In this document: one piece after another, positions 1 through 29,835 of the stretch
How positions within the stretch are numbered: position 1 is the stretch's first letter
Layout of the letters: every line of letters starts with the position of its first letter
DNA from: a virus
IMG/VR virus record: IMGVR_UViG_3300037672_001301
Location: 1 to 29,835 of that record
Direction: 5' to 3' (one strand)
DNA length: 29,835 bases
Notes under the pieces: model-generated
Database searches by the model: none
What the model saw: the letters and a program-made list of their open reading frames with translations, nothing else
What the model was told of the DNA's origin: nothing
Translations under genes and position numbers: made by a program

Positions 1-3000
1 CATTTGATTCTAGTGGTACAACCGAATCTCTTTCTGATCAGAAATTGACAGTTTCTGGTAGGACTGTTACTCTCTCGCAATTGAGTGAAAGTGGTTCTGC
101 TACTCTTACTGTAACATGGAAGAAAAAGAATCCTAAAGCTAAGAACAAAGTATTCAGTAGAGCTAATACTATTCAGATTATTAATTCATCAACAAATACT
201 TCTGGAGTAGGAAATTCTAGTGCAAATGATGGATTAACTTTCTCCAATATTTATGGAACTAGAGTTCAAGATAAGAAAATTTCCCTAGGAATTTGTGATG
301 TAGCGAACGTTGTTGCTATTTTTGAATCATCTTCAAATAGTAATCCACAACTTCCAAAAATCATCTTAACAGATTTGAATGCAAGTGTTACTAATGCACT
401 TAAGGGCGAATCTATAGTTGGTGAAACCTCTGGGGCATCTGCAATTTTTGTAGAAAGTAATGGAACAAATGAAACATCATTCATCTATGAAAATGAAAAT
501 ATATTTCAAAGTGGAGAAACTGTAATTTTCCAAGACTCCAATATTACTGCTAATGTGCAATCTTTTGTTTCTGGAGACCGAGATATTAAGGATAACTTTG
601 AATTTGATCCTGGGCAAAATGAAGATTATCTAGATTTTTCTTCTATTGTTAGATTAAATTCTGCAAATGCTCCAACTAAAAGATTGACAATCGTCTATGA
701 TAGTTTTGTTATTGAAAATTCCGATCCTGGAGATCTTGTTTCGGTAGATTCTTATGATGCCACTCTTTATGGTAATACTCTTCCATATATTGGGAGTATT
801 CCAGTCTCAGACATAATTGATTTGAGACCTAGAGCTGTTTCTGTTGCATCTACAGTATCTCCTTTTGAATATAAGTCTAGGGAATTTAATCCACTCACAT
901 CATCCACAACTCATGTATTTTCCAGTAATAAGAATCTCAACTTGAGTTATGATTATTATTTGGGTAGAATTGATAAAATTTTCTTAACAAAAGATGGAGT
1001 TTTTAATAGAGCAGAAGGAGTTCCTTCATATAATCCACAAGTACCAAATAAGGTGGATAATGCGCTAGAGATTGCTACTATTGAGATGCCTCCATATCTC
1101 TATAACCTTAATGATATTACAGTTCAAATTGCTACTCATAAGCGATATCAAATGGTAGATATTGCCAATATTGAGACCAGACTTACTAATGTAGAGTACT
1201 ATACGAGTCTTTCTCTCCTAGAGACGGAAACTTCTAGTTTGTCTATTAAAGATCCAACTACAAATCTTGATAAGTTTAAATCTGGATTTTTTGTTGATAA
1301 CTTTAGATCCAAAATAGGTGGTGGAGCCATCGAGGATTCTCAATATAGATGCAGTATTGATACTGCAGAAGGAGAAGCAAGACCAGAACACTATACGACA
1401 TCGATAGATCTTTTATTGGGATCTGAAGCTGTTATTGCTGCATCTAGTGGAACGGCAACTCCAGATGCAGACTATAGATTCGTAAGTGATCTTGGAGATG
1501 CAAATGTTGTCAAGAAAGGTGATATTGTAACTCTTAGTTATACCGACTCTGAGTGGCTTAAGAATAAGTTTGCTACTAGAATTGAAAATGTAAACCCATT
1601 CCATGTTGTGAACTGGATTGGAGTTTTGGAATTGAATCCAGCAACAGATACTTGGATTGATACTAGGAAAATTCCTAGTATGACCGTAGATATGGAAGGT
1701 AGTTACAATGCCATCCAAGGAATGGTTGGTGGGACAGATAGTAATACTGGACTATCTCCCGTTCAGTGGGGTTCTTGGGAAACTACTTGGACAGGAAAAA
1801 CTAGGACGAAAGGTCCTGTTATCCTGAAGGAGAAAAAGAGAGTCAAAGGCTCTATGACGAAGAAAAAAAGAAGAGGACGTTTTAGACCTGGAAAAGGTAT
1901 TAAAGTAACCACGATTAAGAAATGGAAACAGAAGATTACCAAGATTCGGGAAGTAACTACTACCAAGACTGGAACTAAATCTAGAGCCGGTATACAGTAT
2001 AAAGTAGACGAGACATTCGACTCCAAGAGTTTGGGGGATAGAGTGGTATCCAGCGATGTTGCTGCTGTGATGAGATCTCGAAATATTGAGTTTGTTTGTA
2101 AAAGACTGAAACCCAACACTAGACTTTATGCATTCTTCGATAATATCGATATGAATGCCTTTATTGTTCCAAAACTCATTGAAATTGAAATGGAAAGTGG
2201 GACTTTTGCCGTTGGGGAAACTGTCGTTGGTAATGGGACTAACTCTACAAATAAGAGTATTAGGTTTAGATTGGCTCAACAAAATCATAAGTATGGTGCT
2301 TATAATTCTCCAAGTCAGACTTATGAAAACAACCCATACAACGTAGCAAATAGTATTTCTGGATCATATTCTTCAACTACAGGATTACTTAATGTAGATA
2401 CTGCGGCTCTTGAAATTCAATCTGTATCTGGATTCTTTGGATGTCTAGGTAAAGGTATGAAATTAATTGGTCAGTCTAGTGGTGCTATTGCAAAAGTTAA
2501 AGATATTAGACTTGTCACTGACAAAGCTGGTGTTGTTATTGGATCCTTGTTTATACCTGATCCAACTCTACCATCAAACACTCCGTTCGCTACTGGTAGA
2601 AAGACCTTTACACTAACATCTAGTTCAAGTAACCAGACTATTTCTGGATTTACTGATAGTTCTGCAGAGACAACATTCATGTCTACTGGAACAATTAATA
2701 ATACACAGGAAACTACTCTACGAATTCGTAATGCTAATGTTGAAAGGGTTCCCACATCAGAATCTAAAGCTGTAAGCAAAAGCACAACTAGATTAAAATC
2801 AACAGTTAAATTCAAAAATAGAAAGAAAAAACAAACAAGATGGGTTGACCCACTTGCACAGTCGTTTGAAGTTCCAGATGAAAACGGAGTTTTTCTCACT
2901 AAGTGTGAGATTTACTTTAGATCAAAGGACGCTTCTGCACTACCCGTAACACTACAGGTCAGAGATCTTGAACTAGGTTTACCTACACAATCAATCTTAC

Positions 3001-5354
3001 CTTTTGCTGAAGTTGTTCTAGACCCATCTGAGGTTGTTACTTCTGATGATGGTAGCAAACCAACAACATTTACTTTCGATTCTCCTGTATATTGCCAAGG
3101 TGGAAGTCAATTTGCTTTGGTTCTTCTTTCTGCATCCAATGAATATACGGTATTCATCTCAAGGATGGGTGAAGAAGATGTATCCACAATTAACAGTGCA
3201 GATTCTGAAAAGATTATTGTTTCTCAACAACCACTTCTTGGATCACTGTTTAAGTCACAAAATGGTGCTACATGGGATCCAAGTCAGTTTGAAGATCTTA
3301 AATTCAATCTTTACCAGGCTAAATTCAATTCCACTAGTGGTACAGTTAAATTCTATAATCCTGATCTAGACATTGGCAACAAACAGATTGTCACATTGAG
3401 TAATAACCCGCTTAGTATGTTGGGTAAAAATACTATTATTGGTCTTGGTAAGAGTTTGACTTCTAATGAAGTTAATGGTCTTCTTTCTGGTACAACTATT
3501 GGTCAAGAAAACAATGCAAACTTCTCTGCAAACCTTGTCACGGTTCTTGGTGCTGTTGGTATTGGAAGTGTTCTAGATCTAACATCTGCGGGTGGTGGAT
3601 TTGCAAATGGAACTCCGACATATACTGATGTTCCTCTAATCAGTCTAACTGGAAGTGGATCTGGCGCAAAAGCAACCCTTGTTATTGCATCTAATGCAGT
3701 AACTTCCGCTACTGTTTCTGCTGGTGGTACTGGATATGCTGTTGGTGATGTATTATCAGTAAATCCATCTAATACTGGTGGATTTGGTGCTAATTTGAGA
3801 CTTTCGATTCAAAATGAAGTGGGCATTATTAGTGCCTTCAATACACTAATTGTTGACAGAGTTCAAGGTGTTCCAAGTGTTGATGCATCCTCTGCGGTTG
3901 TTTTTACAACAGGTGCTGGGTCTACATCAACTCTTTCTGCAACTTCTATCCAGTATGTTGAAAATGTAAGTGACGGGTTGTCATTCAGGGTTAATCACAG
4001 TAGTCACGGAATGTATAGTCCATTGGATATGGTTACACTTTCAAATATTGAAACTGATGTGAAACCAGAGAAACTCACTGCCAAGTACGATTCTGCTTCA
4101 ACTGATAATCTCTCAGTAACTAATGTAGGAGTTTATACTAGTTTTGAGAATGTTTCTGTTGACTCAAATAATCCTGGATATTTGAAATTGGGTGATGAGA
4201 TTATCAAATATACGGGTGTTACTACAACCACAAGTGCAGTTACTGGTGTTACTAGAGCTATCGATGATACTACTGCTGGAAATTATTCTGTAGATGATCT
4301 ACTCTTCAAGTATGAACTTAATGGTATTTCATTAAGGAGAATCAATACTTTACATAGTCTTGGTCAGGTAAACTTAACTAAGTATCCCATTGACGTTGAT
4401 TCTTATTGGTTGAAAGTTGGTATCTCAAGTAGGGGTGTTGATAGAAGTCCTGGAAATGCTACTGGATTGCCAGAACTATTTTGGAATCAAACTAAATCTG
4501 CTGGATCTTACCTTGCTCAAGGTACTAATACTGGTTCTGGTAATGTTCCAAGAGCTACCCAGAACATTGCATTTAATATAATGCGACCAAACTTCACTAT
4601 CATGCAACCAGATGGAACCAGTGTTTCTGCATCTTGTAGGACATTTAGTGGAGATAGTCCAGATGGAAACATGGGAGCATATATCGATCAAGGATTTGAA
4701 ACTATTTCCTTGGAAGGTGACAATGAATTTACTACACCTAGAATTGTCGCATCTAAGGTAAATGAATTGACTAGATTGGAGAATTATCCTGGAAGAAAAT
4801 CGTTTGCAATAGAAATTACTCTTAACACGGAAGACGAGTCCGTTGCTCCACAAATTGATTTGGATAGAGTAAGTGCTATTTTAGTTATGAATAGACTTAA
4901 TAGTAAAGTCACTAATTATGCTACTGACAGACGAGTAAATTCTATTGATAATGATCCAAATGCTGCAATTTACTTGACTGAAGTTATTAACTTGGATAAG
5001 GCTGCGGATGGACTGAAAGTCATGTTTGATGCATATAGACATCAAACAAATGATATTAGAGTTCTCTATAGATCATTCCGTGTTGACGCACCACAAGGAG
5101 ATCAACTATTCCAGTTGTTCCCTGGATATAATAATCTAGATCTTGCTGGTGGGATTATCGATCCTACCAAAAGTGATGGGTTACCCGACAAGTTCGTTCC
5201 CCCATCTGATGGATATGAAGATTTTAATCCATATGAATTTAATATCGCAAATATCCCACAGTTTAGTGCATTCCAAATTAAAATTTGTATGTCTGGAACC
5301 AACTTTGCTTATGTTCCAAGATTGAAAGATCTACGAGTTATTGCTACGATTTAA
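1..5354 (+). CDS. Giant virion structural protein, DUF4815-type (5' end cut by window edge)
   Basis: The reading frame is open from base 3 with no stop before TAA at 5352-5354. The first in-frame initiator-like codon (TTG at 45) has no special support, so the gene almost certainly begins left of the window; at least 1783 residues are present. The second half matches what I know of the large cyanomyovirus structural protein. Recognisable stretches are SLGDRVVS followed by MRSRNIEF and YAFFDNIDMN, then WVDPLAQSFEVP, GYLKLGDEIIKYTGV, VASKVNELTRLENYPGRKSF, FDAYRHQTNDIRVLYRSFR, and the ending FQIKICMSGTNFAYVPRLKD. The family sits in the tail/baseplate region of cyanomyoviruses; its precise position in the virion is not known to me. 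A very basic segment (26 K/R in 66 residues, bases 1791-1990) and a second short basic patch near 2790-2845 stand out. The stop overlaps the next start (TAATG). Confidence 0.85.
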   Translation, partial: FDSSGTTESLSDQKLTVSGRTVTLSQLSESGSATLTVTWKKKNPKAKNKVFSRANTIQIINSSTNTSGVGNSSANDGLTFSNIYGTRVQDKKISLGICDVANVVAIFESSSNSNPQLPKIILTDLNASVTNALKGESIVGETSGASAIFVESNGTNETSFIYENENIFQSGETVIFQDSNITANVQSFVSGDRDIKDNFEFDPGQNEDYLDFSSIVRLNSANAPTKRLTIVYDSFVIENSDPGDLVSVDSYDATLYGNTLPYIGSIPVSDIIDLRPRAVSVASTVSPFEYKSREFNPLTSSTTHVFSSNKNLNLSYDYYLGRIDKIFLTKDGVFNRAEGVPSYNPQVPNKVDNALEIATIEMPPYLYNLNDITVQIATHKRYQMVDIANIETRLTNVEYYTSLSLLETETSSLSIKDPTTNLDKFKSGFFVDNFRSKIGGGAIEDSQYRCSIDTAEGEARPEHYTTSIDLLLGSEAVIAASSGTATPDADYRFVSDLGDANVVKKGDIVTLSYTDSEWLKNKFATRIENVNPFHVVNWIGVLELNPATDTWIDTRKIPSMTVDMEGSYNAIQGMVGGTDSNTGLSPVQWGSWETTWTGKTRTKGPVILKEKKRVKGSMTKKKRRGRFRPGKGIKVTTIKKWKQKITKIREVTTTKTGTKSRAGIQYKVDETFDSKSLGDRVVSSDVAAVMRSRNIEFVCKRLKPNTRLYAFFDNIDMNAFIVPKLIEIEMESGTFAVGETVVGNGTNSTNKSIRFRLAQQNHKYGAYNSPSQTYENNPYNVANSISGSYSSTTGLLNVDTAALEIQSVSGFFGCLGKGMKLIGQSSGAIAKVKDIRLVTDKAGVVIGSLFIPDPTLPSNTPFATGRKTFTLTSSSSNQTISGFTDSSAETTFMSTGTINNTQETTLRIRNANVERVPTSESKAVSKSTTRLKSTVKFKNRKKKQTRWVDPLAQSFEVPDENGVFLTKCEIYFRSKDASALPVTLQVRDLELGLPTQSILPFAEVVLDPSEVVTSDDGSKPTTFTFDSPVYCQGGSQFALVLLSASNEYTVFISRMGEEDVSTINSADSEKIIVSQQPLLGSLFKSQNGATWDPSQFEDLKFNLYQAKFNSTSGTVKFYNPDLDIGNKQIVTLSNNPLSMLGKNTIIGLGKSLTSNEVNGLLSGTTIGQENNANFSANLVTVLGAVGIGSVLDLTSAGGGFANGTPTYTDVPLISLTGSGSGAKATLVIASNAVTSATVSAGGTGYAVGDVLSVNPSNTGGFGANLRLSIQNEVGIISAFNTLIVDRVQGVPSVDASSAVVFTTGAGSTSTLSATSIQYVENVSDGLSFRVNHSSHGMYSPLDMVTLSNIETDVKPEKLTAKYDSASTDNLSVTNVGVYTSFENVSVDSNNPGYLKLGDEIIKYTGVTTTTSAVTGVTRAIDDTTAGNYSVDDLLFKYELNGISLRRINTLHSLGQVNLTKYPIDVDSYWLKVGISSRGVDRSPGNATGLPELFWNQTKSAGSYLAQGTNTGSGNVPRATQNIAFNIMRPNFTIMQPDGTSVSASCRTFSGDSPDGNMGAYIDQGFETISLEGDNEFTTPRIVASKVNELTRLENYPGRKSFAIEITLNTEDESVAPQIDLDRVSAILVMNRLNSKVTNYATDRRVNSIDNDPNAAIYLTEVINLDKAADGLKVMFDAYRHQTNDIRVLYRSFRVDAPQGDQLFQLFPGYNNLDLAGGIIDPTKSDGLPDKFVPPSDGYEDFNPYEFNIANIPQFSAFQIKICMSGTNFAYVPRLKDLRVIATI

Positions 5355-5563
5355 TGGATAAAAGAAAAGTTGAAAGTAGTCATTCTCTCTATAGAGATAT
5401 GGACACTGGAGCAGTGATAAATTGCAATGATGGTGCATATGAATCGTATATTAAACAAAAGAAAATTGCGGTTCAGAAATCATTGGAAATTGATGAATTA
5501 AAGAATGATGTTAGTGAACTTAAGGTCATGATGAAACTCCTTCTGGAAAAATTGGATAAATAA
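5354..5563 (+). CDS. Small conserved cyanophage protein with C-terminal coiled coil
   Basis: This 69-residue protein starts at the ATG that shares one base with the stop of the giant structural gene (TAATG). That start is preferred over upstream in-frame codons at 5285, which lie inside the structural gene. The N-terminal half carries a motif of the form YRDMDTGAVIN and then Y-E-S-Y-I-K-Q-K. The last 30 residues (EIDELKNDVSELKVMMKLLL) form a clear amphipathic heptad pattern, so oligomerisation through a coiled coil is likely. Small proteins of this shape occur next to structural genes in cyanomyoviruses; I know no function. Coupling to the structural gene suggests a virion or assembly role. 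A late-promoter-like motif overlaps its stop codon. Confidence 0.7.
   Translation: MDKRKVESSHSLYRDMDTGAVINCNDGAYESYIKQKKIAVQKSLEIDELKNDVSELKVMMKLLLEKLDK
5555..5562 (+). promoter_or_regulatory. Possible T4-type late promoter (GATAAATA)
   Basis: GATAAATA fits the NATAAATA late-promoter consensus described for cyanomyoviruses and lies 24 bases upstream of the start at 5586. It overlaps the end of the preceding small gene. Only motif and position support it. Confidence 0.4.
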
Positions 5564-5585
5564 CTAAAATCTTCCTTTTTGTGTA

Positions 5586-5918
5586 ATGGCAGCTAGAAAT
5601 GTCAATTTAGTTATTGAGCAAAACGTTGATTTTGAAGCAACCTTTACTATTAAGAATGCGAATAATTCGCCATTAAACTTGACTGGGTACTCTGCTCTAG
5701 CAAAGATTAGAAAACACCCAGATGCGACAAAATACACGAATTTTGTTATTTCTTTCCCAAATAGAATCAATGGAGTCGTAAAAGTAGCCCTTGCGGTAAC
5801 TTCCACTGGAACTTTGGAGGGAGGAAGATACGTGTATGATCTGGTACTTATTTCCCCAAACAATTATAAGACTCGACCTATCGCAGGAAATGTTTTAGTG
5901 TTGCCTGGAGTATCATGA
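5586..5918 (+). CDS. Small structural protein with Ig-like, BppU-N-like fold
   Basis: This is a 110-residue protein. Its pattern, a short N-terminal strand (VNLVIEQNVDFEATFTI), then SPLNLTGYSALAKIRK, then GRYVYDLVLIS, resembles the small beta-sandwich modules found at the N-termini of phage baseplate and receptor-binding proteins, where the phrase PLDLTGYTA-A-IRK is typical. No signal peptide or membrane segment is visible. There is no good purine-rich ribosome binding site before the ATG. It overlaps the next gene by four bases (ATGA), so the two are probably translated together and may form one complex. The fold assignment comes from pattern memory and is moderately sure; a virion role follows from the neighbourhood. 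Confidence 0.65.
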   Translation: MAARNVNLVIEQNVDFEATFTIKNANNSPLNLTGYSALAKIRKHPDATKYTNFVISFPNRINGVVKVALAVTSTGTLEGGRYVYDLVLISPNNYKTRPIAGNVLVLPGVS

Positions 5919-6592
5919 CTGATTACTTAGTAAATTTAAATAGTCCTGGATCATATTCAGTTGGAGTTGACTACGAAATTCCATCGAAGTCAACTCAGAA
6001 CACCAATTTAATCATTGATGACATTAATGGTCAGTTCAATGGTATTGGCGTTACTTTCGCATTAAGTAGTAGTGGCGATACATATAATCCATTAAATGAC
6101 CAACAACTGATTGTTTGTAAAAACAATTTGGTTATGGAACCAGGAGAAGATTTCACCATTGCTGGTGATCAACTTATTTTCTCAGTTGCACCAGTTGTTG
6201 GTGATGATGTGTTCATCATTGCTCTTGCAACTACTGCTGATCTAACAAGATCTGTTAATTTTGTTATTGACAGTGGATCTCAGGATATCTCCCCAGGAAG
6301 CAAAGGCAAAGTAACTGTAGATGTTTCTGGAACGATCGAATCAATCAAAATATTGAGTGATCAAACAGGAGATATTGTTGTAGAAGTATCTAAATCTAAC
6401 TTCCAAGATTTTCCCACATTTACGACAATCACTGACAATCAACGAGTCCAACTACAATCTCAAAACAAGTACATTGATGATGTACTAAATAATTGGGATA
6501 GGACGATCGTTGCTGGTGATATATTAGATTTTTCGGTAGTCAGCTCAACAAACATGCGAAGGTTGCTGATCTCTTTAAAATTAAAATTATAA
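5915..6592 (+). CDS. Conserved cyanophage virion-type protein
   Basis: This 225-residue protein starts at an ATG overlapping the previous stop (ATGA). The composition is strand-rich with few charged clusters. A segment around residues 28-105 (NTNLIIDDINGQFNGIGVTF, then QQLIVCKNNLVMEPGEDFTI and DDVFIIALAT) looks like a repeatable phage fibre module in which a value is supplied with a default. The C-terminal half has SIKILSDQTGDIVVEV and ends in a basic strand, RRLLISLKLKL. No enzyme motif is visible. The position between small structural genes and a late promoter supports a virion or assembly role; nothing more specific can be said. Confidence 0.65.
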   Translation: MTDYLVNLNSPGSYSVGVDYEIPSKSTQNTNLIIDDINGQFNGIGVTFALSSSGDTYNPLNDQQLIVCKNNLVMEPGEDFTIAGDQLIFSVAPVVGDDVFIIALATTADLTRSVNFVIDSGSQDISPGSKGKVTVDVSGTIESIKILSDQTGDIVVEVSKSNFQDFPTFTTITDNQRVQLQSQNKYIDDVLNNWDRTIVAGDILDFSVVSSTNMRRLLISLKLKL

Positions 6593-6595
6593 ATA
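6588..6595 (+). promoter_or_regulatory. T4-type late promoter (TATAAATA)
   Basis: This is an exact TATAAATA, overlapping the last codons of the preceding gene and 44 bases before the ATG at 6639. That gene also has a strong GAGGAG ribosome binding site and its own downstream terminator, so the motif probably drives a separate, highly expressed late transcript. Confidence 0.6.
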
Positions 6596-6638
6596 AGTAT
6601 AGTTCTTAAAGTCTAACCCTTACGAGGAGTTGTTTTCG

Positions 6639-7646
6639 ATGGCATTACTAGTTCCCAATATTGGTGAAATTGAGTCTCTCCGTTATCTGATTGCTCAGAA
6701 TAACTTTGTTGCAGACTTGGAGGATACTTCACCAAGAAATCTCGTTCTTAAATTATTTACGAGTAACACCACCCCTGCTGAGGGTGATGTTCCTTCCCAG
6801 ACTGCATATTTTGAACCATATATTGACGGAAACGTTAATGGTTACGGAACTACTGCAAATACTGGTTACCCCGTCTGCGTCGATAATAGAATCGATCAAG
6901 ACTACACCGCACAGTACGGTGTTCTTCTAAACGGATCTCGCTGGGTTATTAAGAACGTTGGTAGTGGTACAACCGCAACCTATCCCGAACAGACTTTCAC
7001 CTTTACTGGACCTGCTGGTAATATCTACGGTTATTATGTAACCAGAGCAAACAACATGCCTGTATCCGTACAGGGTGTTAACCACGCAGCTAGTGTGGGT
7101 ATCGGAACAACCGTCACCAAGGGTAACAACACTGATCCATGTATTGGAGTTGTTGGTAATAGATTCTTTGTTGTTGACCCACAGGTCTCCATCAACGATC
7201 TAACTCTTGGACAGTATGTTGCTGGTAACGCAGGTGTCCAAACTGGTACGAGAATTATTGGTCTTGACCGAGCCTTGCAAGTTGTCTATCTAGACAAACC
7301 ACTGATTGATAACATTCAGGTTGCAACTGATCCATCGGTTACCTTTAGTTTCGGTAAGATTGCTATTGTCAATCACGGTCTTCAGCGAGGAGATATCCTT
7401 TACGTTGCTGCTGGTTCAGGTAACACGACTCTTGAGTCCAATGTTTACACGGTCTTTGATTCACCAAACGCTGATGAGTTTGTAACTACACCTTCTCTGA
7501 CTGCAACATCTAACGGTGTACTTGGTCTCAATACCGCTACTCTCTACTCCAGCATCATGTACGCTGAGAGATTCACGAATGGTCCATACAACATTCAGAA
7601 CAACGGTGACCAAATTAAAATCACCCTGAACGTTGCACTTGACTGA
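6639..7646 (+). CDS. Abundant virion structural protein (cyanophage-conserved)
   Basis: This is a 335-residue protein. The start at 6639 is chosen because GAGGAG (6624-6629) lies nine bases upstream; a TTG at 6630 is too close to that site. The N-terminus (MALLVPNIGEIESLRYLI) and the NLVLKLFTSNTTPAEGD stretch are typical of a conserved cyanomyovirus structural protein whose location in the particle I do not know. The C-terminal two thirds are Gly/Thr/Val-rich beta segments. Codon use differs from the upstream genes: by hand count it has about 20 AAC to 12 AAT, and many TAC, ACC and GTC codons, as in strongly translated genes. With its own promoter, strong ribosome binding site and terminator it is probably a major virion component. 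Confidence 0.75.
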   Translation: MALLVPNIGEIESLRYLIAQNNFVADLEDTSPRNLVLKLFTSNTTPAEGDVPSQTAYFEPYIDGNVNGYGTTANTGYPVCVDNRIDQDYTAQYGVLLNGSRWVIKNVGSGTTATYPEQTFTFTGPAGNIYGYYVTRANNMPVSVQGVNHAASVGIGTTVTKGNNTDPCIGVVGNRFFVVDPQVSINDLTLGQYVAGNAGVQTGTRIIGLDRALQVVYLDKPLIDNIQVATDPSVTFSFGKIAIVNHGLQRGDILYVAAGSGNTTLESNVYTVFDSPNADEFVTTPSLTATSNGVLGLNTATLYSSIMYAERFTNGPYNIQNNGDQIKITLNVALD

Positions 7647-7677
7647 TTCATATATAAAATAGAATATTTGTCATGGT

Positions 7678-7712
7678 GGGGATTGCTTTATTATCAAGGC
7701 AGTCCCCTTTTT
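7678..7712 (+). terminator. Rho-independent terminator
   Basis: A nine-pair stem (GGGGATTGC, 7678-7686, with GCAGTCCCC, 7699-7707; one T-G wobble) has a 12-base loop and is followed directly by five T (7708-7712). It lies 31 bases after the stop of the 335-aa gene and closes that transcription unit. Confidence 0.85.
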
Positions 7713-7735
7713 CATCAAATGATAAGAATTAAACT

Positions 7736-10700
7736 ATGGCCGTTTATGTCTACGATACCAATAAGGTAGATATATTCGTTTCGGAAGATGAGGGTTTGGT
7801 AACCACTTCCGTAACGAGTACGGCTGACTATGGCAACATTTCAGACACTGCTGACGATGATCGCGGTGCAGATAATTTCAATCCTTGGTATTTTGGATTA
7901 ATTACAGACCTAGCGGATGTCTTGCCATTTGGTAAGTTTGATGTTGGTGGAAACGCATTACCACTAAATTCTCCAGCTATTCCTGGTTCTGGACTATTCC
8001 GCATAGAAGATATTGCAGAAGTATCGTATGTAACCCCCTGGAGAGGGTCTGGAAGCCTCTTTGAGATCGGTGGAGGTCTGGAACGACTTGTCATCCCAGA
8101 CTTGGGTGCCGCAGGACCATCTCCGTCCATATACGGACAAGCAGAAGAATCGAATACATTTGTTACAGTCGGATCTGGCATACTCGCTCAACTTTCTGAT
8201 GAAGGAGCGACAGACAAGTTTAACAGATATCCCTGGGACGCTACAGGTACTCTTACCCTCAGTGGATATAACGGCACAATATTTCCAGACGACTTTATTG
8301 CGGTCATTAAAAATGTCGCAAAGGTTAAGGGCAAGGCTCAAGATCGCGTTATTTATGACTACCGTCTGGATCCAGACACCAAGTTCGATACTGAAAACTG
8401 TGGATTCGTATTCGACACATCGGGTGGCAAGTTCTCCGATGCTGATGATCTAACCTTTGACAGAATCATCACTACCAATAAGGATAGGTCCTTTAGTGAT
8501 GATGATCAACTTGAATATGAGAATTTCGGTGATATTACCGCAAGTATTCAACAGATTGAAGATCGCGGAATCATTGAGAGAAAACTCGGTGGTGGACTGT
8601 TCATGCACGATTACCAGGCAACTGGTATCAGTGCATCAGAATCTATTCCATTCGCATATTTTGGTACTGGATCTCTATTTGCACTTGGAGAACTCGATCC
8701 AGACAAAGATGTCGATCAGGTATTTGGATACGCAGGTTCTGGTGGATTCAATGCTACTGGAGAGAACTTCTTCAGTCAGGCTCCACAAAGCACAATATTC
8801 GGTCTCGAAGGAGAAATTTCCTTCAATGGATCTGGTGTCGAAAGATTTGTTCCTGCAACTGTTGATAATACAGTACTCTTCAATCAAGTTGGTTCTGCTA
8901 ACGATAAGATTATTTGGCAGGCTGGGGAACGTAAGATCACCATCAGACCAATTGGATTTGGATCTGTACTTCTTTCTGATACTCCACCTACATCTACAGC
9001 AACTCTGGTTGTATCTGGTGCAGCAACGGATCTCGAAAGAACATTTGCTGATGGCAATGTAAACCTCTTTGATATTAGTGGAGATGCCGGCAACCCATTA
9101 GATTCCAGATTTACACCACACTTTAGATCTGCAAAAGGAGATATTGTCCTCCCAGATGAAGATTGGGGTCTTATTACAAACTCGGCAACCGAGTTTGAAG
9201 ATTGGGGATATATCCGAGAAGTTGCAACCACTTCTCTTGTATTTGGAGATATTCTTTCTCCATTCAATTACATTCAGATTGGTGGTCAACATTATCCAAG
9301 TACAGATACATTCTCTGTTGGGGAGTCTTCGCTCACCAAACAGACACTTGGATTTACTGGAATTGCAACATTCAGGATTTCCGAAGATTCCAGTCTGGAA
9401 AGAACGTTCGGATACGAATCGTCTGGTATTACTGGTATTGCCACCTACAAGGCTGGTATCAACATCTTTGGTTACAACTGGTTCAGTCAGGCTCCACAAA
9501 GTACAGTATTCGGTCTCGAAGGTGAACTTACTCTTAGTGGTTCTGGGAATGAGTCTATTACTCCGTTCATTGAACCTCAAGGAACTGATGGAAACTTTAC
9601 TTTCCTATCTGGTCTTGCAGAATCAAGATCAGTTAGTCCCGATCCAACGGGTGATGTATATGTTGGCGGAACTGCAGGTATTGTATTCAGTCCCAATATT
9701 ACTGGTGTTGGTGTTGCCACACTTCGTACAGGTAGAGAAGAGTTCCAGACATATCTCAGAATCATTGATCCTGATATGGATCTTGTTCTCACCACAATTG
9801 GTGGTGGACTTGTTAATGAGGACTTCGTTAAGAGTTACAACGAATCTTCAATCTACTATGGTCCTCAAGATGAAGATTATGGAAATATCCTCAATGCAGC
9901 TGCATATGGGATGGGTCTCAACTTCTCTGGTGCTGCATCTGAAGTTGAAACCTATGATAATGAGACGAATACTTATGACCAAGATGTACTCTTCAGTAGC
10001 AACGGTCTAACTTATGACCAGAGCACTGGCGGAACAAGTATTCTTCCAAGTTTCGACAAAACAGCATCGTTCCCTGTCAACTTTGGAACTACTGTCGTAT
10101 CTGAAGATCTTGGTACTCTCACCGAAGGATCTCCAATTCCAGGTGGTCCAGCATATGATCAATACCTATATCCAAATTACACTGGATTCATTGATCAGGA
10201 TATCAACCAAGGTTACGATGATTTTGGATTCATCAATGCTACTACCGATTCTCTAACCAGAGTACCTTATGGTCAGGTTGATATTGAGCAACCTCCAACT
10301 CTTACGGTCACCAGATTTATTCCTCAATGGAATGGTTCTGGTACTATTATTCCTTCTGGTACTGCGGAAGAGAGATTTATTACCTCGGATGGCAATACCG
10401 TCCTATTCGACTTTATTGGTACTACTTCCCCAGAGAAGTTTATTGCTCAGACTCCAGAAGATACAATTCTCTTCACAATTTCTGGTGCAGCCGAAGACGA
10501 ATCGGTCACCTTTGCTGAAGTTGGAATTGGAACTGCATATTTCTCTGGTATTGGAGTCGAGAGGGTCAGATTTGTCGAGATTGGAACTGGCATTCTTTCC
10601 TTCTCTGGTTCTGCAGTGGAAAGATCCTCCATGGATCCTCCAGAAGGAACTTATCTACATGTATTCAGTGGAACAGATGTTCGACCTGGACTTTCCTTTG

Positions 10701-12337
10701 CTGTCGCGACAACAAAGGCAACTCAACGTCTGTTTGGAGAACTATATCATCCAGACATCGACTTCACTCCACATTATGGTATTGAGAGAAATATTGGTAT
10801 CGAGACCGCATTTGCACTTGCGAGTGGTGGTGGTCTCAACGAAGATGGTACTGGTCCTGGTATTGTCACTACCAGATATCTTCCCGATTATAGAGGAGAG
10901 GGTGTTCTTACTCTTAGTGGTAAGGCTATTGGTCGTACCAATGCACCAATCTTTACTGATGGTACTATCTATATCCTCGGTATTCATACCGCGGCTCAGG
11001 GAATCAGTTCTGGGAGAGAGACTGGTCTTTCGGAAAGTTATTCTCCTGGAACAATCTTTGGTGGTCCTGGACAAGTCACCTTCACGGGTGTCTCCCCTGC
11101 TCGTCCAATTCAGGTATTTGGATATTATGGGGACGACAGAGATCCTGGAGCTGGAACGACTGGAGTCATTTCGATTACTCCTGCTCAGCAAGGAATCATC
11201 ATCAAATCCACCAGCGATTATGTTGGTGTTGGAACTGCATACTTCTCTGGAGAATATTCCGATCTCGTTGCAACATTCAGAGAAATTGGAACGGGAGAAC
11301 TCTTCAAATTCTCTGCTCTATATGAAAGAAGAACCTTCGATTATATTGGATCTGGATTACTCACTGCATCTGGAACAACAGATGCTCCAAGTTCTTTCCA
11401 GACTCCAGAAAGTACAGTTCTCTTTGCAGTTTCTGGATATTCGCAAGAACGTGTCTCTCTGGACAACGAAACGGGTGGAACGATTTCCATCTACAACACA
11501 GAAAGAGTTATTACTGGAATTACTCTTTCTATCTCAACTGGAGGCACGTTCAATTTCTCCTCCAGTGGTGCAGAATCGATTGTTATTCCTTCGGACACAA
11601 ATACCGCTCTCTTCGATATCGAAGGAATTGCCGATACCAGAGAAATTCAGGTCTACGGTTACTATGGAGATGATAGAGATCCTGGTACATCTGGAACTAT
11701 CACAATTGTTGGTGAACTTACTCCCCCACAGATCGACTATACTCCCGCAGAGGTTGGATTTGGAGATCTTACTTTCGTTGGTAGTTCTATCATCAAGGTC
11801 GATCTCAAGATCGTCGGAAAAGGAACTCTTCCAATATCTGGTTCTGCAACAGAGAAATTTGTCAGTGGTGCAGGCGAAGATACGATTCTCTTCTCCATCG
11901 ATGGAAATGCCGAAACGGCACTCAATCAAGTTTATGGATACTACGGAGACGACAAAGATCCAGGTACATCTGGAATTACTACAATTTCTGGTGTTGGTAT
12001 TACAAAACCAATACAGGTATTTGGATATTATGGAGACGACAAAGATCCTGGTACATCAGGAACATTTACATTCTCCAATACTCCTCTTGTTCACCCAGAA
12101 GTCGATTACACTCCACATTACACAGGCACGGGAGTTGTATACTTTACTGGAGGCGTTTCCGTCAAGAGGACTTTCCCAGAAGTTGTTGGTTCTGGTTCTC
12201 TCTTCGGATTTGGTACAAAAGACGAATCATTTGCGAGAACAACATACGTCGGTATCGGTGTTGCCAACTTCTTCGGAGCCTCATTTACGGAAACAATTGC
12301 GTTTGAACCAGCTCGCGTATACGTTACTATCATTTAA
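7736..12337 (+). CDS. Large repeat-built tail fibre-like protein
   Basis: This is a 1533-residue protein without enzyme motifs. It is built from degenerate repeats of about 20-25 residues with the pattern G-x-G-x-L/A-x-F-S-G-x-x-x-E-R (for example IGTGILSFSGSAVER) alternating with T-x-L-F-x-I-S-G. It also has acidic turns of the form D-D/E-W/Y-G-x-I near residues 30, 474, 488, 711 and 827, and four copies of a phrase close to VFGYYGDDRDPGTSG near residues 1126, 1305, 1398 and 1427. A longer unit starting FSQAPQSTIFGLEGE occurs near residues 346 and 583. Such architecture suggests an elongated beta-structured fibre; the Asp-rich turns could bind calcium (inference). It lies in the late structural block after a terminator. 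The ribosome binding site is weak. Very long alternative frames inside it are shadows of the repeats. Confidence 0.75.
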   Translation: MAVYVYDTNKVDIFVSEDEGLVTTSVTSTADYGNISDTADDDRGADNFNPWYFGLITDLADVLPFGKFDVGGNALPLNSPAIPGSGLFRIEDIAEVSYVTPWRGSGSLFEIGGGLERLVIPDLGAAGPSPSIYGQAEESNTFVTVGSGILAQLSDEGATDKFNRYPWDATGTLTLSGYNGTIFPDDFIAVIKNVAKVKGKAQDRVIYDYRLDPDTKFDTENCGFVFDTSGGKFSDADDLTFDRIITTNKDRSFSDDDQLEYENFGDITASIQQIEDRGIIERKLGGGLFMHDYQATGISASESIPFAYFGTGSLFALGELDPDKDVDQVFGYAGSGGFNATGENFFSQAPQSTIFGLEGEISFNGSGVERFVPATVDNTVLFNQVGSANDKIIWQAGERKITIRPIGFGSVLLSDTPPTSTATLVVSGAATDLERTFADGNVNLFDISGDAGNPLDSRFTPHFRSAKGDIVLPDEDWGLITNSATEFEDWGYIREVATTSLVFGDILSPFNYIQIGGQHYPSTDTFSVGESSLTKQTLGFTGIATFRISEDSSLERTFGYESSGITGIATYKAGINIFGYNWFSQAPQSTVFGLEGELTLSGSGNESITPFIEPQGTDGNFTFLSGLAESRSVSPDPTGDVYVGGTAGIVFSPNITGVGVATLRTGREEFQTYLRIIDPDMDLVLTTIGGGLVNEDFVKSYNESSIYYGPQDEDYGNILNAAAYGMGLNFSGAASEVETYDNETNTYDQDVLFSSNGLTYDQSTGGTSILPSFDKTASFPVNFGTTVVSEDLGTLTEGSPIPGGPAYDQYLYPNYTGFIDQDINQGYDDFGFINATTDSLTRVPYGQVDIEQPPTLTVTRFIPQWNGSGTIIPSGTAEERFITSDGNTVLFDFIGTTSPEKFIAQTPEDTILFTISGAAEDESVTFAEVGIGTAYFSGIGVERVRFVEIGTGILSFSGSAVERSSMDPPEGTYLHVFSGTDVRPGLSFAVATTKATQRLFGELYHPDIDFTPHYGIERNIGIETAFALASGGGLNEDGTGPGIVTTRYLPDYRGEGVLTLSGKAIGRTNAPIFTDGTIYILGIHTAAQGISSGRETGLSESYSPGTIFGGPGQVTFTGVSPARPIQVFGYYGDDRDPGAGTTGVISITPAQQGIIIKSTSDYVGVGTAYFSGEYSDLVATFREIGTGELFKFSALYERRTFDYIGSGLLTASGTTDAPSSFQTPESTVLFAVSGYSQERVSLDNETGGTISIYNTERVITGITLSISTGGTFNFSSSGAESIVIPSDTNTALFDIEGIADTREIQVYGYYGDDRDPGTSGTITIVGELTPPQIDYTPAEVGFGDLTFVGSSIIKVDLKIVGKGTLPISGSATEKFVSGAGEDTILFSIDGNAETALNQVYGYYGDDKDPGTSGITTISGVGITKPIQVFGYYGDDKDPGTSGTFTFSNTPLVHPEVDYTPHYTGTGVVYFTGGVSVKRTFPEVVGSGSLFGFGTKDESFARTTYVGIGVANFFGASFTETIAFEPARVYVTII
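8771..9523 (+). repeat. Two copies of a ~42-bp coding repeat
   Basis: Bases 8771-8812 and 9482-9523 are nearly identical (both begin TTCAGTCAGGCTCCACAAAG and end GGTCTCGAAGG, with three mismatches) and code for FSQAPQST-I/V-FGLEGE. They mark an internal duplication in the fibre gene; the coordinates span both copies. Confidence 0.8.
11111..12060 (+). repeat. Four copies of a GYYGDD-type coding repeat
   Basis: Copies lie near 11111-11148, 11649-11694, 11930-11973 and 12014-12060. Each codes for V-F/Y-G-YYGDD-R/K-DPG, and the last three continue with TSG. Third-position differences between copies show protein-level conservation rather than a recent DNA duplication, except that the last two are closely similar. 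Confidence 0.85.
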
Positions 12338-12340
12338 CTT

Positions 12341-12348
12341 TATAAATA
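12341..12348 (+). promoter_or_regulatory. T4-type late promoter (TATAAATA)
   Basis: This is an exact TATAAATA located three bases after the stop of the 1533-aa fibre-like gene and 34 bases before the next start (12382). Position and sequence match the late consensus. Confidence 0.6.
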
Positions 12349-12381
12349 AATCAGAAGCATACCTTTCATGAGTTCTGAATC

Positions 12382-12840
12382 ATGACAAAACAGGTTCAAT
12401 TTAGAAAGGGAACCACAGCTGAACACTTTAACTTCACTGGGGCCCTTGCTGAAATTACTGTTGATACGGATAAAAATGTTGCTGTTGTCCATGACGGTGT
12501 AACTCCTGGCGGTTTTGAACTTTCAAGATCAAGATGGATTTATGTCGCTGGAGATACTACTACTGGTACTAACCAGAAATATACGGTTGACTCCACATAT
12601 ACTCCTACAGGATTGAATGTTACTTTACCAACTCCTCGTGCAGTTGGTGACTGGGTTTGGATTGAAGATTTTGGTAATTTTATGAGTATCAATCCAGTAA
12701 GCGTTATCTCGGATAAGTCTTTTGAGAACGGTCATCTCGTAAGAGAAAGTTCACCTTTTATTATGGATGTATCTGGAGCGTCTGTAACATTCATTTGGAA
12801 TGGAAGTCTTTGGAAAGTGTTCAACAATAGAGGCAGTTAA
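12382..12840 (+). CDS. Small tail-fibre protein with Mtd_N-like domain
   Basis: This is a 152-residue protein. Residues 4-45 (VQFRKGTTAEHFNFTGALAE, then ITVDTDKNVAVVHDG and TPGGFEL) match the N-terminal domain of the major tropism determinant type (Mtd_N), a short beta-prism-like module found at the attachment end of many phage fibres and head fibres. The remaining hundred residues form a beta-rich domain ending FIWNGSLWKVFNNRGS, a common fibre C-terminus that I take to be an oligomerising or glycan-facing module (inference). A TATAAATA late promoter precedes it, and the ribosome binding site is poor. The start overlaps a five-codon open reading frame (12368-12385) in an ATGA arrangement. Confidence 0.75.
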   Translation: MTKQVQFRKGTTAEHFNFTGALAEITVDTDKNVAVVHDGVTPGGFELSRSRWIYVAGDTTTGTNQKYTVDSTYTPTGLNVTLPTPRAVGDWVWIEDFGNFMSINPVSVISDKSFENGHLVRESSPFIMDVSGASVTFIWNGSLWKVFNNRGS

Positions 12841-12842
12841 AC

Positions 12843-13247
12843 ATGGCACTAACCCTAAGTAATTCAATTTCTGGTGAATTTTTACCATCAGAATCATCTG
12901 GATTCTTTGTGTACGCATTAAGACGAGACGCAGATAATATGCTGCATTTCTCTAAAGTTAGTGCTGCATCTACAGAACTAGGCGAGTTTTATCGAACCAA
13001 TGGAACTTCAATTCCAGAATTCGGTGATGGTGTTGACTATGGTTGTTACGATGTTGGTGTTGGTAAAACGTCAGTCATTCGTAACGACATTGCTACGGAT
13101 AAAAAATCTTTAGATGATCCGAATGATAAATATCAACAGATCCGCTTTGATAGAAGGAACCTCTACTATTACATAGATGATGATGGTTTTTTCGTCATCA
13201 GGTTCAATGGACCAGATTATGATTACAACTCTATCGGACCAAAATAA
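12843..13247 (+). CDS. Conserved cyanophage structural-region protein
   Basis: This 134-residue protein begins two bases after the previous stop (MALTLSNSISGEFLPSES). The next part (SGFFVYALRRDADNMLHFSK) and the later NDKYQQIRFDRRNLYYYIDD are the most distinctive segments. The protein is rich in Asp, Tyr and Phe, with no cleavable signal, membrane segment or enzyme motif. I recognise the N-terminus as one found beside fibre genes in other cyanomyoviruses, but I know no function. Being placed between two fibre-type genes with almost no spacing, it may be a fibre connector or part of the same assembly. Confidence 0.65.
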   Translation: MALTLSNSISGEFLPSESSGFFVYALRRDADNMLHFSKVSAASTELGEFYRTNGTSIPEFGDGVDYGCYDVGVGKTSVIRNDIATDKKSLDDPNDKYQQIRFDRRNLYYYIDDDGFFVIRFNGPDYDYNSIGPK

Positions 13248-13265
13248 TAATTAAAAGGAGAAACA

Positions 13266-16200
13266 ATGGCTGAGTTTAGACTTGGAAGAGTAAAATTCAA
13301 CTGGACGGGTAATTGGGATACTTCCAAATCTTACCTCATTGACGATATCGCCAAGTTTGGTGGCAATACTTATGTAGCGGTCGCAAACCATACTTCCACT
13401 GGAAGCACTGCTAACTTCTACACCGATCTCGGTAATTGGAATCTTCATATTGAGGGTCTAGAGAATAGGGGTAGTTGGTCACCAGATACGTATTACCGAG
13501 TAAACGATCTCGTCACCTTCGGTAACGTAGTATATCGTGTTACAGTTGCACATACTTCTGTCGGTACATTTATCGACGAGACGAAGGTTGTTCAGTATGT
13601 CGCAGGATTTAATTCAGAAGGCGAATGGCAAAACACCACAGAGTATCAGCAAGGGGACGTTGTTAATTACAACGGGTCTTCCTATGTTGCTATTACTACT
13701 TCTGCTGCTGGATTTAACCCACCAGAATATATCGGTTTAGGAACAGGTAGCAAGTGGAATGTTCTTTCCGATGGTCTTGCTGGCGCTGCAGTAACATATA
13801 CAGAAGGCACCTATTATAGAGGTGACATGGTTCTGTTTGGTGGTAATTCTTATCGCCACAAACTTGGCATTACTACTAATGTTTCTCCTGTTCAAGCTGG
13901 ACTGGGAACCGTTGGAGATGCTCAGTATAGTGGAACCGCCGTCTGGGATCTTCTGGTCAAAGGCATTAGCTTTGTTGGTAATTTCTCCACAACATTCGCA
14001 TATCATCCAGGTCATGTCGTTAGATATGGATCTAACTCATATGTCTCAGTTGGTGCTTCTTTCGTAAATATTAATCCAATTGCTGGTGTAGGAACATATT
14101 GGGAAACATTGGCTGCTGGTGACTCAGCTGCTGCTCTTAATACTAAGGGTGATATTCTTACTTATAACGGTGGTCCTGCTAGAATCGGTATTGGTTCTAC
14201 TGGATATGCACTTGCAGTTCAAAGTGATGGAGTTCCTGGATACGAAATTGTTGGTAACCAGACAAGAATCTATTACGTTGACTCCGAAGATGGCCTAGAT
14301 GCCAACAACGGTCTTGCACCTAACCTTGCATTTAAGACAATCAAGGCGGCTTGTGCTGCTGCACGTCCTGATAACAATATCACTGACTTCCAGTATACTG
14401 CTGCAACTGGTGTTGCAACTATCACATCTCCTGGTCACGGTCTGGCAAACGTTGGTACGTTTGTTCAGTTGGCTGAGATTGAATTTGAATGTCTGTCTGG
14501 TGGTAATGTCTTCAATATCTTGGGCATGACATACAACAAGGCTGTTGGTCTTGCAACTATTACTGCTATTGGTCTTGGTGCTGCTCCAGAAATTGGAATT
14601 GGTGCTACTGTTAGATTGAGAAATCTTGGTATTTCATTCACTGGTAATGCAAACTTTGAACACCAGTTCTCCCGTGCAGAGTCAGATGCCCTCATCACTG
14701 GTGGTGACTATATTCATAACTTTGTGGCTGCTACTTCGGGTGCAGTTAACGTTGTAACAGGAAGTCTTTCTGGATCCCAGTTAACTCCAACAAATGCTGT
14801 TTATACGGCAACTAGTGGTGAGTTGGAGATCACTGTTGGTTCTCACGGTTTGTCGATTAGTGACACTATCAGCTTTGATGCCAACTCAATGACATTCACT
14901 TGTCAAATGGACGGTGGTAGTTCCAATAAGACATATCCAAGAACAACTGACCCCGCATACGGTGTCAATCTCTCGATCAATGCAATTACTGCAAACACTT
15001 TCACAGTTAACGTTGGACCTTCTCCTATCGTTAACTTCCAAGTTGGTGGTGCAACATATAACCAGGTAACTGGCGATATCGTAATGGATGTCGGTGTTCA
15101 TCAACTTGATATTGGTACATCGGTCAAACTTCTTACCGAAGGCATCGTCTTCAAGTGTTCCATGGACGGTTACCTAACCGACCACGCATATCCAAGAGCA
15201 ACTGCTGGTGATGGTTCTCCTGATCCTGCATACAATACTGCTCTGTCGATTACTGCTGCAACAACTACTACCATCACGGTTAATGTTGGTACTGCAAGTT
15301 CTTCTCAGACAATTACTGGTAAGTTCCCTGCAGTTCATACTCAGGCATCTACTTTCCAGTTCCCAGTTCAGGCAGTTCCCGATAACAACTCTATTGTAGT
15401 TAACGTCGGTGTTTCTAATACTGATTATCTCTATGTTTCTGGTGGTACTGCGTTCGTTGGTGTTACAACAACGGTTTATCCCGATAAGGTCTCTAAGTCT
15501 TACTTTGAGGTTCTTCAGGTTATTGATGCCAATAGAATTAGAGCTAACGTTGGTATCTCCACAATCAATCACACATATGTGAGAGGTGGTCATCTAACTG
15601 ATCTAACTCCTGCTATTCTGAAACTGTCTGCTTCACAGTTCTATGAGCAACTGCCAATCAAGGTTCCTCCTTTTACCTCGATTATCGGTAACTCACTAAG
15701 AGGTACTCAGGTTCTACCTGCTGCTGGTTTCTCTGACGATTCTGTAACTCCTAATAACAGATCTCAGATGTTCCAGTTGTCTGATGCTACTACCCTTCAG
15801 GCAATGTCCATGAAGGGAATGGAAGGATTTATGTATGATCCTAACGTACCTTTCGTACTAGATAATAGTAACATTAGAACTGGTCTTGGAACAACTGCTG
15901 CTGGTGTTGTTTGTGCCTTTAACCCAGATTCCCCAATCAATAATAAGTCTCCTTACGTTAAGGATTGTACTGTATTCTCCGATAACGCAAGTGATTTCGG
16001 TCGTCACGGTGGTGGTGCTGTTGGTGTATTCGCTGATGGTGGTGTCCATTCCGAGGGTGCGAAATCAATTGTCTTTGACTCCTTCACCCAGGTATCTTCC
16101 GATGGTGCTGGATATATCCTAGACAAGAGTGCAATCTCCGAGATTGTTTCTTGCTTCACCTACTACTGTAAGTGGGGATACTACTCTGGTGGCGGATCTA

Positions 16201-17699
16201 GAATTCGTTCCGTTGGTGGTAACAACTCCTATGGTGATTACGGTGTTATTGCATCTGGATTCTCCACAGACGAAAGCCCAAGAACATCAAGAGTCTTTGG
16301 TTCTCTGATGGAAGTAAACGGTCCAACTAAGGCTGGTACTCTGGCTATTGGTGCTACCATGTTTGGTGCAACCTCTGGTGCTCGTGGATGGTTCATTAAC
16401 GATCAAACCGCTGCAGACAGAATTTACTTCAAGTATCATCCTGGTTATGGTTCAGTTGGTCTTGGAACCACTGGATTCGTAGATGGTGAGATTATCTGGT
16501 TCGGTGCTGGCGGCGACAGTCAGGCTGGTGTTGGTTCTATCACAGTTTCTGGTGTTACTTCCTCTATCGGCGGACAAAGAGGAACAATCCTTGAGGTTGA
16601 CAATATTTCTTCAACACTCTTAGTTGGTGACGCACTTGGATTCTCTACAACCTCTTATGGTGATGACAATCTCTTCTATATCATCAATACAGTCACGAAT
16701 ATCTCTGCTGCTTCCACATACACGTATTACACACCTAGTGGTATTGCAACAGTAACATATCAAGATCGTGCTACGCTGACAATTTCTCCAGAGAAGTCAA
16801 GTGGTACATGGGATACCCGAGAGGTAACTGGTGCAGGTTCTACACTATCTGTTAGAACCCTCTTCTCACAGTGTCGCCTAACAGGACATGACTTCCTGAG
16901 TGTTGGTACTGGTAACAAGGCAGAAACCAATTATCCCGATGTTGATCAAACTCAGATTATTCAGGGTAATGAGACTAATATCTTCGGTCCTGGTAAGGTA
17001 TTCTTTGTTTCCACTGACCAAGGTGGTAACTTCAGAGTCGGTCAATTCTTCTCCGTTGATCAGTTGACTGGTCGTGCAACCTTGGACGCTTCTGCGTTCA
17101 ACCTGTCTGGTTTGACTGAACTGAGACTGGGTGCAATCGGTGGTCAAATTGGTGAGGCAATCAACGAATTCTCCTCGGATGAATTCATGTCTGGTCAGTC
17201 CAATACTGCATGTCCTACTGAGGGTGCAGTTGCTGGATTCCTCCGTCATGGTGCGATGGGCGTCAAGGCAATGACTCCACCAGTTGGTACTACTGCCGAA
17301 AGACCTGGTGGGCTCGATGAAGAGTTCAACACTGGTGCTTTGAGATTCAACACTGATCTTGGTTCTATTGAATTCTATAACGGATCTATTTGGACACAAC
17401 CTGGACTTAAGACCTACTCAACGGTATCGAGTTCTGGCGCGGTTGCGGCGGGTCAGGTCTACTTTGTTAACACCACTGGTGGTACTCTAACTCTGACTCT
17501 ACCTGCATCCCCCGCACTGGGAGATACCATTAGATTCTATGATGTTGCCAACACCTATGATTCTAATGCGTTGGTCGTTGGACGTAATGGGAAGAAGATT
17601 CAGGGTGATGATTCTGACATGACGGTCAATCTTGAAGGGGCTTCATTTGAACTCGCCTTCTCGGGTGATACCTACGGTTGGAGATTGTTCTCCGTCTGA
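13266..17699 (+). CDS. Long tail-fibre protein with CBM-like repeats and beta-helix region
   Basis: This is a 1477-residue protein. A strong ribosome binding site (AAAAGGAG, 13253-13260) fixes the start. Residues about 12-283 hold five repeats of the chitinase-type carbohydrate-binding pattern W-x-x-x-x-x-Y-x-x-G/D-D-x-V-x-F/Y-G/N-x-x-Y (for example YQQGDVVNYNGSSYVA), each closing with a Trp. Near residue 340 IYYVDSEDGLDANNG then AFKTIKAAC resembles the start of pectate-lyase-like beta-helix domains. Residues about 380-700 contain degenerate repeats of the form Y-x-x-x-T-G-x-x-x-x-x-V-x-x-H-x-L with FTCQMDG and YPR phrases. The C-terminus has GALRFNTDLGSIEFYNGSIW, common in cyanophage fibres. 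A role in host-surface recognition is likely; no catalytic residues can be named. Confidence 0.8.
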   Translation: MAEFRLGRVKFNWTGNWDTSKSYLIDDIAKFGGNTYVAVANHTSTGSTANFYTDLGNWNLHIEGLENRGSWSPDTYYRVNDLVTFGNVVYRVTVAHTSVGTFIDETKVVQYVAGFNSEGEWQNTTEYQQGDVVNYNGSSYVAITTSAAGFNPPEYIGLGTGSKWNVLSDGLAGAAVTYTEGTYYRGDMVLFGGNSYRHKLGITTNVSPVQAGLGTVGDAQYSGTAVWDLLVKGISFVGNFSTTFAYHPGHVVRYGSNSYVSVGASFVNINPIAGVGTYWETLAAGDSAAALNTKGDILTYNGGPARIGIGSTGYALAVQSDGVPGYEIVGNQTRIYYVDSEDGLDANNGLAPNLAFKTIKAACAAARPDNNITDFQYTAATGVATITSPGHGLANVGTFVQLAEIEFECLSGGNVFNILGMTYNKAVGLATITAIGLGAAPEIGIGATVRLRNLGISFTGNANFEHQFSRAESDALITGGDYIHNFVAATSGAVNVVTGSLSGSQLTPTNAVYTATSGELEITVGSHGLSISDTISFDANSMTFTCQMDGGSSNKTYPRTTDPAYGVNLSINAITANTFTVNVGPSPIVNFQVGGATYNQVTGDIVMDVGVHQLDIGTSVKLLTEGIVFKCSMDGYLTDHAYPRATAGDGSPDPAYNTALSITAATTTTITVNVGTASSSQTITGKFPAVHTQASTFQFPVQAVPDNNSIVVNVGVSNTDYLYVSGGTAFVGVTTTVYPDKVSKSYFEVLQVIDANRIRANVGISTINHTYVRGGHLTDLTPAILKLSASQFYEQLPIKVPPFTSIIGNSLRGTQVLPAAGFSDDSVTPNNRSQMFQLSDATTLQAMSMKGMEGFMYDPNVPFVLDNSNIRTGLGTTAAGVVCAFNPDSPINNKSPYVKDCTVFSDNASDFGRHGGGAVGVFADGGVHSEGAKSIVFDSFTQVSSDGAGYILDKSAISEIVSCFTYYCKWGYYSGGGSRIRSVGGNNSYGDYGVIASGFSTDESPRTSRVFGSLMEVNGPTKAGTLAIGATMFGATSGARGWFINDQTAADRIYFKYHPGYGSVGLGTTGFVDGEIIWFGAGGDSQAGVGSITVSGVTSSIGGQRGTILEVDNISSTLLVGDALGFSTTSYGDDNLFYIINTVTNISAASTYTYYTPSGIATVTYQDRATLTISPEKSSGTWDTREVTGAGSTLSVRTLFSQCRLTGHDFLSVGTGNKAETNYPDVDQTQIIQGNETNIFGPGKVFFVSTDQGGNFRVGQFFSVDQLTGRATLDASAFNLSGLTELRLGAIGGQIGEAINEFSSDEFMSGQSNTACPTEGAVAGFLRHGAMGVKAMTPPVGTTAERPGGLDEEFNTGALRFNTDLGSIEFYNGSIWTQPGLKTYSTVSSSGAVAAGQVYFVNTTGGTLTLTLPASPALGDTIRFYDVANTYDSNALVVGRNGKKIQGDDSDMTVNLEGASFELAFSGDTYGWRLFSV
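13299..14115 (+). repeat. Five tandem CBM-like protein repeats
   Basis: Within the 1477-aa fibre, five units of about 45-60 codons carry a conserved W (or aromatic), Y, D-x-V, Y/F-G and Y. Cores are YLIDDIAKFGGNTYVAV, YRVNDLVTFGNVVYRVT, YQQGDVVNYNGSSYVAI, YYRGDMVLFGGNSYRHK and YHPGHVVRYGSNSYVSV. The spacing and aromatic pattern match small chitin/cellulose-binding modules. Confidence 0.7.
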
Positions 17700-17740
17700 T
17701 ACGTGACTATCTTTGTTATGATTTTCTTTATCAATTTTTA

Positions 17741-17748
17741 TCTAAATA
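17741..17748 (+). promoter_or_regulatory. Possible late promoter variant (TCTAAATA)
   Basis: TCTAAATA is one base off TATAAATA and lies 20 bases before the start at 17769, in the only noncoding gap between the long fibre gene and the first Cys-rich gene. Confidence 0.35.
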
Positions 17749-17768
17749 AAACTAATCTAGGATCGTAA

Positions 17769-18551
17769 ATGGCCAACTACAGATCATATAAAAAAGTAAC
17801 TGCGGCCCAGGTTCCAGATGGGTCCATCACCGTTGATAAACTTGCTAGTGGTGTTGGACCGAGCTGGAACGTAAAAACAGTTTACGGAGATCCATCATCA
17901 ATGACTTCTGGTTGCTGTTGTCTTTGGACTGTTCCAACTGGAGTTGGTAAAATTACTTGGGAACTATGGGGTGCTGGTGGTAATGGACATGGTGCATGTT
18001 CTTGCAACAGATGTCATCACTACAAAGGTGCTGGCGGTGGAAGTTACAACACCAAGACAATTTCTACAACAGGAAGTTGTCAATATACAGTATGTGCTGC
18101 TGGCGTCTATAGATGCTGTTCTAGAGAATGTACTGGATGTTACGGATGTTCTTCATATGTAAATGGATATAATCTAAGTAACTTCTGTGCAGTGGGTGGT
18201 GGTAGAGGAGAAGCCAATACTGATTGGTCTAACCTCTGTGCATCTGTCCATCACACCTGTATGCAACCAGGAACATATGATGGGGACTTTGCAGTAAACC
18301 CTCATTGGCCAGGATTCAGTGGTCAATGGAACTGTCATTGTGGTCTGTCGAATACACAAACTTGCAGTGGTGGAGCCGCACTAATTGGAATTGGTAATAA
18401 AACGTACTCCAGTCACTGTTGGATGCGTTGTGGTTGCTGGATCGCACCATATGGTGCTGGTGGCCAAGGCGCAATGACTTCATATTGTGAAAGATGCTGC
18501 GGTCAAGGCGGTACTGGTGGATCTGGAATAGTACGTATCACATACATGTAA
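17769..18551 (+). CDS. Gly/Cys-rich fibre-tip-like protein, paralog 1 of 3
   Basis: This is a 260-residue protein with 25 Cys by hand count. Residues 1-30 (NYRSYKKVTAAQVPDGSITV) are a short fibre-type lead. From residue ~47 it has SGCCCLWTVPTGV then ELWGAGGNGHGACSCNRC. The W-x-V-P-x-G-V-x-K-x-x-x-E-L-W-G-A-G-G pattern is that of Gly-rich domains seen in phage fibre tips. Cys clusters follow: YRCCSRECTGCYGC, HCWMRCGCW and SYCERCCGQGGTGG. No signal peptide or membrane segment is present. AGGA at 17759-17762 serves as ribosome binding site. I infer a distal adhesin or fibre component stabilised by disulfides outside the cell or by metal; the function is not established. Thirteen bases separate it from paralog 2. 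Confidence 0.7.
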   Translation: MANYRSYKKVTAAQVPDGSITVDKLASGVGPSWNVKTVYGDPSSMTSGCCCLWTVPTGVGKITWELWGAGGNGHGACSCNRCHHYKGAGGGSYNTKTISTTGSCQYTVCAAGVYRCCSRECTGCYGCSSYVNGYNLSNFCAVGGGRGEANTDWSNLCASVHHTCMQPGTYDGDFAVNPHWPGFSGQWNCHCGLSNTQTCSGGAALIGIGNKTYSSHCWMRCGCWIAPYGAGGQGAMTSYCERCCGQGGTGGSGIVRITYM

Positions 18552-18564
18552 TCAAGGGGAATCA

Positions 18565-19362
18565 ATGGCCGACTACACAAGTTATAAAAAAATTAGTGGA
18601 GATCAACTAGATAGTGGAATCTTAGGATCTGCAAAATTTGCTTCATCCCCAACTTCAACATTTGGAGTAAAGTGGATCTATGGAACTGCGTGCCGATGTT
18701 CACCTGGATGTTGCTGCGCTTGGGTTGTTCCTACTGGAGTTAAGAAACTCTGGATCCAGGCTTGGGGTGCTGGTGGTAATGGAAATGGTGCATGTTCATG
18801 TAGTAGATGTCATCACTACAGAGGTGCTGGCGGTGGACTGTATAACAGTGTGATGTTAGATACCGCCGCTGGATGTACATATTCTGTATGTGCAGGTGGT
18901 GTGTATCCATGTCTTTCTAGAGAGTGTGCTGGATGTAACGGATGTACTTCATACGTTAATGGTTATAATTTAAGTAACTTCTGTGCATACGGTGGATCTT
19001 GTGGTCACGCCAACACTAGTTGGTCAACTGCATGTAATGCAGAATGGCACTGCTGTGTGGCTCCTACATCTAATGGTGGTCAGTTTGGTATGGGTAACCT
19101 ACGAGACACTTGGTCTACTGGTGGACATGATACTTACCGTGGTTGGTGTCATTGTTGGGTTCAGATGCAAACACCAACTTCTGCTCCATTCATTGGAACT
19201 GATGTTCATATGTCAAATAGAGAGTGTTGGATCCGTTGTGGTTGCTGGATTGTTCCTTATGGTCATGGTGGTCAGGGCGCACACTCTTCATATTGTGGTT
19301 CAAGTTGCTGCGGACAAGGCGGTACTGGTGGCGGCGGACTCGTCAAAATCACTTACTTCTGA
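18565..19362 (+). CDS. Gly/Cys-rich fibre-tip-like protein, paralog 2 of 3
   Basis: This is a 265-residue protein with 27 Cys by hand count. It has the same plan as its neighbours: a short lead (DYTSYKKISGDQLDSG), then a CRCSPGCCCAWVVPTGV segment and AWGAGGNGNGACSCSRCHHY. YPCLSRECAGCNGC, SYVNGYNLSNFCAYGG and the closing ECWIRCGCWIVPYGHGGQG then SYCGSSCCGQGGTGGGG follow. It is the most diverged copy in the lead and in the middle (residues 150-210), with extra Cys before the CCC cluster. The ribosome binding site AGGGGA is close to the start. It ends two bases into a late-promoter-like motif that precedes paralog 3. The functional inference is as for paralog 1; the variable middle would be the place for receptor specificity. 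Confidence 0.7.
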   Translation: MADYTSYKKISGDQLDSGILGSAKFASSPTSTFGVKWIYGTACRCSPGCCCAWVVPTGVKKLWIQAWGAGGNGNGACSCSRCHHYRGAGGGLYNSVMLDTAAGCTYSVCAGGVYPCLSRECAGCNGCTSYVNGYNLSNFCAYGGSCGHANTSWSTACNAEWHCCVAPTSNGGQFGMGNLRDTWSTGGHDTYRGWCHCWVQMQTPTSAPFIGTDVHMSNRECWIRCGCWIVPYGHGGQGAHSSYCGSSCCGQGGTGGGGLVKITYF

Positions 19363-19368
19363 TAAATA
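19361..19368 (+). promoter_or_regulatory. Possible T4-type late promoter (GATAAATA)
   Basis: GATAAATA starts inside the stop codon of paralog 2 and lies 21 bases before the start of paralog 3, so the third copy may have its own late transcript. Confidence 0.45.
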
Positions 19369-19388
19369 ACTATTAAATAGGACTCCAA

Positions 19389-20186
19389 ATGGCCAATTAC
19401 GCTTCTTATAAACAGATTAGTAACTCCCAAATTGTTAATGGGTCTATTACTAACACTCAGCTAGAGAGTGGAGCATTCTCTAACTGGAATGTTAAGTGGA
19501 TCTATGGGGATCCTGGAACATTGTCATCTGGTTGCTGTTGTCTTTGGACTGTTCCAACTGGAGTCCAAAAAATGTACGTGGAACTCTGGGGCGCTGGAGG
19601 AAATGGACATGGAACATGTTCATGTAACAGATGTTATAACTGGCATGGAGCTCAGGGTGGATACTATAATGCAAAAACTCTTTCCGTAACACCAACAAAT
19701 CAATATACAGTATGTGCTGGTGGTGTTTATCGTTGTTGTTCTAGAGAATGTGTTGGATGTGATGGATGTGTTTCATATATGAATGGAACTGGATTATCTA
19801 ACTTCTGTGCAATGGGTGGCACTAGAGGTTGTGCAACTAACTCTTGGTCCACAACTTGTAGTTCCACTATGGCTAAGTGTTGTATGGAACCTGGTGCTCA
19901 TGGAGGAGACTTTGGAATGGGTAACCATGGTGGTGGTACTAGAAAAGGATACGGTGGTGATGGTATGTACTGTCATTGTTTCTTCAATGAGACTAGATCT
20001 ACAGGAGCTCCATTTTTGGGTACTATGGCAGTGGCTAATACGGTTAGACATTGTTGGGTCCGTTGTGGTTGCTGGAGAGCTCCATATGGACATGGTGGTC
20101 AGGGTGCGATCACATCTTACTGTGAAAGATGTTGCGGACAAGGTGGAACTGGTGGCGGTGGTCTTGTTAAAATTAGTTATATGTAA
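19389..20186 (+). CDS. Gly/Cys-rich fibre-tip-like protein, paralog 3 of 3
   Basis: This is a 265-residue protein with 25 Cys by hand count. It is closer to paralog 1 than to paralog 2: it shares SGCCCLWTVPTGV, ELWGAGGNGHGTCSCNRC, YRCCSREC and SYCERCCGQGGTGG. The central region differs from both (KCCMEPGAHGGDFGMGNHGG and YCHCFFNETRSTGAP). The lead (NYASYKQISNSQIVNGSITN) is again fibre-like. AGGA (19379-19382) is the ribosome binding site. Directly after its stop, a different frame reads a tight Cys cluster and then a terminator follows. The next gene resembles a tail fibre assembly chaperone, an order like gp37-gp38 of T-even phages, which fits a fibre-tip role. Confidence 0.7.
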   Translation: MANYASYKQISNSQIVNGSITNTQLESGAFSNWNVKWIYGDPGTLSSGCCCLWTVPTGVQKMYVELWGAGGNGHGTCSCNRCYNWHGAQGGYYNAKTLSVTPTNQYTVCAGGVYRCCSRECVGCDGCVSYMNGTGLSNFCAMGGTRGCATNSWSTTCSSTMAKCCMEPGAHGGDFGMGNHGGGTRKGYGGDGMYCHCFFNETRSTGAPFLGTMAVANTVRHCWVRCGCWRAPYGHGGQGAITSYCERCCGQGGTGGGGLVKISYM

Positions 20187-20187
20187 T

Positions 20188-20265
20188 TCTGGATGTTGTG
20201 GGGCAGGATGTCCCGATTGTCCATTTAGACCTCGGAAAGGGGTCTTTTTTTATGTTTTATTATAA
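20188..20265 (+). other. Short Cys-cluster reading after paralog 3 (possible tiny gene or frameshift tail)
   Basis: In the +1 frame relative to paralog 3, bases 20188 onward read SGCCGAGCPDCPFRPRKG and stop at 20263-20265. C-C-G-x-G-C-x-x-C-P is a recognisable small-protein Cys motif. No ATG/GTG start with a ribosome binding site is visible directly before it (the codon there is ATA), and the terminator hairpin overlaps its second half, so it may be a remnant. Confidence 0.25.
20227..20251 (+). terminator. Rho-independent terminator
   Basis: A seven-pair stem (AGACCTC 20227-20233 with GGGGTCT 20239-20245, including one T-G pair) has a five-base loop, and the T-run extends to 20251. It closes the Cys-rich triplet and is followed by a new late promoter. 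Confidence 0.8.
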
Positions 20266-20268
20266 ATA
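20261..20268 (+). promoter_or_regulatory. T4-type late promoter (TATAAATA)
   Basis: This is an exact TATAAATA, ten bases after the terminator T-run and 34 bases before the start at 20303. It begins a new late transcript for the assembly-chaperone-like gene. Confidence 0.6.
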
Positions 20269-20302
20269 ACTGGGAAGGATGTTAACCTGAAAAAATCTAA
20301 CC

Positions 20303-21073
20303 ATGGCAACAGAAATTATTTCTCACGATTGGAACATGCCTGTTCCAAACGCTTTTCTAAGAGATCACTCATATTCCGAAGGCAAATCAAGAGCTGTCAC
20401 TTACGATGGTCCTGACAAAATTTGGCTCCAAATTGGTGCCGATGGGACAGAAAAGTACGGTCCGTTAACCGAAGATGACCTTGCTGATGGGAGACCAATC
20501 CCAGCCGATGTAACTCAAATGTTTGAAGTGGATTGCACAGCGTATCCACTAATTTGTCAACTGAGGGGACCAGTCATCGATGAAAAAGAAGAAACACGAG
20601 ACGTTGATGATGACGTTGCTCATCCAGATTGTCCCGATATGACTGCTCAAGGGTACAGACAATTTAAGTATAATCAGCATTTGTTTATCGAAGATCTTTA
20701 TGACGCATCAACTGTAAAAGTTGTTGATGGAGTTCCAACAATACATGCATTTACTGTTCAGGAAAAACTCCTTGGCAGACCAACTGATTTGACCTGGGAT
20801 GAGATTAGATCTCATAGAAATTCAATTCTTGATCAGACTGATGGTCAAATTGCAGATGACATGCCCGAGGACATGAAGAATTCTTGGAAAGCGTATCGTC
20901 AGAAGTTGAGAGATCTGCCAACTGAATTGGAAACTGCTGGTGTTTCACCAAATATAGCATACTACATGTTCCCAGACCAACCATTTTATACTGCACCTCC
21001 ATCTGACCCAGAAGCACCTGCAGATGCAACTGCCGATTGGGCCCCTCCAGAGAGTGGTGTTATTAACGGTTGA
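20303..21073 (+). CDS. Tail (fibre) assembly chaperone-like protein
   Basis: This is a 256-residue protein. Residues about 160-205 (LTWDEIRSHRNSILDQTDGQ, later NSWKAYRQKLRDLP) match the phage tail assembly chaperone pattern R-x-x-L-L-x-x-x-D ... W-x-x-Y-R-x-x-L-R-D-x-P (Phage_tail_APC / Caudo_TAP type). The N-terminal 150 residues are acidic and include YGPLTEDDLADGRPIP, typical of nothing I can name. The C-terminus is Pro/Asp/Ala-rich (PPSDPEAPADATADWAPP), probably disordered. Such proteins help fold or trimerise tail fibres and often sit right after the fibre genes, as here. It has its own late promoter and a hairpin terminator 33 bases after the stop. Confidence 0.7.
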   Translation: MATEIISHDWNMPVPNAFLRDHSYSEGKSRAVTYDGPDKIWLQIGADGTEKYGPLTEDDLADGRPIPADVTQMFEVDCTAYPLICQLRGPVIDEKEETRDVDDDVAHPDCPDMTAQGYRQFKYNQHLFIEDLYDASTVKVVDGVPTIHAFTVQEKLLGRPTDLTWDEIRSHRNSILDQTDGQIADDMPEDMKNSWKAYRQKLRDLPTELETAGVSPNIAYYMFPDQPFYTAPPSDPEAPADATADWAPPESGVING

Positions 21074-21105
21074 GTTTAAGGTAGATATATAATATTATAT
21101 TATAT

Positions 21106-21126
21106 GGGAGCTAAGGCTCCCTTTTT
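21106..21126 (+). terminator. Rho-independent terminator
   Basis: This is a perfect six-pair stem (GGGAGC 21106-21111 with GCTCCC 21116-21121), a four-base loop TAAG and five T (21122-21126). It marks the end of the structural module. It also overlaps the longest possible reading frame of the next gene, which argues for a start further downstream. Confidence 0.85.
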
Positions 21127-21139
21127 AATGAGAAGAAAT

Positions 21140-21772
21140 ATGTTTGAACTAAATGAATCTCGTAAGACGACAGTAAAAAAAATATATGATCATTCTAAAA
21201 ATGAACTAGGATATGTATGGAGATATGTAATTACTGTAGATGATTTCTATAAAGATCCTGATAAAGTGCGAGAAATTGCTCTTAATGGTACTCGCAAGAC
21301 AGATAAGAAATATACGGGAAATCTTATAGGATCAAGAGTTGTTGAAAATATAGAAGGATTTGATGAGAATTTAAAATCAGTTTTTGAAAAAGCATGTCAA
21401 TTTGATTTTTGGAATCCAGAGTACGATGATACTTTTTGGAGAGATACTAAATTTATGGTAAATATCACTAATGGGGATGATATTGAAAATAGATTTAATG
21501 AGAAAAAACATACCTATACATTCCATAAAGATTCAACCAATTATAAGTGGGCTGCAGTAATTTATCTCAATAAAGATGAAGAATGTGATGGGGGAACTAA
21601 CTTTTATGCTTGGATGCCAGAAGATCCATCAGCCGTACCAAGATTGGAATATGAATCTGAAATGAAATACAATAGGATGGTATTATATGAATGTGGTCAC
21701 ATGCATGGAGCAGTTCTTAAAAGAGGTATGTTTACTGAGTTTCCAAGACTTGTGCAAGTATTATTCATGTAA
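21140..21772 (+). CDS. DUF6445-type 2-oxoglutarate/Fe(II) oxygenase-like protein
   Basis: This is a 210-residue protein. The frame is open from an ATG at 21104, but that start lies in the terminator hairpin, so ATG 21140 (or 21128) is preferred. VWRYVITVDDFYKDPDKVRE near residues 26-45 is the usual opening of DUF6445 proteins. H129-x-D131 (TFHKDSTN) before WAAVIYLN and GGTNFYAW, a distal His in the GHMHG segment (187/189), and R203 fit the H-x-D...H iron site and the 2-oxoglutarate Arg of the dioxygenase fold. The substrate is unknown; in this context a sugar or a virion protein side chain is possible. A homologous partial gene lies at the right end of the window, on the other strand. It opens the sugar cassette. 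Confidence 0.65.
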   Translation: MFELNESRKTTVKKIYDHSKNELGYVWRYVITVDDFYKDPDKVREIALNGTRKTDKKYTGNLIGSRVVENIEGFDENLKSVFEKACQFDFWNPEYDDTFWRDTKFMVNITNGDDIENRFNEKKHTYTFHKDSTNYKWAAVIYLNKDEECDGGTNFYAWMPEDPSAVPRLEYESEMKYNRMVLYECGHMHGAVLKRGMFTEFPRLVQVLFM

Positions 21773-21781
21773 TTTTGGTAG

Positions 21782-21789
21782 ACTAAATA
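21782..21789 (+). promoter_or_regulatory. Weak late-promoter-like motif (ACTAAATA)
   Basis: ACTAAATA differs from TATAAATA at its first two bases and lies in the 62-base gap before 21835, one of the few noncoding gaps in the cassette. It is the last such motif I found; none occurs in the remaining 8 kb. Confidence 0.25.
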
Positions 21790-21834
21790 CATCAGAATAG
21801 ATCATTCTTTATCATACTGTTTGGAGTTTTTTAT

Positions 21835-23010
21835 ATGAGATCCAAAGCATTTTTTGTCAATGGAGGAGCCGGTAGAGTGCTTTGCTCCATTCCTGCATTT
21901 GAAAAATATGCAGAAACCCATGATGATTTTATCATCGTTGCTGAAGGAGGAACAGACTTTTTTAAAGGTCATGCAACTCTAGATGGCAAAGTCTATGACA
22001 TGTGGCACAAAAATTTGTTCCATGAACATTTGAAGCATAGAGACTGTGTTTCACCAGAACCATATAGAATGTGGCATTACTACAATCAAAAATGTAGTTT
22101 GGCACAAGCTTTTGATATGGAAATCAACGGTCTAGATGAACCGAGAGAACTTCCCAAACCAACTCTCAATCTCACTAAGATGGAGGTTATTGCTGGTTAC
22201 AATATGATTCAAGAAGTTAAAGCAGTAACTGGTAAAGATAAGGTAGTAGTAATCCAACCTTTTGGTAGAGGAGTTCAGACTGTTGGCGAGTTTATTGCAG
22301 ACGCTTCTTCAAGAAGTATGTCTCTAGTAAACACTGTAGATATTATTAATGATCTCAAAAAAGATTATGGTGTTATTGTCATGGCTGAACTTCAGTTTCC
22401 TGTAGAAGAAAATGAAGACAAGTCAAAATATAAAATTGCAAGACCTCAGATTGATGACATTAGGGTATGGGCTTCTGTCATAGACGTTGCTGATCATTTT
22501 ATAGGTGTAGATAGTATCGGTCAACATATTTGTAAGTCTCTTGACAAAAAAGCAACTGTAGTTATTGGATCTACTTATCCAGTTAATATTTCTTATCCAG
22601 AGGATAGTAACTTTGATCTAATTGATATTGGTTTAGACAGAAGGAAATATTCCCCAATTAGATTGACTATGGATGAAACTATTGATCGTTATAATGATCA
22701 ATCCATGGAAATGTCTGCGGAACAAGTCAAATCTATTTTACGTTCTGCTAGAAAACATTTAGGCAAACCCACTTCGTTTAAAGGAACTTATACGCCTCCA
22801 CAAAGTACGGATTGTCCTACCTGTCCACCTGGAACTTCATCAACTCCTGCAGTTGCACCAGGAAGTACTGCAATGTTGCCAGGAAGTAGTACATTGATGC
22901 CACAACCTCAGTGGAATCAGCCACCTGCAAATATTGCAGAAAAACCCAAAAAACCAAAAGTAGGTTTCAAAAACGAAGTAAAGAATCTACTGAAAACTGA
23001 TATTAATTGA
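21835..23010 (+). CDS. GT9-like (heptosyltransferase-type) glycosyltransferase with Pro-rich tail
   Basis: This is a 391-residue protein; GGAG at 21823-21826 sets the start. VNGGAGRVLCSIPAFEKY near the N-terminus resembles the G-x-G-D-x-L-x-x-x-P opening of family 9 glycosyltransferases. Near residue 223 GVDSIGQHICKSLDKKATVV and GSTYPVN match the donor-site segment (D-S-x-x-x-H-x-A-x-A-L-x-K-P ... G-x-T-x-P). Family 9 contains the ADP-heptose:LPS heptosyltransferases, which fits the heptose genes downstream. Residues ~315-391 are unusual: a Pro/Ser/Thr linker with CPTCPPG, then a basic end (KPKKPKVGFKNEVKN). A GT-B fold is inferred. The acceptor is unknown: host LPS, a virion glycan or another phage-made sugar. 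Confidence 0.6.
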   Translation: MRSKAFFVNGGAGRVLCSIPAFEKYAETHDDFIIVAEGGTDFFKGHATLDGKVYDMWHKNLFHEHLKHRDCVSPEPYRMWHYYNQKCSLAQAFDMEINGLDEPRELPKPTLNLTKMEVIAGYNMIQEVKAVTGKDKVVVIQPFGRGVQTVGEFIADASSRSMSLVNTVDIINDLKKDYGVIVMAELQFPVEENEDKSKYKIARPQIDDIRVWASVIDVADHFIGVDSIGQHICKSLDKKATVVIGSTYPVNISYPEDSNFDLIDIGLDRRKYSPIRLTMDETIDRYNDQSMEMSAEQVKSILRSARKHLGKPTSFKGTYTPPQSTDCPTCPPGTSSTPAVAPGSTAMLPGSSTLMPQPQWNQPPANIAEKPKKPKVGFKNEVKNLLKTDIN

Positions 23011-23019
23011 GGTATTTAA

Positions 23020-24816
23020 ATGTCACAATGGATTGCGGCTATTGCCCGAGGTCATAACTCAGGGCTCTGTCTTCTCAAAGATGGTGAAATTGTATTATCA
23101 ATAGAAGAAGAACGACTTTCTAGGAACAAGTATGATGGAGGTCCATATGCGTGTATGACTAGAATTTTGGACTTCACAGATACTCTTGATTATCTCGTTA
23201 TCGCACATACTCAACCACTGAGTGAGGCTGGTCAATGTGATTTCAGTGGAGATCCCATTTATGTTGCATTGGCAAGAAAGTTGGGACTAATCGATAGGAA
23301 AGCAAATCCACATCAACACCCACAAGTTATTGATTTGAGTGCAACTCACCATAAACTTCACGCAGCATGTGCCTTCTATAGGTCTGGATTTAGTCGTGCT
23401 GCAGCCGTTGTTGTTGATGGTGCAGGTACTTTTATTCCCATGAATATTAATGGGGAAAATGAAATGACTTGGGAATTGGAAACTCTATTTAATTGTGAGT
23501 ATCCATCAGAATTTAAGACAATATATAAACATCAAGGCGGAAGAGGTCCATGGACATCTGTTCGATTTGAGGAGTTTAGTAGTAAAAGGGAAGGTGAGGA
23601 AGGAACTCATGAAATGATTCTTGATGATACTGCTGGTATTACTAAGGCATATGAAGCTGTAACACAGTATTGTGGGTGGTCTCCTATTGAAGCTGGTAAA
23701 ACTATGGGTCTATTCCCCTATGGAAACCCCAATGATGATATTCCCGATGTGTATACCGATTATAATGGTGCCTCTGAGTGGAAGACATCCAATAGAGACC
23801 TCATTACACCAACGTATCCTAACGGTGCCCTAGTCAATCAGGGGCGGTTTAAATACCTTAAGACTGACTATGACTATGAAGGTGATATGACCCTCCTACA
23901 GAACCGTAGAGACATGGCATACGCTATTCAAGTAGAGTCTCAACAGATGGTTCTGGATCTCATTCGCAAAGTTGTAGGTATGACTGGTCAAACTAATGTA
24001 GTATTGACTGGTGGATATGCACTAAATTGTGTTGCTAACTATTGGTATCTTGAACAACTAAAAGATGAAGGTATTAATCTATTTGTAGAACCTGTAAGTA
24101 ATGATGCTGGTACTGCAATTGGAGCTGCACTTCTCCAATACCATAGAGTAACTAAAGATGCACAAGTCCGTGAACCACTAAAAGATCTTTATACTGGATT
24201 TGAATACATGTATTCGACTGATCAAATTGTAGATACTGCAGATAAGTATAACTCCACAAGAGTTTTTGAATCTACAAACAAAGATGTAATTGATTTAATT
24301 ACCAATAAAAATATTGTTGCTATCTTCCAAGGTAGATCCGAGGCTGGTCCCAGAGCACTAGGTAACAGGTCCATTCTTTATGATCCTCGTGATCCAGATG
24401 GAAAGGATTTTGTCAATAAAGTAAAAAATCGTGAATACTTCCGACCTTTTGCGGGATCAATCCTTAAAGAACATGTTCATGAGTGGTTTGATCTTCGTGG
24501 CATGGACGAAACCCCGTTCATGATGTATGCTGTTAAATGTCAGGATGGGATTGAAGAAAAAATTCCTGCAATTATTCATGTTGATGGTACTTGTAGGATT
24601 CAAACAGTCACTGAAGATCAAAATAAAAATTATTATGATTTGATTAAAGAATTTTATGAAGCTACTGGTTGCCCTATTGTCTTCAACACTTCTTTTAATT
24701 TGGGGGGCGAGCCTCTCGTTGAAACACTTGATGATGCTTGCAGAACCCTTTCTGAATCTGATATTGAATATCTCTACTTACCCGAACATGGGTTGATGAT
24801 TGAGGCTAAAAATTAA
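23020..24816 (+). CDS. NodU/CmcH-family carbamoyltransferase, full length
   Basis: This 598-residue protein has both domains of the family. The N-terminal Kae1-like (ASKHA) half has GHNSGLCLLKDG near residue 11, EEERLSR at 30-36, the metal-site segment THHKLHAACAFYRSGF at ~109, VVVDGAG at ~130 and VLTGGYALNCVANYWYL at ~328. The C-terminal YrdC-like half has GRSEAGPRALGNRSIL near 438 and NTSFNLGGEPLV near 556. Relatives (NodU, TobZ, CmcH) carbamoylate hydroxyls of sugars, using carbamoyl phosphate and ATP through a carbamoyl-adenylate. GAGG before the ATG is the ribosome binding site. The stop overlaps the next start (TAATG). A decorating step on the sugar made by this cassette is the likely role. 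Confidence 0.9.
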   Translation: MSQWIAAIARGHNSGLCLLKDGEIVLSIEEERLSRNKYDGGPYACMTRILDFTDTLDYLVIAHTQPLSEAGQCDFSGDPIYVALARKLGLIDRKANPHQHPQVIDLSATHHKLHAACAFYRSGFSRAAAVVVDGAGTFIPMNINGENEMTWELETLFNCEYPSEFKTIYKHQGGRGPWTSVRFEEFSSKREGEEGTHEMILDDTAGITKAYEAVTQYCGWSPIEAGKTMGLFPYGNPNDDIPDVYTDYNGASEWKTSNRDLITPTYPNGALVNQGRFKYLKTDYDYEGDMTLLQNRRDMAYAIQVESQQMVLDLIRKVVGMTGQTNVVLTGGYALNCVANYWYLEQLKDEGINLFVEPVSNDAGTAIGAALLQYHRVTKDAQVREPLKDLYTGFEYMYSTDQIVDTADKYNSTRVFESTNKDVIDLITNKNIVAIFQGRSEAGPRALGNRSILYDPRDPDGKDFVNKVKNREYFRPFAGSILKEHVHEWFDLRGMDETPFMMYAVKCQDGIEEKIPAIIHVDGTCRIQTVTEDQNKNYYDLIKEFYEATGCPIVFNTSFNLGGEPLVETLDDACRTLSESDIEYLYLPEHGLMIEAKN

Positions 24817-25223
24817 TGAAGACTGTATTTGTAAATGGCACGTTTGATATTTTACATCCTGGACATATAGAACTATTCCGAGTAGCGAGATCTCTGGGTG
24901 ATCGTGTCATTGTCGCTACAGATAGTGATGTGAAGATCAAAAAAGATAAAGGTCAAACTAAACCCATAAATGATCTTTGTTATAGAATATCAATGCTCGA
25001 ATCAATCAAGTATATTGATGCTGTCCACTATTTCAACGATCGAAAGGGATTGGAAGATCTTATCCGAGTTTATAAACCAGATATTCTCCTCTTAGGAAAT
25101 GACTGGGAAAATGGTGATGTTGTTGGAAAAGATATTGTCAAAGACGTTAGATTCTTGCCAAGAGTTGGAGATTATTCTTCAAGCTCAATTATTAAAAAAA
25201 TTCTAATTAATAACTTGGACTGA
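24816..25223 (+). CDS. RfaE2-type (HldE C-terminal-domain-like) heptose nucleotidyltransferase
   Basis: This is a 135-residue stand-alone cytidylyltransferase-fold protein. The nucleotide-binding signature is NGTFDILHPGH with H14-x-G-H17. KDKGQTKPINDLCYRISML matches the K-G-x-x-R-P-x-x-x-x-x-x-R segment of the ADP-transferase half of HldE, and YSSSSIIKKI corresponds to its C-S-T-T-x-I-I-x-K-I end. The known reaction joins ATP and heptose-1-phosphate to give ADP-heptose. Related glycerol-3-phosphate and phosphoethanolamine transferases share the fold, but the following RfaE1-type kinase and the HldD-type epimerase make the heptose assignment much the best. It is coupled on both sides by one-base overlaps. 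Confidence 0.8.
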   Translation: MKTVFVNGTFDILHPGHIELFRVARSLGDRVIVATDSDVKIKKDKGQTKPINDLCYRISMLESIKYIDAVHYFNDRKGLEDLIRVYKPDILLLGNDWENGDVVGKDIVKDVRFLPRVGDYSSSSIIKKILINNLD

Positions 25224-25999
25224 TGGAATGTAATATATTAGTTATTGGGGACTCATGTGATGATGAATACATCTATGGAGATTGTTCTAGGTTAAACCCA
25301 GAAGGACCTATTCCTGTTCTAGACAAGACATGTACAGAAATAACACCTGGAATGGCATCAAATGTCAATGCTAATTTAAAATCTTTTGGTATCAGAACAA
25401 ATCTGATTACCCAGAAAGAAAAAATTAAAAAAACACGATTTGTTGATAAGAAAAGTAATTATCAATTACTCAGAGTTGATACTACTCCTGAGGTAACTCC
25501 ACTAAGTGCTTCTCAAATAAAAATGGCATTTATGCATAGTCAATATGATGCACTAGTAATATCAGACTATAATAAAGGTTTTCTTACGGATGAATCATTA
25601 CGTATTATCTGCACATATTTTAAAGGACCAATTTTTATTGACACAAAGAAAACTAGATTATTTCAACAATCTAATGTTTTCTTCAAGATAAACAAAAAAG
25701 AATATGATTTACTTGATCGTGAATTTATGCCTCATGATACTAATTTAATTGTAACTTTAGGATCAAATGGATGTAAGTGGAGTGGTATTCATTTCCTACC
25801 AAGAAAAGTTAATGTATTTGATGTATGTGGTGCTGGTGATACCTTTCTTTCTGCCTTAGTGGTTGAGTTTATTCGCACAAAAAATATGCAGAAGTCTATT
25901 GATTTTGCAAATAAAGCAGCTTCTATTTCCGTAGAAAACTCGGGAACATATAAACTAACTAAAAATGACATTGTAAGAATTTATAATGAACGAGTTTAA
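25223..25999 (+). CDS. RfaE1-type (HldE N-terminal-domain-like) heptose-7-phosphate kinase, PfkB family
   Basis: This is a 258-residue protein. VIGDSCDDEYIYGDCSRLNP followed by EGPIPVLD copies the opening of HldE/RfaE1 (G-D-x-x-x-D-x-Y-x-x-G-x-x-x-R-x-x-P-E-x-P-V-P). PGMASNVNANLKSFG is the altered P-G-G-A-A-N-V-A segment, QLLRVD the substrate-side strand and SDYNKGFL the S-D-Y-x-K-G-x-L motif. FDVCGAGDTF carries the PfkB signature with catalytic Asp206. It is shorter than typical RfaE1 domains (about 315 residues). In the known pathway the kinase turns D-glycero-D-manno-heptose 7-phosphate into the 1,7-bisphosphate. It overlaps the transferase by one base (TGATG) and the next gene by 14. Confidence 0.8.
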   Translation: MECNILVIGDSCDDEYIYGDCSRLNPEGPIPVLDKTCTEITPGMASNVNANLKSFGIRTNLITQKEKIKKTRFVDKKSNYQLLRVDTTPEVTPLSASQIKMAFMHSQYDALVISDYNKGFLTDESLRIICTYFKGPIFIDTKKTRLFQQSNVFFKINKKEYDLLDREFMPHDTNLIVTLGSNGCKWSGIHFLPRKVNVFDVCGAGDTFLSALVVEFIRTKNMQKSIDFANKAASISVENSGTYKLTKNDIVRIYNERV

Positions 26000-26531
26000 G
26001 AAACCCAATCCAGTATTTTGGATGCCTTTTTTCATAGAAGAAATTGATATTAGTAAATTAGAATTCAAAGAAGAACCAGAATATACTCCAACTTTTATTT
26101 CTCGTACTCCAACTACAATGGGGGAAGATGAACTTACTCAAGAGTCATACAATTATCTTGGTAGGATTCTTTGGGAGTGTATAGGTCAATATACGGAGAA
26201 ACCATTTTATATTGGTTCTGTTTGGCGTAACAAGTATGTGAAAACAGACTGGCAAGATCCACATATTCATTCTGGAGCTCAATGGAGTTTTGTGATTTAT
26301 GTGGATGTTGAGGAATCTAAGACTGTTTTTCTTTCCCCAAGTAGACACAATCAAATGAATCAATGGGGACATCTAGGTCATGCGTTTCCTTTAGACTTTT
26401 CTCCAAAAATTTCTCCTGGAAATATTATAATTTTCCCATCATTCATTGAACACTTTGTTCCCCCTGGGAATGAAGGCATAACTATATCAGGTAACATTTA
26501 TTATGATCAGCCTCCTGGAGGACCAGTATGA
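25986..26531 (+). CDS. 2OG-Fe(II) oxygenase-like protein (2OG-FeII_Oxy_5 type)
   Basis: This is a 181-residue protein starting inside the end of the kinase gene. VWRNKYVKTDWQDPHIHSGA then WSFVIYVDVEE gives the double-stranded beta-helix core with H93-x-H95. SPGNIIIFPSFIEHFVPPG gives the distal His156, and ITISGNIYY the final strand. This order (W-x-N-x-Y ... H-x-H-x-x-x-x-x-S-x-V-x-Y-V ... G-x-x-x-x-F-P-S-x-x-x-H-x-V-x-P ... S-x-N) is that of small 2-oxoglutarate oxygenases common in marine phages. The second metal ligand is His instead of the usual Asp, as in some of the family. The substrate is unknown. ATGA overlap with the next gene. Confidence 0.65.
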   Translation: MNEFKKPNPVFWMPFFIEEIDISKLEFKEEPEYTPTFISRTPTTMGEDELTQESYNYLGRILWECIGQYTEKPFYIGSVWRNKYVKTDWQDPHIHSGAQWSFVIYVDVEESKTVFLSPSRHNQMNQWGHLGHAFPLDFSPKISPGNIIIFPSFIEHFVPPGNEGITISGNIYYDQPPGGPV

Positions 26532-27646
26532 AGCAAGTTGGATTTCACTTATCCCATAACTCCTCAGTATCAGTTCTTTCTGAAGATGGGGACATTGAAC
26601 TTTTCCTGGAAGAAGAAAGATTGTCTAGATTAAAATATGATAACGATCCATTTCATGCATGTAACATGGTTCTTGGTGGACTTACCATGGATGAGATTGA
26701 AAAATATGAAGTAGCAACATCTGCATTAATATCTAAAGACAAGCTGGGAGTAAGTACATTAGATCGTAGTAGTGATATGTTAATGATGTATGTTTCTAAA
26801 TCATTAAAACTTCTACCACATGAACAAAACTCTTTTAAGTATGAAATAGTCAAAGAAAAATTTGAAAAGTTTTTTGATCATCACTTATTTCATGCTTATT
26901 GTGGATTCTATAATTCTGGATTTGATGATGCAGTTGTAGTTGTGGTTGATGGTATGGGAAACTTCATTTCTCCTGCAGAAGATAGGCATGAGGTTGTTTC
27001 CATATTCGATGCATCTTATCCATGTAATATGAATTTTTTAGGAGGGATGTCTACACCCTCTTATGATAGTTGTGATGAATCTGAACATAAAGGTGAGTGG
27101 ACATGTGGAATTGGTATGATATACTCCGCAGTATCCTCATATATGGGTTTTGGTGGACTTGGGGCTGGAAAAGTAATGGGTCTTGCTTCATACGGTAAAG
27201 AAGATCCCAATATTAGATCTTTCCTTTCTGATGGATTTAATGTAGATTCAAATCTTTTTTATAGGTCTAAGTATGGATGTAATTTTATTCCATATGATTA
27301 CTTACCTCATCATAGAGAAGCTGAAAATACTAAGAATCACTTTGAAAAATTATCTAACCTTGCTTGGAGACTTCAAGAAGATTTTCAGACTCATATGTTA
27401 AAAATTTTATTGGACGCTCTTGCAATATCGAAACGTAAAAATATTATTTTAACTGGTGGATGTGCATTAAACTGTTCTGCAAATTATTGGTATTTGGATA
27501 AGTTGCCAAAAGATGTTAAACTATATGTGGAACCTATTAGTAGTGATGCTGGAATTAGTATTGGACTATCTAAGGTTCAACATTATTCCCAAACTGGTTC
27601 CATGAAAAAATATCCACTTAAAAACTTATACTTGGGCCCCGAATGA
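26528..27646 (+). CDS. NodU-family protein lacking the C-terminal YrdC-like domain
   Basis: This is a 372-residue paralog of the full-length carbamoyltransferase in the same cassette, equivalent to its Kae1-like half only. It keeps HLSHNSSVSVLSEDG, EEERLSRLKYD, the His-rich metal segment DHHLFHAYCGFYNSGF near residue 117, VVVVDGMGNF, GLGAGKVMGLASYGK, LTGGCALNCSANYWYL near 310 and VEPISSDAG. The last residues (YPLKNLYLGPE) line up with EPLKDLYTGFE of the full-length protein, exactly where its second domain begins. No remnant of that domain follows, because the next gene starts four bases before this stop. By analogy with TobZ it lacks the part that makes carbamoyl-adenylate, so it may work with the full-length enzyme or be non-catalytic. 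Confidence 0.8.
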   Translation: MKQVGFHLSHNSSVSVLSEDGDIELFLEEERLSRLKYDNDPFHACNMVLGGLTMDEIEKYEVATSALISKDKLGVSTLDRSSDMLMMYVSKSLKLLPHEQNSFKYEIVKEKFEKFFDHHLFHAYCGFYNSGFDDAVVVVVDGMGNFISPAEDRHEVVSIFDASYPCNMNFLGGMSTPSYDSCDESEHKGEWTCGIGMIYSAVSSYMGFGGLGAGKVMGLASYGKEDPNIRSFLSDGFNVDSNLFYRSKYGCNFIPYDYLPHHREAENTKNHFEKLSNLAWRLQEDFQTHMLKILLDALAISKRKNIILTGGCALNCSANYWYLDKLPKDVKLYVEPISSDAGISIGLSKVQHYSQTGSMKKYPLKNLYLGPE

Positions 27647-27969
27647 GATATAATGTAGATATAGATGGCACTATTTGTATTCCTGGAAAAGGAGAAGGCA
27701 GATATATTGAAGCTGTGCCTATTACAGAAAGGATCTCTAAAATAAATGATCTATATATTAAAGGACATCAAATAATCTACCATACCGCTAGAGGTATGGG
27801 TACATTTAATAATGATCGAGAACAAGCTAAGGAAAAGTATTACGACTTCACTCACAAACAACTGTTGGAATGGGGATGTATGTTTCACGATCTTTTCTTA
27901 GGAAAACCTTCAGCTGACTATTACATTGACGACAAAGGAGTAAGTGCCCATGAATTCTTCGATACCTAG
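27643..27969 (+). CDS. Small HAD-family phosphatase, EcbF/BcbF (capsule) type
   Basis: This is a 108-residue protein with all four HAD motifs: D6-I-D8-G-T (nucleophile and acid/base Asp), T48 in YHTARG, K88 in GKPSADYY and D96-D97 in YIDDKG. The absence of a cap domain and the TARG and GKPxADYYIDDK phrases match the EcbF/BcbF group linked to capsule and surface-sugar clusters. In this cassette it is the natural candidate for the GmhB step (removing the 7-phosphate from heptose 1,7-bisphosphate), though it is not a GmhB by sequence; that is inference. It is coupled upstream by ATGA and overlaps the cupin gene by 20 bases. Confidence 0.75.
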   Translation: MRYNVDIDGTICIPGKGEGRYIEAVPITERISKINDLYIKGHQIIYHTARGMGTFNNDREQAKEKYYDFTHKQLLEWGCMFHDLFLGKPSADYYIDDKGVSAHEFFDT

Positions 27970-28324
27970 AGCAGCAGAACCAATTAAGTTCGTGTCCAAA
28001 GGATGGGGATATGAAAAATGGATAGTTAACTCAGAACAATATTGTGGAAAACTCCTCTTCATTGCAAAGGGGAAACAATGTTCTTGGCATTTTCATAAAA
28101 AGAAAGACGAAGTTTTTTACGTTCAAAGTGGAAAAATTAAAATCTACTATGGGTGGGATGACAATATTGAAGTCGCTAATGTATCTGTACTAGAAACTGG
28201 AGATAAGTTTCATGTTCCTATTGGAATGAAACATAGAATGTATGGTCTTTCTGATACTGAATTATTTGAATTTAGCACAGAACATTTTGATGAAGATAGT
28301 AATAGAATTAAACCTGGAGATTGA
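27950..28324 (+). CDS. Single-domain cupin, sugar isomerase-like
   Basis: This is a 124-residue protein. ATG 27950 is preferred because AAAGGAG (27934-27940) lies nine bases upstream; an in-frame GTG at 27944 is too close. The cupin metal site is H47-x-H49-(x4)-E54 in WHFHKKKDEVFYV with H95 in VPIGMKHRMYG. The end (ELFEFSTEHFDEDSNRIKPG) is like that of mannose-6-phosphate isomerase type II and D-lyxose isomerase cupins. It could isomerise or epimerise a sugar or sugar phosphate; the substrate cannot be read from sequence. No GmhA-type (SIS) isomerase is present, and a cupin has no known GmhA activity, so filling that gap is only speculation. The stop overlaps the next start (TGATG). Confidence 0.7.
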   Translation: MNSSIPRAAEPIKFVSKGWGYEKWIVNSEQYCGKLLFIAKGKQCSWHFHKKKDEVFYVQSGKIKIYYGWDDNIEVANVSVLETGDKFHVPIGMKHRMYGLSDTELFEFSTEHFDEDSNRIKPGD

Positions 28325-28929
28325 TGAAAGCTGAAAAAATAACAGATCTAATTGTAGTTTTAAAAAATCATATCCCAGACGAAACCTGTGATGAAATATT
28401 GGAATGGTTTAAATCGAACAAACATCTCCAATCCGATGGAGTAGTTTATAATACTACTGAAGGAAAAGTCCCTGGACCTACTGTTAATAAAGATTTTAAA
28501 AATGCCATTCAAACTCTTGTTCCCCCAGAAGCATCAATATCCGATAAAATGACAGATATTACTATATCTGCACTTAGGGAAGCGAGTTCTAGATATCCAA
28601 TCCCACCAGATAGCATAACACTGAATGATTATTGTGTTAGAGTTTATCCAAAGGATGAGGGTATATTTAAGTTACATGTTGATCAACATGCATTTGGTAC
28701 AGTAAATAGGTTATTTGCTTGCATCATGTATCTCAATGATGTTGAGGAGGGCGGAGAAACAGAATTTCCAGATTGGAATGTATCAGTAAGACCAGAGAAG
28801 GGAAAAGTACTACTATTTCCATGCAATTATTTGTTTAGACATAAGGGAAATGTTCCCATTTCGGAAGAAAAATATATCGCTACAAATTTTATTAACTTTA
28901 TGATACAAGATATTCCTCCAGTGTCTTGA
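28324..28929 (+). CDS. Prolyl-4-hydroxylase-like 2OG-Fe(II) oxygenase
   Basis: This is a 201-residue protein with ATG at 28324 in a one-base overlap and GGAG (28316-28319) before it; a TTG three bases upstream is less likely. The P4H core is complete: H118-x-D120 in KLHVDQHA, the strand RLFACIMYLNDVEEGGETEF, GKVLLFPCNYLFRHKG with the distal H173, and EEKYIATNF with K183 as 2-oxoglutarate anchor. The family hydroxylates prolyl residues or other small targets; in phages the substrate is generally unknown. It is the last gene of the + strand cassette, and its 3' end overlaps the convergent epimerase gene by 32 bases. No terminator is visible between them. Confidence 0.8.
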   Translation: MKAEKITDLIVVLKNHIPDETCDEILEWFKSNKHLQSDGVVYNTTEGKVPGPTVNKDFKNAIQTLVPPEASISDKMTDITISALREASSRYPIPPDSITLNDYCVRVYPKDEGIFKLHVDQHAFGTVNRLFACIMYLNDVEEGGETEFPDWNVSVRPEKGKVLLFPCNYLFRHKGNVPISEEKYIATNFINFMIQDIPPVS

Positions 28930-29701
28930 GTCTATAGTTTAACCATTCCATATCTGCACAGGTATAATCTTGATACTTACCTTTTAGGTGATCGGGGAAA
29001 GGAATCATTTCGATTTCTCCCCCTTCTTTTTTAGCAACTAATTCTGCAACTCTCTGGAATGACATTGGTTTGCCAGTTCCAATATCATAGATTCCACTGG
29101 GAGCGTCATTATTCAGGACAATATTGACTACATCATTTACACATACAAAGTCCCGATAAAACTTATCCGATCCTTCAAACAATTTAAGTTTTCCCGTCTC
29201 TCTGATCTGTTTGGTAAATTTAGATACGGGACTAGCTTGATCTCCTTTATGATCCTCTCCCGTTCCATATACATTGAAATATCTAAATCCTTGAATGCTC
29301 TCAAACCGATCTAGATTGTCCAATACATAATAATCTATGATCAATTTGGAAATTGCATACTGATTCAAAGGATTTATCTTTCTACATTCTTTAGTTTGAT
29401 TCCCATACACAGATGCAGAAGATGCGTACTTTACAGGAATTTTGTGTTCAATTGCGTGTGAAAGCAAATGAGCAGTAAAAGATTGATTGTAATGTGCAAT
29501 CTTTACCCAGTTTTTTTCTGTTGTAGATGAGATTGCTCCATTATGAATTATTAGATCTACATTTTCCCATCCGTTAAATTTAGACAGAAATTTCCATGCG
29601 TTATCTATATCAATTCCAATAACATCATGTTCTCCTTCAGTTTCAAAATAGTTCTGAAAATGGGATCCAATAAACCCCTTATATCCAGTAATTAAAATCA
29701 T
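28898..29701 (-). CDS. hldD: ADP-L-glycero-D-manno-heptose-6-epimerase (HldD type)
   Basis: This is a 267-residue short-chain dehydrogenase/epimerase. The Rossmann motif is G6-x-x-G9-x-x-G12, and the catalytic set is S94/S95/S97 (KYASSASVYG), Y115 and K119 (NQYAISK). HldD-specific features are IDNAWKF, HNGAISSTTE, GFRYFNVYG with E-D-H-K152-G (the second catalytic Lys of HldD), KLFEGSDKFYRDFVCVNDV, and IPFPDHLKGKYQDYTCAD. These phrases follow bacterial HldD almost word for word. The protein is about 40 residues shorter than the E. coli enzyme, mainly before DLIIHNGA. The reaction inverts C6 of ADP-D,D-heptose to the L,D form. It is translated after the gene to its right through a one-base overlap (TGATG) and converges on the + strand cassette. 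Confidence 0.9.
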   Translation of the reverse strand: MILITGYKGFIGSHFQNYFETEGEHDVIGIDIDNAWKFLSKFNGWENVDLIIHNGAISSTTEKNWVKIAHYNQSFTAHLLSHAIEHKIPVKYASSASVYGNQTKECRKINPLNQYAISKLIIDYYVLDNLDRFESIQGFRYFNVYGTGEDHKGDQASPVSKFTKQIRETGKLKLFEGSDKFYRDFVCVNDVVNIVLNNDAPSGIYDIGTGKPMSFQRVAELVAKKEGGEIEMIPFPDHLKGKYQDYTCADMEWLNYRLKTLEEYLVS

Positions 29702-29835
29702 CAGTATACTATCGTTGGAATAGGTAGAAATAATGATTGAGCGAGTCTATACTTACCAACCGTTTGATCAAAATGACCTGGATGTTGATATACACCATGA
29801 AGAAAATTGTCTGGATATACAATTAATCTATTGTA
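29701..29835 (-). CDS. C-terminal end of a second DUF6445-type oxygenase-like protein (cut by window edge)
   Basis: On the minus strand an open frame enters at 29835 and ends with TGA at 29703-29701, overlapping the hldD start by one base. The 44 residues visible (YNRLIVYPDNFLHGVYQ, then YRLAQSLFLPIP) align with the end of the DUF6445-type protein at 21140-21772 (YNRMVLYECGHMHGAVL, then PRLVQVLFM), including the distal His followed by Gly. It is therefore probably a paralog and a fourth 2-oxoglutarate oxygenase-like protein of the cassette. Start and N-terminal motifs lie outside the window. Confidence 0.6.
   Translation of the reverse strand, partial: YNRLIVYPDNFLHGVYQHPGHFDQTVGKYRLAQSLFLPIPTIVY

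Follow-up and report, generated by a model that had tools for sequence, protein, structure and literature searches.

The Cys-rich triplet and its gene neighbourhood

The window, by which we mean the whole stretch of 29,835 nucleotides that was analysed (IMG/VR record IMGVR_UViG_3300037672_001301), holds three adjacent genes for proteins with ~10% Cys, here called ORFs A, B, and C. This virus of marine cyanobacteria is related to the Synechococcus phages Sf-FS3 and S-SSM7 (Lipsvirus), and DNA identity to Sf-FS3 is 83% across the last 20 kb of the window. The features at the locus are as follows.

13266..17699, + strand: 1477-aa long tail-fibre-like protein, upstream of the triplet (phrog_9851 tail fiber protein, E reported as 0; Pfam CBM_5_12 modules)
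17742..17748, + strand: CTAAATA motif resembling a T4-type late promoter, 20 bases before the ORF A start
17769..18551, + strand: ORF A, 260 aa, 25 Cys; predicted Cys-rich, TNF-like/glycine-rich fibre-tip protein
18565..19362, + strand: ORF B, 265 aa, 27 Cys; paralogue of ORF A
19389..20186, + strand: ORF C, 265 aa, 25 Cys; paralogue of ORF A
20227..20245, + strand: predicted intrinsic terminator directly after ORF C
20303..21073, + strand: putative tail-fibre-assembly chaperone (Pfam Phage_tail_APC, E 2.4e-9; phrog_9740)

The CTAAATA motif resembles late promoters of T4-like cyanophages and is a putative promoter. The triplet had been singled out in a sequence-only reading of the window, and the coordinates, lengths, and Cys counts given there proved exact. 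The Cys clusters which that reading described are common to the three aligned proteins, which are 53-61% identical to each other and contain 17-18.5% Gly. The other genes of the window average 0.86% Cys (20 genes checked), and ORFs A-C stand at about ten times this background. At the window rate the binomial probability of the Cys count is 1e-18 to 1e-20 per ORF, and chance composition was rejected as the source of the Cys richness. All three proteins match the PHROG 4205 profile over their full length, with E values of 7e-54, 1e-49, and 2e-55 for A, B, and C. PHROG 4205 and PHROG 35878 are the sequence families that contain these proteins; both are annotated as of unknown function, and their library entries record neither a function nor a Cys feature. 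The Pfam Gly_rich_2 model (PF21722) matches ORF A with an E value of 1.5e-8 (35.4 bits against a curated cut-off of 24.3), while ORF B scores 16.1 bits and ORF C gives no match; 66 of 120 relatives match this model at E below 0.01.

Predicted fold and putative fibre-tip role

Structure prediction, which the sequence-only reading had proposed as a check, was run with AlphaFold2 on ORF A alone using 120 sequences, and ORFs B and C were placed by sequence family. The ORF A model (pLDDT 79.6, pTM 0.75) is a TNF-like sandwich with glycine-rich loops, and its N-terminal 30 residues (pLDDT 50-66) form short helices only. In this predicted model loops contain 17 of the 25 Cys, the other 8 belonging to strands or bridges. 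The top match among solved structures was the tail fibre gp24 of cyanophage Pam3 (7YPX; Z 16.9, rmsd 2.7, 186 residues), followed by the Bxb1 tail tip (Z 12.5) and then ALK/LTK (Z 8-10); unrelated structures appeared near Z 4, well below these. Among viral models the top matches were S-CAM3 and P-SSM2 members of the triplet's own family. A lower-ranked match, Syn9 gp38, is one of the glycine-rich proteins with 0.8-2.5% Cys that sit downstream of a putative fibre in Syn9. No relative turned up when solved structures were searched by sequence, either with ORF A or with the 120-member profile.

The Pam3 fibre protein gp24 forms a trimer. Besides a helical N-terminal portion it has a TNF-like domain and a glycine-rich domain, the latter put forward as the receptor binder, and its folding needs the phage-encoded chaperone gp25, the pair forming a 3:3 complex (PMC9608196). 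Similar to gp24/gp25 (PDB 7YPX, 7YFW), the triplet combines a predicted TNF-like sandwich and glycine-rich loops with an adjoining phage-encoded gene of the fibre-assembly type, whose chaperone role is putative. The C-terminal part of the protein from this adjoining gene also matches several tail-fibre-assembly PHROGs, and its AlphaFold2 model (pLDDT 89.8) is beta in the N-terminal part and helical in the C-terminal part; a fold search with this model gave no match to Pam3 gp25. Pam3 gp24 comes from one gene and forms a homotrimer with a long N-terminal helical shaft and a loop domain of 39% Gly, with Cys not discussed in its description (PMC9608196), whereas here three genes encode proteins with a short N-terminus and a loop region of 19-21% Gly and ~12% Cys. 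Because of this loop composition, we regard the triplet as a fold relative that would work like Pam3 gp24 and not as a plain member of its kind. The Gly-rich scaffold noted in the sequence-only reading is therefore right in outline, with loop Gly well short of the Pam3 value and Cys seeming to stand in partly for Gly.

That reading had also likened the proteins to T-even gp38 adhesins. The likeness holds in part: lattices of glycine-rich loops are of a related kind in both, and the T-even/S16 gp38 adhesin (PDB 6F45) likewise places such a lattice at the fibre tip, where the loop tips recognise the receptor. However, the S16 gp38 lattice has three layers on a beta-helix and is attached to gp37 (PMC9608196), the body predicted here is TNF-like as in Pam3 gp24 and ALK/LTK, and 6F45 was absent from the matches listed for the ORF A model. 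The ALK/LTK glycine-rich domains (TNF-like/GRD) have the same TNF-like plus glycine-rich arrangement, but they belong to animal receptors, and sequence kinship is limited to one weak match to Pfam ALK_LTK_GRD by one family member. Since the predicted fold is joined by a position between the long tail fibre and the putative chaperone, the triplet proteins are most likely adhesins at the fibre tip that have the fold of Pam3 gp24 and carry extra Cys within the glycine-rich loops. The adhesin role put forward in the sequence-only reading agrees with this fold, with the gene neighbourhood, and with the conserved family. We hold the gp24-type fold, as predicted, and the tip position and receptor binding that we infer from it, to be highly probable.

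Conservation of the Cys residues

A scan of viral contigs returned 195 relatives, and 80 loci were retained. Across 193 unique close relatives, 20 alignment columns hold Cys in at least 98.5% of the sequences, so the Cys positions are conserved in homologues, as the sequence-only reading would lead one to expect. No other residue type in this set is as conserved as Cys, whose majority columns exceed those of every other residue on average. Both TGT and TGC are present at each of the 20 conserved columns, which implies that Cys is under purifying selection; a coding artefact was rejected on the same grounds. Most Cys columns never switch to Ser, Ala, or Gly within the close relatives.

The corresponding position in S-CAM1, S-CAM3, and P-SSM2 is occupied by very divergent proteins that are ~26-33% identical and still contain 8-12% Cys. 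Further scans extended the superfamily to 651 unique proteins with 6.1-13% Cys (median 9.9%) and none lower, a range in which low-Cys members would be under-sampled as several of the search motifs included Cys. A Cys-masked tblastn search matched S-SSM7 and Sf-FS3 types only and could therefore not reach low-Cys homologues.

Some loci depart from the common arrangement. The Prochlorococcus phage P-SSM2 (L003, 4716-7582) has two Cys-rich relatives of 36 Cys each around a 225-aa gene that lacks Cys and may be a further assembly helper, and this two-copy order with the Cys-free gene is repeated in many viral contigs. The sole locus with four tandem Cys-rich copies is at 1616-5902 of L159. A narrow search of genome contigs gave two distant homologues (L436, L437) on contigs binned as one marine Neomarinimicrobiota MAG, which are perhaps virus sequence.

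Chemistry of the Cys residues

We reconstructed Cys gain and loss on a tree of the 651 proteins. Co-change at p<1e-3 was found for 5 of 1689 Cys column pairs and for 29 of 61510 pairs of other residues, a Cys excess with a Fisher P of 0.002. The strongest coupled pair (p 4e-7) corresponds to ORF A positions 54 and 105, which fall in predicted strands and are occupied by Thr and Gln in ORF A itself; the best coupled pairs existing in ORF A are C109-C217 and C164-C191. The coupling is of modest strength, with distant relatives contributing most of it, and opposite changes, with gain in one column and loss in another, are likewise raised for Cys. The close family alone gives too weak a signal, most of its Cys being invariant. 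Among spacings the vicinal CC is the most enriched, at 2-fold, while CxxC is near background at 1.16-fold. Only one His column and one Glu column reach >90% conservation as potential non-Cys ligands. Of 66 distinct triplets, 42 have an odd Cys sum, so not all Cys can pair in a 1:1:1 tip and some would be free or otherwise bound.

Disulfide cross-linking and metal binding had both been suggested for these Cys in the sequence-only reading. The paired gains and losses, the enrichment of vicinal CC, and the scarcity of CxxC and of other metal ligands lead us to lean towards disulfides, and hardening by disulfides is plausible so long as it is not taken to mean full pairing, which the odd sums oppose. 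There is a precedent in Agrobacterium phage Milano, whose virion, short tail fibre included, is stabilised by many disulfides (PMC10811340). The Milano disulfides are in other proteins and sites (sheath, baseplate, fibre, and spike) and were seen by cryo-EM (PMC10811340), whereas those of the triplet are inferred from sequence. We rate the chance that disulfides are the main role of the triplet Cys as even, and the chance that this holds together with the gp24-type fold and tip role as just under that.

A tip in which the Cys clusters carry Zn, Fe, or Fe-S sites, which would stiffen it or exploit host metal uptake, is unlikely. It would account for ~20 invariant Cys in clusters that include CxC and CxxC, the odd totals are compatible with metal sites plus free thiols, and the folding of phage proteins in a reducing cytoplasm also counts in its favour; yet the spacing and ligand patterns given above speak against it, and the coupled Cys changes come mostly in twos, not fours. 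Zinc knuckles and metallothioneins, by comparison, are marked by recurrent CxxC/CxC pairs with His or acidic partners. We give similarly little credence to unpaired Cys acting as a small filler that replaces Gly or Ala in a tight loop lattice and remains reduced. The combined Gly and Cys content of the loop region, 31-33%, set beside the 39% Gly reported for Pam3, fits such a role, as do the odd Cys totals, but most Cys columns never accept Ser, Ala, or Gly in close relatives, and pair coupling of Cys columns exceeds that of other residues.

An obligate three-gene unit

Exactly three copies are present in all 81 untruncated S-SSM7-type loci and in 75 of 77 S-CAM1-type loci. P-SSM2-type loci mostly have two, and a strict one-each trimer therefore cannot be general. 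ORFs A, B, and C represent separate lineages, of which B is monophyletic (support 0.984) and A and C are nearly, not fully, so. A terminator follows ORF C in 60 of 63 distinct relatives, and none was found after A or B (83 loci). The sequence TAAATA occurs within 90 bp upstream, at 25-29 bases, in 21 of the 63 distinct relatives, against a background of ~0.04 per 90 bp. The fixed three copies, the distinct lineages, and the terminator only after C suggest that A, B, and C are an obligate co-expressed set, and they are our reason for proposing a mixed A:B:C tip. That the tip is such a mixed trimer we consider possible, at a little less than an even chance.

Three independent homotrimeric adhesins with different receptors and no mixed tip, an arrangement compatible with any Cys chemistry, come close behind as a possibility, though also one that we would not bet on. 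Pam3 gp24 is itself a homotrimer from a single gene (PMC9608196), and A, B, and C differ more in their N-terminal segments (36-42% identity) than in their Cys domains (59-63%). This arrangement is harder to reconcile with a copy number that does not change in the 81 untruncated close loci and with a single terminator placed after C only. A role outside the virion, in which a Cys-rich product of late infection would act in or on the host, is very improbable: the literature search found no virion proteomics on these exact proteins, but the tail-fibre fold and the location between fibre and chaperone genes argue against such a role.

Proposed explanation and its meaning

We propose that a Lipsvirus-like cyanomyophage would use the three genes to build the distal, receptor-binding tip of its tail fibre. 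As in Pam3 gp24, glycine-rich loops would be stacked at the distal end of each protein, beyond a TNF-like beta-sandwich and a short N-terminal segment for attachment. With ~12% Cys in the loop region, many of these residues would probably form disulfides after lysis that lock loops and strands together, and these bonds may do the work done by poly-glycine packing in Pam3. The paralogues would be an obligate set from one transcript, most likely in one mixed A:B:C tip, and folding would be helped by the putative chaperone encoded next door. The three-chain head of C1q has a comparable plan to an obligate mixed trimer of TNF-like subunits. The fullest form of the proposal, in which such a trimer forms many of its disulfides only after leaving the reducing cytoplasm and represents an oxidation-matured adhesin common to many cyanomyophages, is speculative, and we consider it doubtful as a whole.

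No paper on Cys-rich tail proteins of cyanophages was found in the open-licence literature, and the Cys-laced fibre-tip triplet appears not to have been described previously. How T4-like cyanophages recognise their hosts is poorly understood, with tail-tip genes mostly annotated as hypothetical, and Lipsvirus, Anaposvirus, Charybdisvirus, Salacisavirus, and their relatives gain a concrete fibre-tip candidate. Should the Cys prove to be disulfide-bonded, a stable glycine-rich adhesin would be reached by a second route, and oxidative maturation after lysis would have an example. A single mixed tip shared by the three paralogues would be a departure from the usual homotrimeric fibre.

Other genes near the triplet

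Several further genes surround the locus. The small protein encoded at 12382-12840 carries the N-terminal domain of a major tropism determinant (Pfam Mtd_N, E 2.5e-12). Following the putative chaperone, the product of 21104-21772 matches DUF6445 and, weakly, 2OG-Fe(II) oxygenase, and its Sf-FS3 counterpart is annotated as prolyl 4-hydroxylase-like. Two carbamoyltransferase-like proteins are encoded at 23020-24816 and 26528-27646, with a carbamoyltransferase annotated at the matching place in Sf-FS3. The adjoining genes at 24816-25999 are cytidylyltransferase-like and PfkB-kinase-like according to the Sf-FS3 annotation, resembling a split ADP-heptose synthesis pair. S-SSM7 has been reported to carry a large lipopolysaccharide gene cluster (PMC3037559).

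Follow-up and report, generated by a model that had tools for sequence, protein, structure and literature searches.

How does a phage that appears to make ADP-heptose obtain the heptose itself? The route from sedoheptulose 7-phosphate (S7P) to ADP-heptose requires an isomerase (GmhA), a kinase, a phosphatase and an adenylyltransferase. The original prediction for the 29.8-kb fragment of a marine cyanobacterial phage analysed here (29,835 nt, hereafter the window) proposed a phage cassette that makes and transfers ADP-heptose, with GmhA missing from the window. We describe a cupin gene within this cassette whose product probably replaces GmhA. What is new is this answer to the missing GmhA, not the cassette as such. 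The cassette lies in the same place in Synechococcus phages Sf-FS3, S-SSM7, S-CAM1 and S-CAM3 and in Prochlorococcus phage P-SSM2, and the order GC302-303-304-305-306-307-308 is found, with insertions, in S-SSM7, P-SSM2, S-CAM1 and S-CAM3. T4-GCs 304, 305, 307 and 308 were reported to co-occur in three phages, and a functional linkage was proposed (Sullivan et al. 2010, PMC3037559). Since the sections of that study dealing with these clusters note co-occurrence without a pathway, the cassette is a previously known gene set, not a known pathway. From 2010 on, its genes have carried the loose annotation 'LPS genes'.

Divergent heptose-type enzymes encoded in the cassette

The window shares 99.98% identity across 18 kb with a 78-kb IMG/VR contig, and the nearest relative with a complete genome is Synechococcus phage Sf-FS3, isolated on strain WH8102. 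All five genes originally predicted between positions 21,835 and 29,701 are intact ORFs where they had been placed and encode HldE-C-like, HldE-N-like, HAD, HldD and GT9-fold proteins; the ORFs of the cassette overlap tightly. Two NodU-type carbamoyltransferases, one cupin and two 2OG-Fe(II) oxygenases in the same interval had gone unmentioned. Both oxygenases (25986..26531, PF13759 1.1e-8, phrog_81; 28321..28929, PF13640 3.8e-11; both plus strand) are accessory and variable.

The putative heptose-1-phosphate adenylyltransferase (NT; HldE-C/RfaE2 type, GC304; 24816..25223, plus strand, 135 aa; TIGR02199 7.6e-33) found its top NCBIfam match in rfaE_dom_II, with 113 bits vs 70.6 bits for glycerol-3-phosphate cytidylyltransferase, and is 38% identical to the C-domain of E. 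coli HldE in a pairwise comparison. Likewise, the putative D-glycero-D-manno-heptose-7-phosphate kinase (HldE-N/RfaE1 type, GC305; 25223..25999, plus strand, 258 aa; TIGR02198 1.2e-38) was best matched by rfaE_dom_I (133 bits vs 54 bits for ribokinase), shows 27% pairwise identity to the E. coli HldE N-domain, matches HldA in the PDB (4e84, 2e-11) and retains the motifs DxYxYG..R..PE.PVPV, SDYxKG and GAGDT. Its length falls short of HldE-N by about 55 residues, which we count against our explanation. The HldD-type ADP-heptose 6-epimerase (GC308; 28898..29701, minus strand, 267 aa) matches heptose_epim (TIGR02197, 5.1e-68) with 229.6 bits at a cut-off of 274.6 bits, is 41% identical to E. coli HldD, carries the Y-x3-K motif as YAISK and matches PDB 1eq2 at 1.4e-48. 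Because NT, kinase and HldD all score below their NCBIfam equivalog cut-offs, we regard them as divergent family members, which is a further point against our explanation. The NCBIfam search placed neither the kinase nor the transferase with glycerol-3-phosphate or ribitol enzymes, a placement that the original prediction had named as refuting it, and assignments of the kinase as a ribokinase and of the NT as TagD were rejected on profile scores. With all three proteins best matched by heptose families, the ADP-heptose biochemistry originally predicted for the cassette is well supported, and the cassette likely supplies ADP-heptose.

For the GmhB-type 7-phosphatase step, the cassette holds a small HAD phosphatase of the EcbF/BcbF type (GC306, phrog_1238; 27643..27969, plus strand; TIGR01689 6.1e-8; PDB 9iqw 1.6e-17), for which we propose the GmhB role. 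This protein was also considered as GmhA and rejected: it belongs to the HAD family, has no SIS fold and shows no similarity to E. coli GmhA. Its database label 'phosphoheptose isomerase' is, by these comparisons, wrong.

Absence of GmhA and constant presence of a cupin

That GmhA is missing holds for the window, which is a fragment, but tells only part of the story: neither SIS_2 nor TIGR00441 (GmhA) had a match in 8 complete cyanophage genomes with the cassette kinase. None of 48 further IMG/VR records contained a GmhA/SIS match above cut-off; one record (L214) has a possible SIS gene with sub-threshold matches of 18 bits and 31 bits. GmhA hits in the IMG/VR scans came mostly from isolate-genome (prophage-like) edges.

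Gene linkage was counted in 50 IMG/VR loci found through the kinase and having at least 3 kb on each side. NT and cupin are present in all 50, the HAD phosphatase in 49, HldD in 38 and a carbamoyltransferase in 31, and the cupin is retained where HldD, GT9 and carbamoyltransferase are lost. Twelve of the 50 loci keep only NT, kinase, HAD and cupin; were the cupin the isomerase, each of the four steps to ADP-D,D-heptose would have exactly one gene. At 60% kinase identity the loci form 9 clusters, and the cupin occurs in all members of every one (9/9). It is also present in 31 of 31 cyanophage and marine phage records (cultured and single-cell) with the kinase. S-SM2, considered as a kinase phage devoid of the cupin, was rejected as such, the gene being present just past the first stretch inspected. 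A search of genome contigs with the cupin gave 11 loci, all in MAGs; as several of these contain all or part of the cassette and resemble phage contigs, no clear cellular origin was found.

The cupin is not confined to loci with an HldE-type kinase. HldE-N feeds the ADP route, while HddA, a GHMP-type enzyme, is the kinase of the GDP-heptose route; the two have unrelated folds and share only their substrate, D-glycero-D-manno-heptose 7-phosphate. Four further phage records (Bellamy twice, SynMITS9220M01 and AG-345-E15) encode the cupin but no HldE-type kinase. The gene is flanked in Bellamy and SynMITS9220M01 by an HddA-type GHMP kinase on one side (7e-83 and 3e-85) and by an HddC-like guanylyltransferase on the other; in AG-345-E15 an HddA-type kinase adjoins it. 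Scanning IMG/VR with the HddA-type kinase yielded 22 loci, and the cupin directly follows in all 20 that have downstream sequence, the genes overlapping in 14 and being separated by a gap of about 300 bp in 6. A HAD gene fits into this gap. Caulobacter phage Cr30 and two gut phage fragments have an ordinary SIS GmhA adjoining HddA, and the cupin was not found there. The association of the cupin with HldE-N and marine HddA, and of GmhA with non-marine HddA, is the pattern of a non-orthologous replacement. In SynMITS9220M01 a further HddA-like kinase, separate from the first, adjoins a GmhA-like SIS protein, so that every kinase is paired with an isomerase candidate of its own; the presence of both candidates in one phage counts against our explanation.

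Fold and active site of the cupin

The proposed S7P isomerase (GC307, phrog_7851) is encoded at 27950..28324 on the plus strand, with a likely ATG start at 27950. Its predicted model (pLDDT 95) had as best PDB matches in Foldseek the cupin of CapF and D-lyxose isomerases in complex with mannose or fructose (7nzq and 2y0o, about 1e-10). CapF's cupin is a nucleotide-sugar epimerase, and its ranking equally with the D-lyxose isomerases in the fold search speaks against our explanation, as do the functional promiscuity of cupins in general and the weak resemblance to lyxose isomerases in sequence. Profile searches returned the D-lyxose isomerases 2y0o (1.5e-4) and 7nzo (2.2e-4), and D-lyxose and L-ribose isomerases were among the top sequence matches. 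D-lyxose/mannose isomerases interconvert a ketose and an aldose of manno/lyxo C2 configuration, as heptose-7-phosphate requires. Because the similarity is weak and the score against PF07385 (15.9 bits) lies below the cut-off of 20.8 bits, we regard the cupin as lyxose-isomerase-like in its presumed working and not as a curated member of that family.

In the D-lyxose isomerase of Thermofilum, the metal and sugar are contacted by K62, H75, H77, K86, E88, H143, E156 and D163, and counterparts of K86, E156 and D163 are essential by mutation (PMC8378251). A HMMER alignment to this enzyme showed that all eight residues are retained in the phage cupin, as K29, H42, H44, K47, E49, H90, E102 and D109 (counted from base 27965). 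They are invariant in 67 of 67 homologues, with the exception of D109 (61 Asp, 6 Glu), and conserved to at least about 90% across 138 distinct sequences. From its gene linkage, this active site and the predicted fold, we conclude that the cupin is probably a non-orthologous S7P isomerase replacing GmhA. To our knowledge, only GmhA-type enzymes are known for this step, and the cupin fold was not previously known for it. The label 'cysteine dioxygenase' attached to the cupin in databases would then be a misannotation.

Proposed use of the sugar

The first gene of the cassette (T4-GC302, phrog_8954; 21835..23010, plus strand) encodes a heptosyltransferase-like protein with a predicted GT9 fold (AF2 pLDDT 86; residues about 330-377 predicted disordered). 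Its best 30 PDB matches in Foldseek are all GT9 proteins (WaaC, TibC, WaaF and the Veillonella GT9 3tov). Matches in sequence are weak (2.6e-3; TIGR02201/RfaQ), and a GT9 profile comparison with hhalign aligned the C-terminal GxDSxGxH-type motif only. By manual alignment to WaaC, an Arg14 invariant in 65 sequences occupies the position of the catalytic Asp13, so that activity may differ or be lost. The downstream NodU/TobZ-type O-carbamoyltransferase (GC303; 23020..24816, plus strand; PF16861 3.9e-61, PF02543 1e-27; PDB 7xb6 2e-54, TobZ 6e-47) is full-length, with both the N (transfer) and C (YrdC-like) domains, and the carbamoyltransferase is present in 53 of 53 GC302 loci. A second one (26528..27646, plus strand; PF02543 8.4e-18) consists of the N-terminal (acceptor) domain only, PF16861 being absent.

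Shortly upstream of the cassette lie three tandem Gly/Cys-rich tail-tip adhesin-like paralogues (17769..20186, plus strand; PF21722 Gly_rich_2 1.5e-8 in the first), which are possible acceptors of the sugar. Cassettes with GC302 stand beside virion structural genes (tail, neck) in 80 of 84 loci and within an hli/glycosyltransferase cluster in none, whereas loci without GC302 are mostly found within such a cluster. The GC302-containing version sits between tail adhesins and the neck gene gp13, with no other glycosyltransferases. That one supply module occurs in two contexts suggests that its product decorates the virion here and enters host-surface or other glycans at other loci. The original prediction had offered the virion, the host surface or innate sensing as destinations; gene neighbourhood favours the virion, innate sensing found no support, and we lean slightly towards the virion as the target in this GC302 version. 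The expectation that the hosts lack heptose was borne out for the LPS of Synechococcus WH8102, the isolation host of Sf-FS3, and CC9311, neither of which contains it (PMC4515613).

Alternative explanations

The cassette could make ADP-heptose with isomerisation left to host GmhA, the cupin acting in a later tailoring step, in which it would epimerise or oxygenate the sugar or its acceptor. The equally high fold-search scores of CapF-type epimerases agree with such a role, as do weak matches to WbuC-type cupins of O-antigen clusters and the public cysteine dioxygenase labels. However, a protein that follows two unrelated kinases, one for ADP and one for GDP sugars, suits a shared early step and not a nucleotide-specific late one; it possesses the complete lyxose-isomerase catalytic set, persists when the HldD, GT9 and carbamoyltransferase genes disappear, and no 4,6-dehydratase, the source of an epimerase's 4-keto substrate, was recognised within the window. 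We therefore consider a tailoring cupin unlikely. It is highly improbable that the product is no heptose at all and that NT and kinase make an ADP or CDP derivative of some other polyol or sugar: the nearest NT relative in a PDB sequence search is indeed a glycerol-3-phosphate cytidylyltransferase (6.8e-16) and scores fall under the equivalog cut-offs, but NCBIfam favours RfaE2 for the NT by >40 bits, kinase and HldD each independently indicate heptose, and the cupin partners heptose kinases of both the HldE and the HddA type.

Remodelling of the host surface (LPS or capsule) instead of the virion is a reading to which we give appreciable, though minority, weight. The same supply module occurs in hli-linked glycosyltransferase clusters of P-TIM68, S-SM2, Sf-CH8 and Bellamy, and the LPS-modifying WaaC and WaaF are close fold matches of the GT9-like protein; the placement of the GC302 version between tail adhesins and gp13, with no further glycosyltransferases, and the heptose-free LPS of known hosts (PMC4515613) argue against it. 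As far as its treatment of cyanophage LPS genes goes, PMC3037559 left undecided whether these genes function and raised the possibility of 'stuffer DNA' retained for headful packaging. For this cassette we find that idea barely credible, given near-invariant active-site residues across the 138 distinct cupins, tightly overlapping ORFs and a linkage kept across freely reshuffled contexts.

Discussion

The reading we consider probable is that of a phage-encoded operon for ADP-heptose supply and use, with the cupin as isomerase and tail proteins as the likeliest acceptor. The cupin would convert S7P, an intermediate of the host Calvin cycle and pentose-phosphate pathway, to D-glycero-D-manno-heptose 7-phosphate in place of GmhA; the HldE-N kinase would add the 1-phosphate, the HAD protein take off the 7-phosphate, and the HldE-C transferase yield ADP-D,D-heptose, which HldD would turn into ADP-L,D-heptose. 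The GT9-fold protein would then transfer heptose, most plausibly to the neighbouring tail proteins, and one or both carbamoyltransferases may carbamoylate it, as WapO does on Pseudomonas core heptose. If the cupin is the S7P isomerase, the phage would produce ADP-heptose itself, starting from a Calvin-cycle sugar of the host. Somewhat less firmly, we suggest that the cupin may well be the first S7P isomerase outside SIS/GmhA, known to date from marine viruses and virus-like contigs alone and feeding both ADP and GDP routes, and that phages of heptose-less hosts thereby divert Calvin-cycle sugar into virion heptose.

If correct, this would complete a pathway found on hundreds of marine phage contigs and bring a non-orthologous enzyme into the S7P isomerase step. 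It would also correct two widespread misannotations (the HAD 'phosphoheptose isomerase' and the cupin 'cysteine dioxygenase') and connect the glycosylation of virions or surfaces with a host pentose-phosphate/Calvin pool redirected by the virus. What was asked in 2010, namely whether the 'LPS genes' of cyanophages function or serve as stuffer DNA, would become a matter of a simple complementation test.

Comparison with known systems

Homologues of the kinase, adenylyltransferase and epimerase of the E. coli ADP-L-glycero-D-manno-heptose pathway (GmhA-HldE-GmhB-HldD) are all present in the phage, but its kinase and transferase are separate proteins, a cupin stands instead of GmhA, and its HAD phosphatase, of the EcbF/BcbF type, was not recognised as GmhB. 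The GDP-D-glycero-D-manno-heptose pathway (GmhA-HddA-GmhB-HddC) is echoed in Bellamy and SynMITS9220M01, where relatives of the cupin lie beside HddA and HddC-like genes, whereas the genes in the window belong to the ADP route with its HldE-type enzymes. D-lyxose/D-mannose isomerases (Thermofilum 7NZO, B. subtilis YdaE 2Y0O) have the cupin's fold, its 3His-Glu metal site and its Lys/Lys/Glu/Asp sugar site; the cupin is shorter, about 22% identical to them, and its proposed substrate is a C7 phosphate.

The GT9 heptosyltransferases WaaC and WaaF and the protein O-heptosyltransferase TibC, which transfers ADP-D,D-heptose onto protein, have the fold and C-terminal GxDSxGxH-type motif in common with the phage protein, but the latter is barely alignable in sequence, has Arg for the catalytic Asp and shows no TibC iron finger. 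Pseudomonas WapO, a putative carbamoyltransferase on core heptose (PMC8005017), provides a precedent for heptose (7-O-)carbamoylation and is likened here by described function, not by sequence. The P-SSM2/S-SSM7 'LPS' cluster (T4-GCs 302-308, PMC3037559) matches that of the window in genes, order and location; the sections of that paper describing it assign neither a pathway nor an isomerase, and the cluster carries the labels phosphoheptose isomerase for the HAD protein and cysteine dioxygenase for the cupin.

The protein encoded at 27643-27969 in the window (GC306, phrog_1238), which also occurs in phage records, is a HAD-family phosphatase. The label 'phosphoheptose isomerase' that it bears in many cyanophage genomes is wrong, and because of this mislabelling the absence of GmhA is masked in cyanophage annotation. 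Directly upstream of the HAD gene lies a carbamoyltransferase consisting of the N (acceptor) domain only (26528-27646), similar short copies of which are also present in S-SSM7 (SSSM7_123), Sf-FS3 and a further locus, L182. This N-domain-only enzyme may borrow carbamoyl-AMP from its full-length NodU/TobZ-type partner (23020-24816).

Upstream of the cassette, a structural protein of 1477 aa (13266-17699) with matches to the CBM_5_12 carbohydrate-binding module is followed by three tandem Gly/Cys-rich tail-tip adhesin paralogues of the PF21722 type (17769-20186), which share, in parts, about 78% DNA identity. Genes resembling 2OG-Fe(II)/prolyl hydroxylases, at 21104, 25986 and 28321, adjoin these paralogues.

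Phage-like contigs with the cassette (L014-L024) were found inside bacterial and archaeal MAG bins, under labels including 'Rhodobacteraceae', 'Planctomycetaceae TMED10' and 'Euryarchaeota'; their placement in cellular MAGs is probably binning contamination.

In L249, the record containing locus L214, a sub-threshold SIS-like ORF (18-31 bits) accompanies the cassette's kinase and cupin. In SynMITS9220M01, a second HddA-like kinase overlaps the gene for a GmhA-like SIS protein (L252 15574-17024), and this one genome holds both that pair and an HddA-cupin pair. In P-TIM68 and S-SM2, 'transketolase central region' and alcohol-dehydrogenase-like genes lie 5' of the heptose kinase and are possibly linked to sugar supply.
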